From Methanolobus sp. (GTDB lineage Archaea > Halobacteriota > Methanosarcinia > Methanosarcinales > Methanosarcinaceae), in NCBI RefSeq assembly GCF_016278365.1, contig NZ_JADQBZ010000004.1:173166-237165 (forward strand): a stretch of 64,000 bases of DNA. The letters are read 5' to 3'. The number at the start of each line of letters is the position of its first letter. Within the stretch, counting starts at the first letter, position 1. Made by a program: the position numbers and the translations under genes. Of this stretch, positions 1 to 64,000 are shown piece by piece. The notes below the pieces were generated by a model that had not been told where the DNA came from, searched no databases, and saw only the letters and a list, made by a program, of their open reading frames with translations.

Positions 1-906
1 CATTCTCTCCTGTGACTCCGATATAAGTATCTCATAGGGAACCATGCCTTCTTCGCGAAGTATCACATTATCGGCGATTATGTACATTCCAAGGTTACCC
101 TTGGCAGCCATCTCTGAACTGGCACCGGCAAGCCCGGCAGCTCCAAGGTCCCTGCAGGCTTTGACATATCCGTTCCTGATTGCCTCAAGGGTCGCTTCTA
201 TCGCCAGCTTCTCAGTAAAAGGGTCACCGATCTGTATGCTGGGCCTGTCTTGCGCTTCTGATTCTTCCGAAAGGTCCCTGGAGGCAAAGGATGCACCGCC
301 AAGTCCGTCCCTGCCTGTAGTCGAACCCATGAGGATGAGTTTGTTGCCTGCTTTTTGTGCACATGCCGTTACTATGTCTTCCTCACGTGCAAGGCCTACC
401 GCTACAACATTCACAAGGGGGTTGCCGCTATATGCCTCGTCAAAGAAAGCCTCTCCACGGACAACAGGTACTCCGATACAGTTCCCATAACCTGCAATAC
501 CCTCAATGATATGTTCAAAGAGGTAGAGGTTCTTGGGACTGTTAAGCGGTCCGAAGTATAGAGGGTCCATCAATGCTATCGGACGCGCACCCATGGATAT
601 TATGTCACGTACTATTCCTCCAACGCCTGTCGCTGCCCCATTGTAAGGGTCCACATAAGAGGGATGGTTGTGACTTTCCATTCCTATGGCAAGTACCCAT
701 CCATTACCAAAATTGACAATGGCAGCATCGTCCCCTGGTCCGATGATCACACGCTCGCCTGTAGTTGTAAAGGTTTTGAGCAGTGGTGCACTTGAGCGAT
801 ATGAGCAATGCTCGCTCCAGAGGTTCAGGAAACATCCCTGTTCCACCAGGTTCGGTTCCCTTCCCATCTTTTCAGTAACGATCTTAAAATCATTTTCAGA
901 TAACAT
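1..906 (-). CDS. purL: Phosphoribosylformylglycinamidine synthase large subunit (partial, 5' part)
   Basis: Not in the ORF track because it runs off the left edge. Reading the minus strand from the ATG at 906 gives 302 open codons to base 1. PurL makes FGAM from FGAR, ATP and glutamine-derived ammonia in purine synthesis. Seen: SEHC at residues 31-34, which carries the conserved His, then the ESHNHPS...[12 protein letters not shown] block, the family's nucleotide/Mg signature, and later [17 protein letters not shown]. The start is preceded by GAGG at short spacing and a TTTTAAAG box about 40 bases upstream. The C-terminal half lies outside the window. The archaeal small-PurL type working with PurS and PurQ is expected but those genes are not visible. 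The + strand ORFs over this stretch are shadows. Confidence 0.95.
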
Positions 907-942
907 TCATGTGCCTCGGTATTAAACTCAAGATTAACTAGG

Positions 943-951
943 CTTTTAAAG
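943..951 (-). promoter_or_regulatory. TATA box for purL
   Basis: On the minus strand the motif CTTTAAAAG lies 37-45 bases before the purL ATG. An archaeal start site about 25 bases downstream would leave a leader of roughly 15 bases containing the GAGG ribosome site. Assigned by position and motif only. Confidence 0.5.
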
Positions 952-1055
952 CACGCGGAAACTAATAAACGTTTCTTTAAGGAACGCGGGACTGTCAGGC
1001 ACCAGATACAAAGATGTAGTCTGATGACTTAAAAGGTGGTGGAAATATATCTTTC

Positions 1056-1412
1056 TTAGCACTCATTCCTGAATGTTAGTATATCCCCAACTCTAAGCCC
1101 TGCCTTTTTTGCTTTGCCTTTATTAGTTTCGATTATATATTTTACCCTTGTTCCGGATGAACACAGGCCTGTCCATGGCCGAAGCCTGCATATCTTTACT
1201 ATCCTCTTGTTCTCATCAAGGAACAGGACATCTATTGCAAAAGCGACAAAAAGCATATGTAAAGATACCTTTTTACTCTTGTTCATAACAAAGATAAGGG
1301 CGTAATCTTCAGGAATATTCTTTCTGAACATCAGGCCAAGTGCCTGCTTATAAATGCTACAGGCAAATTCGGTACTTGTAGCAACATATTCACCACTAGG
1401 TTTTAATATCAT
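1056..1412 (-). CDS. DUF192 (UPF0127) family protein
   Basis: A 118-residue protein with the DUF192 pattern: a GLMFRKNIPEDYALIFV segment followed by hydrophobic strands, FAIDVLFLD, and the closing turn KAGLRVGDILTF. The family adopts a small beta fold and has no established biochemical role. Archaeal members are often single-domain and cytosolic, as here; I see no signal peptide. The gene faces away from aIF1 across an 83-base gap. No clear SD precedes the ATG, so a short or absent leader is possible. Start and end follow the ORF track. Confidence 0.85.
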   Translation of the reverse strand: MILKPSGEYVATSTEFACSIYKQALGLMFRKNIPEDYALIFVMNKSKKVSLHMLFVAFAIDVLFLDENKRIVKICRLRPWTGLCSSGTRVKYIIETNKGKAKKAGLRVGDILTFRNEC

Positions 1413-1495
1413 TGTTGTTTACTTTAATCATCTATTTTAATTTAAAACTATGTAGCGTTTAAAATAGGTAATAATCCCGGAGGATAAATCAAAAG

Positions 1496-1804
1496 ATGAG
1501 TTCTGAAATGTGTTCGGTATGTGGCCTGCCAAAGGAACTTTGCATATGCGAAGAAGTAGCAAAGGAGCAGCAAAGGATAACGGTAAAGGTGAATAGAAGA
1601 CGTTATGGAAAAGAAGTCACTGTTGTAGAAGGCTTTGATGCCCATGAGATTGATCTTCATGAACTCTCTACGTACCTGAAGTCCAAGTTCGCATGTGGAG
1701 GGACTGTCAAAGGCACTGGTGTGGAACTGCAAGGTAACCACATAGGACGCATGAAGGATGTTCTGGTTGAACGGGGTTTCTCTCCGGATCAGATAAAGGA
1801 TTGA
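1496..1804 (+). CDS. Translation initiation factor aIF1 (SUI1 family)
   Basis: The 102-residue product matches archaeal IF1/SUI1, which binds the small ribosomal subunit and monitors start-codon choice. Residues 6-19 carry a cysteine pair pattern ([13 protein letters not shown]), the zinc-binding N-terminus common in archaeal members. The SUI1 core follows, with [17 protein letters not shown] and the helix [23 protein letters not shown] ribosome site lies about ten bases before the ATG. It is transcribed alone ahead of nifS. The product matters here because two genes in this window appear to use unusual start codons. Confidence 0.95.
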
Positions 1805-1921
1805 ATATCCTATTCCTTGATACTTTTATATAGCTTATTTTCAGGACAGGGATCGTTTTCCCTGCCTTTACATTTAGTGGCGGTGTGCAGGGTATTTATT
1901 TGTTAAACACATCCTCTATCA

Positions 1922-3094
1922 ATGATGGATATTATGAAGCGCATATATATGGACCACAGTGCAACCACGCCGGTAGACCCCTTGGTTGTGGATGCTATGC
2001 TTCCTTATTTTTCGGAAAGGTTTGGCAATTCATCAAGTCTGCACTCTTTCGGGCAGGAAGCCGATGAGGCGCTTTCCCTGGCACGTGCCCAGGTTGCGGA
2101 TTCCATTGGTGCTCAGGCAGAGGAGGTCATATTCACTAGCGGGGGCACTGAATCTGATAACATTGCCATTCAGGGTGTTATATCACGGGATTCGGGAAAA
2201 AAGCAACACATCATTACATCGGTCATAGAGCATCCTGCCGTTCTCAGCACATGTGATTTCATGAAGGGCATAGGCCATGATATCACCTACGTGCCAGTAA
2301 GCAGTGAAGGTATTGTGAATGTGGACGATATCGAGAAGGCCATCAGGGATGACACTGTGCTTATAAGTGTTATGCATGCAAACAATGAGATAGGCACCAT
2401 ACAGCCTATAGAAGAGATTGCGAAGATAGCAAAGGATAATGATGTGTATCTGCACACTGATGCTGTGCAATCAGTTGGCAAGATACCTGTGGATGTGAAC
2501 AAGCTCGGTGTGGACATGCTTTCAATATCCTCTCATAAGTTGCACGGGCCAAAAGGCGTAGGTGCACTATATGTACGTGAAGGTACTCTCCTGAAGCCTG
2601 TCACTTTCGGTGGAGGGCACGAATCGGGCCTGCGTCCGGGTACCGAGAACATCCCTGGTATTGTGGGCTTTGCGAAAGCATCTTCTATTGCGAAAGAGCG
2701 CCTTGCAATTGACTCGTCTCAGATGGGAAGGCTTCGTGATTCTATTATTAAGAAAGTATTTGATACTATAGATGATGTCCGCCTTAACGGTCATGCTACA
2801 AAAAGACTGCCAAACAATGCCAATCTCAGTTTCAGGTATGTGGAAGGTGAATCAATGCTTATGCTACTTGACATAGCAGGCATTGCTATATCTACCGGTT
2901 CTGCTTGCTCGTCCAGGTCCCGGCATGCATCCCATGTGCTAGACTCCATCGGGCTTGATCCGGATTATGTCCACGGCTCTATCAGGATAAGCCTGGGCAG
3001 GGATAACACCATGGAGGAGGTAGATTATCTTGCAGGGACATTGCGGGAGACTGTGTCAAAGCTCAGGCAGATATCCTCCCCGGCAAAATGCTGA
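1922..3094 (+). CDS. nifS: Cysteine desulfurase (NifS/IscS type)
   Basis: PLP enzyme that takes sulfur from cysteine for Fe-S cluster assembly. Visible are the N-terminal MDHSATTPVDP, the PLP lysine in SISSHKLHGPKGVGALY near residue 205, and the active-site cysteine at about residue 329 in STGSACSSRSRHASHVL. The ACSS loop is of the NifS/IscS class I kind. At 390 residues it is full length. Alternative start: the ATG at 1934 (MKRIYMDHS), which would fit family N-termini better; neither has a strong SD. It is followed after 19 bases by the scaffold gene, so the pair forms a minimal ISC operon with no HscA/HscB or ferredoxin nearby. Confidence 0.95.
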   Translation: MMDIMKRIYMDHSATTPVDPLVVDAMLPYFSERFGNSSSLHSFGQEADEALSLARAQVADSIGAQAEEVIFTSGGTESDNIAIQGVISRDSGKKQHIITSVIEHPAVLSTCDFMKGIGHDITYVPVSSEGIVNVDDIEKAIRDDTVLISVMHANNEIGTIQPIEEIAKIAKDNDVYLHTDAVQSVGKIPVDVNKLGVDMLSISSHKLHGPKGVGALYVREGTLLKPVTFGGGHESGLRPGTENIPGIVGFAKASSIAKERLAIDSSQMGRLRDSIIKKVFDTIDDVRLNGHATKRLPNNANLSFRYVEGESMLMLLDIAGIAISTGSACSSRSRHASHVLDSIGLDPDYVHGSIRISLGRDNTMEEVDYLAGTLRETVSKLRQISSPAKC

Positions 3095-3113
3095 ATATAA
3101 CCGGAGAAATGAC

Positions 3114-3479
3114 ATGTATTCAAAGAAGATAATCGAAGAATTTACAAATCCAAAGAATGTCGGGATAATTGAAAATGCTGATGGTGTCGGTGAGGTTGGC
3201 AGTACTATCGATGGCGACGTTATTACTGTATATGTCAAGGTGAACGATGACGTGCTCACTGATGTAAAATTCAAAACATTCGGATGCGTCGTGGCAATCT
3301 CGACTTCCACTATGGTCACCCAGCTTGCAAAGGGAAAAACTGTTGACGAAGCTCTTACAATTTCTAATGAGGATGTTCAGAATGCCTTGGGTGGACTCCC
3401 TTCGGGAAAGGACAGATGCTCAGGGTTTGCCTTGGATGCTTTGCATAAAGCCATTGAGGACTACCGTAATAAAGCATGA
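3114..3479 (+). CDS. nifU: NifU/IscU-like Fe-S scaffold with altered ligand residues
   Basis: The ORF track starts at 3030, but the ATG at 3114 has GGAG ten bases upstream and gives the family N-terminus MYSKKIIEEFTNPKNVG; 121 residues. In IscU proteins the cluster or zinc is held by three Cys, an Asp and a His. The middle Cys is present (FKTFGCVVAIS) and the last is present (KDRCSGFALDA). The first, normally in a VCGD motif, reads TIDGDV here, so Cys is replaced by Asp, and the usual His before the last Cys is Arg. It pairs with nifS. It is either a specialised scaffold or carrier with two Cys ligands, or a degenerating paralogue whose canonical copy is elsewhere. Confidence 0.88.
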   Translation: MYSKKIIEEFTNPKNVGIIENADGVGEVGSTIDGDVITVYVKVNDDVLTDVKFKTFGCVVAISTSTMVTQLAKGKTVDEALTISNEDVQNALGGLPSGKDRCSGFALDALHKAIEDYRNKA

Positions 3480-3505
3480 ATAATTGAAAAACAGGGGAAA
3501 TTCCA

Positions 3506-3868
3506 GTGAAGACTACATGTGAGATCATGGTGCAAAGGGTGCTGCCTGCCATACGTGCAGAGATAGCTCGTATTATCATATCTGAACGTGGCCGTACCCA
3601 GCAGGAAGCGGCTGAGATCCTGGGTCTCTCAAGGGCGGCCGTGTCCCAGTATCTGAGTGAGAAAAGGGGTGCTGAAGTTGGCCTTTCGGAGGATACTCAG
3701 GAAGAAATACGCAAATTCGCTTTCCAGCTCCTTCAGGGTCTGACTCATAAGGAACAGGTAACTGGCATGTGCAATATATGTAAATATGTCCAGTTGTCCG
3801 GCTGGTTGAATAAGAATGAGCCTGATGCAGGCTATTGCGTCCTTTGCGGAGATCCTAAAAGCCATTGA
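3506..3868 (+). CDS. HTH transcription regulator with C-terminal zinc ribbon-like motif
   Basis: A 120-residue protein starting with GTG, supported by AGGGG nine bases upstream. Residues 30-55 form a Cro/XRE-type helix-turn-helix (TQQEAAEILGLSRAAVSQY). The C-terminus has CNIC and CVLC pairs (Cys 89, 92, 111, 114) suited to bind one metal ion. This layout matches a conserved archaeal family of predicted regulators. It follows nifSU by 26 bases and its stop overlaps the start of nreA, so it could report metal or Fe-S status, but no target is known. An iron-sulfur cluster in place of zinc at the four cysteines is an alternative. Confidence 0.8.
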   Translation: MKTTCEIMVQRVLPAIRAEIARIIISERGRTQQEAAEILGLSRAAVSQYLSEKRGAEVGLSEDTQEEIRKFAFQLLQGLTHKEQVTGMCNICKYVQLSGWLNKNEPDAGYCVLCGDPKSH

Positions 3869-5088
3869 ATAGCAGTCTCTGTATTAAATGCAAGGGCAAA
3901 GGGCTTTGTGGCCGTCCCTTCTGCCCTATACTTGAGAAATTCAGGTCTATAGAGACATCTTTTTCCGGTATTACTGGCGAGACCTCTATTTTCGGGGCAT
4001 CACCACCTTCTGTTTTTGTAGGCCGGCACAATTATCCGGAAGTCAGGGCCGGGCCCATGATCCCGCCTCAGCTTGGAGGAGATGAGGCCAGTCTGCTTGA
4101 AGACCCAAAAGCTCTGTTGAAAATGGGGATCCAGGATATCATCTCATCGCGCTCAAGGTTGGTAAGGGCAAGCACTGGTGTAAATGTCAAAAATGCTCGC
4201 AATACTGATAATCCCCTCATTGAAAAGTCCCAGGAACTGGCCCTGTCTAAAAAACCGGTGGATACAGAAGCGTGGTTTAGCAAGCCTATCCGGAATAAGC
4301 TTAAGTTTGATAACGTATTGACTCCCATGGGTCCGTCCGGTGAACTGAAGGATTTCGATATAACTGAGAACCCCCGGGTTCCCCGGAAAGTGGATTCTTT
4401 GGTTTATGATACAGATGCTCTTGCAAAGGATGCCATCTCCGAACTGTGGGGAAGCAACATACCTGCTGAACATATAACTCGCCTTCTTTCCATAGGTCTG
4501 CTGGGACAGGAGAGGCGTCTGGTGCCGACCCGCTGGTCTATTACTGCTGTTGATGACATGGTCGGGAAGCAACTGCTTATGAAAATACGGGACTACCAGC
4601 AGGTAAGCAATGTGTGCGTTTTCAGCGGAGGAGCGTTTGGCAACCACTTTGAGATCATGATGATCCCAAGGAGCTTCACCTTTGAACTTATTGAGGTATG
4701 GATGCCGCAGGCAGTCTGGACCGGAGGTACCACGTGGATAGAATCCGATAGTGAGGATCTCAGCGGAAAGAAAGGCTATTCAAATCTTGCCGGCGGCTAC
4801 TATGCAGCAAGGCTGGCAGCTCTGGAACATATGAGTTCTATCCGAAGGCAGGCATCGGTGTTCATGGTGCGCGAGATAAGGCCCGAATACTGGGCTCCTC
4901 TGGGAGTCTGGGTTGTGCGTGAGGCAGCCCGTGCGGCCCTGGAAGCGCAGCCACAGGTATTCGGGTCCGTGGAAGAGGCGCTCATGGGTATGTCCTCTCG
5001 TCTGCGTACTCCTTCAAGTAAGTGGATGGAAAAAGCAAAGATGCTTTGCAATATAAGGGCACAGCGTACTCTTGATTCCTTTTTTTGA
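3865..5088 (+). CDS. nreA: NreA-type archaeal DNA repair protein with PCNA-binding tail
   Basis: A 407-residue Nre-family protein (former DUF650/DUF651), an archaeal family linked genetically to DNA damage tolerance. Residues 6-20 hold a Cys cluster (CIKCKGKGLCGRPFC) that fits a zinc finger. The core contains the conserved FVGRHNYPEVRAGPM and LLGQERRLVPTRWSITA blocks. The last eight residues, QRTLDSFF, are a textbook PIP box (QxxLxxFF), so binding to the sliding clamp is expected. Translation begins at a TTG that overlaps the TGA of the HTH gene (TTGA), implying translational coupling. No alternative downstream ATG would keep the zinc finger. Confidence 0.92.
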   Translation: MNSSLCIKCKGKGLCGRPFCPILEKFRSIETSFSGITGETSIFGASPPSVFVGRHNYPEVRAGPMIPPQLGGDEASLLEDPKALLKMGIQDIISSRSRLVRASTGVNVKNARNTDNPLIEKSQELALSKKPVDTEAWFSKPIRNKLKFDNVLTPMGPSGELKDFDITENPRVPRKVDSLVYDTDALAKDAISELWGSNIPAEHITRLLSIGLLGQERRLVPTRWSITAVDDMVGKQLLMKIRDYQQVSNVCVFSGGAFGNHFEIMMIPRSFTFELIEVWMPQAVWTGGTTWIESDSEDLSGKKGYSNLAGGYYAARLAALEHMSSIRRQASVFMVREIRPEYWAPLGVWVVREAARAALEAQPQVFGSVEEALMGMSSRLRTPSSKWMEKAKMLCNIRAQRTLDSFF

Positions 5089-5109
5089 CAACAGGTCATA
5101 TCCCCTTTG

Positions 5110-5156
5110 CCTATGTATTCCTATATATTCCTATATAGTAGTATGTAGTTTAAATA
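5110..5156 (+). promoter_or_regulatory. Phosphate transporter promoter with helically phased repeats
   Basis: Three consecutive 10-base units, CCTATGTATT, CCTATATATT and CCTATATAGT, occupy 5110-5139. They are followed by the likely TATA box TTTAAATA at 5149-5156, about 65 bases before the pit start codon. A ten-base period places the units on one face of the helix, as for cooperative binding of an activator upstream of TATA. The regulator is unknown. The motif could also be a chance AT-rich run, but the conserved CCTAT heads argue against that. Confidence 0.45.
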
Positions 5157-5220
5157 AGGCAGCTTTATCTATATATGGTCCGTAGCCGTACTAAAAAATC
5201 ATATTGAGGAATCTCACAAA

Positions 5221-6258
5221 ATGGAATTATTTGATCCACTTGTAATTATGCTTATCATCGCAGGCCTATATATGGCATGGAACATTGGTGCCAACGACCT
5301 GGCCAATGCCATGGGGACATCAGTAGGCAGCGGTGCGCTATCAATAAAGCAGGTCATTATTGTTGCAGCTGTCTTTGAGTTCGCAGGCGCCGTTTTCTTC
5401 GGAAAGCGGGTTACCTCCACTATTGCCAAAGGCATAGTACCTATTGATTCGATAGCCATGACCGATACTAACCTTGTAGCTATTGGAATGCTTGCCGCCA
5501 TTCTTGCGGCAGGTTTCTGGATCACCCTTGCAACCTTTTACAACCTTCCTGTCTCAACGACTCACTCTATTGTTGGTGCTGTATTAGGTTTTGGCCTGAT
5601 AGCTGCATATAATGGTATCATCGGATTTAACGACATAAACTGGCCTGTCCTTTTCAAGATTGTTGGCAGCTGGCTGATATCTCCTGTACTTGGTGCCCTG
5701 CTTGCCTACATCATCTTTTCCCTGATTAGGTATTTCATATTACAGAAAAGCGATGATCCTTACAGGATAGAGAAGAAATTTGTCTTCCTTCAGGTAGCCA
5801 CTGCATGCTTTATTGCGTTCGCACATGGCTCAAATGACGTGGCAAATGCTGTGGGTCCTCTGTATGCGGCCCTTAATGCACTTGACATGGCAGGAGTAAC
5901 AGTTCCCCTCTGGGTAATGATCATGGGGGGCTTTGGCATGGTCTTCGGTCTTGCGACATGGGGCTATCGTGTTATAGAAACTATTGGGACAAAGATCACA
6001 GAACTCACTCCTACAAGAGGTTTCTCTGCTGAGTTTGCCACCGCGACAGTTGTGGTAATGCATAGCTATATCGCTCTTCCCATCTCCACCACGCATACTC
6101 TTGTAGGTTCCGTTATAGGTGTAGGTCTGGCAGGAGGACTTGCAGCGGTTGATTTAAGTGTTATAGGAAAGATATTTCTCTCCTGGGTAATCACTGTGCC
6201 TGTGGCAGCATTGACATCCGCGCTGATATTTGTAGGACTGTTAGGGATTGGAATATGA
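5221..6258 (+). CDS. pit: Inorganic phosphate transporter, PiT family
   Basis: A 345-residue polytopic membrane protein with the duplicated PiT signature: [10 protein letters not shown] near residue 23 and [12 protein letters not shown] near residue 202. Each is followed by a membrane-helix set, about ten helices in all. PiT carriers move metal-phosphate complexes or phosphate with cations. The ATG lies just after GGAATCTCACAAA, a weak SD. The next gene encodes a DUF47 (PhoU-like) protein whose ATG overlaps this stop (ATGA), the standard pit-DUF47 pair. Regulation probably involves the repeats upstream. Confidence 0.95.
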
Positions 6259-6944
6259 AGAAAGAATACATTCGCTCGGTTTTGAATATATTTGCAAGTT
6301 CCCCATTCAAGCCCCTGTGCATACATGCAAACAAGGGCGGAGATTGCGTTAGGAAATTAAGTGAATCCGTACACGCTTTCTGTGAGGGAGACATGGAAAC
6401 GGTTGAGAGGCTTAACCATGAGATCGATGACATTGAGCACGAAGCGGATGTCATCAAGCAGACCATCCGGGGGGAGCTCTCCTCCTCTATAATGCTTCCT
6501 GTGCATGCTACTGATTTGCTCAACTTCCTTAAACCACAGGATTCCATATCCGATGAGGCTCAGGAAGTTTCCTACTGGCTAACATTGCGCAGATTCGATG
6601 CCCCTCCCGAGATACACAATGGTTTTGGGGAACTGATGGGAAGAACACTTGCAACCGTTGAGCAGTACGAGAAATTGGTTGACACCCTTAGCGAACTGCT
6701 TGAATCCTCTTTCAGTAAAAGGGATGTTGACGACACTCTTTCACTGGTCGTGGAAGTTGAGGAAATGGAGCATCAGGTCGATGTTATAGAAAAGGATCTG
6801 GTGAGGAAAATCTTCCATAATGAGGATGTGCTCGGAGGTGTGGGTGTTTTCCACCTTACACGGTTGGTCATGGGTATTGGGAAAATAGCAGACAACGCGG
6901 AGCATGCTGCTGACAGGCTGAGGACCATGGTCCTGAGGAGATGA
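6255..6944 (+). CDS. DUF47/PhoU-like phosphate transport accessory protein
   Basis: A 229-residue, largely helical protein of the DUF47 (TIGR00153) family. It shows the PhoU-like pattern of acid-rich helices ([19 protein letters not shown] and [17 protein letters not shown]), which in relatives bind metal clusters. Such proteins are encoded next to PiT carriers and are thought to control them. The four-base overlap with pit shows co-translation. An oligo-T stretch follows the stop, so the operon ends here. Confidence 0.92.
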
Positions 6945-6949
6945 TCCTC

Positions 6950-6972
6950 GCCTTTTTCTTATTTTTTATTTG
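6950..6972 (+). terminator. Oligo-T terminator after pit-DUF47
   Basis: Directly after the DUF47 stop the + strand reads CTTTTTCTTATTTTTTATTT, the kind of U-rich run at which archaeal RNA polymerase stops. It overlaps the end of the convergent oxidoreductase gene. Confidence 0.55.
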
Positions 6973-8414
6973 TGAAGGTTACGGTCCTCATTCATTTTCT
7001 GCAGTAACTCGATGACCGAATAGGCTGCACGTGTGATGCCCATGCTACGGCTATCGGTATCGGTGCCTGCAACATAGAGGTTATTGATCGGCGTCCTCGC
7101 ATCTGCAAAATATCCGTTAATGGTCACTGCTGCCTTCTCCGGAATTGTGATCTGTTCGTGCTTCATCTGGATATGGTCTTCAATACAGGGGATAGCACGG
7201 AAAATCGTCTCATAGGCATTTTTGATTTCTGAGCTTTCGCTCTTTTCCTCTTTGATGATGAAGGAGAAACCTACAAGCTGCTTGCCCTTGGGTGCAAGGG
7301 ACGAGTCGTAGTTAGTGATGGGCATTGCCCAGTAGGGTTGGTTCTTGAACCAGATCTCTGATCCGATATAGTTGAATTCCTCAAGCAGGGAATCAAGCCC
7401 GAGCCATACTGTCAGGCTTTTTGTATGGTCCACACCTTTAAGTTCCTCTACATATGAGCTTGGCAATGTCTCGACCATCTTTGGAAGGTCCGTAACAAAT
7501 CCGGTGTAAACAACAGTATTTGCATAGTAGGTTTCATCTGCTTCAACACCGACAACCTTTCCGTTACTTGTAAGTATCTTCTTGACCTCGCATCCTGTCT
7601 TGATCTCCACGCTCTTTGGAAGAGAAAATAAAACTGCATTGAGGAGTGACTTCAATCCTTTTCGCGGGTATCCCTGAGAATAACTTACTTTGTTGGTGGC
7701 AAGCCTTCCAAGGGTTGTGAGTGGCTTGGATGCCTTGTTCATCCTTGTCTGCAGGGATGTGTGCAGGTTAGACGTCAATATGGATTTGAGAACTGGCTCA
7801 GTTTGCGGTTTTTCATGAACCTTCATAATACTTTCCATCTGCTCCTGAAGAACGCTGTCCCTGACAAAACTGCTACCTGAAAGAACTCTTTGCACAGATG
7901 TTTCTTTCATGTCTCTTCCCGAGAGGAAATATGAAATTGCATCCACAAAATCATAAGTGTCCTTTGATAGGTTATCAGACATGAAATCATAGACCGACTG
8001 CTTTGAAAGATCAATTCCAAATGTGAAGAGTGTCAGAGCTTTGGTAATAGCCTGTGAAACTACGATTCTGTCTTTTCTGGGTAGCACATCGAACGTAACA
8101 AAGTCTCTTACATTTGAGGGAACTTTAAGGAACTGGTCTTCGGTTCTTACATAATAGTGGCCATAGTCTTCAAAAACAGGCATGTAATCAAAATAATTGT
8201 CCATCAACCTTCTCAGCGGTCCCACTTCCAGATGTGTGATGGCGTGTGCACCTGTATCGACCTGGAAACCATCCACTACATAACTATTGCAGTTTCCACC
8301 TATGTTATTATTCTTTTCGAGGACCAGTACTTTATTTCCGTGTTTTGATAGTGTGAGTGCTGATAGCAGGCCGCTTATACCTGCACCTACAACTATTACG
8401 TCGTATTTCTCCAT
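6966..8414 (-). CDS. FAD-dependent oxidoreductase, phytoene desaturase-like
   Basis: The 482-residue protein begins with a dinucleotide-binding fold, VVVGAGISGLLSAL, followed by the acidic end of beta-2 (VLVLEKNNNIGGNC). It ends with the family's second FAD contact, LYVAGTDTDSRSMGITRAAYS. It belongs to the broad phytoene dehydrogenase/COG1233 group, which includes carotenoid desaturases, isoprenoid reductases and amine oxidase-like enzymes. In methanogens such enzymes could act on isoprenoid lipids or quinone-like carriers, but substrate cannot be read from sequence. It lies downstream of purC with a 46-base gap, probably a separate function. Confidence 0.85.
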   Translation of the reverse strand: MEKYDVIVVGAGISGLLSALTLSKHGNKVLVLEKNNNIGGNCNSYVVDGFQVDTGAHAITHLEVGPLRRLMDNYFDYMPVFEDYGHYYVRTEDQFLKVPSNVRDFVTFDVLPRKDRIVVSQAITKALTLFTFGIDLSKQSVYDFMSDNLSKDTYDFVDAISYFLSGRDMKETSVQRVLSGSSFVRDSVLQEQMESIMKVHEKPQTEPVLKSILTSNLHTSLQTRMNKASKPLTTLGRLATNKVSYSQGYPRKGLKSLLNAVLFSLPKSVEIKTGCEVKKILTSNGKVVGVEADETYYANTVVYTGFVTDLPKMVETLPSSYVEELKGVDHTKSLTVWLGLDSLLEEFNYIGSEIWFKNQPYWAMPITNYDSSLAPKGKQLVGFSFIIKEEKSESSEIKNAYETIFRAIPCIEDHIQMKHEQITIPEKAAVTINGYFADARTPINNLYVAGTDTDSRSMGITRAAYSVIELLQKMNEDRNLHK

Positions 8415-8460
8415 CCTTTCCCCTCAGACTGCGTATAAATGTAAAATAGTGAAAGAGATA

Positions 8461-9174
8461 TTACTCGAATATCTCTGGTACAATGCGTCTTGCGACTTCC
8501 TCATATGCCTTGGAAAGGTCTCCCTTGTCAAAGCGGAATATATCCTTATCCATGGACTGTCCCGTGCTCTTGTCCCATAACCTGCAGGTATCACAGGATA
8601 TCTCATCGGCCAGTACGATCTCCCCTCTCTTTCTTCCAAACTCAAGCTTAAAGTCCGGAAGCAGGAATCCTTTTGAATCCAGATACTTCACAAGGATATC
8701 GTTGATCTTTAGGGCCATGGCACGTATCTGGGCTATCTCTTCATATGTGGCAATTCCCATCGCGACGGCTATATCTTCATTGAGCATCGGATCTCCATGC
8801 TCATCGCTCTTGTAGTCCAGAACGATGACCGGCTTCTTGAAGACAGTTCCCTCTTTTATCGGATATTTGCGGGTAATGGAGCCGGCTGCGATGTTACGTG
8901 GTATGACCTCTATGAGAATTATCTCGACGGCATCGACAAGCATCTCTGTATCAGACACCATCTCTATATAGTGGGTCTTAATGCCTTCTTTCTCAAGCAT
9001 CTCGAATATCTTCTTTGAGATCTGGGCATTGTAATATCCTTTCTTTGCAGCCTCACTCTTTTTTTTTCCATCAAATGCTGTCAGGCTGTCCCTGAACTCA
9101 GCAATAAGTCTGTTTGGATTGTCGGTCTTGTATATGGTCTTTGCTTTCCCTGAATACAATTCTTCTTTTTTCAT
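8461..9174 (-). CDS. purC: SAICAR synthetase
   Basis: 237 residues, full length for the short archaeal/bacterial form. It joins aspartate to CAIR in purine synthesis. Seen: N-terminal [14 protein letters not shown], the [18 protein letters not shown] segment, the FKLEFGR element and the [13 protein letters not shown] motif near the end that binds nucleotide. A strong ribosome site, GAGGAGTGAT, lies just before the ATG. The gene faces away from nikR across a 163-base intergenic region. Confidence 0.96.
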
Positions 9175-9250
9175 AACATCACTCCTCTAAGGCATTCTAT
9201 GTTTTAATGTTTTATGCTTGGTATCGTATAACTATTTATGTCTTAATTTA

Positions 9251-9268
9251 TGTACTATAAGTGGTACA
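9251..9268 (+). promoter_or_regulatory. Inverted repeat in the purC-nikR divergent region
   Basis: TGTAC and GTACA flank an 8-base spacer, 70 bases before the nikR ATG. The position suits an operator for nikR or purC. It differs from the GTATGA-type NikR box of bacteria. A similar TGTAC/GTACA dyad occurs at the arsM start, so the motif may belong to a more general regulator. Confidence 0.3.
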
Positions 9269-9337
9269 AAATGTTATTACAGAATACATCTTGTTATTAT
9301 TTCAGACTAATACATATCATTTAAGGTGAATTCAACA

Positions 9338-9760
9338 ATGGACCAGGAACTTATGCGTATCGGTGTATCGCTTCCGGAAAACCTTCTGACCAAATTCGAC
9401 TCTATCATTGAGAAAAGGGGCTATTCTTCAAGGTCTGAAGGCATAAGGGACGCTATCAGGAATTATATCACCCATTACGAATGGATGAGCGATGTGAAAG
9501 GCAGGCGAGTGGGTACTATCACACTGATATATGATCATACCAAACGTGGACTATCCAGTGCCCTGACAGACATTCAGCATGATCATTCCCATCTTATCAA
9601 ATCCGGGATACATATCCATCTTGACCATGATAATTGCCTTGAAGTTATCATCCTTGACGGTGAAGGCGAGGAAGTCAAGACCGTTGCAGAGAAGATAATG
9701 GCTCTTAAGGGTGTTACTTACGTAAAGCTCAATACTGCTTTGCCCTCAGAAGGCCTATAA
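9338..9760 (+). CDS. nikR: Nickel-responsive transcription regulator NikR
   Basis: A ribbon-helix-helix repressor with a C-terminal ACT-like nickel-sensing domain. The ORF track begins at a GTG (9326), but AAGGTGA lies over that codon and points to the ATG at 9338 ([17 protein letters not shown]); about 140 residues. The RHH domain is residues 5-50. The high-affinity nickel ligands are all visible: His in the IQHDH segment, two His in [11 protein letters not shown], and the Cys of that motif. In a methanogen it would control nickel uptake for F430 and hydrogenase/CODH metallocentres. No nickel transporter gene is adjacent. Its end overlaps the convergent arsR-like gene by six bases. Confidence 0.95.
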
Positions 9761-10126
9761 TTCTTTCTGGAATCTCTCATTGATAGAGTATTCTATGGTC
9801 TGCAAAAGGGATCTCCCAAAACCTGTAAGGTAGTAGGTCTGGAAATTCCTTTCTCTTTTTGATTCTACAAGGTTAGCATCCTTGAGAAGCTTAAGATGAT
9901 ATGAGAGTGCAGAATGCTTGTAGTCAGTTATTTCCACAAGCACACAGACACAGAGCTCACTGACTTCCAGAGCCCTCAGGATGTGTATCCTCACAGGGTC
10001 GGACAGGACTTTAAAAATGGATGCCAATGGGCCGACATCCTCCTGTATCGTTTCATGGACCTTCAAGGTCACATCGTTGGGAAGAATATAGGGCTCCGGG
10101 CATTCCGCAGTTGTTTCCACTTTCAT
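9755..10126 (-). CDS. ArsR-family winged-helix regulator
   Basis: 123 residues. The winged-helix core runs from about residue 35 ([19 protein letters not shown]) through the recognition helix ([16 protein letters not shown]) to the wing. A CVCV motif in the helix before the recognition helix ([11 protein letters not shown]) resembles the metal-binding Cys pair of ArsR/SmtB sensors, so thiophilic metal or arsenite sensing is possible. The tail-to-tail six-base overlap with nikR may let the two transcripts interfere. No target gene is adjacent on the same strand. Confidence 0.85.
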
Positions 10127-10191
10127 TACTTGATTATTGTCGTTGTGGGTTAATAAGTTTTGTAGTGACTATGGATAACTTACAGGAAATA

Positions 10192-10599
10192 TCAGTTCAA
10201 ACCTTTAGAATTAAAGAACGGAGCGTATTTTTTATCAGTTGATTCAATGTGATTGACAAGCCAATCTCTGAGGAAGTTTATCAGTTCATAACTGAGGCCC
10301 GCTTTTCCACTTTCGTAGTCTTTCTTGAAGTTGCCGACCTGCTCGATGAACTTCTCATGTTCCTTTTTGTGGGCAGCATACTGTGGATATCCATACTTTT
10401 TCATATAGTTCTCTTCAGTCGTAAAATGATTCTGGGTGTACGCAGCCATCTTAGTGATTATATCCAGAGTTATTTGCTTGCTTTTTGCATTCAACATAGC
10501 ATCATGAAGCTCGTTGATCATCTTCACAAGTTGCTGATGCTGTGCATCTATATCTTTTATGTTCATGCTGTATTTGTCAGACCAGGTTATCAGTGCCAT
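10192..10599 (-). CDS. Bacteriohemerythrin
   Basis: A di-iron O2-binding four-helix protein of 135 residues. The ligand set is complete: His in DAQHQQL, the HFTTEE pair, HKKEH, and the HIESTD His/Asp. The ORF track uses a GTG at 10608, but GTGATTG there works better as an SD for the ATG at 10599 (MALITWSDKYSMN). A TATA-like TATTTATATTTATA lies at 10625-10638 (minus strand), leaving a short leader. Likely role: O2 scavenging or delivery in an anaerobe. It is monocistronic. Confidence 0.93.
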   Translation of the reverse strand: MALITWSDKYSMNIKDIDAQHQQLVKMINELHDAMLNAKSKQITLDIITKMAAYTQNHFTTEENYMKKYGYPQYAAHKKEHEKFIEQVGNFKKDYESGKAGLSYELINFLRDWLVNHIESTDKKYAPFFNSKGLN

Positions 10600-10846
10600 A
10601 TCAATCACTAAAAATAAATATATCTATAAATATAAATAGAAGTTGGTCTGGTTCCGGCTCAAATTCTATATAATAAGTTCGATCTCTGGATATGAGTCTA
10701 TATACTTCCTTTTCAAAACAACTAAGTATTCATCTCCTCAATTAGGATTATGGCGAAGAATTCCATATTGCATGTTATGCCCCTCCACCCGTCATGACTT
10801 TATATCGCATACCTGCGCCACCTTATACTTCTTCAGCCATTATCTT

Positions 10847-13555
10847 TTATTTTACATCCCGCACAGCGATCTTTATCCCCTCTGCAAAAAGCAACGTCAA
10901 AAAAGCAACTCCCAGCGGCAGCATCCATTCTGCAGGATCAAGTGGCACAAGCTCAAATATATTGTTCAGGAAAGGAATGTACATGACCAGGAGTGTGAGC
11001 AGGACTGTGCTGAGCACACCTACTACCATAAGCTTGTTGCTGAATATTCCTATTTTTGTTATAGGTTCCTCAAGGGACCTGAAAGAGAAAGGTATGAAAA
11101 GTATCATACTGACAATAGTCGCAAACGTAAGTGTCCTTGCCATTATAGTATTCTCGAGAGGGTCATTGAGTACAAACACAAGAAATGCAGATGAGGCCAT
11201 TACGGTGGCCATAGTTACCATTATCATCACATTTCTCTTCTTCAACAGGCTCTCATTGGGGTCACGGGGCTGCTGGTCCATTATTTTTTCTCTCACCGGA
11301 TCAAGTCCAAGGGCTATTGCAGGCATTATCTCGTCAAACATATTGATAAACAGTATCTGCAGTGCCAGCAGGGGAATAAGTTCAAACCCAAGCAGCACCA
11401 GTCCCAGCATTATAAGCATCACTTCTGTGAAATTTCTGGAAATAAGGTAAGTCGTGAATTTTTCAATATTTTCGTAAATAGATCTGCCCCTTTTAACTGC
11501 TTCCACTATAGTGGCGAAGTTGTCATCCTGTAACACCATAAGACTGGACTGCTGCGCCACATCAGTTCCATTGAGCCCCATTGCCACACCGATGTCGGCC
11601 TTCCTTAAAGCCGGCGCGTCGTTAACACCGTCTCCGGTCATTGCGACAATCTCCCCGTTTTTCTGCAAAGCTTTAACGATCCTCAGCTTTTGTTCAGGCA
11701 TAGTCCTTGCATAAACGCTTATTCTGGCAGCTACTCTTTCAAACTCCTCATCGTTCAACTCGTCAAGCTCGGACCCTGTTACAGCGCAGTCCGCGATAAT
11801 GCGCTGCACTTTTTTATCACTGTCTGTCCGTATTTCGGTATCTAACTGGCAAGTATTCACGTCACCCAAAAGGCCTATATGCCTGGCTATGGCCTTGGCT
11901 GTATCCGGATTATCTCCTGTTATCATCATCACCTTGATACCGGCTTTATGGGCGATTTCCACTGCTTCTCTTACCTCGTCCCGTGGAGGATCTATCATAC
12001 CGACAAGCCCCAGGAAGGTCATGCCCTGTTCAAGATCATCTTTTGAAGGGTCTCCTGGATTCTCGTTGCAGGCAACTCCGAGAACACGGTATGCTGATGA
12101 AGCCATCTTCTGGTTTATATCAAGTATATTCCTGTGCTCATTCTCATTGATTTCTGCAATCCTGCCATCTTTTTCGATATGGGTACAACGCTTAAGGACG
12201 TACTCAGGAGCCCCTTTTGTGAATGAGATCATCTCATTCTCATGATTGTGGATGGTTGTCATGAGTTTCCTCTCGGAAGTAAAGGCAATCTCATCGATCA
12301 TCGGGTACTCTTTCTCAAGATCATTTTTCCATAATCCTGCCTTTGCAGCGACAACCACAAGGGCTATCTCAGTGGGGTCTCCCACAGTATCCCACTCTTT
12401 TTCCCTTTTTTCCAGAGATGAAGTATTACATAATGCTACGGCCCTGAGTAACTTATTTACAGTATCGTGCTGATCTATATTCGCTTTCTCTCCTTCTATC
12501 CGGATCTCTCCATCAGGTATGTATCCTGATCCACTGACTTCAAACATCTGTCCGCTGGCAAATATTCTCTCAACTGTCATTTCGTTCTTTGTAAGTGTTC
12601 CTGTCTTGTCTGTGCATATCACAGTAGTAGAACCTAATGTCTCAACTGCCAGCATCTTTCGGATTATCGCATTGTGCTGGGCCATTCGCCTCATCCCGAA
12701 AGCAAGCGTGATTGTCATAATAAGTGGCAGCCCCTGAGGTACTGATGCTACGGCCAGCGCAAGTGCTACCAAAAGGATCTCTGTGAGCGGGGCTCCTACA
12801 AAAAGCCCCAGCACAAAGGTGATCAGGGAAGCAAGCAACGCTACTGCAGCAAGTTTTTTTGATAAACTTGTAACTCTTCTCTGAAGGGGAGTCGGCTCAT
12901 CTTCTACCTGAATAAGTCCTGCTATTTCTCCTATCTTGGTCTCCATCCCGGTGGAAACGACAACCGCCCTGCACTTTCCATGAACTATCTGCGTACCGGC
13001 AAATATCCTGTCCCCTACGTCCTTCCAGACTGGTTCGCTCTCACCCGTAAGGGCCGCCTCCTCAACCCTTAGACCATCCGATTTGAAAACAACCGCATCC
13101 GCAGGAATATTATCTCCCATTACAAGAGCCAGCACATCTCCAGGTACAACTTCCCTTGTCAGCACATCCCTGGGTTTATTATCCCGTATAACTGTCGTCT
13201 CAGGTTTGACAATATCCTTCAGAGACTCCATCGCTTTCTCTGCCCTGTACTCCTGAATGAACCCGAGCATGATCACAAGAGCAATGATGAAGACGATGAC
13301 CCAGAAATTGATAACTTCATCTGCCAGCAGGGAGATTATTGCTGCAGCGATAAGTACCCATACAATGAAATCTGCAAACTGCCTGGTGAATATCTTCCAC
13401 GCAGTTGTTTTTTTTGTTTCTGTCAGCTCATTGCTTCCATATTTTTCCAGTCTCTCGGATATCTGCTGCTCGGGAAGCCCCTCCTCCGATGTTCCAAGCC
13501 TGGCAAATATATCCTCGACAGCCGGAAGGTCCCCTTCCACCATATTTTCCTCCAC
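10847..13555 (-). CDS. P2-type cation-transporting ATPase (calcium ATPase-like)
   Basis: 902 residues with the full P-type plan: N-terminal cation ATPase domain, TGES actuator loop (AALTGESEPVW), phosphorylation motif DKTGTLTKNEMT, KGAPE nucleotide site, and hinge TGDGVNDAPALRKADIG, plus about ten membrane helices. Overall it looks like SERCA/PMR1-type pumps. In helix M4 the usual PEGLP reads PQGLP, so a key cation-binding Glu is Gln. In M6 the NLVTD-type motif reads NMFDE, while M5 keeps the Asn and Glu positions. The transported ion is therefore uncertain. It is a single gene. Confidence 0.92.
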   Translation of the reverse strand: MEENMVEGDLPAVEDIFARLGTSEEGLPEQQISERLEKYGSNELTETKKTTAWKIFTRQFADFIVWVLIAAAIISLLADEVINFWVIVFIIALVIMLGFIQEYRAEKAMESLKDIVKPETTVIRDNKPRDVLTREVVPGDVLALVMGDNIPADAVVFKSDGLRVEEAALTGESEPVWKDVGDRIFAGTQIVHGKCRAVVVSTGMETKIGEIAGLIQVEDEPTPLQRRVTSLSKKLAAVALLASLITFVLGLFVGAPLTEILLVALALAVASVPQGLPLIMTITLAFGMRRMAQHNAIIRKMLAVETLGSTTVICTDKTGTLTKNEMTVERIFASGQMFEVSGSGYIPDGEIRIEGEKANIDQHDTVNKLLRAVALCNTSSLEKREKEWDTVGDPTEIALVVVAAKAGLWKNDLEKEYPMIDEIAFTSERKLMTTIHNHENEMISFTKGAPEYVLKRCTHIEKDGRIAEINENEHRNILDINQKMASSAYRVLGVACNENPGDPSKDDLEQGMTFLGLVGMIDPPRDEVREAVEIAHKAGIKVMMITGDNPDTAKAIARHIGLLGDVNTCQLDTEIRTDSDKKVQRIIADCAVTGSELDELNDEEFERVAARISVYARTMPEQKLRIVKALQKNGEIVAMTGDGVNDAPALRKADIGVAMGLNGTDVAQQSSLMVLQDDNFATIVEAVKRGRSIYENIEKFTTYLISRNFTEVMLIMLGLVLLGFELIPLLALQILFINMFDEIMPAIALGLDPVREKIMDQQPRDPNESLLKKRNVMIMVTMATVMASSAFLVFVLNDPLENTIMARTLTFATIVSMILFIPFSFRSLEEPITKIGIFSNKLMVVGVLSTVLLTLLVMYIPFLNNIFELVPLDPAEWMLPLGVAFLTLLFAEGIKIAVRDVK

Positions 13556-13592
13556 TGCACTTTCCCCATATATGCATTTGAAGGGTTAGCAT

Positions 13593-14540
13593 TTATAGAT
13601 ATTTGTGTTCATTGTTCTTTGATCCAAGGCTCTGCGCATACTCCTTTGAGATGTAGTTCTCAGTGCTCATGCAAACCTCCGTAGCAAAACAAATGCCTGT
13701 GCTTACCATCACATCCCATGCGGCCGATGAGATGTTTTCCGGCTTTTCTCCGGTCAGACCTTCCTGATATAGTGTGTAAACAATGCCGGCGGTAAAACTG
13801 TCCCCGGCACCGACGGTACTGACTGGCCTGATCGCGGGCGTCTTGTAGTACTTTGAGATGGAAGATGTCCTCAGGAACACGCCTCTGCCTGCAGTAGTAT
13901 ATATAAGGCATTCACACCCCGCGGCAAGCACGTACTCATAGGCTTCATCTGCGTTCCTGCACTCTCCAATAGATAGCATGTCCTCATCCGAAGCCCTGAC
14001 AATGTCGGAGTGTCGGATATTGTTGTCAACAAGTGATCTTATTTTTTCAATATCCGGCGTAGAAGCTTTCCGGATGTTAGGGTCGTAGATGATGGTCGCG
14101 CCGGCTCTGTCTGCACTATCAAGAATTCTTGTGAGCTCGTTTTTCAAAGCAGCCGAGCTTGCCAGAATAGAGCCGAACATTACTATATCTTTCTTTGTAA
14201 AACTCCGGCCGACATTCAGAACCCTTACATAAGGAAAATCCTCGTAAAAACTATAATGAGCATTGTTCCCGCTGTCCAGAAAAGCCAGTGCGATGGGTGA
14301 TTTTTGGTTCTCGTACCTCGAAACATGCTCTACGGAAACATTATTTTTCTTTAGGGAACTGCATATCATATCTCCCAGTAAATCCTTGCCAAGCTCGCTG
14401 ACAAGCGCTACAGGAATGCCTGTTCTTCCAAGCGAGACCGCGCTGTTGAGCATGGCTCCTCCCGGGCAGGCTGAAATGGGCTTTCCCTCCTTGAAAAGTA
14501 TGTCATAGAATGTTTCACTTATTGCAAATACACAGGAAAT
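13593..14540 (-). CDS. PfkB-family sugar/nucleoside kinase without a canonical start
   Basis: The track begins at the ATG at 14453, but that Met lies inside the conserved substrate motif PGGAMLNSAVSLGRTG. The same frame continues upstream for 29 more sensible codons (VFAISETFYDILF, the usual first strand). The catalytic end is intact: TVGAGDSFTAGIVY. No ATG, GTG or TTG occurs between the upstream in-frame TAA and residue 30. Either an ATT at 14540, seven bases after GGGG, is used, or one extra G in the GGGG run (14548-14551) breaks a gene that would start at the GTG at 14568. Substrate is unknown; the fructokinase/ribokinase subgroup is likely. Confidence 0.8.
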   Translation of the reverse strand: MSCVFAISETFYDILFKEGKPISACPGGAMLNSAVSLGRTGIPVALVSELGKDLLGDMICSSLKKNNVSVEHVSRYENQKSPIALAFLDSGNNAHYSFYEDFPYVRVLNVGRSFTKKDIVMFGSILASSAALKNELTRILDSADRAGATIIYDPNIRKASTPDIEKIRSLVDNNIRHSDIVRASDEDMLSIGECRNADEAYEYVLAAGCECLIYTTAGRGVFLRTSSISKYYKTPAIRPVSTVGAGDSFTAGIVYTLYQEGLTGEKPENISSAAWDVMVSTGICFATEVCMSTENYISKEYAQSLGSKNNEHKYL

Positions 14541-14573
14541 GCAGACACCCCGGATATGTTATTGACACCGGCC

Positions 14574-15059
14574 TCAGCCCAATAATTTAACGATTGTCAG
14601 GTAGTATAAAGGCTCTCCTCTTTCATCCCTGTGGATTAAAGTATGCTCCTCAACAGGTCTGATCTCGCCCCTTTCTGTCCTCATCCTGTATATTTGCGTG
14701 ACCTCGTAGGCACCTTCCCGGGTGTTCTCAAGCAACTCAAGCATCACTCCCTGAACATCCTCTGGGTATATCATATCCTCGTATGTGAGCCTTCCGGATG
14801 TGAAATCTTCAGGACTATATCCAAGAGTGGATATATGCACTGACATGACTTCAACAGTCCCACCTTCTCCCACGGGTCTAACAAGAGTTATCACCGGTAT
14901 CTGCCGGATGAGTTCCTCAAGGGCTTTTATATAATCCTCGGGTTTCGACTTTCTGCTAATAGCAGGTGTTTTTCCTTCAGTTTTGGTTTGAATGAACTCA
15001 CTCTCGTTAAGATCGTTCGGCTGGATATTCTTTATGTCCGTCTCTCTCCCCACTGTCAT
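14574..15059 (-). CDS. Single PAS-domain protein
   Basis: 161 residues. A PAS-3-like domain spans about residues 55-160, recognisable from VHISTLGYSPEDFTSGRLTYEDMIYPEDV and the closing strands IRPVEEHTLIHRDERGEP. The first 45 residues are polar and probably flexible. No kinase, GGDEF or DNA-binding domain is attached, so it may be a stand-alone sensor or partner subunit. Its TGA is five bases before the possible GTG of the PfkB gene, suggesting an operon with it. Confidence 0.8.
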   Translation of the reverse strand: MTVGRETDIKNIQPNDLNESEFIQTKTEGKTPAISRKSKPEDYIKALEELIRQIPVITLVRPVGEGGTVEVMSVHISTLGYSPEDFTSGRLTYEDMIYPEDVQGVMLELLENTREGAYEVTQIYRMRTERGEIRPVEEHTLIHRDERGEPLYYLTIVKLLG

Positions 15060-15251
15060 CCTTCCTCCTTTCTCATGGATGCCTACGTATGCTCAAAGAT
15101 GGTAATTACTCTTTCATCTTGTGATTTAAGCTTGTCTTCAGAACACAGTTCATGGCAGCCCAATGCCAGGTTCCTGGAATAAAGATTGGGCAATAATAAT
15201 GAAGAGGCACCAATTGTCCTCCTCATAAAGTTAAAATTGTATGCTGGATGC

Positions 15252-15536
15252 CTATTTAATAAAAAGCCCGCACTTGCAGGAGCCGCGCGTTTCAAGATCT
15301 ATTTTATGCGCTGCACATGGGCAAATGATCTTCTTGTCCTTTTCTTTGTCTTCTGTCCTCTTCTGGCAGAAGCAGTACCATTCTCCGAGCAGTTTCTTGT
15401 TATTGCAGATGCCTTTAACTGCAGTAGTGATGACATCCCAGTCGCTGTTCAGCCTGTATCCTGAGTTTTCTGCATTTTTCTTCGAACGTTCATAGAATTC
15501 AGCTTCAAGTTCACCATCAAATCTCATTTTTATCAC
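15252..15536 (-). CDS. Ferredoxin:thioredoxin reductase catalytic-subunit homologue
   Basis: 94 residues. The pattern of six cysteines matches FTR-beta: a first CFC pair (EWYCFCQKR), then ICPC and a final CKCGLF. In FTR these hold a 4Fe-4S cluster beside the active disulfide and pass ferredoxin electrons to thioredoxin. Here the usual first CPC is CFC. Methanosarcinales carry FTR homologues used in redox control, which fits the neighbouring FprA and rubrerythrin genes. A better start could be the third residue after Met1 (MRFDG). No FTR alpha subunit is visible. Confidence 0.85.
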   Translation of the reverse strand: MIKMRFDGELEAEFYERSKKNAENSGYRLNSDWDVITTAVKGICNNKKLLGEWYCFCQKRTEDKEKDKKIICPCAAHKIDLETRGSCKCGLFIK

Positions 15537-15585
15537 TCTGTTTTACTGTTTTAGTTGTTCTCTCATAATACTAACATGTCGCGAT

Positions 15586-16797
15586 TTAAGACTTTGCTTC
15601 TTCTTTTGCAATTTCCGCAAGCCTTTTTCCGATATCTCTGCACTGCTTCAGGTCATCCTCAAATGGCCTGAACTTGACCTGCAGGCTTTCGGTTGCAAGT
15701 TCGAACCTTGCAGATTCTATCTCCTTTTCCATGCCTTTAACAGCTCCACCTCCCCATCCGTAGGAGCCGAACAGGAAGTATTTCTTGTTCTTTGGATGAA
15801 GCCCTGTCATGTACGTAAGAAACCCTGCTACTGTGTAAAACATCTTATTGTTCATTGTGGGGGAGCCAATAGCAATGACCGGTGAATCCATTAGCTCCTT
15901 CATGGTCATACTCCAGTCGTTCTTTCTCAAATGGCGCACCCTTACTTCCACGCCTGCTTCTCTTACACCCTCAGCTATCTCCATTGCCATTTTCTCAGTG
16001 CTGCCCCACATGGTATCATAGATCACAAGCACCTTTTGGGCAGCTTCTCCCCTGGCCCATCTGCCATAGGCTTCAATTATCCTTGCAGGATCCCTCCTCC
16101 AGATGACACCGTGAGCGGGGGCTATCATGTCTATGCTTATCCCAAGCTCTTTTACCTTCTCCACATACTTGATGACCTGGCCACTAAAAGGCAGCAGGAT
16201 ATTCGCATAGTAGATGGCAGCATCCTCCATGACATCCTCCACTTCATCATCAAAGCGTTTGGAAGTTGCAATGTGCTGGCCAAATGCATCGTTGGAGAAC
16301 AGTATTTTGTCTTCCCTGAGGTATGTCTGCATGCTATCGGGCCAGTGCAGCATAGTTGCCTCAATGAACATCAGTGTCCGCTTTCCGAGGCTTATCTCAT
16401 CTCCGGTCTTTGCTACCTGGAAGTTCCAGTTGTCGCAGCCCATCTCCCTGTAATGCTCGCAGAGCCCGGACTTACCTTTGGAACTTGCAATAAGGGTAGC
16501 ATTTGTAGCGATGTCCATTATCGCAGGCAATGACCCGGAATGGTCCATCTCCACATGGTTGGAGATAACATAATCTATCTTGGCAGGGTCAATTATCTGA
16601 CTTATTCTCTTAAGCATCTCTTCGGAAAAGCTTGCCTTTACCGTGTCGATAAGTGCTATCTTTTCATCAACTATAAGGTACGCGTTGTAACTTCCACCTT
16701 TTGGAGTCTCGTATCCATGAAAGTCCCTCAGGTTCCAGTCAACAACACCTACCCAGTATATCCCCTCTGCTATCTTCAGTGGCTGTGGCTCATCCAT
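15586..16797 (-). CDS. fprA: A-type flavoprotein, F420H2 oxidase
   Basis: About 403 residues. The N-terminal metallo-beta-lactamase-like domain carries the di-iron ligands NHVEMDHSG. The C-terminal flavodoxin domain starts near VLVIYDTMWGSTEKMA, the FMN phosphate loop. In methanogens such FprA proteins reduce O2 to water with F420H2. The track starts at 16812, but GGAGAT there is a ribosome site for the ATG at 16797 (MDEPQPLKIAEG). It follows the rubrerythrin-like gene by about 20 bases, forming an O2/peroxide defence operon with it. Use as a nitric oxide reductase is an alternative for the family. Confidence 0.94.
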   Translation of the reverse strand: MDEPQPLKIAEGIYWVGVVDWNLRDFHGYETPKGGSYNAYLIVDEKIALIDTVKASFSEEMLKRISQIIDPAKIDYVISNHVEMDHSGSLPAIMDIATNATLIASSKGKSGLCEHYREMGCDNWNFQVAKTGDEISLGKRTLMFIEATMLHWPDSMQTYLREDKILFSNDAFGQHIATSKRFDDEVEDVMEDAAIYYANILLPFSGQVIKYVEKVKELGISIDMIAPAHGVIWRRDPARIIEAYGRWARGEAAQKVLVIYDTMWGSTEKMAMEIAEGVREAGVEVRVRHLRKNDWSMTMKELMDSPVIAIGSPTMNNKMFYTVAGFLTYMTGLHPKNKKYFLFGSYGWGGGAVKGMEKEIESARFELATESLQVKFRPFEDDLKQCRDIGKRLAEIAKEEAKS

Positions 16798-16817
16798 AAG
16801 CATTATCTCCATCTAAA

Positions 16818-17312
16818 TTATGTCTGCATTCTGAACTCGGTTGCCCATTCGAGAAGTTCGTCTATTATCCTGTAATGTCCTCTCTCGGCAGCTGCAACGT
16901 TCTCAAAGAAAACCCTCTGATCCTCATCATCTGCCCTCTTTGCCAGTTCTGTGTAGAAATACTCACTCTTGTGCTCAAATCTCAGGGCCGCCAGCAATAT
17001 TCCCACCTCTTCCAGTTTCTTTCCGGAGAACTCTTCCGCAAAAGATGCCTTGAAATCGGGGTAATCAAACTCAACGACAGGTGCCTTTTTCTGTTCCCTG
17101 TATTGCCGAAGATACTCAGCATGTTTCTTTTCCTCTTCTGCAAGGAAAGTGTAAAGATCCCTGGCAACCGCATTGCTCATAGAAGATGCTTTTTCCAGAT
17201 AGTATTCCCGCCCTTCGTTTTCCAGCTCAATGGCCATGGCAATTGCTTCATCGATCGATCCGAGCTGGTCAAGCTCATCTGCTATTTCCTTTAAGGTGTC
17301 TTTCATGCCCAT
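16818..17312 (-). CDS. Rubrerythrin-like ferritin-family protein
   Basis: 164 residues, a four-helix di-iron fold with the repeated Glu...ExxH ligands: AIAMAIELENEGREYY with AEEEKKHAEYL, and LRFEHKSEYFY with AAAERGHYRI. The C-terminal rubredoxin domain of classic rubrerythrin is absent, so electrons must come from a partner. Likely role: peroxide or O2 reduction, or iron handling. It heads the operon with fprA, under the dyad-flanked promoter at 17403-17439. Confidence 0.88.
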   Translation of the reverse strand: MGMKDTLKEIADELDQLGSIDEAIAMAIELENEGREYYLEKASSMSNAVARDLYTFLAEEEKKHAEYLRQYREQKKAPVVEFDYPDFKASFAEEFSGKKLEEVGILLAALRFEHKSEYFYTELAKRADDEDQRVFFENVAAAERGHYRIIDELLEWATEFRMQT

Positions 17313-17402
17313 ACCTCGCGCCAGAATACATGCTATAGTTAATCAGATCAGTTCAGTGTTCGTTTGCCTGAATATGAACAAATCCCACAGATTCAAACTA
17401 TC

Positions 17403-17439
17403 GGAGTCCGACTTAATATATCTTTCGAAGGTCGACTCC
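17403..17439 (-). promoter_or_regulatory. Rubrerythrin-fprA promoter framed by an inverted repeat
   Basis: GGAGTCCGAC (17403) and GTCGACTCC (17431-17439) pair over nine positions with one bulged base. The spacer holds the minus-strand TATA box GATATATT (17415-17422). A start site about 25 bases further would lie near 17393, 80 bases before the rubrerythrin ATG. An operator enclosing TATA suggests repression, plausibly redox-responsive given the genes. The repressor is unknown. Confidence 0.5.
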
Positions 17440-17609
17440 TTTCCTGATTGATTTTTTGGTCCCATATCAGGTCCCTGTTTACCCCTTTTCGAAAAAAGGC
17501 AACCTCTACCTTTATTTAGAAACCTTTTTATTTACTATCATCCATTACAGAGGTTATATTTAGTTTGATTTCAGTATTTTAAATGTATTATTTTGACAGA
17601 GGTAATGTG

Positions 17610-18713
17610 ATGGATAAAATCAAGATCGCAATTGCAGGTGTTGGCAATTGTGCAAGCTCTCTGATTCAGGGTATCGAGTACTATAGGGACAAGCATGAAA
17701 ACGATGCTATAGGACTGATGCACTGGGATATCGGCGGTTACAGGCCTTCCGATATTGAAGTTGTCGCAGCCTTCGATATCGATAAAAGGAAAGTGGGAAA
17801 AGATATTTCGGAGGCCATTTTCGCACCGCCTAACTGTACGGCTGTATTCTGCAGTGATATCCCTCAAACAGGTGTAATTGTAAAAATGGGATGCATCATG
17901 GATGGGTTCTCGGAACATATGATGGACTTTGATGAGAAAAGGACATTTGTACCTTCAGATCAGCCTGAAGCCAGCAAGGAAGATGTGATCCAGGCACTGA
18001 ATGATTCAGGTGCAGAGATATTACTGAACTATCTTCCTGTAGGCTCCGAGCAGGCGACCCGTTTTTATATGGACTGTGCCCTGAATGCAGGTGTTGCATG
18101 CGTCAACAATATGCCCGTTTTCATCGCAAGCGACCCGGAATGGGCCGCTAAATTCGAAAAGAGGGGCATCCCTATCATTGGCGATGATATTAAAGCGCAA
18201 CTGGGTGCTACTATCACTCACAGGATGCTGGCAGACCTTTTCAACAAGCGTGGAGTGAAACTGGAAAGAACCTACCAGCTCAATACCGGAGGGAACACCG
18301 ACTTCCTTAACATGCTCAACCGCAGCAGGCTTGCCTCAAAGAAAACCTCGAAGACGGAGGCTGTGCAATCCGTTATCGCACAGCGTCTGGATGACGATAA
18401 TATCCATGTAGGGCCAAGCGATTACGTTCCATGGCAGAACGACAATAAAGTGTGCTTCCTGAGGATGGAGGGCAAGCTTTTCGGAGATGTGCCCATGAAT
18501 CTGGAGTTGCGCCTCTCTGTTGAGGATTCTCCCAATTCTGCTGGCGTGGTCATCGACGCTATAAGATGCTGTAAACTTGCCCTTGACAGGGGAACCGGCG
18601 GAGTGCTTTATTCACCTTCGGCCTATTTCATGAAGCATCCTCCAAAACAGTTCACTGATGATGAGGCTCACAAGATGACCAGCGAGTTCATCTGCGGTGA
18701 CCGTAAGAACTGA
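17610..18713 (+). CDS. ino1: Inositol-3-phosphate synthase
   Basis: About 367 residues. Converts glucose 6-phosphate to inositol 3-phosphate with NAD; in archaea the product feeds archaetidylinositol lipid synthesis. Seen: the NAD loop IAIAGVGNCASSLIQG, NNMPVFIASDPEW and the conserved IPIIGDDIKAQLGATITHR and LNTGGNTDFLNM blocks. The track starts at 17583, but AGAGGT upstream of the ATG at 17610 supports MDKIKIAIAG. A TATA-like GGTTATATTTAG lies about 55 bases before. The next gene, DUF429, follows after 23 bases and may be co-transcribed. Confidence 0.95.
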   Translation: MDKIKIAIAGVGNCASSLIQGIEYYRDKHENDAIGLMHWDIGGYRPSDIEVVAAFDIDKRKVGKDISEAIFAPPNCTAVFCSDIPQTGVIVKMGCIMDGFSEHMMDFDEKRTFVPSDQPEASKEDVIQALNDSGAEILLNYLPVGSEQATRFYMDCALNAGVACVNNMPVFIASDPEWAAKFEKRGIPIIGDDIKAQLGATITHRMLADLFNKRGVKLERTYQLNTGGNTDFLNMLNRSRLASKKTSKTEAVQSVIAQRLDDDNIHVGPSDYVPWQNDNKVCFLRMEGKLFGDVPMNLELRLSVEDSPNSAGVVIDAIRCCKLALDRGTGGVLYSPSAYFMKHPPKQFTDDEAHKMTSEFICGDRKN

Positions 18714-18736
18714 AAGCGGATCTACTGGCTGTAATT

Positions 18737-19561
18737 ATGATGCAGACTGAAGAGCAACGCCGCATATATGGTGTTGACTTCAGTGGCTCAAAAACTGCCT
18801 GCAGGAAGATATGGGCGAGCGAAGGCATCATCGATGAAGGTGGCATTCTCGGGATATCTGCCTGTTATCCTATATCGGATATAGTTGCGGGAACGAGCCG
18901 GGATCGTAGTTCCTGCCTGTTTGCCCTGAGGTCTCTGATCACCGGCAGCAAAAATGGGATATTTGGCATGGATTTCCCATTCAGCCTGCCCCATCGGCTT
19001 CTTTCTTCTTCGGACTGGAGTACATTTATTTCTGATTTTCCCGGCAAATATCCTTCTGTAGAGCATTTCCGTGAAGAAATGAGATCCCTTTCTCCTGACC
19101 GGGAACTGAAGCGCCTTACCGATATCGAGGTAAGGGCACCTTTCTGCGTATACAACCTCCGGCTTTACAGGCAGACGTATTTTGGCATACGTGATGTGCT
19201 TGGACCACTGGTTGCAGAGGACTTAGCACGTGTGCTACCTATGCAGAAGCCTGTCAGTAACAAACCCTGGCTTATAGAAGTGTGCCCCGCATCAACATTA
19301 AAAAAAGAAGGGCTGTATATTCCCTATAAAGGCAAGTCTTCAAGAGAGTCAGAAGCAAGGAAATACATCCTTGAGGAGATGGTAGACAGGGGCATCTCCA
19401 TTCCTTCACACATTAGAGATACTGCCCTCGCAAACACAGACGGCGATGCGCTGGACAGTGTGATCGCGGCCTTTGCAAGCTCAAAGGCTGTCCGGGGAAT
19501 AGATACTTTACAGGATTCTCTCCCGCGGATATACCTTATCGAAGGGTACACTTTCTTCTGA
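18737..19561 (+). CDS. DUF429 family protein
   Basis: 274 residues with the DUF429 pattern of an RNase H-like or actin-like fold: N-terminal strand YGVDFSGSKT, central GIFGMDFPFSLP, the LIEVCPASTLKKEG block and the terminal GDALDSVIAA motif. Acidic residues of these motifs could hold a divalent metal. The function of the family is not established; a nuclease role has been suggested from fold. It follows ino1 by 23 bases on the same strand. Confidence 0.85.
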   Translation: MMQTEEQRRIYGVDFSGSKTACRKIWASEGIIDEGGILGISACYPISDIVAGTSRDRSSCLFALRSLITGSKNGIFGMDFPFSLPHRLLSSSDWSTFISDFPGKYPSVEHFREEMRSLSPDRELKRLTDIEVRAPFCVYNLRLYRQTYFGIRDVLGPLVAEDLARVLPMQKPVSNKPWLIEVCPASTLKKEGLYIPYKGKSSRESEARKYILEEMVDRGISIPSHIRDTALANTDGDALDSVIAAFASSKAVRGIDTLQDSLPRIYLIEGYTFF

Positions 19562-19589
19562 GTGCCTCTAAAGTCTATTGCCGGGAATC

Positions 19590-20135
19590 TCAATCCTTGC
19601 TCACGCCAACTATATCATATATATCAGCGGGGCTCTCCAGCACCGTGATATTTTCCATTTGTGCAAGCTTCTCGGAATTGGAAACATCAGCTTCTCTCAT
19701 TTTGAGTAGCATTTGTCTTCCTTCGGGAGAAGCGGTTTTTACAGTCCCTCTTTTCTGGTCAACTGCAAGTATGTAGATAGGAGTTTCACCTTTTGCTGTC
19801 TGTGCAACAGCATTGGTAACAAGGGTATCTGCGATGCCACAGACTATTTTTGCAACGGTATTGGCGGTTGCAGGAGCAATGATAAGTGCATCATAGTGGC
19901 CCACCTGAAGGGGACCGGCGATAAATGGCGAGTTTGGACCTCCTTCTGTCTTGAAGTTGGGAAAATCCCTCTGTATATCGTCCCACATCCTGTACCATTT
20001 CATAACAACTTCCCCTTCTTTTGAAAGGAAGACCATCATTTCGATGTCAGTCTTCTTTTTAATGTCCACCATTATGTCGTACGTTTCCTTAATCAGGTCG
20101 CCTGAACCTGTTATTCCCCATGCTATTCTCTTCAT
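19590..20135 (-). CDS. afpA: Archaeoflavoprotein AfpA
   Basis: 181 residues of the archaeal flavoprotein family TIGR02699, a Dfp/UbiX-like fold that binds FMN. Seen: WGITGSGDLIKETYDIM at the N-terminus, the PFIAGPLQVGHYDALIIAPATANTV region, which forms the flavin pocket, and IADTLVTNA. In Archaeoglobus AfpA accepts electrons from a ferredoxin system and its physiological acceptor is unclear. Here it ends a one-strand cluster that supplies its own ferredoxin, Isf and FNR-like protein. Gap to the FNR gene is 52 bases. Confidence 0.92.
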   Translation of the reverse strand: MKRIAWGITGSGDLIKETYDIMVDIKKKTDIEMMVFLSKEGEVVMKWYRMWDDIQRDFPNFKTEGGPNSPFIAGPLQVGHYDALIIAPATANTVAKIVCGIADTLVTNAVAQTAKGETPIYILAVDQKRGTVKTASPEGRQMLLKMREADVSNSEKLAQMENITVLESPADIYDIVGVSKD

Positions 20136-20187
20136 TCAATGTCTCCTCGTATCTTATTGCAATAATTGTCCTGACATTTCCGGGATG

Positions 20188-20886
20188 TCAGTATCCTATA
20201 AGTGATTCCTTCTTGACCCTCATATCCGGGATACTCATGGAGCGTAGCATTTCCGTCATGGAATCCACCATGGATGGAGGTCCGCAAATGTAGAATTCCC
20301 TTGCCGCATAGTCAGGGGCCTCCTTTCGTATCAGGTTCTCATTGATCCTCTCCCTGCATCCTGTCCAGCTTTCGGAGGCTCTGGTCAGGGTCTGGAATAC
20401 GGTAAGGTGAGGATTCTGCCGGACCATTTCTGATAACTCTTTCCAGAATACCATATCCTCCTCAGTCCTGTCACTACAGATCAGCACTACATCCGTATCC
20501 AGTTTCAGGTCAGTACAGTACCTGCAGATACTTCTCATGGGTGCTATGCCTATTCCACCGCTAAGCAAGACTATCTTTCCATACTCTCCTTCGTAACTCA
20601 TTTTTCCGAAGGGACCACTGATATTGAAAGGGTATCCGGTCTCCATGGAATCCAGTGCATTTGAGAATTCGTGGCCGGTAAGTTTCTTTGTGAATTCCAG
20701 GTGGTCCTTTTCTGTCGGGCTGCTGGATAAGCTGAAAGGCTTGCTGACGCTCTTCCCATTGAAATCCAATGTTACTACAATGTACTGCCCGGCTTTGTAG
20801 TCAAAATCATCAGGTCTTTTGAACCTGAAGCTCTTTACATTTGCGCTGCGCTGGATTATTTCACTTATATTTGCCTGGAATTTCAA
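20188..20886 (-). CDS. FNR-type FAD oxidoreductase
   Basis: 232 residues in the ferredoxin-NADP reductase superfamily. The FAD domain has the KPFSLSSSPTEKD motif near residue 68. The NAD(P) domain has GGIGIAPMRSICRY near residue 112, and YICGPPSMVDSM near residue 200. There is no attached 2Fe-2S domain. It probably shuttles electrons between NAD(P)H and the ferredoxin, Isf or AfpA encoded alongside. It is five bases downstream of isf, so tightly co-translated. Confidence 0.9.
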   Translation of the reverse strand: MKFQANISEIIQRSANVKSFRFKRPDDFDYKAGQYIVVTLDFNGKSVSKPFSLSSSPTEKDHLEFTKKLTGHEFSNALDSMETGYPFNISGPFGKMSYEGEYGKIVLLSGGIGIAPMRSICRYCTDLKLDTDVVLICSDRTEEDMVFWKELSEMVRQNPHLTVFQTLTRASESWTGCRERINENLIRKEAPDYAAREFYICGPPSMVDSMTEMLRSMSIPDMRVKKESLIGY

Positions 20887-20891
20887 GATAC

Positions 20892-21524
20892 TTACTCCTG
20901 TTGTATCTTTTTGATTAGCTGAGCTGTCTCGATCAGCTTCTTCATTGTCCTGCGAAGGCTCCTGAGACCGTCAGGGTCTTCAGACACTCCTTCTGCTCCC
21001 TTGTCCTTTGACCAGAAAGTTCCGCCAAGGTTGGAACCGAAGGACCCTCCACCCACAGGTATCATTTCGCTGATAACATAAAAATCATGTATGGACCGGA
21101 TTGCAGGTTCCTGGCCTCCTATCCTGTCACCGCCCACTGCAGCTGCAGCACCAACCTTGTTCAGGAATACTTTTGGGTCGCGTGCAACCACAGCCCTGCA
21201 CCTGTCCAGTATGGTCTTTGTCTGGGCGCTGAGCGTGCCCTGGTAAACAGGAGTGCCGATTATCCAGGCATCAGCCCAGATCATTCTATCATACAGCTCC
21301 ACAAGATCATCTTTGTGGATGCAGCCCTGCTTAGTACGCACACAGTAGTCACAGTGGATGCAGAATTTCATATCCTTCCCGCTGGCAGAGAAATACTCCG
21401 TCTCTGCGCCGAACTTCTCCTGTGCATATCGCAAGGCTTCATTCACAATAAAATCAGTGGCTTTCTTCCTGGGGCTGCCAGATATACCCAGTAGCCGGAT
21501 AGCTGAACCTTCAGACAATGGCAC
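20892..21524 (-). CDS. isf: Iron-sulfur flavoprotein (Isf)
   Basis: 210 residues, flavodoxin-like fold of the NADPH-dependent FMN reductase group with LLGISGSPRKKAT as the FMN phosphate loop. The compact motif CIHCDYCVRTKQGC (Cys at +0, +3, +6, +13) is the Isf 4Fe-4S signature. In Methanosarcina Isf takes electrons from ferredoxin and reduces O2 or peroxide. The ferredoxin gene lies 14 bases upstream, matching that partnership. Confidence 0.93.
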   Translation of the reverse strand: MPLSEGSAIRLLGISGSPRKKATDFIVNEALRYAQEKFGAETEYFSASGKDMKFCIHCDYCVRTKQGCIHKDDLVELYDRMIWADAWIIGTPVYQGTLSAQTKTILDRCRAVVARDPKVFLNKVGAAAAVGGDRIGGQEPAIRSIHDFYVISEMIPVGGGSFGSNLGGTFWSKDKGAEGVSEDPDGLRSLRRTMKKLIETAQLIKKIQQE

Positions 21525-21538
21525 TCCAACCTCCTTGT

Positions 21539-21730
21539 TTATTCAATGGTTATTGATTCTGTGGGGCAGGCATCCACACAGATACCACATTCCACACAAT
21601 CTTCAGGTCTTGCAATAACGGACTTCATGTCCCCGTTATTGTCTTTCTGAATCTCTATTACATCTGTCGGGCATGCCTGAACACATGCTCCGATGCCTTC
21701 ACACTTGCTTTTATCTACTTTTGCCGGCAC
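21539..21730 (-). CDS. Two-cluster ferredoxin with an incomplete first motif
   Basis: 63 residues in the 2[4Fe-4S] ferredoxin family. The second motif is complete (CVECGICVDACP). The first reads CEGIGACVQACP: the second of its four cysteines is Ile, so that site could carry only a 3Fe-4S centre or a 4Fe-4S with another ligand. Encoded between a membrane protein and Isf, it is the obvious donor for Isf and AfpA. Start ATG confirmed by AGGAG in the preceding spacer. Confidence 0.93.
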   Translation of the reverse strand: MPAKVDKSKCEGIGACVQACPTDVIEIQKDNNGDMKSVIARPEDCVECGICVDACPTESITIE

Positions 21731-21746
21731 TACTATATCCTCCTTT

Positions 21747-22142
21747 TCATTGTTTTTTATATGAGCCTATAATTGTCAGGGTCATTGTCAACGCTGCCAG
21801 GACCTTCAATGCCGCAGAAGCCATGAATCCGGGAGCCTGCTCCTGGGATTCAAAAGGTTTTTCCGGGTCATGGATTCTGCCGGATGCCTTCCCCATGGCT
21901 ATTACCGGTACTTCATGGATCCCTTCTCCAAACAAGTGGTCTATGAGTTTCTGAGGTGCTGACATATAATTGAGAGTCGCGTCAACAGTCAACGGATAAG
22001 ATGTGTTGTCAGGCGGGGTGAACATATGTTGCTCTCTCACAGTTTCCCGGGGAGCTATCCTGTTATCGTCAATCACCTTTTCAGCAAGCCAGAAACTTAT
22101 TGCAGCGACAATAAAAATAATGATGTATCTGATGATGAACAC
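21747..22142 (-). CDS. Two-helix membrane protein of the redox cluster
   Basis: 131 residues, family not recognised. A hydrophobic N-terminal helix (residues 3-20, IIRYIIIFIVAAISFWLA) and a C-terminal one (about 108-127, ASAALKVLAALTMTLTIIG) enclose an 85-residue polar loop without Cys pairs or known motifs. It sits 16 bases upstream of the ferredoxin gene. It could anchor the soluble electron carriers at the membrane. That role is inference from context only. Confidence 0.65.
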   Translation of the reverse strand: MFIIRYIIIFIVAAISFWLAEKVIDDNRIAPRETVREQHMFTPPDNTSYPLTVDATLNYMSAPQKLIDHLFGEGIHEVPVIAMGKASGRIHDPEKPFESQEQAPGFMASAALKVLAALTMTLTIIGSYKKQ

Positions 22143-22242
22143 TCCATTTTTACAAGAGCACCTGATCTATAGTTAAGTTATTATGAATGACCCATGAACA
22201 ATAATTAAATTGAAGAGGATCTTTATGATCCCCTCGAAGCTT

Positions 22243-22656
22243 TCATCTTAGCATCTTCAATGCATGCCTGCAGGCTGCAACAGCCGGTGCACCTGAGGTT
22301 ATGAAAATCACATCCATGACTTCCATGATCTCATCCTTGGTTGCTCCGTTGTTGAGCGCGCTCTTCATCTGCGCCGCCACACAGGCCTCACACTGCTTTG
22401 AAGCGACCACTGCAAGTGCCATCAGGATCTTTGTTTTGGCAGGAAGTGCACCATCCTGGAGCAATTTGCTGTTGCACATGTTGTACTTGTGCAGGAACTC
22501 CGGCTCAAGCTCATCAAGGGTTTCCAGTATGTGAGGTGTGAATCCCAGCTTATCTGACATATCCCCAAGTAAACCATCGCGTCTTTTTCCTTCCCCGCAC
22601 ATTTTTCTGTCTTCGTTTGGATTTTTATCTCCACACATATTTCTATCTCCGCACAT
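22243..22656 (-). CDS. AhpD-like carboxymuconolactone decarboxylase family protein
   Basis: 137 residues. The AhpD-like core (from about residue 38) has the redox motif CEAC preceded by VVASKQ, as in peroxidase-type members. The first 21 residues carry three MCGx units ([18 protein letters not shown]), adding three cysteines not normal for the family. At DNA level this is an 18-base tandem repeat, and each of the first two units contains a GGAGAT ribosome-site sequence followed by ATG. Probable role: thiol-dependent peroxide reduction within the cluster. Confidence 0.88.
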
Positions 22657-22668
22657 ATCTCTATCTCC
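22615..22668 (-). repeat. 18-base tandem repeat carrying ribosome site and start codon
   Basis: Minus-strand units GGAGATAGAGATATGTGC (22668-22651), GGAGATAGAAATATGTGT (22650-22633) and a decayed third copy (22632-22615). The first unit gives the AhpD-like gene its SD and ATG; the second repeats both in frame, allowing initiation at 22638 as well. Confidence 0.75.
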
Positions 22669-22688
22669 TTTGTATTAGTAATGAACGT

Positions 22689-22904
22689 TCAGTCAAAACC
22701 CTCTTCTATTGTATGACCCAGGCAGTAACTGCACATGAGCCGGGGAAGTCCTTTGGGAAGCCTTTGAACATGAGGTGGTTTTCCAATTGATACCGGCAAT
22801 TCAAGTTCCTTTGCATGGTCCACGCAGAGGCCTTTACCGCAGACTATGCAGACACAAGCAGCTTCAATGTCCTTTTCCGCATCCATGCAATCATAACATT
22901 TCAT
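22689..22904 (-). CDS. DUF2180 zinc-binding small protein (copy 1)
   Basis: 71 residues beginning MKCYDC, with Cys pairs CVCIVCGKGLC and CSYC plus His (VDHAKE). The spacing is that of the archaeal DUF2180 family, which resembles a B-box/AN1-like zinc fold. The track starts one Met earlier (22907); both follow GGTGATATC. Eight-base spacing from the second copy shows an operon. No function is known for the family. Confidence 0.85.
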   Translation of the reverse strand: MKCYDCMDAEKDIEAACVCIVCGKGLCVDHAKELELPVSIGKPPHVQRLPKGLPRLMCSYCLGHTIEEGFD

Positions 22905-22915
22905 CATGATATCAC

Positions 22916-23155
22916 CTAATAGTTCTCTTTCAGGGCTTCATGGCAAGGTATGCATAGTATTTTCTTAATATGCTGTACATCCTCGTACTTACATTCTACT
23001 CCCATTCCGCACTTCAGCTTAATGCTGTATTCTCCTTCCAATACAGGAGAATCTTCCCTTACCAGATGTTGTTTACATACTCCTCGCCCGCAAACTATGC
23101 AGATGGCCACAGTATCGCTGGTTTTCCCATTTTTGGAACACTCATAACATTTCAT
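22916..23155 (-). CDS. DUF2180 zinc-binding small protein (copy 2)
   Basis: 79 residues, MKCYEC at the start, CIVCGRGVCKQH in the middle and CIPC near the end, homologous to the following gene, so the pair arose by tandem duplication. It has an extra central segment, KCGMGVECKYED. Zinc or Fe binding is likely by the Cys/His set. It is the first convincing gene of the 23.2-19.6 kb minus-strand cluster. Confidence 0.85.
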   Translation of the reverse strand: MKCYECSKNGKTSDTVAICIVCGRGVCKQHLVREDSPVLEGEYSIKLKCGMGVECKYEDVQHIKKILCIPCHEALKENY

Positions 23156-23166
23156 GCTAACACTTC

Positions 23167-23361
23167 TTACTGATTATAATCACGCATACTTACTACCATT
23201 TTCAAGGACAGGTCCATATAAAAGGCCTGAATGCTATTAATGTCTCTTTCTGATGTGATGGCTTCCCGAACCTCCACCTCCCTATTTATCTTAGCTGGCA
23301 AATCATCTGGAACTTCCTCAATATATCTGTATCGGTGATGTTGTTTTGCAACTCTGGACAA
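23167..23361 (-). CDS. Doubtful small ORF upstream of DUF2180 genes
   Basis: 64 codons from a TTG, polar sequence, no recognised family, no SD. The open frame runs about 13 more codons upstream to a TAA without any ATG. Amino-acid composition is protein-like (IEEVPDDLPAKINREVEVRE), so it may be a decayed gene end. The palindrome at 23359-23374 overlaps its start, which favours a regulatory leader instead. Confidence 0.25.
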   Translation of the reverse strand: MSRVAKQHHRYRYIEEVPDDLPAKINREVEVREAITSERDINSIQAFYMDLSLKMVVSMRDYNQ

Positions 23362-23374
23362 TACTGGAGTATTG
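23359..23374. promoter_or_regulatory. Perfect palindrome upstream of the redox cluster
   Basis: CAATACT-GG-AGTATTG, seven-base arms with a two-base centre. It lies about 205 bases before the first DUF2180 ATG and about 180 before mer. A dimeric repressor site for the redox cluster is the simplest reading. Confidence 0.45.
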
Positions 23375-23499
23375 TTTTTTATGGATTCTTTTCTATATTT
23401 TTAGGACTAGTACTTCTGTGATATCAATGTGCTGTTGCTCCGTAGTTTACCAATGTTCCCTGTGACATCCTTCTTTGATGGCGAATCAAACCAACAAAG

Positions 23500-23509
23500 T
23501 TTTAAATAT
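23500..23509 (+). promoter_or_regulatory. TATA box of mer
   Basis: TTTTAAATAT lies 43-52 bases before the mer ATG, with purine-rich ACAAAG just upstream as a BRE-like element. This gives a start near 23533 and a leader of about 20 bases that holds AGGAGGATT. This is the arrangement of a strongly expressed gene. Confidence 0.65.
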
Positions 23510-23527
23510 GTATAGCCACCTGAATAA

Positions 23528-24538
<1,011 letters not shown>

Positions 24539-24555
24539 CACGTCGGAGGCAATTA

Positions 24556-26113
<1,558 letters not shown>

Positions 26114-26175
26114 TACTCATCGGGGAAAACTTACTGGACCCCTCATGAAAGGATTCACCTGATTGAAGCAAGTGG

Positions 26176-26706
26176 TCAGTGTCCTTCAAGGTCCTTTGCT
26201 TTTTTAATGATCTCATTGAATACGGGGCTACAGCACTTGCCAGTAGGGTTCTTTATTTTACACTGGCTCTTTACACCCGGATCATAATATTTCCTTATGG
26301 CATTTAGATCTGTAATTTTCTGTTCCCTTACAGCTCGCATGACCTCTTCTTGCGTTATCTTGCTGCAGTAACATGCATATCTGGGATTGGCATCATCCTT
26401 GAACCATAAAGGTACAGTAATGTCCGTTTTCCAAAAAATAATGCCTGTCTTGACATTGTAGTAGGCTATGTCGCACTTTTCATTCATGCACAGGTAGTAA
26501 TCCTCTTGGCCTGCTTTCTCTTCCATTTCCTTTTTGAGTAGATGCCTCACTGTGATATTCTCGACATACCTTCCTTTTGTCTTGCAGAGGGGACATGGAG
26601 CACTCGCATTTGAAGTATCCTGTATTTCCCCGCTGCAACAGTTTGGTGTTAATGGAATCTGTTTAAGGGTTATTCCCTTCCCGGTGCCACAACAGCTGTT
26701 TGTCAT
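26176..26706 (-). CDS. CopZ-N-like zinc/2Fe-2S protein
   Basis: 176 residues, 17 or so cysteines. A zinc-type segment (CPLCKTKGRY, then CMNEKCDIAYYN) is followed by a CYCSKITQEEVMRAVRE helix and CKIKNPTGKCC, the pattern of the 2Fe-2S domain found in the N-terminal part of Archaeoglobus CopZ. The HMA copper-chaperone domain of CopZ is missing. The N-terminus has extra CC pairs (NSCCGTG, NCCSG). It lies 38 bases downstream of the ArsR-ArsM gene, so an arsenic or soft-metal handling role is likely. Confidence 0.8.
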   Translation of the reverse strand: MTNSCCGTGKGITLKQIPLTPNCCSGEIQDTSNASAPCPLCKTKGRYVENITVRHLLKKEMEEKAGQEDYYLCMNEKCDIAYYNVKTGIIFWKTDITVPLWFKDDANPRYACYCSKITQEEVMRAVREQKITDLNAIRKYYDPGVKSQCKIKNPTGKCCSPVFNEIIKKAKDLEGH

Positions 26707-26744
26707 AAATACCTCAATTTGATACGATTTTTACTTGCAGATGC

Positions 26745-27776
26745 TTATTTCTTCCTCAATTCAAGCTTCAGGCTTTCCAGCGGATATCCCGAGTACTGCC
26801 TTTTACTGATGTCCTTATCCGCATCTATTATCCTGATAGTGAAACCTGCCTCCCTTATGATCCTGAGATAATCCTCTTTCAGCAAGGCTCCGCCCACGCA
26901 GGCACATATGAGCTTCTCGTCGCTCCTCTCTTCGGGTGTCAGGTCCTTCAGGAGAACTATATCTGACAGATACATCCTCCCATTTTCTTTCAATACTCTG
27001 TGGGCTTCCCTGAAGACCCGGGACTTGTCGGGTGCAAGGTTGATGACACAATTGCTCATGACTACATCCACGGAGCTTGATTCAACAGGTAGTTCCTCGA
27101 TATCTCCTTGTCTGAACTCCACATTGTCAAACTCATACTTTTCAGCATTCTCTCTGGCTTTTGCAAGCATCTCTGCGGTCATATCCACACCGATGACCTT
27201 TCCGGTCTTCCCAACTTTCCTTGCGGCCAGGAAACTGTCAAAACCGGCACCTGAACCCAGGTCAAGCACGACTTCGCCTTCGTGTATGCCCCCGAGTGAT
27301 GTGGGATTCCCGCATCCCAGGCCCAGGTTTGCATCCGAAAAAGAACTGATGTCCTCATTCGAATATCCAATCGAACCTGCTATCTCCTCTCCGCTAAGGT
27401 CATCGCAGCAGCCGCATCCCTGCACCATGCCCAGTGCTATCTTGCCGTACTTTTTCTTTACGACGTGTTTCTTCGTATCTGCATCCATCACGCTTCCGGG
27501 ACAGCATGAATCTACTTTCTCTATCCCGCATTTCTCAAGTGTTTCTTTCATCATCTCATCCTTTATACTGTAAATTACGTATCTGCCATCCTTCTCATAG
27601 CGCAGGATACCTGCTTCCAGAAGTATCTTCAGATGCCGTGATATAGTTGTCTGGTCCTTCCCCGCGATCTCTGAAAAATCACAGGCACAGTGGTCATGTT
27701 TTAGCAGGCATCCGACAATCGTTAATCTGGTCCTGTCTCCCAACGCTTTGAAGAATCTGGCTTTTTCTTCGGTCAT
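26745..27776 (-). CDS. arsM: ArsR-arsenite methyltransferase fusion
   Basis: About 343 residues. Residues 1-85 form an ArsR winged helix ([35 protein letters not shown]) with CAC before the recognition helix. A linker with CC pairs (SCCPGS, GCGCC) leads into an AdoMet methyltransferase ([21 protein letters not shown]) with the ArsM-type Cys residues and [26 protein letters not shown]. It would methylate arsenite and repress its own gene. The track starts at 27797, but that ATG lies inside a dyad; MTEEKARFF at 27776 is the better start. Confidence 0.92.
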
Positions 27777-27790
27777 TATCCATGTATATT

Positions 27791-27812
27791 TGTACATACG
27801 TACATATATCTA
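27791..27812 (-). promoter_or_regulatory. arsM promoter with TGTAC dyad
   Basis: TGTAC-GTAT-GTACA (27804-27791) directly follows the TATA-like AGATATATGTA (27812 downward) on the minus strand and lies 15 bases before the proposed start. Its place over the transcription start fits autorepression by the ArsR domain. Confidence 0.5.
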
Positions 27813-27877
27813 ACGACAAAATCTCATTTTTGAATAACCATTGAAAGCACTTGTTAGCAAGTACCCGCTCAAGCATT

Positions 27878-28666
27878 TCAGACGAAAATTTTTCCTTCAA
27901 GCACCGTTACAGCTTTTCCGGAAAGCAGCACTCTGCCCCCTTTGACCTGCACTTTCAGGAATCCTTCCCTGTCGGATGCCTGATGAGCGTAAAATGTGTC
28001 CCTGCCAAGTTTTTTCATCCAGTAGGGTCCCAGGCAGCAGTGCGCTGACCCTGTGGCCGGATCTTCAGGAATGCCTATTGCAGGTGCAAACATCCTGGAA
28101 ACAAAATCATAATCCCCACTTTCAGATGCAGATGTGACAATAACGCCTCTGGAGGTAGTTTTTGCAAGAACTGACATATCTGGTTTAATCGACCTGACAA
28201 TGTCCCCCGACTCAACTTCTATCAAGTAATCGAAAACGTTCCTGCCAACATAGACTGGTTCAACACCCAGTGCCTCAATAAGCCCTTCAGGTGCACCAGC
28301 TTCATTTTCCATAAGTGCCGGGAAATCAAGTTCTATCCATTCTTCCCTGAGCGTCGCTGTGAGTATTCCACTTTTGGTAAAGAACCTTGCCGTCTCATCC
28401 CTCCCAATATATTCCCTTTCCCATAACACATGAGCACTTGCCAGGGTCGCATGTCCGCACAGGTCAACCTCCGCACCCGGCGCGAACCACCGCAGGTTAT
28501 AGCCCTCCTCTATCCGGTACAAAAAAGCAGTTTCTGGCAGTAACATCTCCATGGCAATATCCTGCATCCATTTCTCATCCGCAGGCTCCTCAAGTATGCA
28601 CACTCCAGCAGGATTCCCTGAGAAAGCCCGGTCTGTAAAGGCATCGACCTGGTATATCCTGACCAT
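27878..28666 (-). CDS. PhzF-family isomerase/epimerase-like protein
   Basis: 262 residues with the PhzF pattern: YQVDAFTDRAFSGNPAGVCIL at the start (including the catalytic-type Glu downstream in LLPETAFL), DLCGHATLASAH, and the second-half FAPAIGIPEDPATGSAHCCLGPYW. The family has a diaminopimelate-epimerase fold and mostly unknown substrates. It starts three bases after the cysS stop and is therefore co-translated with it; no functional link is evident. Confidence 0.92.
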   Translation of the reverse strand: MVRIYQVDAFTDRAFSGNPAGVCILEEPADEKWMQDIAMEMLLPETAFLYRIEEGYNLRWFAPGAEVDLCGHATLASAHVLWEREYIGRDETARFFTKSGILTATLREEWIELDFPALMENEAGAPEGLIEALGVEPVYVGRNVFDYLIEVESGDIVRSIKPDMSVLAKTTSRGVIVTSASESGDYDFVSRMFAPAIGIPEDPATGSAHCCLGPYWMKKLGRDTFYAHQASDREGFLKVQVKGGRVLLSGKAVTVLEGKIFV

Positions 28667-28669
28667 ATT

Positions 28670-30106
<1,437 letters not shown>

Positions 30107-30148
30107 CAGTAAAGCCTCATCGGTGTTAAGCGGATCCTTAGAAAATTA

Positions 30149-30224
30149 TGGTGCCGAGGGGAAGATTCGAACTCCCGGAAAACCGCTCTGCAGGCGGTCA
30201 CATTGGCCACTCTGTCACCTCGGC
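30149..30224 (-). tRNA. tRNA-Cys (GCA)
   Basis: On the minus strand GCCGAGG pairs with CCTCGGC as acceptor stem. The anticodon arm is ACCGC-CTGCAGA-GCGGT with anticodon GCA, and the T arm is GGGAG-TTCGAAT-CTTCC. The 3' end reads ACCA, so CCA is encoded and position 73 is A. No intron. The 76 bases lie just ahead of cysS. Confidence 0.95.
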
Positions 30225-30350
30225 GCCCTGTTATCCAGCTTCTATTGTGAACTTATGTTTGCGGGTTGCCTTATTTAGTTTTTGCTTGTCCGCACCACAA
30301 AATATATCCAGGTTAGTTTCAATATCTTTTGAAATACAGGGTGTAGAACT

Positions 30351-30647
30351 ATGAGGGTCATATCCGTTGAACAGGTACTGCCATGCATAGCAGACCCATG
30401 GAAGCTCAGGGTCATAGCGCAGCTGGATGAATGCCCGGACCTTCCAATGCTTGCGAAGTACCTACAGGGGCGCTATAGTGAGGGGCTCGGTGTCGTTATG
30501 GCGAAGAGCGGGTACAGGGAGATTACATTCTATAGCGATGGCAGGGTGGCCGTGCGCATGGTGGATACCACGGAAGAAGCTGAAAAGTTCATCAACAGCA
30601 TGCTTGCAATGGCCTGCACCAAAGCACTCATTCTGGAAGGTCTGTAG
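30351..30647 (+). CDS. Small protein of unknown function, possibly half-TBP-like
   Basis: 98 residues, family not recognised. The middle, EITFYSDGRVAVRMVDTTEE, followed by an amphipathic helix (AEKFINSMLAMAC), resembles in order the strand-turn-strand-helix of one TBP repeat (LIFxSGK...GAKSEEEA). A fold of that kind is only a guess. It has an AGGGTG ribosome site and a TATA-like AAAATATATCC about 55 bases before. It stands alone between tRNA-Cys and the kinase cluster. Confidence 0.6.
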   Translation: MRVISVEQVLPCIADPWKLRVIAQLDECPDLPMLAKYLQGRYSEGLGVVMAKSGYREITFYSDGRVAVRMVDTTEEAEKFINSMLAMACTKALILEGL

Positions 30648-30881
30648 TTTCTAACTGTCTTACAAATACGCACTTTTTTATTGTAGCATCATGAAGCAAC
30701 TGGATAAGATTAATGTCAAATTTTATATGCGATGACTCATATTATCTATAATTAGTATATTAATTTAGAAAGTGATGCATGTATTATTGTTCTGGCAATT
30801 ATGATCGTTGTTTCCGGTAACCTTCCAAGGGATATGTTCAGCAACCTTATGTAAGGCAAACGTCGGGAGGAGTGAAGAAAA

Positions 30882-30938
30882 ATGTATGCGCTATCTGTGA
30901 ACTATCAGGATGTCAGGGGAGATTCATGTGAACCATGA
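30882..30938 (+). CDS. Possible 18-codon leader ORF before the kinase gene
   Basis: ATG at 30882 follows GGGAGGAGTG and runs 18 codons to a TGA at 30936. It overlaps the likely kinase start (GTG 30928) in another frame. The stop-start overlap would allow re-initiation. Peptide begins MYALSVNYQ. Could be chance; no conservation can be tested here. Confidence 0.3.
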   Translation: MYALSVNYQDVRGDSCEP

Positions 30939-33165
30939 ACCTCTGGCAGGCATAATCAGCAATGCTGCGCTGCTTCTTGCACTCTGGGTGATATATGAAG
31001 CGACTTTTCTCAATATCAGCATAAGCCCGCGTTTGAAAAAAATGCTTGTCGGGATCATCATTGGATTTATATGCATCGCACTGATGGTGAACCCATGGGA
31101 GCTGTTTCCCGGACTGTTCTTTGACACGCGCTCGATTCTCCTGGGTATCACCGGCCTATTCTTTGGCCTTGTACCGACAATAATAGCCATGTCTATTGCC
31201 GCAATTTTCCGGCTGTATCAGGGAGGCACCGGAGCCTTAATGGGAGTTTCAGTCATAATCACATCGTCGATGCTGGGCCTTTTTTGGAACCGCTATCATG
31301 AAAGACTTAAACACATTTTGGGGAAATTCGAACTATATGCTTTTGGTCTTACTATCCACATTACAATGCTTCTATGTACTTTCATACTTCCGTGGCAGCT
31401 CGCAATTGACACCCTTAACAGGATAATTCTTCCGGTCTTAGTTGTTTACCCTCTGGTGACAGTGCTGCTTGGAAACATGATGAACTATCAGATCGACCGG
31501 GAGAACTCCCGGCAGGCACTCAGGGAAAGCGAGGAGATATTCGGATTGTTCATGGACAATTTCCCTGGATACGCCTACATCAAAGATGAAAACGGAAGGC
31601 ATTTGTTCTGCAATAAGAAATTGGGGGAAAGGGTCGGGTTGGAAATACCTCATATATTGGGAAAATCCAATGAAGACCTGTTCCCTTCTGATGTAGCGAA
31701 GCAATTCTCCGTCAATGACCAGTTGGTGCTGCAAAACAAGGGTACTCTGGTTGTTGAGGAAGAAATAACCCAGGACGATAGCATACAGACATTTCTTTCC
31801 TATAAATTCGTTATCAGCAGAAAATATGGTTCGTCTTATCTGGGCGGTATCTCTCTTGATATAACTGACAGGAAACGGGCAGATGAAAAGCTAAAAATGT
31901 ATAACCAGCGCCTGAGCATCTTTCACAGGATAGATACGGGTATCATCAGTGCCCATTCCTCCCGGGAGATCGCATGCACTGTTCTGAAATGCATGCGTCG
32001 TATAATTGCATGCTCAAATGTGCATTTGATGCTGTTAGAAAATAATGCAACAGAAGCTTATGTATTTGCAAGTGATGGTGATATGGATGCAACTTTTCCC
32101 GAAGGTATGCGCTTTAGGCTTTTCCAGCAAAAGCAGTTGAGTGAACTGCGTTCAGGATACATTATCTCATTTGACGACATGCTTGCATTCGAAGATGTAT
32201 TCTCTTCCATATCAGGTCACATATCGCAAGAATGTTTTAATTCAGGTATCAGTGCACCGCTCATACTCGAGGGTGAGCTCATGGGTGTCCTGAATCTGCT
32301 GGCGGAAGATGACGACTTTTTCAATGATGAGCATCTGGAGATTGTCCGGGAGATAGCAGCTCAGCTTGCGGTTGCTATTCAGCAGGCCCGTCTGAACGAG
32401 CAGATAAAGCGCCACAGCTGCGATCTGGAAGAAAGTGTCAGGCAGCGAACATTCCAGCTTGAGACTGCAAACAAGGAACTTGAAGCCTTTGCATATTCCG
32501 TATCCCATGACCTTCGTTCACCTCTTCGTGCCATTGACGGCTTTTCCAGGATAATATTGGAAGATTATGCGGACAAATTGGACGAGGAAGGCAACAGGCT
32601 GCTGAGTGTCGTCAGGGATAACGCGCAAAAAATGGATAAACTTATTACGGACCTTCTCTCTCTTTCACGTGTCAGCAGAAATGATATGAACCTGATAACT
32701 ATAGATATGGCCGGTATGGCTGGATCTGTCTTCAGGGAGCTTACTTCACCGGAAATAGAAGCCAGATTCAATGTCAGTATAAGTCAGATGCCGGAGGGCT
32801 GTGGAGATCCTGTCCTGATGAAGCAGGTCTGGAGCAATCTCATTGCAAATGCCATCAAATATACTATGCCCGTGAAAGAGCCTGCGATATCCATTGGAGG
32901 CTACAGGGAAAATGGAAGGAACGTTTACTACGTGAAAGATACGGGAGTTGGATTCGACCCTAAATATGTGCATAAGCTCTTCGGTCTTTTCCAGCGCTTG
33001 CATACAGAAAAGGAGTTCGAAGGAACAGGTGTGGGACTTGCTATCACGCAGCGCATTGTTCACCGTCATGGAGGAACAGTGTGGGCAGAGGGCAAGGTAA
33101 ACGAAGGAGCAACATTCTATTTCTCATTACCTGCAAAGGAGGATTACAGTGATGATCGAAGGTGA
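30928..33165 (+). CDS. Membrane sensor histidine kinase (5TM-PAS-GAF-HisKA-HATPase)
   Basis: About 745 residues. Six hydrophobic segments in the first 200 residues resemble the 5TMR-LYT sensor domain. Then come a PAS domain (about 210-330, [17 protein letters not shown]), a GAF domain (about 345-495), the phosphoacceptor box [18 protein letters not shown], and an ATPase with N box NLIANAIKY and G boxes DTGVGFD and GTGVGLAI. The GTG at 30928 has GGGGAGAT at good spacing; the track's ATG at 30910 has none. The ligand is unknown; 5TMR-LYT domains are thought to sense small extracellular compounds. It overlaps the regulator gene. Confidence 0.92.
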
Positions 33166-33601
33166 AGTGGAAATATTACTTGTGGAAGACAATCCCAATG
33201 ACTCGGAACTGGCCCTGAGGGCGTTGAAGAAGAACAAGATTGCAAACAATGTAGTGGTTGTAACAGATGGTGAACAGGCACTTGATTTTTTCTTTGCGAG
33301 AGGGGAATTTTCCGGGCGTGATGCCTCCAATGTACCGAAGATGGTCCTTCTGGACCTGAAGTTGCCAAAGATGGATGGGCTGGAAGTTCTGAAAGTTTTG
33401 AAAGATCATGATTCCACAAAGACAATTCCCATAATCATGCTGACATCTTCCAAAGAAGAGAACGATATTGTTGAAAGCTATCGCCTAGGAGTGAACAGTT
33501 ATATTGTCAAGCCAGTTGACTTTGATAAGTTTGTCGAAGCGGTCCGGGACATAGGTGTATACTGGCTGCTTTTGAACCAGCTGCCCGCAGGCAAGAGATG
33601 A
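33152..33601 (+). CDS. Single-domain response regulator, Rcp1/CheY-like
   Basis: 149 residues, receiver domain only: acidic pocket [10 protein letters not shown], phosphoacceptor Asp in [12 protein letters not shown], Thr in IIMLTSS and Lys in IVKPVDF. The long [10 protein letters not shown] insert is typical of Rcp1-type regulators paired with phytochrome-like or PAS kinases. SD AAGGAGGAT fits this ATG or the GTG at 33149. It overlaps both neighbours, so all three proteins form one signalling unit. There is no output domain; it probably passes phosphate on or binds a partner. Confidence 0.93.
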
Positions 33602-35520
33602 AAGGAAAAACCATGGACGAAAATAATCCGCTGCGCATATTGTTCGTTGAGGATATGCCCTCGGACATGGAACTTGCAGAAAGGGAACTTATAAAAAACG
33701 GAATTTCTTTCATTTCAATAAGAGTGGAAAAGCAGGACGAATTTAAAAAGAACCTGGGTAGTTTCAATCCAGATCTTATCATTTCGGATTATTCCTTACC
33801 ATCCTTTGATGGCATGCAGGCACTTAAGCTGTCACTGGAGCATGATGATATTATCCCTTTCATAGTGTTTACCGGCTCCATGAATGAAGAGACTGCTGTA
33901 GCCTGTATGAAAGCCGGTGCTACGGATTACATCATCAAAGAACATACAAAAAGACTCCCTTTTGCTGTACGTGAAGCACTTTTAAAGAAGAAGATGCGCC
34001 TGTCCAGAGACCGGGCCGAGAAAGAGCTTGCCCAGAAAAAAGAAGAGCTGAACAATTATTTCGACAACGCTCTTGACCTTTTCTGTATAGTCAGCATAGA
34101 TGGTCACTTTGTACGCCTCAACAAAGCCTGGGAGAGAGTTCTTGGCCTAAGGATGGGAGAGCTGGAAGGGAAGATCATTCTGGATTTTGTTCATCCGGAT
34201 GACCTGCACACAACATCACATATGTTAACTATCCTGCAGAACGGGCAGGAGATATCCGGTTTCGTCAACCGTTTCAGGTGCATTGACGGGTCATATCGCT
34301 GGATAGAATGGGAATCCTCGCCCAAGGATAATATGATCTATGCAGCTGCCCGGGATATCACTGACCGGAAACATGCAGAGGATGCGCTCAAAGAAAGCGA
34401 GGAACGGCTCAAGTTGGCCATGGAAGTCTCAGAGCATGGTTTCTGGGATTGGGATATGGATAGCAACAAGGCATACTTCAGTCCGAAGTGGTACACGATC
34501 CTGGGTTATGAACCTAATGAACTTGCTATGAACTTTGAAACATGGGCTGGTCTCCTGCATCCTGATGAGCGCGACATTGTGCTCAATTCCCTGCTGGCCC
34601 ACCTTCGTGCCCTACAGTATTTCAAAATGGACTACCGGATGATGTCTAAGTCCGGTGAGTGGGTATGGGTGACAGGGCGCAGCAGGTCATTCAAAGTGGA
34701 CGGTAACGGGGTGCCACACAGGGCAGTGGGCACATACGTCGATATAACCAAGCGCAAAAAGGCAGAAGAACAAATGTTGCTGGCAAGGATGGCTGCTGAA
34801 GAGGCTAACCGCAGCAAGAGTGAGTTCCTGGCTAACATGAGCCATGAACTGAGAACTCCCTTAAGTGGGGTGATTGGTTTTTCGGATATCTTGCTTGAAG
34901 AGTTATCTGAAGGTTTAAGTGAAACGCAAAGAAAATATATCTCTACCATAAATCGAAGTGGCAGCCAGCTCCTGCATATAATCAATAAGATACTGGATAT
35001 ATCCTATATTGATTCAGGCAGGATGTGCATAAGGCTGGACCGCCTGAGCATTCATTCTGCAGTTGAGCATACATATACGTCCCTGAACTCGCTGGCTGTC
35101 AGGAAAAGGATCGAACTTCGTAAGGACATAGACTGCTGTCTGACCGAAGTAACTGCAGATGTCGAGAAATTCAAAAGCATCCTTTATAATCTTGTTGAGA
35201 ACGCTATCAAGTTCACGCCGGATGGTGGGTTGGTAACTATAAAGGCAATACCTTGTGGAGAGTACCTGCAGATATCTGTAAGTGATACTGGCATTGGGAT
35301 ACCTGATAATGAAAGGGAGCGCATATTCGAGCCATTTTTCCAGGTGGACAGTTCCGCATCACGCAGTTATGGCGGTACCGGCTTAGGGCTCATGCTCGTT
35401 AAGGAATATGTGAAAATGCATGATGGAACGATTTGGGTAGAGAGCGAGCCTGGCAAAGGCAGTACTTTCACTTTCACTGTTCCGGTAAGGGCACCACTAT
35501 CAGAAAATCCGGAACTGTAA
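33598..35520 (+). CDS. Hybrid receiver-PAS-PAS histidine kinase
   Basis: 640 residues, soluble. N-terminal receiver (about 12-130; Asp in [13 protein letters not shown], Lys in YIIKEHTK), PAS (about 150-260), PAS/PAC (about 275-390, with [17 protein letters not shown]), HisKA box [19 protein letters not shown], and ATPase with [20 protein letters not shown] and GTGLGLML. The receiver at the front means it is controlled by phosphate from another kinase, presumably the upstream one. It starts at ATGA overlapping the regulator stop. Confidence 0.93.
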
Positions 35521-35571
35521 AACCGGTTTCCTGCAATAGCGGTATCAAAATGATAGTAAAAGAATGAATGC

Positions 35572-36120
35572 TCAGCCGAAGAACTCCTCACTCCAGTCTA
35601 CAGAACCCGGTCTGTACCTGTCAGCCAGTTCTTTCTCTTTACCTCTGACAAGTCCATCCAGAATATTTAGTATGTCATTGAACGTTCTTTCCACTGACTG
35701 GGATGTAGTATTGATCTCAAAGATATTATCGCACCACTCTGCCGACTCGCAAAGGATTATGTCTAGGGCTTCAGCTTCAAGATTCTCCTCTACTTTTTCA
35801 GTGGAATAGTTCCTCTTTTGCAGCCTTTCTCTGAGTACCTCCGGCTTTGTCCTCAGTACAATGACACTGTCAGCCAGATGGTGAGAAAGATGGCTGTCAA
35901 GAACAGTAATTTCGTCGGTACTTGCCATTTCCCTGACACGCCGGTCCACAAGGTCCATGTCAGCAACCACGCAATCCCTTTCATTATCAACTTCGCAGTA
36001 GAGTTTCTCCTTCTTAATGAGTTCGTTTATATGAATGACACGGTACTGTGTCCTGTTTTCCAGTAACTCTGTAACAGATGTTTTCCCGGTTCCCGGTGTT
36101 CCTGTGATCCCTACAAGCAT
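35572..36120 (-). CDS. AK6/Fap7-type adenylate kinase
   Basis: 182 residues. Walker A is GITGTPGTGKTS at the N-terminus. The short NMP-binding region, VLDSHLSHHLADSVIVLR and LRERLQKRNYSTEKVEENLEAE match AK6/Fap7, which acts as ATPase/adenylate kinase in small-subunit ribosome maturation in eukaryotes and archaea. It follows trpG by 24 bases on the same strand, at the end of the trp operon. Confidence 0.92.
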   Translation of the reverse strand: MLVGITGTPGTGKTSVTELLENRTQYRVIHINELIKKEKLYCEVDNERDCVVADMDLVDRRVREMASTDEITVLDSHLSHHLADSVIVLRTKPEVLRERLQKRNYSTEKVEENLEAEALDIILCESAEWCDNIFEINTTSQSVERTFNDILNILDGLVRGKEKELADRYRPGSVDWSEEFFG

Positions 36121-36144
36121 GATACCTAATAAGCCTGTAAAGGC

Positions 36145-36732
36145 TTAATCCTTACCCATGCCTGCAATTCTCAGGAAGTTGCCGATGATACGCATGCCTT
36201 TTTCGGTAAGGATGGATTCCGGGTGGAACTGCACTCCGTAAACAGGGTATTCCTTGTGCTCCACGGCCATGATGATGCCGTCTGAAGTTGTTGCAGTCAC
36301 TATCAGGCCTTCTGCCAATTCACTTATTGCAAGAGAGTGATACCTTCCAACTTTAAAATTTTCCGGCAGGCCTTCAAATAGTTGTGAACCTTTGTGACTT
36401 ATATCGGAAGTCTTTCCATGTACCGGTCCACTCTTTGCATGCCCGACAGTCCCTCCGAAAGCAGCATTTATGGCCTGATGACCAAAACAGATTCCCATCA
36501 TCGGGATTTCTGCCCCGAACTCCCTGATGATGTCCAGGCATGCACCTACATCCGTGGATTTGTGGGGGGTGCCGGGTCCCGGAGATATGACGATAGCATC
36601 GGGCTTAATCTGCCTCACCTCATCGACTGAGATCGTATTTGGGACTACCATGGTATCCGGCTCGAAAACGGAAACATAATCCACGAGGTTCCATACAAAA
36701 GAATCCTTGTTGTCGATGAATAATACTTTCAT
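36145..36732 (-). CDS. trpG: Anthranilate synthase glutamine amidotransferase subunit
   Basis: 195 residues. Class I amidotransferase: nucleophile in GICFGHQAI, the His/Glu pair in QFHPESIL, and the oxyanion segment ISPGPGTP. It feeds ammonia to TrpE. Its ATG overlaps the trpE stop (TAATG), so the subunits are co-translated. Confidence 0.96.
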   Translation of the reverse strand: MKVLFIDNKDSFVWNLVDYVSVFEPDTMVVPNTISVDEVRQIKPDAIVISPGPGTPHKSTDVGACLDIIREFGAEIPMMGICFGHQAINAAFGGTVGHAKSGPVHGKTSDISHKGSQLFEGLPENFKVGRYHSLAISELAEGLIVTATTSDGIIMAVEHKEYPVYGVQFHPESILTEKGMRIIGNFLRIAGMGKD

Positions 36733-38303
36733 TACTTCCCTCCTATGGCTTTTATCATTGCAGCCATCTTTCTCTCGGTTTCCTGGTATTCGTAAGTGGG
36801 ATCGGAATCGGCAACTATTCCGGCACCGGCCTGCACATGGGCAGTGTTGTTTTTGATCAGCACTGTCCTTATTACGATTGCAAAGTCGGCATCCCCGTTC
36901 CAGGAATAATAGCCTACGCCTCCGCCGTAGATTCCTCTTGACTCCGGTTCGAGGGCATCTATTATTTCCATTGCCCTGATCTTTGGAGCGCCTGACAGTG
37001 TACCTGCCGGAAAGATGGCACGTGTGGCGGCAAACTGATCGCAGTCATCTCTCATTTCCCCGCTCACCGTACTTTCAATATGTTGCACATGGGAGTACTT
37101 GATGACGCTCATCAGATCATCGACCCTGACTGTGCCTCCTTTTGATACCATCCTCACATCATTGCGGCCCAGGTCCACAAGCATTATATGCTCGGCTCTT
37201 TCCTTCTCATCATCGAGCATCAGGGCAGCAAGTGTTTTGTCCTCCTCTTCATCACTACCTCTTGGACAAGTTCCTGCTATAGGATTGGTTATGACCTTCC
37301 TGTCGTAGACGGTCATAAGAGTCTCAGGGCTTGCACCCACGATACCGATATCTCTAAAATTGAATATATACATATAAGGGCTTGGGTTGATATTCCTTAA
37401 CCTTATGTACAATTGAAGGGGTGTCTGTCCCATCCTGACCGTGTAGCGTCTGGAGAGCACTATCTGGAAGATATCACCATCGATGATATGTTGTTTTGCC
37501 CGAAGGACAGCCTTCTCAAAGGTTCTTTGGTCAGTATCTGGCACTGGCTCTTCCGCGTTCACTTCTCCCAGGATACTGTCACTTATCCCAATTACTGAAG
37601 CCATATTAAGTGACCTTTCCATCAGCCGTGAGTCCTCACAGGCGTGCTCGTATACAGCCTCAAGATCACTTTCGCCTGTCACAAAGGGTGAGATAACAAT
37701 GTATGTTTCACCGGTCATATGGTCAAAAACAAAGGTCTTCGTCATAATGGCAAAATGCATATCCGGTGCATCAGCATCCGGTTTCTTGCCAATCTCCAGC
37801 CACGAATCGTACACAAAGTCGTAACTGTTGTATCCGATCGCCCCTCCCAGGAAGGTTTGTCTGTCAAAGCGTTTTTGATTCAGGAGGATAACATCATTGC
37901 TTGTAGGGAATACGCTGCGGAAAGCATCCAAGGCATCTTTATCATCTTCTATTTTCACCCTGTACTTGCCCCCGATGAGAGATTCCATCTGGCCCATGCG
38001 CTTAACTCTCCTGTATATGTACTGTGAAAGTTCGGAGCTGATCTGGCATTCTATGGTCAGGAACCTGTCCTTTATGGACACCACTATCTCCGGCTCGGAA
38101 CCCACGAAAGAGTACCTGGCATGCCTTTTTTCCTTCTCGACGGACTCCAGGAGGTACGAATGTCCTGCATTCTGCAGGGTTGCGTATAACTGCAGCGGGG
38201 TGCATACGCTTGGCACCTTTGCCATGAGTTGCACTATGGCAGGTTTCTGTGACCCCCTGACAAGGGATATGAACTCTTCCTTATTAAGATCAAAATCAAC
38301 CAT
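36732..38303 (-). CDS. trpE: Anthranilate synthase component I
   Basis: 523 residues. Chorismate-binding C-terminal half with GASPETLM, NPIAGTCPRG and the LSGAPKIRAMEII helix. The N-terminal half has LLESVEKEKRHARYSFVG, where the LLES-type element forms the tryptophan feedback site, so inhibition by tryptophan is likely. It overlaps trpF by eight bases. Confidence 0.97.
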   Translation of the reverse strand: MVDFDLNKEEFISLVRGSQKPAIVQLMAKVPSVCTPLQLYATLQNAGHSYLLESVEKEKRHARYSFVGSEPEIVVSIKDRFLTIECQISSELSQYIYRRVKRMGQMESLIGGKYRVKIEDDKDALDAFRSVFPTSNDVILLNQKRFDRQTFLGGAIGYNSYDFVYDSWLEIGKKPDADAPDMHFAIMTKTFVFDHMTGETYIVISPFVTGESDLEAVYEHACEDSRLMERSLNMASVIGISDSILGEVNAEEPVPDTDQRTFEKAVLRAKQHIIDGDIFQIVLSRRYTVRMGQTPLQLYIRLRNINPSPYMYIFNFRDIGIVGASPETLMTVYDRKVITNPIAGTCPRGSDEEEDKTLAALMLDDEKERAEHIMLVDLGRNDVRMVSKGGTVRVDDLMSVIKYSHVQHIESTVSGEMRDDCDQFAATRAIFPAGTLSGAPKIRAMEIIDALEPESRGIYGGGVGYYSWNGDADFAIVIRTVLIKNNTAHVQAGAGIVADSDPTYEYQETERKMAAMIKAIGGK

Positions 38304-38985
38304 TGATACACCTTGCTTCTCTTATGAACCTGCACACTTTTGCAGGGTCTTTGTTCCCTTCCGTCTCCACTCCCGAGGCTGTATCCACAGCGAATGGCCG
38401 GACCTGTTCAACAGCGTCCCGAACGTTTTCCGGCTTCAGTCCGCCGGCAAGTATTATTGGGATATCGGTATTCTCCACTATCTCTCTGCTCACCGACCAG
38501 TCATGAGTGATTCCTGTACCGCCGCTCATCCCGTTCTTTCCGGAATCCAGCAGTACACCATCTACCAGGCCTGTCTCACTAAGTGCCTCTATCTGTGCTA
38601 TCAGGCCTGCGGTCGTCACTTCCCTCGCTCCCGGAGGCACTGTGAATGTCTTGATGATTCTTTGCCGGGTGCCATTAATTCCATTTCGGATGATTTCTAT
38701 ATCCTCCGGCCCCATGTCATTATGGAGCTGAATACTATCCGGGTGGGTTTTTCTTACGAGCTCTAGGGCGTGATCAGTATTGTATGGCATTATTACAAGG
38801 ACAGACTCAACAAAGAGTGGCACATGCCGGATAAGCCCTGCTGCAGTATCCGGGTCTATCTTCCTGGAGGTCTGCACCGGAACATCGGTGATAAAACCCA
38901 CTGCATCTGCTCCGCACCTTACAGCCATATCTATGTCTTCAGCACATCGCATACCGCATATCTTCACTTTTGGCATGTGTTTCAT
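38296..38985 (-). CDS. trpF: Phosphoribosylanthranilate isomerase
   Basis: 229 residues, TIM barrel. Catalytic Cys in KICGMRCAED, acid in LLDSGKNG, and phosphate loop GLKPENVRDAV. It starts within the end of trpD (47-base overlap), or at the third-codon ATG 38976 (MPKVKICGM). Confidence 0.96.
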   Translation of the reverse strand: MKHMPKVKICGMRCAEDIDMAVRCGADAVGFITDVPVQTSRKIDPDTAAGLIRHVPLFVESVLVIMPYNTDHALELVRKTHPDSIQLHNDMGPEDIEIIRNGINGTRQRIIKTFTVPPGAREVTTAGLIAQIEALSETGLVDGVLLDSGKNGMSGGTGITHDWSVSREIVENTDIPIILAGGLKPENVRDAVEQVRPFAVDTASGVETEGNKDPAKVCRFIREARCING

Positions 38986-40000
38986 TTATTGCCTCACAGG
39001 CGTTCTTATCATCGCAGAAATCCATCAGCTTTTCAAGCGCCCTGCCGCTATCTATGATTTCTTCAACCAGTGGGATGGCTTCTTTTATCGAGTCAGCCAT
39101 GCCTGCCAGGTACAGGGCAGCAGCAGAGTTGATGACAATGATATCTCTCTTGGGGCCCTTTTCTCCATTGAGGATGTAAATTATGTCCCTTGCATTCTCT
39201 TTTGGTGTCCCGCCGACAATGTCTGTCGCTTTTGCCCTGTTGATCCCAAGCTCTTCAGGAGTAAGGGTATATGTCTTTATCCTGCCATCCCTGAGTTCGG
39301 CCACGCATGTCTCGGCTATGCTGGATATCTCATCCATGCCGTCGCCGTGGACAACCATTGCCCTTTCAACTCCCATTTTCTTCATGACCTCGGCAAAGGT
39401 CTTACACAACCTGCTGTCAAAGACTCCTACCAGCTGTGCTTTTGCATTGGCAGGGTTTGTCAGTGGCCCCAGTATGTTGAATACTGTCCTTATACCAAGT
39501 TCCTGCCTTATACCTGCAACTCTTTTCATGGATGGATGGAAAACAGGGGCGAACATGAATCCTATACCTGCTTTTTCAATGGTCCGTTTAACTTCCGCAG
39601 GGCTCTTGTCCACCTTTATTCCTAACTCCCTGAGTACATCAGCACTTCCCGAGAGTGAAGTAATGGAACGGTTGCCATGCTTTGCCACTGGAATGCCGGC
39701 GGCGGCAGTGACAATAGCTGCGGCAGTTGAAACATTGATGGTATTATGCCTGTCAGCCCCCGTCCCGACAATATCAATCAGTGTTCCTTTTACTTCAGGA
39801 TAGATAAGATTGGCTGCTTTTTTCATCCCGGTGGCAAACCCGGCAATCTCATCTGCAGTCTCACCTTTCACTTTTAAGGCCATTAGCAGGCCTGCGATCT
39901 GGGCATCAGTGGACTCTGTGAATATCTTGGTGATAGCATCCTCAGCTTCCTTTATTGTCAGGTCCTGCCCTTCACTTACTTTCTTGATATACGCCTTCAT
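38939..40000 (-). CDS. trpD: Anthranilate phosphoribosyltransferase
   Basis: 353 residues. The PRPP and anthranilate motifs are DIVGTGADRHNTINVST, KHGNRSITSLSGSADVLRELG and GPLTNPA. The track starts at 40060, but AGAGGTG lies ahead of the ATG at 40000 (MKAYIKKVSEGQD). It is the first gene of trpDFEG; trpC, trpB and trpA are not in the window, so the pathway is split between loci. Confidence 0.96.
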   Translation of the reverse strand: MKAYIKKVSEGQDLTIKEAEDAITKIFTESTDAQIAGLLMALKVKGETADEIAGFATGMKKAANLIYPEVKGTLIDIVGTGADRHNTINVSTAAAIVTAAAGIPVAKHGNRSITSLSGSADVLRELGIKVDKSPAEVKRTIEKAGIGFMFAPVFHPSMKRVAGIRQELGIRTVFNILGPLTNPANAKAQLVGVFDSRLCKTFAEVMKKMGVERAMVVHGDGMDEISSIAETCVAELRDGRIKTYTLTPEELGINRAKATDIVGGTPKENARDIIYILNGEKGPKRDIIVINSAAALYLAGMADSIKEAIPLVEEIIDSGRALEKLMDFCDDKNACEAINETHAKSEDMRYAMC

Positions 40001-40033
40001 CCAAGCACCTCTAAAAGCATTAATGTATATGTT

Positions 40034-40072
40034 TGTACAATAATGGATAAAGAGCGCCAATTCTATTTATAA
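40034..40072 (-). promoter_or_regulatory. trp operon promoter with TGTACA element
   Basis: Minus-strand TATA box TTATAAATAG at 40072-40063. TGTACA at 40039-40034 lies where transcription should start, about 35 bases before trpD. TGTACA is the core of the TRP box bound by TrpY in Methanothermobacter; a single six-base match is weak evidence. Confidence 0.45.
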
Positions 40073-40184
40073 CTTATGGCTTTTGAAAACAGGGCAACTA
40101 CGGAACAAGAGTATTGGAACTAAAGACAGACAGGAAAGAAAAGAATACAAAGGCAGGTTTGATCAAGATCACATGTAGCAGTTT

Positions 40185-40490
40185 TCAGGACAATTTCCCA
40201 CAGACGCTTCTGCCTTTTTCCGTTAGCTGGTAATATATTGTGCTCTTCTGTGCGGAAGAGCTAAAGGTTGCTGCGCAGGAGCTCCGGCATCCTGCACATT
40301 TTCCTTCACATGTTCCTGCGTTTTGTACAATAGCTTTGAGGTCCCCTCTTTTTTCCATGATGTTGAGCAGGTCCTTGAACTCATCCTGTCTGAGGTTCAG
40401 GCGGCTTGCAATCGTTCCCATGGTGATATTCTCTTTTGAATCCATCATTGCAGCTATTCTTTTTAAAAAAAAGTTGTAACCTATTATCAT
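40185..40490 (-). CDS. FeoC-like winged-helix protein with Cys cluster
   Basis: 101 residues from the ATG at 40490, supported by GGGAGG and a four-base overlap with the upstream gene; the track's 141-residue version is too long. A winged helix (MGTIASRLNLRQDEFKDLLNIMEKRGDL) is followed by CEGKCAGCRSSC, a four-Cys motif as in FeoC, which in bacteria can hold an Fe-S cluster sensitive to O2. Being last in the feo operon it likely tunes FeoB stability or expression. Confidence 0.82.
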   Translation of the reverse strand: MIIGYNFFLKRIAAMMDSKENITMGTIASRLNLRQDEFKDLLNIMEKRGDLKAIVQNAGTCEGKCAGCRSSCAATFSSSAQKSTIYYQLTEKGRSVCGKLS

Positions 40491-40948
40491 GCTGCCTCCC
40501 TGACTACAAGTATCTCGTTGAGTGAGAACCTGTTTTTCCAATACAGTATCCCCATGAATGGAAGTATCCCCAGGTATATTCCCGGCCTGAAGTTCTCCAT
40601 AGCGCTCCATCCTTCATAATCATCCGGGACAATAAATGAATCCAGGAGATTCCCTCCCATTGTCAGGATATATACTGCCATGAATACAAGCGATAACAGT
40701 ATTCCCACATAGACAAAGGAAACTCCTGCATTGACACCTTTTGTCATTTCCCTTGACCCGTAGAGGAACACGGTTCCGATTATCACAAGGCATGCTCCTC
40801 CAAGAATATCTCCGGAAATGAACAAAACCTCTGCGATCCCTGTATTTATGCTCAGTCCTTCTGCAATGTGAAGTATTCCAAAAACGGAGTACAGGACTCC
40901 GGCAAGTAATGCGAACAGGAGTTCTTTGTTTTGATTAGTTTGTTCCAT
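40487..40948 (-). CDS. Four-helix membrane protein of the feo operon
   Basis: 153 residues, family not recognised. Four hydrophobic helices (about 10-30, 38-62, 75-97 and 125-142) and a short loop, LDSFIVPDDYEGWSAMENF, between helices three and four. No metal-binding motif stands out. Sits between feoB and the FeoC-like gene and overlaps the latter, so it is likely an accessory to FeoB. Confidence 0.7.
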   Translation of the reverse strand: MEQTNQNKELLFALLAGVLYSVFGILHIAEGLSINTGIAEVLFISGDILGGACLVIIGTVFLYGSREMTKGVNAGVSFVYVGILLSLVFMAVYILTMGGNLLDSFIVPDDYEGWSAMENFRPGIYLGILPFMGILYWKNRFSLNEILVVREAA

Positions 40949-40986
40949 CTGTTTCCCTCTCTCTATTTTCTATCTTTTCCTGATCC

Positions 40987-43008
40987 TCAAGTAAGGAAAC
41001 CTGTCCTGCTTCCTACCTGATACAGAGTGAATGCAAAACCCCATGCCAGCCCTGTTCCGTATACAAGCTGGAAAAGTGTCCATTTCCATGACCCTGTCTC
41101 TCTTTTTATAACGCCTATACAGGCAAAGCAAGGCACGTAGAGAAGAGTGAACACCATAAGTCCAAGCCCTGTAAGGGGTGTCATTGCTCCGGCTGCCAGA
41201 ATATTGGACAGGTTCTGTTCGTCCTCTCCGGCGCCGTAGAGCACGCCCATGGATCCTACAACTATCTCCTTGGCAACAATACCAAATACCAGTGCAACAG
41301 CTATCCTCCAGTCAAATCCAAGGGGTGCGACTAAAGGCTCTATCAGGTGCCCTAGCGCTCCTACAAGTGAATCGGTGCTGCCGTATATTTCTTCAGATCC
41401 GAAAATCCCGCCACTACCGGGTGCAGGAATGGATGCCAGCAGCCATACACCTACAACACCGATGAGTATTATTCCGCCAGCCTTTTTCAGGTATATTTTA
41501 GCTCTTTCCCACATGTGGATGAAACTGCCCTTAAGAGTAGGCAGGCGGTAATCGGGAAGTTCCATGATGAAAGGTGCATCTTCTCCCCTGAGGACTGTTG
41601 TCCTCATGAGCTTTGCACTTAACACCGCAACCAGTATTCCAAGCGCATAGAGTCCGAAAATTACGATTCCTGCATCTCTCCCGAAGAACGCTCCGGCCAG
41701 GAGCACGTAAACAGGTAATCTTGCACCGCAGGATATGAACGGAGCGACAAGTATGGTGATAAGCCTGTCCCGGGGGTCCTCGATGGTTCTTGTTGCCATT
41801 ATCGCAGGCACATTACAACCGAATCCCATTATCAGGGGAATAAAGGATTTTCCATGAAGCCCTATCCTGCCCATGACCCTGTCCATGATGAATGCCGCTC
41901 TTGCCATGTATCCGCTATCTTCCATAAGGGAGAGCATGAAGAAGAGCAGCAGTATGTTCGGAAGGAATATTAGCACGGATCCGATGCCTGCAATGATGCC
42001 GTCGCCTACAAGGGAAGCCAGCCACTCTGTGCTGATAACTTCGGCAGTTGCACCTGCAAGCCATCCGAAGAAGATATCAATCATGTTCATGAACGGAGTG
42101 GCAAATGTGAATGTTAGTTCAAACGCCGCCCACATCAATGCAAGAAATATGGGGATTCCCAGTAGTTTGTTTGTCACAACGCGGTCAACCATGTCTGAAC
42201 CACTGAGATGGCATGTGTTGATATCACATACCTGTCTCAGCATGGCCTGGATAGTACTGTACCGCTGGTCTGCGATCTTTGTTTCAAAATTGTCCGCATC
42301 CGTCTTCCTGAGTATCTCCCTGATCGGAGTGTATTTCTCACTCTCCTGTGCTTTTTTGATTATATTTTCATCACCCTCAAGTAACTTTATGCTGAACCAT
42401 CTTGAAGGATAATGTGCAAAGTACTGGTCACTTTTAAGGATCATCTCAAGTTCATGTACCCTGCCCTCTGTCGATTCGTCATAACTTAATGGATCATCAT
42501 TTGTCCTGGCCTTAGATGCCTCTTCTATAATGGCATCCAGCAGGCTTTCAATACCGGTGCCTTTGCTTGCGATTGTAGGTATCACTGGCACATCCAGGAA
42601 TTCCTGTATCTTTTCCTCATCGATCCTGTTTCCTTTTGCAAGGGCAAGGTCTTTCATATTGAGTGCAATTACCAGTTTCACACCCAGTTCCATCAACTGG
42701 GTCGACAGGTAAAGGTTCCTCTCAAGGTTCGTTGCATCTATGACCTGTACTACAATGTCCGGCTTTTCCTCTATCAGGAAATCGCGCGCAATTATCTCGT
42801 CCAGGGAATATGTTGTAAGGCTATATGTTCCGGGAAGGTCTACGATCTCCATCTCAATGTTCTTGTAGGTCCTTTTTCCCATCTTCCTTTCAACGGTCAC
42901 ACCGGGCCAGTTACCAACATGTTGCCTTGAGCCGGTTATCGCATTGAATACGGAGGTTTTCCCAACATTCGGATTCCCCGCAAGAGCTACTGTTATTTTT
43001 TTTGTCAT
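40987..43008 (-). CDS. feoB: Ferrous iron transport protein B
   Basis: 673 residues. An N-terminal G domain has G1 ALAGNPNVGKTSVFN, G3 DLPGTYSL, and G4 ALNMKD. The regulatory helical bundle follows, then a membrane domain with two Gate motifs (VAPFISCGARLPVY and the later YVPCFACIGVIKRE region). It takes up Fe(II). feoA lies 32 bases upstream. In a methanogen the demand comes from Fe-S enzymes. Confidence 0.97.
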   Translation of the reverse strand: MTKKITVALAGNPNVGKTSVFNAITGSRQHVGNWPGVTVERKMGKRTYKNIEMEIVDLPGTYSLTTYSLDEIIARDFLIEEKPDIVVQVIDATNLERNLYLSTQLMELGVKLVIALNMKDLALAKGNRIDEEKIQEFLDVPVIPTIASKGTGIESLLDAIIEEASKARTNDDPLSYDESTEGRVHELEMILKSDQYFAHYPSRWFSIKLLEGDENIIKKAQESEKYTPIREILRKTDADNFETKIADQRYSTIQAMLRQVCDINTCHLSGSDMVDRVVTNKLLGIPIFLALMWAAFELTFTFATPFMNMIDIFFGWLAGATAEVISTEWLASLVGDGIIAGIGSVLIFLPNILLLFFMLSLMEDSGYMARAAFIMDRVMGRIGLHGKSFIPLIMGFGCNVPAIMATRTIEDPRDRLITILVAPFISCGARLPVYVLLAGAFFGRDAGIVIFGLYALGILVAVLSAKLMRTTVLRGEDAPFIMELPDYRLPTLKGSFIHMWERAKIYLKKAGGIILIGVVGVWLLASIPAPGSGGIFGSEEIYGSTDSLVGALGHLIEPLVAPLGFDWRIAVALVFGIVAKEIVVGSMGVLYGAGEDEQNLSNILAAGAMTPLTGLGLMVFTLLYVPCFACIGVIKRETGSWKWTLFQLVYGTGLAWGFAFTLYQVGSRTGFLT

Positions 43009-43040
43009 TCTGTCACCAACATTGTCTCGCTCCGCTCTAT

Positions 43041-43277
43041 CTATTCGACAGTTTCAACGAGAACCGTCTGTGCTTCTTTTTTCCGAAGAGAGAGGTTGTA
43101 TCCTTTTATCTTGAATTCCACGGGGTCCCCCAGGGGCGCCCTTCGCATTACTTCTACTTTTGTCCCCGGTGTCAGTCCCATGTCAAGGATTCTTTTTCTT
43201 AGGGATCTCTGTCCCGTAAGTTTCAGTATCTTTACAGATGTCTCAGGTTCAATGAGGTCCAGTGTTTTTTCCGGCAT
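43041..43277 (-). CDS. feoA: Ferrous iron transport protein A
   Basis: 78 residues, SH3-like FeoA domain: ILDMGLTPGTKVEVMRRAPLGDPVEFKIKGYNLSLRKKEA. It binds FeoB. The ATG follows AGGAGAACCAC. First gene of the operon, directly after the dyad at 43308-43323. Confidence 0.96.
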   Translation of the reverse strand: MPEKTLDLIEPETSVKILKLTGQRSLRKRILDMGLTPGTKVEVMRRAPLGDPVEFKIKGYNLSLRKKEAQTVLVETVE

Positions 43278-43307
43278 TGTGGTTCTCCTATATACATGTC
43301 TACTTAA

Positions 43308-43345
43308 TGTAGTTAAACCTACAATCAGTTGTATTGTATATATTG
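43308..43345 (-). promoter_or_regulatory. feo promoter with palindromic operator
   Basis: Minus-strand TATA CAATATATAC at 43345-43336. TGTAG-TTAAAC-CTACA at 43308-43323 covers the expected start. The dyad resembles DtxR/MntR-type sites in length and AT-rich centre, fitting iron-dependent repression. No dtxR gene is in the window. Confidence 0.5.
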
Positions 43346-43502
43346 TTTTCTCTTGTCTAGTTTATTTTGTTATGCATACCTCGCGGTTAAGATATTATTC
43401 TCAGAAAGATGGCTATTGATTTGGAAAATGTAAAAATGTAGTTGGCTGGCACTCTACAAGCCAAATTCAATAATGAATAAAAAATAGATATAATCTCAAA
43501 TA

Positions 43503-43532
43503 AGCAGGCAGCTGTAGGCGATGCTGCCTGCT
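43503..43532 (-). terminator. Strong hairpin after cobQ
   Basis: AGCAGGCAGC and GCTGCCTGCT form a perfect ten-base stem with a ten-base loop, 13 bases past the cobQ stop, followed on the minus strand by TTATTTGAG. It could terminate the message or protect its 3' end. A weaker stem, TTGGCT/AGCCAA, lies at about 43442-43464. Confidence 0.55.
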
Positions 43533-43544
43533 GGGAAAGGAACT

Positions 43545-45038
43545 CTAACGCTGGTCTTGTTCTTCTATCATTTCATATATCTTCTTCATGTCAAGACAAC
43601 TCTCCACAACCCCTGCAAGCTCTTCATAGGCTTCTTCTTCGGTCGTCACAACCTCAGGTATATATTCAACACCTTTTTTCTCTGCAAGGTATATCATGAG
43701 GGCATGCCTGACATTCGCGTTCTCGAAAAGGCCGTGAAGATAGGTGCCCACAACAGTACCGCTGTCATCGATGCTGCCATCATTGCCAAAAACAGTTCTG
43801 GGAGTCTTTGTAGTACCCATGTGTATCTCGTAACCCCATACCTCCTGGCCTTTAATGTGTTTGAATATGGGTCCTTCGGCAACGACTTCCTTACGAACCT
43901 GGGTGGTCATCTTCTTGTATTCTCCAAAGGAAGTTTCCGTATCCAGCAGGCCAAGACCTTCGTAGTCAGCCTCTGCTCCGTTCTCGATGCCTGAGTCGTG
44001 TATGGTCCTGCCAAGCATCTGGTACCCGCCACATATGCCGAATATGGGTATCTTGCCTTGCAGGGCGCGTATCCGTACATCCATACCACTTTCCTTCAGG
44101 TCCAGCAGGTCGCTCACAGTGTTCTTTGTGCCGGGGATGATTATGCAGTCCGGCTTCCCGAGGTCTTCATCAGGATTGACATACCTGACGCGTGCTATCC
44201 TCTCAAGGGGCTCAAAATCAGTGAAGTTGGATATCCTGGGCAGGCGGATGACAGCAATGTCAACATCGTTAATATTTTCCTGCTTTTCCTGGCCTTTCTT
44301 CTTCTTGCGTATAGCCATGGAATCCTCAGAAGGTATCTTGAGATTGTAATAGGGCAACACCCCCAGCACAGGCACACCAGTCAGTTCTTCAAGCTGCCGG
44401 AGTCCCGGTTCGAGTATGGCAGGATCACCCCTGAATTTGTTAATGACAAATCCCTTGATGTTCCTGCTAATGTCCTCGGGAAGCAGGGCCTTGGTGCCGT
44501 ATAGGCTTGCAAAGACACCTCCTGACTCAATGTCGCCTACAAGTATGATGGGTGCGCCGGTTATCCTGGCTGTGCCCACATTAACGATGTCGCGGTCATA
44601 GAGGTTGATCTCGGCTGCTCCTCCCGCACCTTCCATTACTATGAGCTCATATTCGGATTCCAGTCTTTCAAGCGCCCCGCGGAGGACACCGTGCATTTCC
44701 TCAATGGAATCATAATAGTTGCCTGCAGACTTGTCGGCGTATGGCTCGCCCAGTACTATCACCTGGGATGTCCTGTCTCCTTTGGGTTTCAGAAGGACAG
44801 GATTCATATCGGCAGTAGGTTCTACACCGGCTGCCTTGGCTTGTATTGCCTGGGCGATACCTATCTCTTTGCCGTCTTTTGTTATCCAGGAGTTCAGGCT
44901 CATGTTCTGTGCCTTGAAAGGTGCAACCTTGTATTTTCGGGAAAGGACCTTGCAAAGCCCTGTGACCATAATGCTCTTTCCGACGTCTGATGCAGTACCA
45001 AGGACCAATAGTTTCTTTGCTTTTTTACCGTCTGCCAT
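43545..45038 (-). CDS. cobQ: Cobyric acid synthase
   Basis: About 497 residues. It amidates four side chains of adenosylcobyrinate diamide. ATP domain: LVLGTASDVGKSIMVTG; amidotransferase domain: GICGGYQMLG with nucleophile Cys, and final His in GTYLHGLFEN. The track starts at a TTG (45047); the ATG at 45038 (MADGKKAKK) is more likely. It diverges from the cbi operon, sharing a regulatory region. Confidence 0.96.
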   Translation of the reverse strand: MADGKKAKKLLVLGTASDVGKSIMVTGLCKVLSRKYKVAPFKAQNMSLNSWITKDGKEIGIAQAIQAKAAGVEPTADMNPVLLKPKGDRTSQVIVLGEPYADKSAGNYYDSIEEMHGVLRGALERLESEYELIVMEGAGGAAEINLYDRDIVNVGTARITGAPIILVGDIESGGVFASLYGTKALLPEDISRNIKGFVINKFRGDPAILEPGLRQLEELTGVPVLGVLPYYNLKIPSEDSMAIRKKKKGQEKQENINDVDIAVIRLPRISNFTDFEPLERIARVRYVNPDEDLGKPDCIIIPGTKNTVSDLLDLKESGMDVRIRALQGKIPIFGICGGYQMLGRTIHDSGIENGAEADYEGLGLLDTETSFGEYKKMTTQVRKEVVAEGPIFKHIKGQEVWGYEIHMGTTKTPRTVFGNDGSIDDSGTVVGTYLHGLFENANVRHALMIYLAEKKGVEYIPEVVTTEEEAYEELAGVVESCLDMKKIYEMIEEQDQR

Positions 45039-45121
45039 GTAGAACAACCCTTCGGATTTGGAAGTTTTTAAATTAAGATTATTTGGATGTTGAGATAGTC
45101 CAACAGTTTTATGAGGGACAA

Positions 45122-45178
45122 CTTATATCTACTTAACTCCGGTTAATCTTAGTAATTAACTCCAGTTTATCTTAGTTA
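45122..45178 (+). promoter_or_regulatory. cbi promoter region with 23-base direct repeat
   Basis: CTTATATC at 45122-45129 is the likely TATA for cbiT. Directly after it two 23-base units (45133-45155 and 45156-45178) share TTAACTCC, GTT and ATCTTAGT elements, with only a few differences. GTTAAT/ATTAAC across the junction also forms an inverted repeat. The repeats cover the start site and leader up to the AAGGTGG ribosome site, fitting an operator for corrinoid control. Confidence 0.55.
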
Positions 45179-45187
45179 AGGTGGAAC

Positions 45188-45760
45188 ATGACTGAACTTT
45201 TGCATGTAAGTGGCGGACCTACAAAACCCGAGATAATTGCAATATCCCTATCTAAACTTGATTTAAAAAATGGGGATAGTTTTTTCGATATTGGCTGCGG
45301 TACAGGTGCTGTGTCCATCGAAGCCAGCAAGATGGTGCATGATCTGAAGATCCATGCTATCGATGCCAGGAAAGAGGCAATCGAGGTTGCAAGGACTAAT
45401 TTCAGTTCCTTCAACATAGATAATGTAACTCTCTATTCAGGCGAATCTTCTGATATTCTTAGCAAACAGCCGGTTGGCAGTATTGACTGTGCATTCATCG
45501 GCGGTACGAAGAACATCTCCCGGGTGCTTGAGGTCCTTGCAGAGAAAAAGGCAAGGAACATCGTGGTGAATGCCGTCAGGATAGAAACAGTCGTAAATGT
45601 AATAAATAAGTTAAAAGAACTTGGCTTATTCGATGAGGTATTACACATTATAGTGTCACGTGGTGCACCGCTGACCGGCGAGACCATGTTCAAGCCTGAG
45701 AATCCTGTATACGTCGTTGTAGGCAGGTCAGCCGAAGATAAGCACAACAACAGTTGTTAG
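45188..45760 (+). CDS. cbiT: Cobalt-precorrin-6B C15-methyltransferase (decarboxylating)
   Basis: 190 residues. AdoMet methyltransferase: GDSFFDIGCGTGAVSIEAS as motif I, then AIDARKEAIEVAR. CbiT methylates C15 and removes the C12 acetate carboxyl in anaerobic B12 synthesis. The partner CbiE (C5) is not in the window. First gene of the cbi operon. Confidence 0.94.
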   Translation: MTELLHVSGGPTKPEIIAISLSKLDLKNGDSFFDIGCGTGAVSIEASKMVHDLKIHAIDARKEAIEVARTNFSSFNIDNVTLYSGESSDILSKQPVGSIDCAFIGGTKNISRVLEVLAEKKARNIVVNAVRIETVVNVINKLKELGLFDEVLHIIVSRGAPLTGETMFKPENPVYVVVGRSAEDKHNNSC

Positions 45761-45839
45761 TAATACTGTTTAGTAATAATTATAGCCAATTCATAGTGAA
45801 ATTATGTAAGTACAATCTTAAGTGTATGGTGATCAAAAA

Positions 45840-46451
45840 ATGCTTGTTGGAGTAGGACTTGGACCCGGTGACCCGGAACTTCTGACATTGAAAGCTGTCG
45901 AAACACTCAAAAAGAGCTACAAGGTCTACGTTCCCGGCCGCCTTGCAGCAGAACTGGTAGCACCCTATGCGGAAGCCGAGATAATGGACTTCCCCATGCT
46001 GACCGATTATAACGTGCTCAATGCAGTCTGGAAGAAGAACGCTGAGATGATAGCTGAGGAGTCCAGAGATAATCTTGTTTCCTTTGGTCTTATCGGTGAC
46101 CCCAATTTCTTCTCTACTTTCACTCACCTCAAGCGCGTGATGAAGAGGCTGTATCCTGATGTAGAGACCTCAACAATTCCGGGTATCAGCTCGATAACCT
46201 CCTTTGCCGCACAGACCGGTGCAGAGGTGGATGCTTCATTTGAGGTAAGTGACGGATCTGACAGCAAGTATAAGATCCGGTTAAAGGCCAGCAGACCTCT
46301 TGAGATCATAGATTCCTTCAAAAAGGAAGGTTACAGTAAATTCACTTTTGCAGAACGGCTCTTCAGTCCTGATGAAGTGATTATCGCGGAACAGGAAAAT
46401 ATTCCGGAGAAAGGCAATTATTTCAGCATTATCTTCGCGGAAAAAGAGTGA
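45840..46451 (+). CDS. cbiL: Cobalt-factor II C20-methyltransferase
   Basis: 203 residues, tetrapyrrole methylase fold: [18 protein letters not shown] at the start and [16 protein letters not shown] in the middle. The track's GTG at 45822 is displaced by GGTGATC just before the ATG at 45840. Its end overlaps the track start of cbiF by four bases. Confidence 0.94.
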
Positions 46452-46468
46452 CTCACAGGAGTATCACA

Positions 46469-47203
46469 ATGACGAACAATAAAGTATATTTTGTAGGTTC
46501 CGGTCCGGGCAATGAGAAATATATAACCGTTGCAGGCCGTGAACTTCTGGAAGAGGCGGACCTGGTTATATATGCAGGCTCACTTGTGAATCCAAAAGTA
46601 CTTGATTACTCTAAAGGGGAGAAAATTGACAGTTATGGTCTGACCCTGGACGAGACCAATAAGCTCATACTTGACAGTCTCAGAGCCGACAAGAAAGTAG
46701 TCCGGCTACACAGCGGTGACCCGTCTCTATACGGGTCTATTGTGGAGCAGATGGAAGAGTTAAAGAACGCCGGTGTGGAAATTGAGATCATACCGGGGGT
46801 GTCTTCCGTTTTCGCCACTGCTGCCGCCTTGCAAACACAGCTGACACTTAATAATGTCTCTGAGACACTTATTATCACACGCCCGGCAGGACAGACCCTG
46901 GAAAAGGACAAGATAAAGGAACTCTCCAGGCACAATGCGACCATGGCTGTTTTCCTTGGAACCCAGAAGATCGAGGAGATCATGGAAAAGGTTGAGTACC
47001 CGCCGGAAACTCCAGTGGCAGTAGTCTTCCACGCTTCATGGCCTGACCAGAAGATCATAAAAGGTACTGTAGCTGATATTGCAGGCAAGGTCAAAGAAGC
47101 AGGTGTCAAACGCTCAGCTATGATACTGATCGGTGGAGTTGTGGACCCTGTGAACTATGGGAGGTCTTACTTATACGGAGTGGCACAAGAACCGCTGTCA
47201 TAA
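46469..47203 (+). CDS. cbiF: Cobalt-precorrin-4 C11-methyltransferase
   Basis: About 244 residues. [34 protein letters not shown] and [19 protein letters not shown] are the CbiF/CobM signature, the last containing the typical AAAL. AGGAGT precedes the ATG at 46469; the track's start at 46448 lacks one. The end of this gene carries the ribosome site and start of cbiG in another frame. Confidence 0.94.
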
Positions 47204-47712
47204 CCTTCGAGCGCAATCTCGAAGTTGCACAGCGTATTGCAGAGCACCTTAAAGCTGATGTCCTGATGTATGGGAAGGATATCTTCAGTAAAGCATTCGA
47301 GGATTATGATTCCATCGTGGCGGTCTTTGCCACGGGGATAGTTGTGCGTGATATCGCACCACTCATCCAGGACAAGTGGAAGGACCCGGCGGTAGTGGTG
47401 GTGGATTCAAACATGAATTTTGCCATTTCCCTGCTGGGAGGCCACCATGGAGGTAATGATCTGGTCCGAAAGATCTCAGAGATCGGGCCGATTCCGGTCA
47501 TCACGACAGCGACCGAAGTGCATAATCGCAATTCGGTTGAAGGCATCGCTAAATCCCTCGGCTGTGATATCGTCAACAAACCCTCCACAGTGCAGGTCAA
47601 CTGTGCCCTGCTGGAGCAGGATGTGGAGATTCTTGAGATAAAAGGGCCCCGGATAGTCATTGTCGGCGATGATGTGTCCGTCCTGAAAAAAGAGAAGGCA
47701 GAAATCTCATGA
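47173..47712 (+). CDS. cbiG: Cobalt-precorrin-5A hydrolase, N-terminal and middle part, apparent ATA start
   Basis: The track begins at the Met at 47266, but the frame reads upstream through [21 protein letters not shown], the usual CbiG N-terminus. Between there and anything plausible no ATG, GTG or TTG exists in frame. An ATA at 47173 lies seven bases after a perfect GGAGGT (47160-47165), giving [12 protein letters not shown]; about 179 residues. GGHHGGNDL and [10 protein letters not shown] identify the family. CbiG opens the delta-lactone and releases acetaldehyde. The C-terminal domain is a separate gene overlapping the stop. Confidence 0.85.
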
Positions 47713-48062
47713 TAGTAGGTATCGGAGCCCGCAGGGGTATCAGCAGTCAGGAAGCAATAGATGCTGTGCATAATGCTCTGGCAGAACTTGGAAGGGACAT
47801 CGCTGATGTGCAGATGCTTGCCTCCGCAAAGTTGAAAGAGAACGAAGAGGGCCTTCATGAGGCATCAAAGGCCCTTGGGATCGAATTAAGGTTCATAGAT
47901 CACGATGAATTGAACAGGTATGATGCGCCGTCTGATTCGCAGGCAAAACGCTTCGGGCTTACAGGTGTGGCAGAACCGGCTGCACTGGCGCTATCGGAAA
48001 AAAAAGAACTTATACTAAGGAAGAAAGTTTATGGTAGGATCACAATCGCAATCGCAGAGTGA
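47709..48062 (+). CDS. cbiG: CbiG C-terminal domain protein
   Basis: 117 residues equal to the CbiG/CobE C-terminal domain: VGIGARRGISSQEAIDAVHNAL, then MLASAKLKENEEGLHEAS and GVAEPAALAL. ATGA overlap with the first part shows that the split is a normal gene arrangement with coupling rather than a broken gene. Its 3' end overlaps cbiH by 32 bases. Confidence 0.92.
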   Translation: MIVGIGARRGISSQEAIDAVHNALAELGRDIADVQMLASAKLKENEEGLHEASKALGIELRFIDHDELNRYDAPSDSQAKRFGLTGVAEPAALALSEKKELILRKKVYGRITIAIAE

Positions 48063-48834
48063 GGCATCCGGGAAAGGAAGGCTATACATTATAGGTATAG
48101 GTCCAGGCTCCGTGGAACACCTTACAGTAAAGGCAAGAGAGGTCATACTGAATTCCGATTATATTGTCGGTAACGGTACTTATCTTGATCAGATGGCAAG
48201 TCTGCTGGATAAGCAGAACATTGTCCGCAGTGCAATGGGTAAGGAAGTAGACCGTGCACGTAAGGCAGTGGAGCTTGCGCAGGGTAACGTAGTTTCCATG
48301 ATCAGCGGTGGAGATGCTAATATCTATGGCATGGCAGGCCTTGTGCTTGAGGTCGCAGAGCACGCAAACCTCAACGTTGAGATAGAGGTGCTGCCAGGTG
48401 TAACAGCTATCACAGCTGCAGCCAGTGTTCTCGGTGCGCCTATTGTAAATGATTTCTGTACCGTGAGCCTCAGTGACCTGCTGACTCCCTGGGAAGTCAT
48501 TGAGAAAAGGCTTGATGCAGCAGCTTCAGCAGATTTTGTAATGTCTCTCTACAACCCCAAGAGCCGCCAGCGTAATTCTAATTTCTCACGGGCTATCGAG
48601 ATCATCAGGCGTCATAAGGATGATTCCGTGCCTGTAGGTCTTGTAAAGAATGCCCTGAGGGACAAGGACCAGGATTATATTGTCACAACCCTTGGCGAGG
48701 TACTTGACCATAACGACTGGGTGGACATGAGCACCACCATCCTTATTACTACTAACGACTCCCGTATATGGGACACGCCGTATGGTAAGAGGATCATCAC
48801 TCCGAGGGGGTATCACAGGAAATATGACTACTGA
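48031..48834 (+). CDS. cbiH: Cobalt-precorrin-3B C17-methyltransferase
   Basis: 267 residues. The tetrapyrrole methylase motifs YIIGIGPGSVEHLTVKAREV and ISGGDANIYGMAGLVLE, then LPGVTAITAAASVLGAP and FVMSLYNPKSRQR, are typical of CbiH/CobJ, the ring-contraction enzyme. The first 14 residues, rich in Ser/Gln, are an extension before the fold. Confidence 0.94.
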   Translation: MVGSQSQSQSEASGKGRLYIIGIGPGSVEHLTVKAREVILNSDYIVGNGTYLDQMASLLDKQNIVRSAMGKEVDRARKAVELAQGNVVSMISGGDANIYGMAGLVLEVAEHANLNVEIEVLPGVTAITAAASVLGAPIVNDFCTVSLSDLLTPWEVIEKRLDAAASADFVMSLYNPKSRQRNSNFSRAIEIIRRHKDDSVPVGLVKNALRDKDQDYIVTTLGEVLDHNDWVDMSTTILITTNDSRIWDTPYGKRIITPRGYHRKYDY

Positions 48835-49540
48835 ATCCAAAAAGACCGACGCAAGTATCGAAGACCTTGTGGAAATGACTACTGAGATCGACCCGGAGCT
48901 TATTGCTATCTGTAATGACCTTGGTTCACAGACCGACGAAGCAAAGGCTATCTACATGACAAGCCGCAATATTGCCCGCAAACTTGTAGGCGATGAGACG
49001 GTTGAGGACCGTGTCAAACAGCGTTGTGTTACCTCAACAGGTGATCCTGCGGTTGCGGATCTCATGCGTTTTGTCAACGACCCTATCAAAGCAGGTGTGG
49101 AAGCCATCAAAAAAGGTGCTCCAATGCTTGTAGACATCAACATGGTCAAGGCAGGCATTACCAAGAGAGGTCACAATTGCGAGATAATCTGTGTACTCGA
49201 TAAGGATGAGGATGCAGAACTTGCCCTCAAGTACGGCATTACAAGGACCGCAGCAGGTTTCCTGAAATGCAAGGACATACTTGAAGGCTCGATTGTAGCT
49301 ATCGGCAATGCGCCATCTGCTGCATTTGCAGTATGCAGGATGATAGAGCACGGCATCAGACCGGCTATCATTGTGGGCACACCTGTGGGCTTTGTCAATG
49401 CCGCAGAATCAAAGGAAGCTGTCAGAAACATGGATGTTCCCTCCATCACATGTGTCGGAACACGTGGTGGCACGCCTATGGCAGTTGCTTGTGTCAATGA
49501 ACTCGTTACCATTGCAAACGAAGATAAGAGTATAGAGTAA
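48824..49540 (+). CDS. cbiC: Cobalt-precorrin-8 methylmutase
   Basis: About 238 residues. It moves the methyl group from C11 to C12 to give cobyrinate. Seen: CVTSTGDPAVADLMRF, the GAPMLVDINMVKAGIT block, and AIGNAPSAAFAVCRMIEHG. The track starts at 48782; the ATG at 48824 has CAGGAAAT ahead and overlaps the cbiH stop by 11 bases. Last gene of the operon. Confidence 0.95.
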   Translation: MTTESKKTDASIEDLVEMTTEIDPELIAICNDLGSQTDEAKAIYMTSRNIARKLVGDETVEDRVKQRCVTSTGDPAVADLMRFVNDPIKAGVEAIKKGAPMLVDINMVKAGITKRGHNCEIICVLDKDEDAELALKYGITRTAAGFLKCKDILEGSIVAIGNAPSAAFAVCRMIEHGIRPAIIVGTPVGFVNAAESKEAVRNMDVPSITCVGTRGGTPMAVACVNELVTIANEDKSIE

Positions 49541-49547
49541 AACTAAT

Positions 49548-49581
49548 ATCTTTTATCTTTTTTCAAGGGCTTCCTTTTTTT
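49548..49581 (+). terminator. T-rich terminator of the cbi operon
   Basis: ATCTTTTATCTTTTTTC and a second CCTTTTTTTAG follow cbiC on the + strand, ahead of the convergent ccdA gene. Confidence 0.6.
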
Positions 49582-50236
49582 AGATGTACGCTGCTATGGC
49601 ATTTGTGTATACTATCCAGGAGCCGGCAATTATAAGCAAAGCTCCTGCTACCTTTTTTATTCCTGCGTCATATCTTGCTATCTTGCTTAGTCTGGCTGAA
49701 GATATGTTTGCTGAATATGCAATGATAAGCATGGGAACTGCAAAACCAATTGAATATATAAAGAGCATTGATGCACCATAGGTCATATTCCCTTCTAGCG
49801 CAACAGCGGCAAGTATTGCTCCCAGTATCGGTCCTACACAGGGGATCCAGATCACTCCAAGGGATGCTCCAAGGAGCAGCCCTCCAAAAGGGCTATTTTT
49901 CTGGACATGTATCTTTCCTGTATAGTTTGCCACGATACCGAAAATGTCCGCTCCAAAGAGCATAGAGATGCCAAATATAACTATAAGTAGTCCTGCAAGG
50001 ATCCTTAGGTTCTCAATATGTGGGTAGAGTACTGCACCAAAAGCTGAAGCTATGATACCCATGAGTGTGAATGAAATGCTAAGTCCAAGCACAATGGCAA
50101 AAGGCCTGAACTTCCCTTTTCCGGCAGAATATGCCAGGATTACCGGGAGTAAGGGGAGTACACACGGTGACAGCACACTCACAATGCCAGCGAAAAATGA
50201 TGCTATCGGACCCAATGAAAAAGTATCGTTGAACAT
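49580..50236 (-). CDS. ccdA: CcdA/DsbD-type membrane electron carrier
   Basis: 218 residues, six membrane helices. The two functional cysteines are in VLSPCVLPLLPVI (helix 1) and IWIPCVGPILGAI (helix 4). CcdA moves thiol electrons from cytosolic thioredoxin to the outer face. The thioredoxin-like lipoprotein starting eight bases upstream is its obvious partner. Confidence 0.94.
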   Translation of the reverse strand: MFNDTFSLGPIASFFAGIVSVLSPCVLPLLPVILAYSAGKGKFRPFAIVLGLSISFTLMGIIASAFGAVLYPHIENLRILAGLLIVIFGISMLFGADIFGIVANYTGKIHVQKNSPFGGLLLGASLGVIWIPCVGPILGAILAAVALEGNMTYGASMLFIYSIGFAVPMLIIAYSANISSARLSKIARYDAGIKKVAGALLIIAGSWIVYTNAIAAYI

Positions 50237-50244
50237 GTCCGGGA

Positions 50245-50745
50245 TTATACCTGCAGACTGGACCTGTTAAGCTCTTCGAGGGCATGATCAAGTGTTTGTG
50301 TAAGCACTGCTTTTCTTGTAAGTCCCACGAATCTTGCTTCTTCCCTGTTAGAGGTGATCTGTCCATCGGGTTTCATGTAAACATAAGTCTTGTTCTCGAT
50401 ACCAACTATAACAAATGAATCTGGCACGTATCTCACGCCAAATCCTAACGCACCGACCTTCGCCGTGTCAATGTACATAACACTTGCTCTACCCTCATAT
50501 TCTGCAGCGATCTCCTCCATGATGGGCATCTGTGCTTTGCAAGTAGGGCATCTTTCAGAGCCAATCTCAACAAGCACAGCTCCTGATTCCAGCGCTGCAT
50601 TGATGTCTCCCAGGCTAGCTACATGTATTATGCCCGCTCTATCCTGGGATGGTATATCCGTATCATTTACATCGCTTCCTACGCATCCACTGATTGCTAG
50701 CACAATGACAATAGTAAACATCAAGTGCAAGATATTTTTATGCAT
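50245..50745 (-). CDS. Thioredoxin-fold lipoprotein
   Basis: 166 residues. N-terminal hydrophobic signal with lipobox-like LAISGC (Cys 21), then a thioredoxin fold with active site CPTC in IGSERCPTCKAQMP and the cis-Pro segment VRYVPDSFVIV. Anchored outside the membrane, it would be reduced by CcdA and reduce exported thiol or haem proteins. Co-transcribed upstream of ccdA. Confidence 0.9.
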   Translation of the reverse strand: MHKNILHLMFTIVIVLAISGCVGSDVNDTDIPSQDRAGIIHVASLGDINAALESGAVLVEIGSERCPTCKAQMPIMEEIAAEYEGRASVMYIDTAKVGALGFGVRYVPDSFVIVGIENKTYVYMKPDGQITSNREEARFVGLTRKAVLTQTLDHALEELNRSSLQV

Positions 50746-50841
50746 GTTATACCCCCAGAATCCTTATGAACTTCCGGTTAAATATCCTTTTGCATGGTGT
50801 GATGAATACGCTTTTCTTTCTGAAGGGAGCTTGGCCGGGAT

Positions 50842-51522
50842 TTAATCATGTGATACTTTCCATTGCAGGAGAACGCCATCTTCCATCCTGGACGCATCAA
50901 CCAGTTCCAGTTTTAGTATGTCCTTTTCCAAAAACCCTTCGCCATCTGCAAAAGTCGGGGCAATCTTACCGCCTATTATTAGATTGCCAACAAAGGTATA
51001 GATCTCATCCACCAGGCCTGCAGACAGGAGTCCCCAGTTGAGGGTGGCCCCACCTTCGACCATCATCCTGCTTATGCCTATATCCTTCAATATTTCCATG
51101 GCTGCAGGGAGGTCCACCTCATTATCACCGGCACAGATGACAGTTCCCTTTTCCCGAAGCTTTTCAACCCTTTCAGCCGGGGCGGAGTCAGCTACAACTA
51201 TAATCCGTGTACCTTCTCCTTTTATGAAAATGTCTGCATCCGGAGGTATCCTTGCCTTGCTGTCAATCACTATCCTGACAGGGTTCTCTTTCAGTCCTGC
51301 CTCTTTGCGCTCAAGCCTCCTTTCCGGAGATTTGACGGTAAGGCTGGGGTTATCGGCCAGTATGGTTCCGATTCCCACCATAATGGCATCAGAAGAGGCT
51401 CTCAATTGGTCCATCCTGTCAAAATCTATCTTTCCTGATATCCTTAACTGTTTCCTTTCCTTTGTGGATATCTTTCCATCCGCTGACATTGCGGAATTGA
51501 TGAATATAAAAGGTCTTCCCAT
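50842..51522 (-). CDS. RibD-C-type diaminopyrimidine 5'-phosphate reductase
   Basis: About 226 residues, the archaeal RIB7/ArfC-like reductase that acts on diamino-ribosylamino-pyrimidinone phosphate for riboflavin and F420 precursor synthesis. Seen: FIFINSAMSADGKIST, ASSDAIMVGIGTILADNPSLTV and ISRMMVEGGATLNWGLLSAGLVDE. The track's GTG (51531) is less likely than the ATG at 51522. Confidence 0.92.
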   Translation of the reverse strand: MGRPFIFINSAMSADGKISTKERKQLRISGKIDFDRMDQLRASSDAIMVGIGTILADNPSLTVKSPERRLERKEAGLKENPVRIVIDSKARIPPDADIFIKGEGTRIIVVADSAPAERVEKLREKGTVICAGDNEVDLPAAMEILKDIGISRMMVEGGATLNWGLLSAGLVDEIYTFVGNLIIGGKIAPTFADGEGFLEKDILKLELVDASRMEDGVLLQWKVSHD

Positions 51523-51588
51523 TAGGACCACTCTGACGGATCAGAAAAAATATAATGTCTGTGAACCTCCTGTCGGAAGGTTCACATA

Positions 51589-52443
51589 TCACTCACTGTT
51601 CACTACTGCCTTTAGCAGGTTGCGGTCCCTTAAAAGGCCCAGGAATCTCTGGTTCGCGTTCACAATAGGGATCTGATCGATCCTGTTGCGCTTCATCTTG
51701 AGTGCACACTCGCTGACCCCGGAGATGTAGGCAGCCTTTACGAGGTCTGTGACCATGATATCTTTCGCAGGCACCGACGGAACATTTACTCTTGAGACGC
51801 TGTAATAGATACTCATAGTGTCTCTCATGGATTCCCATGTCCATTCGTCATCGTCCGATCCATTGGACATATCAGCCATTTCGACAGTGTCCACGATAAT
51901 GCTTGCGTTTATTATGTCCCTGTCGGTGATTATGCCTACCACTTCAAGATGGCTGTCAATCACAGGGACAGCTTTTGTTTTTGCAAGTTCCATTATTCTT
52001 GCAACAACGTTCAATGGAGTGTCTGTCCATACTGGCACTGAAAGGGGATTTAAGTACTGGCCAACATGCTCTGTAATATTCATGTCAGCAAGAACTGCTA
52101 TAATATCAGCAACTGACAATATGCCAACCAGTTTCCCATCTTCAACAACCGGGAGTCTTCTGATGTTGTTCTCAAGAAGGATCTTAGATGCAACAGTTAT
52201 GTCTACATGTGGCTCGATAGTCATGGGGTTGCGGGTCATAAGCAAAGCCAGTTGCTCTTCCTCTGGGTTTTTCAACAAGTTTGCCCGGCTGACTATCCCC
52301 ACAACCTTGCCGTCTTTCAGGACAGGAACTCCTGATACCCTTTTATCTTTAAGTAAACTATGGACTTCGTCCCTTGAACCTGGAATGGTTGCATAGGCGA
52401 CATCCTTCCTCATAATATCCATAACTTTTACATTCTTTGGCAT
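51589..52443 (-). CDS. Protein with four CBS domains
   Basis: 284 residues made almost only of CBS motifs in two pairs: VMDIMRKDV...GVPVLKDGKVVGIVSR, LLMTRNPMT...RRLPVVEDGKLVGILSVADI, then YLNPLSVPV...AVPVIDSHLEVVGIITDRDI and DIMVTDLV...QIPIVNANQRFLGLL. Such proteins bind adenine nucleotides or AdoMet and switch partners. A polar insert, MADMSNGSDDDEWTWES, lies in the second half. It follows the usp gene by 13 bases. Confidence 0.92.
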   Translation of the reverse strand: MPKNVKVMDIMRKDVAYATIPGSRDEVHSLLKDKRVSGVPVLKDGKVVGIVSRANLLKNPEEEQLALLMTRNPMTIEPHVDITVASKILLENNIRRLPVVEDGKLVGILSVADIIAVLADMNITEHVGQYLNPLSVPVWTDTPLNVVARIMELAKTKAVPVIDSHLEVVGIITDRDIINASIIVDTVEMADMSNGSDDDEWTWESMRDTMSIYYSVSRVNVPSVPAKDIMVTDLVKAAYISGVSECALKMKRNRIDQIPIVNANQRFLGLLRDRNLLKAVVNSE

Positions 52444-52456
52444 ATTTTACTCCCTC

Positions 52457-52912
52457 TTATTCCTCTCCGGACCTGCCACGAACAACAAGTACCGGTACCC
52501 TGGAATTGCGAATAACGTTCTCAGCTACGCTTCCAAGTAAGAAATGATCAAGTCCTCTCTTCCCGAGAGTTCCCATAATAATAAGGTCCATACCCTGTTT
52601 ATCAGCAAAATCAACTATCTCAGATCCAGGATGACCTTCAAGGATAACTGATTCGAATGGTATGTTCTCTTTTTGCGCAATTTCCCCAACGGATGTCGTT
52701 ACTTCAATTGCTTCCTTTTCCAGGAGCTCATACATCATTTCCCAGCCTGCGTCCATGGGGATGGATGCAAAAGCAGCTGTATCGACGACATATCCTGCAT
52801 ACAGTTTAGCCCCGCACATCTTTGCAAACTCCAGAGCATGCTGGATAGCTTTCTTGTTCTGATCGGATCCGTCAGTTGCAATAAAAATCTTCTTATATAA
52901 GTCGCTTTTCAT
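52457..52912 (-). CDS. Universal stress protein, UspA family
   Basis: 151 residues. ATP-binding type: IFIATDGSDQNKKAIQHAL at the start and the GTLGKRGLDHFLLGSVAENVIRNS phosphate-binding loop (G-x2-G-x9-G-S). It is upstream of the CBS protein, so both may sense nucleotides together. Confidence 0.94.
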   Translation of the reverse strand: MKSDLYKKIFIATDGSDQNKKAIQHALEFAKMCGAKLYAGYVVDTAAFASIPMDAGWEMMYELLEKEAIEVTTSVGEIAQKENIPFESVILEGHPGSEIVDFADKQGMDLIIMGTLGKRGLDHFLLGSVAENVIRNSRVPVLVVRGRSGEE

Positions 52913-52941
52913 AATCCCTCTCCGTTGTGAACAGATTTAAG

Positions 52942-54045
52942 TCAAATGATCATGGATAGAATATCGTCAGGTCTTCCTCTTCTCACGATACTGCTGATAG
53001 GATTTCTTACACCTGCAAGATTATGTGAATTTCCATTGAGGATCATTAATTTCGCGTGGTTCTTTTCCAGAATAGAACCGGAGGTATTAAGCCCCAATAC
53101 TGCTGCACCCATAAGCGTACACATAATAAATACTTGTCTGTCCTCAAGCCCGAATACCTTTGATAGTATCTCCATTTCTGAGAACATGCTGACTGAGTTA
53201 AGCATAACATTGTCTGTCCCTATAGCAACCCGGATGCCTGCTTTAAGCATTTCACGTACTGGTGCCATACCTGCTCCTGTTATGAAATTAGAGCGTGGAC
53301 AAACCACGACCGGAATGTTCATAGCAGATATGTCTTTAAGATCACTTGCCTGTGCTTTTGTGAGATGTATCAATAACTCCGGTTCAAGAGAGAGTGCTTT
53401 TTTGATATCGCTCCTGTCATTCTCTCCCGCATGGATCGCAAATATCCTCTTATTTCTTTTAGTATGGGTTCTGATCTCTTCCAGGATATGCATGTCCGTG
53501 TCGTTGGCACCGCTCATTCCAATACCATCAGCTCTCTCAAGAACCTGTTCTATTTCCCTGTGCACTACTTCTTTATTCACAGAAGGGTCCCTTGGCCTCC
53601 CCAGTTTGATACACTCAACGCCAAGTCCGTCAACCGCTTCTTCCAGTGCAAGTACTCCCTGGAGGCCTCCTTCCCTGAAGTCCGCAAAAGCGCCGGTTCC
53701 GGTCATGATCATGTCCCGGATGGAATGTCCCATTGCTTCCACAAGTTCGCTGTGATGTGTTTTGTTAAGCACCTGGTGCTTCAATCCGTACGGAGGCTTT
53801 ACAAGGGTGTTGAGGTCTCTTTTTACATAATGATCGATACATTCCCCCAGTTTAGGGTCCTTGAGTACAGAGTCTCCGATGTGCGTGTGCGCATTTATAA
53901 AACAGGGTGCAATGATGTTCTTTGAGTTGTTCTTCTCCTCAGAGACCTCTCTGATGATGCCATCTCTTATAACGATACAGCCTTCGATTATATCCATTTC
54001 GGGGCCGTAGATGATCGTTCCGTAAACTGTCTGTTCAGTGGTCAT
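52942..54045 (-). CDS. Amidohydrolase-family deaminase/hydrolase
   Basis: About 367 residues. Metal ligands are visible in FINAHTHIGDS, FAIHAGEND and AIGTDNVMLNS, the chlorohydrolase/deaminase (ATZ/TRZ, cytosine-guanine deaminase) layout. The family range includes adenosine and SAH deaminases, which methanogens use for AdoMet recycling; at 367 residues it is shorter than those. The substrate is not determined. Several Met starts; GGATGAT favours 54045. Confidence 0.85.
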   Translation of the reverse strand: MTTEQTVYGTIIYGPEMDIIEGCIVIRDGIIREVSEEKNNSKNIIAPCFINAHTHIGDSVLKDPKLGECIDHYVKRDLNTLVKPPYGLKHQVLNKTHHSELVEAMGHSIRDMIMTGTGAFADFREGGLQGVLALEEAVDGLGVECIKLGRPRDPSVNKEVVHREIEQVLERADGIGMSGANDTDMHILEEIRTHTKRNKRIFAIHAGENDRSDIKKALSLEPELLIHLTKAQASDLKDISAMNIPVVVCPRSNFITGAGMAPVREMLKAGIRVAIGTDNVMLNSVSMFSEMEILSKVFGLEDRQVFIMCTLMGAAVLGLNTSGSILEKNHAKLMILNGNSHNLAGVRNPISSIVRRGRPDDILSMII

Positions 54046-54184
54046 TTGCATCATCCGCTGTATAATAAATGCACAGTGGTTCTATTTCCAACTGGCTGTT
54101 TTGAGATAATACACTCGATAATATAACGTATTATTTACTTCTGTTGAGATGTCGTTAGATTTATATATTGGTTTCTATAAGATA

Positions 54185-54375
54185 CAACTGCGTATTGCTA
54201 GGTCCTTGCATGAGAGTATGGCAGAGCCTTTCTGTGATTGTACAGACAACCTCAATGCGCTACACACATGATAATGCGATAAAAGCCTGTCACGAGGGAA
54301 ACCGGAAGGGACAGCGGGAATCCCATAGTATGATCTTTCGGAGTTAGTGCGCCGGGCAACAGCATTATCATTTAA
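54185..54375 (+). ncRNA. Candidate structured RNA or leader, two closed domains
   Basis: This 354-base gap (54055-54408) has no convincing ORF. Domain 1 is closed by GCGTATTG (54190-54197) with CAATGCGC (54253-54260). Domain 2 is closed by a perfect ten-base stem, ATGATAATGC (54268-54277) with GCATTATCAT (54362-54371). Inside domain 2 are CTGTC/GACAG (54287-54314) and a CC-GGAA-GG tetraloop; inside domain 1, CTGT/ACAG. A TATA-like TTTATATATTGG lies at about 54160-54171. It could be a free RNA or the 5' leader/riboswitch of the DUF167 gene 38 bases further. Not SRP, RNase P or tRNA by motif. Confidence 0.5.
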
Positions 54376-54408
54376 TCTCACCGTTCCATTATCTCTTTTG
54401 GTGATCCC

Positions 54409-54735
54409 ATGTCCTTTGAGGATGCAATAAGAACTGCTCAAGACGGTACCATTATAGACGTAGAAGTAACGCCTGGTGCAAAGAGGGCATGTATTCCAGG
54501 TGGTTACAATCCGTGGAGGAAAAGGATCGAGGTCAAACTTTCGGAGAATGCCCAGAAAGGCAAGGCTAACGAGCAGTTGGTGGAAAGTTTTTCTTCATTG
54601 TTCGGTGTGCGGACAGCAGAAGTCTCCATCGTTGCGGGCATGAAAAATACTAAAAAATCTGTCCTTATTCTTGGAATCGGGCGTGAAAGGGCAGTATCTG
54701 TACTGAAAAAAGGTCTTGAGAATACATCTGATTGA
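54409..54735 (+). CDS. DUF167 (YggU) family protein
   Basis: 108 residues of the small alpha/beta YggU family: IIDVEVTPGAKR, RIEVKLSENAQKGKANEQLVESFSSLFGV and VSIVAGMKNTKKSVLILG. The function is unknown. The ribosome site TTGGTGATCCC fits the ATG exactly. It follows the structured RNA candidate and may be controlled by it. Confidence 0.92.
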   Translation: MSFEDAIRTAQDGTIIDVEVTPGAKRACIPGGYNPWRKRIEVKLSENAQKGKANEQLVESFSSLFGVRTAEVSIVAGMKNTKKSVLILGIGRERAVSVLKKGLENTSD

Positions 54736-54803
54736 ATACTTTCACTTAGCTTGGCTTCTGTTAATATAATCTAAATGTCTATGTAATCATTGAGGTGAAA
54801 TAG

Positions 54804-54884
54804 ATGGATGATTTCTTTCAAAGCCTAGTAGCAAGAGCTGCTTACTTCGAACAATTCGAAGAATTCGTTCGCTATTACAAGTGA
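54804..54884 (+). CDS. 26-residue small protein with strong ribosome site
   Basis: Too short for the ORF track. ATG at 54804 follows GAGGTGA with five bases between. The frame MDDFFQSLVARAAYFEQ... is rich in aromatic and acidic residues, has no Cys, and ends at TGA 54882. The helix would be amphipathic. A TATA-like TTAATATAAT lies near 54761-54770. Small proteins of this size with real functions are known in Methanosarcina; homology cannot be tested here. The coding region itself has symmetry (CGAAC...GTTCG). Confidence 0.55.
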   Translation: MDDFFQSLVARAAYFEQFEEFVRYYK

Positions 54885-54970
54885 TTGTAATGTCACCCTG
54901 CCGTATCCTCCTCCTAATCCCAAAGCAACCCGCTTTCATGAACGGCAGGTCACAACTTTCACTTGTTTTC
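54885..54970 (+). ncRNA. Hairpin with anti-SD-like loop after the small ORF
   Basis: CCTGCCGT (54897-54904) pairs with ACGGCAGG (54942-54949). The loop holds ATCCTCCTCCTAATCCC and an inner hairpin AAAGC/GCTTT. CCTCCTCC is complementary to ribosome sites of the GGAGG kind. A T-rich run (54957-54976) follows. Together with the 26-codon ORF this could be one dual-function transcript. The rest of the gap to 55169 shows only AT-rich spacer and probable promoter sequence. Confidence 0.45.
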
Positions 54971-55169
54971 AATTTATATGGCTCTTGGTATCCCGGATGC
55001 TTTTCTTATGGCTGGTGCCAACTGACAGTCAGCTTTTAATCATATTATTATTAATTATGTTGCAATGACTTCAGTTTCCTGTTGTCCGATATAATCTACA
55101 GGATTCACTGGGAAGAGCTTTCTTCAGTAACTTATGTATATGATCTCATTATCCAGGTCCCAATGACCC

Positions 55170-55640
55170 ATGAAAGATAACAGCAGGCAGAACCGGCAGT
55201 TTAAAGCCCCTTTCCATGTCTACGAGAAAAGGCTTGAGAATATTGAAAAAATAATCGATGAGCTAATACAACTTTCAACAGAAAATGCAATATTTATAGT
55301 TGAAGGTAAAAGGGACGTTCAGGCACTTAAGAATCTGGGAATCGATGGTCACTTTGAGATAGCTACTCAGCAATCGCTATCCAATTTCTGCGAAAGTATT
55401 GCGCAGCTTAATGAAAAAGTGATTATCCTTACTGACTGGGATAGGCGTGGGAATATGTTAATGCTGAAAATGACAAAGCATTTCCACTCATTTGGTGTGA
55501 ATCCGGATGTGAGATTAAGGGGACAGCTGGTGTCTATTGTTCAGAAAGAAATAAAAGATGTGGAAAGCTTGCCAACCTATGTAATAAAGCTCAGACAACT
55601 GGTAGGATATTCCACAACTGAAGGCCATTTTAGTGAATGA
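55170..55640 (+). CDS. TOPRIM-domain protein (UPF0292 type)
   Basis: 156 residues. TOPRIM core: AIFIVEGKRDVQALKNLGIDG with the catalytic-type Glu, then VIILTDWDRRGNMLM with the DxD pair. An N-terminal helix (YEKRLENIEKIIDELIQ) precedes it. Relatives are small archaeal nucleotidyl-transferase or hydrolase domains of unknown role, related to primase and RNase M5 TOPRIMs. Confidence 0.88.
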   Translation: MKDNSRQNRQFKAPFHVYEKRLENIEKIIDELIQLSTENAIFIVEGKRDVQALKNLGIDGHFEIATQQSLSNFCESIAQLNEKVIILTDWDRRGNMLMLKMTKHFHSFGVNPDVRLRGQLVSIVQKEIKDVESLPTYVIKLRQLVGYSTTEGHFSE

Positions 55641-55642
55641 GG

Positions 55643-56023
55643 TTAAATCATCTCCTGATGATGATGTGGCTCCCACGTTCTTTCAAATTCAGGATAAAGT
55701 TCGGATTTGTCCATCAACTCTGCATATACGTCATGTCTCGGGCTGACTATTACCACATGAGCAGGTGGGTGTATCTTCCTCAGTTTACTAATAGCTGCAC
55801 CTGCATTATTGTCCAGTTCTACTAGTGCGGCTGAGCTGCATTTTGCCCTCAGGGGCACTCCGGCAACACTAACAAGCAGATTATCTGCAAAATTAGGCTC
55901 GATCCTCTTAGGCTTGGATGCGAACCTCATGTGTCCGTAGTGTTCAAGGTCATGCAATGCAACATTCACTTTATCCGGATTATCGCCTCGGATAACGGCA
56001 AAAGATTTTACTTCGATCCCCAT
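55643..56023 (-). CDS. DUF356 family methanogen protein
   Basis: 126 residues. AVIRGDNPDKVNVALHDLEHYG and FADNLLVSVAGVPLRAKCSSAALVELD are typical of DUF356, a family restricted mainly to methanogens, function unknown. The C-terminus is His-rich (EPHHHQEMI). It is convergent with the TOPRIM gene, two bases apart. Confidence 0.78.
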   Translation of the reverse strand: MGIEVKSFAVIRGDNPDKVNVALHDLEHYGHMRFASKPKRIEPNFADNLLVSVAGVPLRAKCSSAALVELDNNAGAAISKLRKIHPPAHVVIVSPRHDVYAELMDKSELYPEFERTWEPHHHQEMI

Positions 56024-56187
56024 TTTATTTTATCCCCCTGTGTTTTTCATGCTAGTACAGATATCAATCCTTTTTCTACCTCTCCACAAGTAGCATAAGA
56101 ATACCAGCTTAAATCTTATTAAAACTTTGCCTATAATAAGCTTTTCTATTAATATATGGAAAAAAAATAATATTCTATCATAAATAC

Positions 56188-57003
56188 TTATTTGCCGAGC
56201 TCCTTTGACCTGTTGGAAGATGCAATGACCGCTTTCATGAATGCTGCCCTTATACCGCTCTCTTCCAGCTCGTATATGCCTCGTATCGTCGTTCCTCCGG
56301 GCGATGTGACCATATCCTTGAGCTGTCCAGGATGGGCATTTGTCTCAAGCATCATCTTCGCAGCGCCAAGCACTGTCTGTGCGGCTAATATCAGTGCACT
56401 ACTGCGGTCAAGCCCTTCATAGACTCCTCCGTCAGCCATGGCCTCTATAACCGGGAAGATGAATGCAGGCCCACTTCCGGAAAGCCCGGTGACAGCATCC
56501 ATAAGGTTTTCCTGAACTGCTATTGCGCTACCTACAGACTGGAATATTTTGAGGACGTCATCCGCGTCTTCTGTAGTGGCACTTTTCCCCTGTGCTACCG
56601 CAGAAGCTGCTTCTGCCACGGTTGCAGCTATATTTGGCATGACGCGTACAACACGTGTACCTTCATTTAACTCGCTCTCTATTGTTTCCAGTTTCACGCC
56701 TGCAGCAATGGAAATGACCATCTTGTCCCGGGTGATGGTATTTTTTAGTGAGGAAAGGACTGTCTTCAATATTTGTGGCTTGACAGCCAGAACAATGATG
56801 TCCGAGTTCTTTACGACTTCAATGTTGTCCTGTGTAACATTAATATGAAGGCTCTCGCTAAGCTCCCGTAGTGAAGCCTCAAAGACATCACTGGCATAGA
56901 TGCCTGAGCAGGGAATGATCTCTGCACTGCATATTCCTCTGATCAGTGAGCTTCCCATCTTTCCGGTTCCGATAAAACCAATTTTCTTACCAGCTAAACT
57001 CAT
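56188..57003 (-). CDS. proC: Pyrroline-5-carboxylate reductase
   Basis: About 271 residues. NAD(P) fold KIGFIGTGKMGSSLIRGI; VLAVKPQIL; and the C-terminal proline site SGSGPAFIFPVIEAMADGGV and TSPGGTTIRGIYELEESGIRAAFM. It makes proline. The track includes three extra residues; the ATG at 57003 (MSLAGKKIG) is more likely. Confidence 0.96.
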   Translation of the reverse strand: MSLAGKKIGFIGTGKMGSSLIRGICSAEIIPCSGIYASDVFEASLRELSESLHINVTQDNIEVVKNSDIIVLAVKPQILKTVLSSLKNTITRDKMVISIAAGVKLETIESELNEGTRVVRVMPNIAATVAEAASAVAQGKSATTEDADDVLKIFQSVGSAIAVQENLMDAVTGLSGSGPAFIFPVIEAMADGGVYEGLDRSSALILAAQTVLGAAKMMLETNAHPGQLKDMVTSPGGTTIRGIYELEESGIRAAFMKAVIASSNRSKELGK

Positions 57004-57036
57004 AATAACCACTTCAATATGATAAAAAGAAACAAT

Positions 57037-57522
57037 TCATTTTTTCTTTATCGTCACGATGTCTCCGAGGGTGGTGCCTTTATTAAGGCGTTCTCCGCTC
57101 CAGTCATCCTCTCCGCTTCTTTCGGTAAGTCTGATATTAAGCTCCCTCTCAAGTTTCCTGCGCACACCTTCTTCCGGGACTATCTCTCCGCGTTCAAGTT
57201 TCTTTATTAACGTCGCCTTTTCCTTTATCCTTAAAGCAAGCTCTTCATGGCTTAACTGCTTTTTTTCCCTTGCTTCCCTGATTATGTGGTCATAATCATC
57301 AACAAGTTCATCACTCATGGCATCAGGGCGTTTTCCTGTCGGCCGGCTGCTCCTCCGTTGTGTGACAGGTGCAACAGGTGAAACTTTTCTGGAAACGGGT
57401 GCACGTTTTTCCACGTTCTTCCCATACTGGGAACATCTTGGACATGCAGTGAGCTCACTACCGTCTATAATAATCTTGGAAGAAGGCCCTTTAATGTCAG
57501 TGCCGCATATTTCACATTGCAT
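57037..57522 (-). CDS. Archaeal multiprotein bridging factor aMBF1
   Basis: About 161 residues. N-terminal zinc ribbon CEICGTDIKGPSSKIIIDG...CPRC, a basic Pro/Arg linker, and a Cro-type HTH (about 75-135, HEELALRIKEKATLIKKLERGE). aMBF1 associates with the ribosome and links TBP to regulators in eukaryotes. Start at MQCEICG (57522). It shares a symmetrical promoter with pan. Confidence 0.93.
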   Translation of the reverse strand: MQCEICGTDIKGPSSKIIIDGSELTACPRCSQYGKNVEKRAPVSRKVSPVAPVTQRRSSRPTGKRPDAMSDELVDDYDHIIREAREKKQLSHEELALRIKEKATLIKKLERGEIVPEEGVRRKLERELNIRLTERSGEDDWSGERLNKGTTLGDIVTIKKK

Positions 57523-57558
57523 AGATCTCAACTCGAAAAATCAAATCTCATCTTTACG

Positions 57559-57577
57559 AAAGGGCTATATACCCTTT
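57559..57577. promoter_or_regulatory. Palindromic bidirectional promoter between aMBF1 and pan
   Basis: AAAGGG-CTATATA-CCCTTT: the TATA element is enclosed by perfect six-base arms that act as identical BRE-like flanks in both directions. Distances fit both genes: about 37 bases to the aMBF1 ATG and 26 to the pan ATG, the latter with an almost leaderless message. Confidence 0.55.
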
Positions 57578-57602
57578 GCACTTAAATAATGTTCGGAGGC
57601 TT

Positions 57603-58892
57603 ATGAGCGAGACCAGCGACAGTGATGTAAATCACGAAAGATATGACTTTACCAATGTAAACAAAGCAGAATACGGCTACTTTGGCGCAGAAAGTGAAGA
57701 AGACTTCTCGAAATACCTGCTAGACCGTATGAGGCAACTGGAGTCGCGAAACAATCTCCTGAAGGAGCAATGTGACCAGATAGAGTCAGAAAAGCGTTTT
57801 GTGGAAAGCCAGAAACTTAAATACGAACGGGAAGTCAGAAGGCTTCAGGCTGAGATAGACCGCCTGAAAACCGTTCCTCTTGTAGTTGCAACCATAATGG
57901 ATATAATCAGCAACGATAAGGTCCTTGTGAGAAGTTCGACAGGCCCTCAGTTCATGGTGAACGTATCCCAGTATATCGATGACAAAGACCTTGTCCCGGG
58001 AGTAAAGGTGGCTCTGAACCAGCAGACACTTGCAATAGTAGAAGTCATCCCTGCAACCGAAGATCCCGCAGTTTCCGCAATGGAAGTCGTGGATTCACAG
58101 GATGTTAACTATGATAACATCGGAGGTCTTGAAGAGCAGATACAGGAACTTATCGAGTCTGTGGAACTGCCGCTTACAAAACCCGAGTCTTTCAAGCGTA
58201 TTGGCATCTCTCCACCCAAAGGAGTACTGCTGTATGGTGATCCGGGTACGGGTAAAACCCTGCTTGCAAAAGCGGTTGCTCACAGGACCGAAGCTACGTT
58301 CATCCGGGTCGTGGGTTCTGAGCTTATCCAGAAATATATCGGTGACGGTGCAAAACTTGTCCGCGATATGTTCGAGATGGCAAGGAAGAAATCCCCAAGT
58401 ATCATCTTCATAGATGAGCTGGATGCTATCGCATCAAGGCGTCTCAATGATACCAATGGGGCCGACCGCGAAGTACAACGGACCCTTATGCAACTGCTCG
58501 CAGAAATGGACGGTTTTGACAATCGGGGCGATGTGCGTATTATCGCAGCCACTAACAGGCTGGATGTGCTGGACCCTGCTATCCTGAGGCCCGGAAGATT
58601 TGACCGAATAGTGCACGTGCCGATGCCGGATGTGGAAGCCAGAACAAATATCCTCAAAATACATTCCCGCTTCATGAATCTAGGAGATGATATCGACTTC
58701 AGCAAATTGTCACGCATGACCGAAGGCATGAGTGGTGCAGACCTTAATGCAATAACCATGGAGGCAGGAATGCTTGCAGTGAGGTTTGACAAGGAATATG
58801 TCGGCATGGACGAATTCCTCGAATCTGTCAAAAAAGTAGTATCAAAAATAGAAGCCAAGCCGGAAGACTTGCCAGTAGGGATGTTCGGGTAA
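57603..58892 (+). CDS. pan: Proteasome-activating nucleotidase
   Basis: About 429 residues. It unfolds substrates for the 20S proteasome. N-terminal coiled coil (about 25-80, [18 protein letters not shown]), OB domain, then AAA+ domain: Walker [12 protein letters not shown], pore loop KYIGDGA, Walker [11 protein letters not shown], and arginine fingers in ILRPGRFDR. The tail ends MFG in place of the usual hydrophobic-Tyr-X gate-opening motif. The ATG at 57603 follows CGGAGG; the track's 57576 start is too early. Confidence 0.96.
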
Positions 58893-59022
58893 ATCCGTTC
58901 CCTTACTTTCTTTTGTTCAAACATTTCATCGCAGTTCCTTCAATAGATGTTTCTATACTCTTTTGCCAATCCAAATCCATTCTAAGTAAACTACTTCTGC
59001 TATCCTCTGCATAACTTCAGGT

Positions 59023-59613
59023 GTGAGCAGGCGTTTTCACATCAAGGATGAGATTCGCATTCTTGGGATCGATGATTCGGCCCTTATAGGAGAAAAGATA
59101 CTGATAGTCGGGGCTTTCTTCAGGGGAGGGATATGGATGGACGGCGTGATGAGTTCTTACATTACACGGGACGGTATGGATGGCACCGATTCCATCATCT
59201 CAATGGTAAAGTCGAGCAAGCATTTCCCTCAGGTGAGGGTCATAATGCTGGATGGTATCACCTACGGAGGTTTCAATCCGATAGATATCATTACCCTGCA
59301 TAAGAAAACGGGGATACCTGTGATCGTACTGATGCGAAAGTATCCTGACTTTGAGATGATAGCAAAAGCCCTCACCAATCTGCCGCATGGGGACGAAAGA
59401 ATGGCTATTTTCAAAAGAGCGGGCGATATAATTAAAGTGTTCACAGCTGACATCCTAAATCCGGTTTACATCCAATGCTGCGGGATCGGTATCATAGACG
59501 CAACTCAAATAGTACAGTCAAGTTCCACAAGGAGCAATATCCCCGAGCCTTTGCGTGTGGCGCATCTTATTGCAACTGGAGTGATTCTCGGCGAATCCAG
59601 GGGAAAGGCATGA
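59023..59613 (+). CDS. DUF99 family protein
   Basis: 196 residues from a GTG. RILGIDDSAL, VRVIMLDGITYGGFNPIDI and GIPVIVLMRKYPDF define DUF99, an archaeal family that resembles endonuclease V in fold. The acidic residues of the first and second motif fit metal binding. The function is not proved. Confidence 0.88.
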   Translation: MSRRFHIKDEIRILGIDDSALIGEKILIVGAFFRGGIWMDGVMSSYITRDGMDGTDSIISMVKSSKHFPQVRVIMLDGITYGGFNPIDIITLHKKTGIPVIVLMRKYPDFEMIAKALTNLPHGDERMAIFKRAGDIIKVFTADILNPVYIQCCGIGIIDATQIVQSSSTRSNIPEPLRVAHLIATGVILGESRGKA

Positions 59614-59643
59614 GCCCTCCTTCCTTTTTTAAGTCCGAAATAC

Positions 59644-60984
59644 TTATTTGCACTTTTCTACCAGCAGGACACCCTCTCCCATAAGTTCGTCTGCTCTCAG
59701 TTTAGACCTCGCCTCGGCGAAGATACGTATGATGGGCTCAGTGCCCGAAGGTCTGATGAGTATCCACCCATCTTCATGCCATACCTTAGCTCCGTCGATT
59801 GTGTCGGCTTCTTTATTCCATATGATTATATTCTGCTTGACCTTCTGCATCGTCAGGTCAAGATTCTCACACCTTATTTTTGTTTTTGAGTTATAGTATA
59901 CAGGAACGCTTTCAGAAAGCTCGGATAGTTTTTGTCCGTTAGCAATGATCTCAAGGAATTTGGCGCAGGCCATGGCCCCATCGCGGCAATACTGGTGTTC
60001 AGGGAAGATAAGACCTCCATTGCCCTCTCCGCCGAAAACAGCATTGATCTCCATCATCTTCCTTGCCACATGTATCGACCCGACCTCGGTCCACACAAGT
60101 TCAACGCCTGCTTCCCGGGCGATATCCTGCATTCTGGAAGAAGAGCTTACAGGCGTGACAATGGGACCTTTTTTCCTCTCAAGCACATACTTTGCCATCA
60201 TGGCAAGCAGTACATCCTCGGGGATGAAATTGCCTTCTTCATCGATGAATACTGCCCTGTCCGCATCCCCGTCCTGTGCCACTCCCATAACGGAGCCTGT
60301 TCTTTTAACAAGGTCTATTATTTCTGTAAGTGCATCAGGGGTAGGTTCCGGGTTTCTCCAGGGGAATGTGCCGTCGACCTGTGCGTTCAGGGTCAGGATC
60401 TCGCACCCAAGCTCCCGCAGAAGGAAGGGGAGTGTAACCGAGCCCGCTCCACAGCCGGTATCCACAACCACTTTGAATCTCTTCTCTCTTATCTTCTCAC
60501 TGTCAACGGATTTTACGATTCCGTTAATGTAATTCTCATTTGCATGCAGGCATGTTCTAAAGCTTCCGGTATTTTCCCAGCTGGCTGTGGCAAATTCCTT
60601 GGAGAAGTATATTTTCTCTATTTCAGCTTCTCCTTCCCGTGAGAGCTCAGTACCGTCTTTTGCTATCAGTTTTATGCCATTGTACTCACGGGGGTTATGT
60701 GATGCCGTTATTACTATGCCTGCATCAGCATGGTCCCGTACATAATACTGGATGGAAGGTGTTGGAACGACTCCTATATCTACAACTGTTAGTCCTGTTG
60801 ACAGGGCACCGGCAATTGCTGCTGACTTGAGCATCTCTCCCGAAGCCCTTGTATCCCTGCCGATTGCCACTGTTCCCTTTGACCCCATATATGTGCCAAG
60901 ACTTCTGGCAACATCCATCACAAGCTGAGGATCTATGTACTCGTTTGCGATTCCCCTTACACCGTTAGTTCCAAAAAAAGCCAT
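59644..60984 (-). CDS. glmM: Phosphoglucosamine mutase
   Basis: 446 residues, phosphohexomutase family. Phosphoserine loop ITASHNPREYNGIKL, metal loop DGDADRAVFID, sugar loop GGEGNGGLIFPEH, phosphate loop RPSGTEPIIRIFAEA. GlmM type is judged from length and GTNGVRGIANEY; phosphomannomutase activity is an alternative in archaea. Role: UDP-GlcNAc for S-layer glycans. Confidence 0.93.
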   Translation of the reverse strand: MAFFGTNGVRGIANEYIDPQLVMDVARSLGTYMGSKGTVAIGRDTRASGEMLKSAAIAGALSTGLTVVDIGVVPTPSIQYYVRDHADAGIVITASHNPREYNGIKLIAKDGTELSREGEAEIEKIYFSKEFATASWENTGSFRTCLHANENYINGIVKSVDSEKIREKRFKVVVDTGCGAGSVTLPFLLRELGCEILTLNAQVDGTFPWRNPEPTPDALTEIIDLVKRTGSVMGVAQDGDADRAVFIDEEGNFIPEDVLLAMMAKYVLERKKGPIVTPVSSSSRMQDIAREAGVELVWTEVGSIHVARKMMEINAVFGGEGNGGLIFPEHQYCRDGAMACAKFLEIIANGQKLSELSESVPVYYNSKTKIRCENLDLTMQKVKQNIIIWNKEADTIDGAKVWHEDGWILIRPSGTEPIIRIFAEARSKLRADELMGEGVLLVEKCK

Positions 60985-61093
60985 CTTATCTCTCCTATCT
61001 CCGGATTCCTTACTTAATATGGTATGTCAAATCTGCATTTTATATTTTGTTAACGCGATGCTATTAATAAGATATTTCTCCATATTGAAGGTT

Positions 61094-61894
61094 ATGTATG
61101 ATGCAAGGATTGACCAGCTGCAGAAAGCGATAATGGAAAAGGATAGTGCCGTTGTAGCTTTTTCAGGTGGTGTCGACAGTGCAACACTGGCATACCTTGC
61201 TCACAATGCACTGGGAGGCAGGGCTGTAGCGGTCACAGTGAAGCTCCTTTCTTATCCGGAAAGGGAGCTCGATAATGCAAAAAAGATTGCAGCAGAAATA
61301 GGTATAAAGCACAGGATAGTGGACTTTGATGAGTTGAAGGTCCCTTCGATAGCAGAGAACACTTCCAGAAGATGCTATTACTGCAAGAAAGAAATATTGG
61401 GTTTGCTTGCTTCTGTAAAGGACGAATTGGGGTTTAATGTGATACTCGAAGGCAGCAATGCATCAGATGCTATTGTATATCGTCCTGGAAGGGAAGCCCT
61501 TTCAGAAGCAGGTGAACTTGTATACTCTCCTTTCGTTGAACATGGAGTAACAAAAGAAGAAATAAGACAAATCGCCAGGCACGCCGGGCTCAATGTAGCT
61601 GATAAACCTTCTTCACCCTGTCTTGCATCAAGATTTCCCTATGGTGATGTACTGACCCGGGAATCGATTGGCAGGGTCGAAATAGCTGAGAATTTCCTTT
61701 CAGATATGGGCTTTACAGAGCTGAGGGTTAGAGACCATAAAGGGATGGCGCGCATTGAACTATGTCCTTTCGATTTCAGGGAGCTTCTGATTAACAGAGA
61801 AAAGATTCTGTCCTATTTCAAAATGATTGGTTTTGATTATGTGACGCTAGATATCGAAGGTTTTCGTAGCGGCAGCATGGATGAGATACTTTGA
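61094..61894 (+). CDS. larE: LarE-type ATP-dependent sulfur transferase
   Basis: 266 residues. PP-loop VVAFSGGVDSATLAYLAH; RRCYYCKKEIL; EGSNASDA; and SSPCLASRFPYGD with the Cys used as sacrificial sulfur donor in LarE. LarE makes the nickel-pincer cofactor of lactate racemase, but larA, larB and larC are not here, so it may serve another sulfur insertion. The track's 60935 start is too early; GAAGGT precedes the ATG at 61094. Confidence 0.92.
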   Translation: MYDARIDQLQKAIMEKDSAVVAFSGGVDSATLAYLAHNALGGRAVAVTVKLLSYPERELDNAKKIAAEIGIKHRIVDFDELKVPSIAENTSRRCYYCKKEILGLLASVKDELGFNVILEGSNASDAIVYRPGREALSEAGELVYSPFVEHGVTKEEIRQIARHAGLNVADKPSSPCLASRFPYGDVLTRESIGRVEIAENFLSDMGFTELRVRDHKGMARIELCPFDFRELLINREKILSYFKMIGFDYVTLDIEGFRSGSMDEIL

Positions 61895-62340
61895 ACCCCG
61901 ACCTGAACTCTGATATCCGGATACGTGACGCTTTACCGGAAGATATCCTCTCTATCCAGGTTTTGATGTCTACTTATTTCCTTGATATTGAAGGAGTGCT
62001 CGTGGAAGATTTCGTTGTTGTGCAGAGCGGTGAAAAAATAGTGGGTGCAGGAGCTATTGTGAACGGTCGTTTCCCTGAGGTCCATTCCATAGCTGTGCAT
62101 CCGAACTACCGCGGAAAGGGAATTGGTTCGTCCCTGCTGCGTTATCTCCTGTTGAGGATAAAGAGCAGAAACGATGCTGGTATTTGCGTCTACACAAGGA
62201 CAACCTCACCTCTGTTCTTTGAGAAAGTGGGATTCATTGAACTGGACCCTGCAACAAAAGCAGAACTATGGGAAGACTGCGCCTCATGCGACAGGTTAAG
62301 TACATGCAGGCAGTCTGTCATGTGCCTTAAACAAGAATAA
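61891..62340 (+). CDS. GNAT acetyltransferase with C-terminal Cys motif
   Basis: 149 residues from a TTG that overlaps the larE stop. AdoMet-independent GNAT fold with acetyl-CoA loop VHPNYRGKGIGSSLL. The C-terminus carries CASCDRLSTCRQSVMC, four cysteines able to bind a metal. Several arginine-pathway acetyltransferases look similar; the substrate is undetermined. Coupled to larE. Confidence 0.88.
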   Translation: MNPDLNSDIRIRDALPEDILSIQVLMSTYFLDIEGVLVEDFVVVQSGEKIVGAGAIVNGRFPEVHSIAVHPNYRGKGIGSSLLRYLLLRIKSRNDAGICVYTRTTSPLFFEKVGFIELDPATKAELWEDCASCDRLSTCRQSVMCLKQE

Positions 62341-62350
62341 AGGTGAAAAA

Positions 62351-62887
62351 ATGCTGACTCTTGGAATTGTTAACACTTATGATAAGATCAAAGTGCTCGA
62401 TGCACACTACAGGGCCATTGCCAGGGCTGCACCGATATGCCATGCATTTGGATTTTCACTTGCACTCTTTGATTTTCCCTTTAAGATGACCCCTGATGAG
62501 CTTGTGGACTTTGTTGCAGACAAGACTACAATAGGTGAATCAGGGAAATACCTGCGCCTTCTTCATGAGAAGCGCAAGCTCTTTGTCTTTGAGCTTCCCA
62601 AAAAAGGCTTCCAGTCCCAGTTCGGTGAAGTTGTGGTGACATCCTCCAAACCCGGGGACAAGCGTGCTATCAAACCTGAAGAACTTGCTGACGAGATCGT
62701 GCGTAACAAATCTTTCCTGCTGCTTGTGGGACTCGGTCACAAAGGCCTTCCAAAGAGCCTCTTTGAGATAGCACCCCTCCATCTTGATATTACAGACAAT
62801 GGCATTTCTCTGGAAACCTGCACTGCCATTGGATGCATACCTGCCTATCTGATGGGGCTTGTGAGAATGAAAGCAGGAAAGAAGTAA
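62351..62887 (+). CDS. DUF531 family methanogen protein
   Basis: 178 residues. TLGIVNTYDKIKVLDAHYRAIARAAPICHAFG and LLLVGLGHKGLPKSL belong to DUF531, an archaeal family whose fold resembles the SpoU methyltransferase knot (late glycine-rich loop, ETCTAIGCIPAYLMG). An RNA-methylation role is a guess. It starts ten bases after the GNAT gene. Confidence 0.8.
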   Translation: MLTLGIVNTYDKIKVLDAHYRAIARAAPICHAFGFSLALFDFPFKMTPDELVDFVADKTTIGESGKYLRLLHEKRKLFVFELPKKGFQSQFGEVVVTSSKPGDKRAIKPEELADEIVRNKSFLLLVGLGHKGLPKSLFEIAPLHLDITDNGISLETCTAIGCIPAYLMGLVRMKAGKK

Positions 62888-62968
62888 AAATATGTGTTAT
62901 GAAGAGTCCCGGGAAATCCTGATTGTCTAGGGAAACCTAATTAATACTTAATCCGGAAAAGTCAAAGC

Positions 62969-63742
62969 ATGCGAGTGAACATCTTCTATTCGGGTGAGTT
63001 TGGTAAAAAAGTGATAGGTAATCTTGTTAACTCCGACCGGTTCTGCGTGGCCTGCGGTGACCTGTGCGATCATTGCAGAGAACTCAGGCCCGGTTTTGGA
63101 AACATCATCACAGGAATCTTTGAATTAAGGAATGATCTTCCGGATTTCATTGAAGAGCCGCTGGAGTACATGCCTGATGCTATTCCTGATTGTGATCTAA
63201 TCCTCACTATTGATATAAATCCGGATTTGCTTACAGTGATACCTGAGATTGCAGAAAGCTCAGGCGCACAAGGTGTTATAATTCCTATCGATGATTCAAA
63301 GATAGTTCCCGCAGGCCTGGCCGAGCAGGTGAAGCAAAAATTGGAAGAAAAAGGCATTGATTGTGAATGTCCAAAGCCTTTTTGTGCTCTGGACATGACA
63401 GGTAAGAAATCAATAGATGAGTTCGTTAAACTGGGTTTTGGAAAACCTTCTCTAAGGATTGAAATAAGCCCTGGTGGTAAGATCTTTACCTATGCAGAGG
63501 TCCTTAGGGATGCACCCTGCGGTTCGACCTGGTTCGTTGCGAAGAAGCTCAAGTGGTCGGATGTGAAAGAATATAAGGAAACCATATCCGGAGCTCATCA
63601 TTCTTATCCATGTACCGCAAGTATGGAGAAAGACCCTCAGATCGGCGATACTATCCTGCATGAAGCAGGTTATATTATAAGAACAAGCATTGAAGATGCT
63701 ATGAAAAAAGGCGCTCAGAAAAAATATACCAGAAAGAAGTAA
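62969..63742 (+). CDS. DUF166 family protein
   Basis: 257 residues. VNIFYSGEFGKKVIGNL, then CVACGDLCDHCREL and LDMTGKKSIDEFVKLGFGKPSL; DUF166 is found in methanogens and relatives and was once labelled thymidylate synthase-like. Eight or more cysteines suggest a metal or Fe-S site. The function is open. Confidence 0.82.
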   Translation: MRVNIFYSGEFGKKVIGNLVNSDRFCVACGDLCDHCRELRPGFGNIITGIFELRNDLPDFIEEPLEYMPDAIPDCDLILTIDINPDLLTVIPEIAESSGAQGVIIPIDDSKIVPAGLAEQVKQKLEEKGIDCECPKPFCALDMTGKKSIDEFVKLGFGKPSLRIEISPGGKIFTYAEVLRDAPCGSTWFVAKKLKWSDVKEYKETISGAHHSYPCTASMEKDPQIGDTILHEAGYIIRTSIEDAMKKGAQKKYTRKK

Positions 63743-63804
63743 AATTTACTCCTTTCTTCACTGGACCATGAATATCTCATTCAGGACTGTAGTCCACTGT
63801 TGGC

Positions 63805-64000
63805 TTAAGTTGTAATTACTTCTGTTACAGTGTTTTCTTCTGTCTCATTGTCCTCTGTTTCTTCAACAGCTTCCATGCCCTCTGTTTCGTTCATGTCCCC
63901 TGTTTCCTCACCAGTTTCCATGTCTTCTGTTTCGTTCATGTCCCCTGTTTCCTCACCAGTTTCCATGTCTTCTGTTTCGTTCATGTCCCCTGTTTCCTCA
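63805..64000 (-). CDS. C-terminal end of an acidic Thr/Glu-repeat protein (partial)
   Basis: Minus-strand frame open from the window edge to TAA at 63805-63807, absent from the track because it lacks a start. It consists of 15-residue units EETGDMNETEDMETG and ends with NETEENTVTEVITT. Highly acidic and without hydrophobic segments, it fits a surface-exposed stalk or linker. The main part is outside. Confidence 0.7.
   Translation of the reverse strand, partial: EETGDMNETEDMETGEETGDMNETEDMETGEETGDMNETEGMEAVEETEDNETEENTVTEVITT
63890..64000. repeat. 45-base in-frame tandem repeats
   Basis: Two perfect 45-base units (63890-63934, 63935-63979) and the start of a third to the window edge, beginning TTCATGTCCCCTGTTTCC on the + strand. 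Each unit contains two related 18-base halves. Identity between copies shows recent expansion. Confidence 0.9.

Follow-up and report, generated by a model that had tools for sequence, protein, structure and literature searches.

A Methanolobus redox gene cluster is a version of a putative oxidative-stress operon of Methanosarcina acetivorans and carries a gutted cytochrome

In a 64,000-nucleotide stretch of a Methanolobus genome (the window), eight adjacent redox genes raise the question of whether they form a pathway of their own, possibly at the membrane, or a version of a system that is already known. All eight open reading frames (ORFs) lie on the minus strand between positions 23155 and 19590, separated by intergenic gaps of 8, 32, 100, 16, 14, 5, and 52 bp (Table 1). 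Using hidden Markov models (HMMs), we recovered two DUF2180 proteins, a CMD/AhpD-like protein, a ferredoxin of the 2x4Fe-4S type, an FMN_red/Isf protein, an FNR, and AfpA. The ORF check and the HMM families confirmed the coordinates and single-strand arrangement given in an initial annotation, and with them AfpA, FNR, Isf, ferredoxin, the AhpD-like thiol protein, and the paired DUF2180 proteins as cluster members. Neighborhoods compared across Methanosarcinaceae loci were conserved far above chance, with gene order and strand the same in almost all of them. The proposal that the genes act as a single functional redox/peroxide/thiol cluster with a conserved neighborhood was thus supported.

Table 1. 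Features of the cluster and its surroundings in the window
Feature	Position	Strand	Evidence or remark
Conserved upstream element ACCGWTACAGATATAT, candidate promoter/operator	23321..23336	-	At head of cluster
DUF2180 protein a, 79 aa, predicted zinc protein	22916..23155	-	First cluster gene; PF09947, 77.6 bits
DUF2180 protein b, 72 aa	22689..22907	-	PF09947, 63.6 bits
CMD/AhpD-fold protein, MdrA (MA3736) ortholog, predicted Fe-S protein disulfide reductase	22243..22656	-	PF02627, 68.9 bits
Remnant of five-heme (cytochrome c554-type) c-type cytochrome, MA3739 ortholog	21747..22142	-	N-terminal signal helix fused to C-terminal PGF-CTERM-like tail
Ferredoxin, 63 aa	21539..21730	-	Cluster 1 C-x5-C-x3-C, predicted 3Fe-4S; cluster 2 canonical 4Fe-4S
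Isf, iron-sulfur flavoprotein	20892..21524	-	FMN_red fold; PF03358, 108 bits
FNR-type FAD/NAD(P)H reductase	20188..20886	-	PF00175 + PF00970
AfpA, archaeoflavoprotein (FMN), DmrB-like	19590..20135	-	TIGR02699
Rubrerythrin/ferritin-like protein, second half of stress island	16818..17312	-	PF02915; directly after afpA in Methanosarcina
Flavodiiron protein (FprA/F420H2 oxidase family, MA3743 equivalent)	15586..16812	-	PF19583 + PF00258; synteny
Ferredoxin:thioredoxin reductase (FTR) catalytic-chain-like protein	15252..15536	-	PF02943, 55.8 bits

The cluster is already known: it is the Methanolobus version of MA4664/MA3734-3743, a putative oxidative-stress operon of M. acetivorans. PMC3729527 cites Lessner and Ferry (2007) for that operon. 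The common order in M. acetivorans is two DUF2180 genes, MdrA/CMD, the five-heme cytochrome, Isf, AfpA, rubrerythrin, and the flavodiiron protein. An M. acetivorans-type locus (L082) reads DUF2180-DUF2180-CMD-SOR-cytochrome-Isf-AfpA-rubrerythrin-flavodiiron, which fits MA4664/MA3734-3743. Two published identities anchor this order, namely, MA3739 as the five-heme cytochrome (PMC6703419) and MA3743 as the FpaA homolog (PMC3729527). The same ordered, codirectional set is found in the window, with the cytochrome present as a remnant only and the rubrerythrin-flavodiiron pair set apart by two opposite-strand genes. The combined system had been put forward as previously undescribed, a claim that the gene-for-gene match to a published putative operon for oxidative stress response proteins (PMC3729527) does not bear out. 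In addition to this correspondence, genes for superoxide reductase (SOR), rubrerythrin, flavodiiron protein, and FTR repeatedly cluster with the set. Judging from gene content and order, we consider it probable that the oxygen/ROS-defense operon of Methanosarcinaceae is what this Methanolobus locus represents.

It is a variant of the M. acetivorans operon rather than an identical copy because it has no SOR gene: in the window, the cytochrome remnant follows CMD with no such gene in between. SOR (PF01880) is found in the cluster of Methanosarcina and of three further loci (L107, L109, and L166), though not in all relatives. In addition, the window version differs from the M. acetivorans operon in having extra ferredoxin and FNR genes, in carrying INO1-DUF429 between afpA and rubrerythrin (a pair missing from the Methanosarcina arrangement), and in having lost the heme region of the cytochrome. 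Because the Methanosarcina cluster lacks both ferredoxin and FNR, neither is essential to the cluster. The genes for the flavodiiron protein, rubrerythrin, and the FTR-type protein lie just downstream of the cluster in the window.

Cysteine patterns were well conserved among the soluble components. The unusual first cluster of the ferredoxin, singled out in the initial annotation, held up: its second cysteine is missing, leaving a C-x5-C-x3-C-P motif in 55 of 55 orthologs. Isf combines the FMN_red fold with a compact CxxCxxC...C motif (109 of 114 homologs), two features that it has in common with the O2/H2O2-reactive Isf of Methanosarcina; compared with that protein, the window Isf is putative by sequence, and paralogs exist. 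For the FNR, the nearest solved structures were NADH-cytochrome b5 reductases and the MMO reductase component. DUF2180 protein a contains three CxxC motifs and one CxxH (C3, C6, C19, C22, C27, H30, C68, and C71 are invariant), and protein b contains three CxxC motifs in 178 of 179 homologs. An AF2 model of DUF2180, predicted with moderate confidence (pLDDT 78), had no significant structural match. The AhpD-like protein has all four cysteines of MdrA, the CxxC pair C67/C70 plus C39 and C107 (L082 numbering), with equivalents conserved in 84 to 86 of 86 sequences. MdrA itself (MA3736) is known to have an Fe-S cluster and disulfide reductase activity.

AfpA had been described as a protein without a known acceptor. 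This stands insofar as we found no acceptor assay on an archaeal AfpA in the literature searched, but it needs qualifying with respect to a homolog. The window protein scored 269.6 bits against TIGR02699 (curated cutoff, 192.45). The best fold match of its AF2 model (pLDDT 93) was the FMN flavoprotein DmrB, the bacterial AfpA (PDB 3WIS/4MWG), which aligned with 3WIS over the whole chain (E = 1.1e-12, TM = 0.79, 31% identity); the sequence match between the two gave an E value of 2.5e-18. A dmrA mutant regains C1 growth with bacterial AfpA/DmrB, a protein treated as, and named, a dihydromethanopterin reductase (PMC6193120), which suggests an acceptor. In contrast to DmrB, the archaeal AfpA sits in a stress cluster, and its pterin acceptor is putative. 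AfpA is also homologous to the N-terminal flavoprotein domain of DmrX (TIGR02700), the archaeal dihydromethanopterin reductase, but lacks its C-terminal ferredoxin domain; it matched the N-terminal part only, at 144.9 bits, below the cutoff of 251.35.

Gene inventories compiled by targeted searches bear on what AfpA does. DmrX was under cutoff in 33 of 76 Methanosarcinaceae genomes, among them the window genome and closed single-contig genomes. AfpA was above cutoff in all 33, a co-occurrence that is statistically weak because AfpA is near-universal. We rejected DHFR as a substitute for DmrX, as no match to the DHFR family was found in the window genome or in the other DmrX-lacking genomes checked, apart from a single sub-cutoff match (G019). 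The reduced genomes of Methanimicrococcus, in which Mtr and Mer are retained for anabolism (PMC11362671), have AfpA alone, without the cluster, the cluster Isf ortholog, or DmrX. Because 33 genomes without DmrX keep AfpA, because its best match is DmrB, and because Methanimicrococcus keeps it clusterless, AfpA may make C1 pterin or re-reduce C1 pterin after oxygen damage. On these grounds, it is plausible, if somewhat short of probable, that AfpA is primarily the housekeeping dihydromethanopterin (dihydrosarcinapterin) reductase of DmrX-lacking genomes and that it sits in the stress operon because pterin oxidized by O2 has to be re-reduced. Against this, AfpA also occurs in genomes that have DmrX, which implies a role beyond simple replacement, and a comparison of AfpA between genomes with and without DmrX revealed no obvious difference. 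We advance only tentatively the proposal of AfpA as a second archaeal dihydromethanopterin/dihydrosarcinapterin reductase, one that stands in for DmrX in close to half of the Methanosarcinaceae and re-reduces O2-oxidized C1 pterin within the stress operon.

The small two-helix membrane protein, previously listed as a distinct component, is what remains of a five-heme cytochrome. The same gene encodes a five-heme cytochrome c of ~460 aa (the MA3739 ortholog) in 41 of the 50 family loci retrieved, and the full-length copies match PF13435. The window ORF encodes 131 aa with no CxxCH motif, versus 470 aa and five CxxCH motifs in Methanolobus G129/L054, and taken alone it has no Pfam or NCBIfam match. 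Its cluster position, N terminus, and C-terminal tail are homologous to those of MA3739, from which it differs in that about 339 codons, and with them all five CxxCH motifs, are gone and in that selection is relaxed. We mapped the loss to an in-frame deletion of 339 codons that removed all hemes and joined the signal peptide to the C-terminal anchor; one other Methanolobus has the same junction. In the retained tail, omega was 0.43 to 0.60, whereas intact relatives gave 0.07 to 0.18 over those columns (Fisher tests on substitution counts, P = 0.005 and 0.03). The gene is a cytochrome leftover that evolves nearly free of constraint.

The intact reading frame of the remnant, together with the fact that both the 339-codon deletion and a second deletion of 32 codons (G111) are in frame, could indicate a functional small membrane protein, kept under selection as an anchor for the redox proteins. 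We consider this unlikely given the elevated omega, the further residues deleted in G111, and the possibility that so short an ORF stays open by chance at this divergence. Because the membrane gene is a heme-less leftover under near-free evolution, a membrane pathway is unsupported in this strain, and we rejected the idea that a small membrane protein of the cluster's own supports a redox pathway at the membrane. Nor is the membrane step once envisaged for the set supported by other relatives that lost the entire cytochrome yet kept the flavoproteins. Searches of the window genome found no PF13435 protein and no close pairs of CxxCH motifs at spacings of 10 to 40 or 41 to 70 nt. Loss of the entire cytochrome c system is unsupported, since CcmC/CcmF-type genes are retained.

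It is very unlikely that the genes form a module for extracellular electron transfer, with cytosolic flavoproteins feeding a surface cytochrome through methanophenazine. The full-length cytochrome does have a signal peptide, five hemes, a PGF-CTERM-like anchor, and weak similarity to Geobacter ExtKL, and MA3739 transcripts go up with AQDS (PMC6703419). However, the hemes are missing here, which refutes a complete pathway of this kind in this strain, and several other lineages retain Isf-AfpA although their cytochrome has been lost or disrupted. Moreover, the cluster includes no quinone-reactive membrane subunit, and AQDS reduction, DIET, and Fe(0) use were all unchanged when MA3739 was deleted (PMC8546582, PMC10989991). 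Passive synteny of functionally unrelated genes is also very unlikely: the flanks (mer, fpoF, INO1, and DUF429) are syntenic in most genera, the same ones as the cluster, so that part of its conservation may be passive, but the cluster genes are codirectional with short gaps, SOR (PF01880) or rubrerythrin (PF02915) is inserted at internal positions in relatives' clusters, the Methanosarcina arrangement lacks INO1-DUF429, and ANME-2 and other families have related sets of genes in rearranged form. Because the flanks are syntenic too, stronger evidence comes from other lineages whose loci are rearranged while the stress genes still cluster (L077, L089, L090, and L097).

With ≤2 mismatches allowed, the element ACCGWTACAGATATAT upstream of the cluster was found in 19 of 20 Methanolobus loci; at ≤1 mismatch, the genome has a single copy. 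A scan of the window from 14 to 26 kb found no MsvR-like TTCGN7-9CGAA sites. In M. acetivorans, the operon is not a binding target of MsvR, the known redox regulator of methanogens (PMC3729527), so induction by O2 is only putative. MA3739 transcripts respond to both AQDS and DIET (PMC6703419, PMC8546582), a hint of a redox role wider than ROS.

As an oxygen-defense module, the cluster would draw electrons from cellular ferredoxin, and from NAD(P)H by way of FNR plus the dedicated 3Fe/4Fe ferredoxin. Isf would hand electrons to O2 and H2O2, MdrA would spend them on disulfide repair, and AfpA would use electrons from ferredoxin to reduce an acceptor of its own, most likely oxidized (dihydro)methanopterin/sarcinapterin. 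The DUF2180 pair would be zinc proteins, possibly sensing or chaperoning. The extracytoplasmic five-heme cytochrome, a module member in most relatives, has been removed here by the in-frame deletion, so that in this strain the module would be purely cytoplasmic.

These results assign a redox cluster that had seemed undescribed to an oxygen-defense operon that is known, though little studied, and that occurs widely in Methanosarcinaceae. The natural loss of the surface cytochrome in Methanolobus provides a ready-made deletion that parts cytosolic function from any extracellular electron transfer. To our knowledge, all methanogens need tetrahydromethanopterin. Many lack DmrX despite this need, a gap for which AfpA is a candidate, and the acceptor of AfpA becomes directly testable. 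If AfpA does act on C1 pterin, the stress operon would repair the methanogenic pathway itself, beyond removing oxidants.

We found that the eight cluster genes, separated by gaps of 5 to 100 bp in a window genome of 2.87 Mb and 19 contigs, mostly belong to the families named in the initial annotation. The host is placed in Methanolobus by its nearest named relatives, which belong to that genus. Profile matches confirmed each of these except the two-helix protein, for which there were no matches in Pfam or NCBIfam. The unusual first cluster of the ferredoxin was also real. The second Cys of this cluster is missing in all 55 cluster ferredoxins, so that a 3Fe-4S site is predicted. The DUF2180 proteins share seven invariant Cys and one invariant His, which suggests two zinc sites; a fold search was uninformative. 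Isf is said, from the work of Cruz and Ferry in 2006, to react with O2 and H2O2.

Features in and around the AfpA cluster (window positions unless stated otherwise)
Feature	Position	Strand	Observation
DUF2180a, DUF2180b, CMD/AhpD-like, 131-aa two-helix protein, 63-aa ferredoxin, Isf, FNR-type reductase, AfpA (5' to 3')	23155-19590	-	Eight ORFs
Element ACCGWTACAGATATAT	23321-23336	-	Upstream of cluster
Start of CMD reading frame	22580-22656		Repeat-like Cys-rich extension, not in M. acetivorans protein; true start may lie further downstream
Rubrerythrin-like, flavodiiron and FTR-like proteins	15252-17312		After two opposite-strand genes that follow AfpA in Methanolobus
Cys-rich protein	26176-26706		Adjoins next ORF; read by eye
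ArsR-type regulator fused to arsenite-methyltransferase-like domain	26745-27797		Read by eye
afpA of Methanolobus G111	7975-8520 (locus L048)		dS 1.13 to window

Among 60 AfpA neighbourhoods from the order and 80 named ones, the order DUF2180-DUF2180-CMD-cytochrome-(Fd)-Isf-(FNR)-AfpA was common to Methanolobus, Methanomethylovorans, Methanococcoides, Methanohalophilus, Methanohalobium, Methanosalsum, and Methanosarcina, with single members lost in places. Because the flanks are also syntenic, conservation inside the family alone does not amount to proof. In other lineages (loci L077, L089, L090, and L097), the clusters are rearranged and the same kinds of genes are still together. The Methanosarcina cluster lacks Fd and FNR, has a superoxide reductase inserted after CMD and before the cytochrome, and is followed by genes for a rubrerythrin-like and a flavodiiron protein; in several genera, a rubrerythrin separates FNR from AfpA. 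The FTR-like protein comes after the flavodiiron protein in Methanolobus as well as in several further genera, and none was found there in the Methanosarcina loci examined. The ANME-2-type genomes (L090, L093, L142, L159, and L160) have two AfpA paralogues, about 78% and about 50% identical to the window protein, the latter adjoining an Isf.

The element ACCGWTACAGATATAT lies 100 to 175 nt upstream of the first cluster gene, is conserved in 19 of 20 Methanolobus loci, and occurs once in the window genome. It is partly palindromic (TTTACCG...CGGTAAA) in several species and also found, with mismatches, in Methanomethylovorans.

The combined system, which the initial annotation did not recognise as described, is already known from M. 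acetivorans, where MA4664/MA3734-3743 are described as a putative operon for the oxidative stress response that includes an F420H2 oxidase homologue, MA3743 (PMC3729527), and a five-heme cytochrome, MA3739 (PMC6703419). Gene order in the M. acetivorans-type locus L082 agrees with both anchors. Its CMD protein has C39, C67, and C70, the cysteines reported for MdrA/MA3736, and the window protein likewise keeps equivalents of all three and of C107. The observation of a cluster is confirmed, and its original interpretation is partly supported.

The two-helix protein is not a membrane component in its own right, as had been proposed, but the remnant of a five-heme cytochrome. Of the 50 Methanosarcinaceae loci fetched, 41 have at its position a protein of 444 to 524 aa with five CxxCH motifs and a PF13435 (Cytochrome_C554) domain. 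This longer protein is weakly similar to ExtKL, and its PGF-CTERM-like tail scores below cut-off. The window ORF aligns only to the first ~14 and last ~116 residues of the 470-aa protein of Methanolobus G129, and 339 codons are therefore missing in frame. No second cytochrome copy was found in the window genome, and PF13435 had no match there or in G111. The G111 remnant has the identical junction and a further 32-codon in-frame loss. Since most gene trees join G111 to G129 and not to the window, an identical junction implies either recombination or a regain in G129. Omega in the tail was 0.43 to 0.60 in comparisons involving remnants versus 0.07 to 0.18 between intact relatives over the same columns (Fisher P = 0.005 and 0.03). 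Neighbouring genes mostly had values of 0.01 to 0.20; the short ferredoxin reached 0.36 in one pair with six substitutions only. The dS of 1.13 between G111 afpA and the window gene, against 0.14 to 0.37 for most neighbouring genes, indicates that the allele was replaced by recombination.

The cytochrome gene is split by an apparent frameshift in Methanomethylovorans MAG-12, which could be a sequencing error, and in Methanococcoides seepicolus (L163 and L164). It is absent from Methanosalsum natronophilum and several Methanosarcina lineages, in three of which we looked for cytochrome c maturation genes and found none. The flavoprotein core is therefore independent of the cytochrome.

The best structural match of the AfpA AF2 model (pLDDT 93) was its bacterial homologue DmrB (3WIS, 31% identity), which is considered a dihydromethanopterin reductase (PMC6193120). 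The archaeal enzyme DmrX (TIGR02700) fell below its family cut-off in 51 of 150 genomes of the order, among them, as counted from the table, 33 of 76 Methanosarcinaceae genomes, including that of the window. AfpA was over cut-off in all 33; in a 34th genome, DmrX is interrupted by a stop. DmrX is missing in every sampled Methanosalsum, Methanohalophilus, Methanohalobium, Methanococcoides, Methanomethylovorans, and Methanimicrococcus, and in 7 of 24 Methanolobus genomes. No DHFR was found in the window genome. M. blatticola and one relative, which still have Mer and Mtr for anabolic use (PMC11362671), lack DmrX and the cluster Isf orthologue and retain AfpA outside any such cluster.

Two things appear to be new as far as we searched: the Methanolobus variant, which has Fd/FNR and a gutted cytochrome, and the complementarity of AfpA and DmrX. 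On the economical reading, AfpA may be able to reduce dihydromethanopterin. Tetrahydropterins are oxygen-labile, which would explain the place of AfpA in a stress operon.
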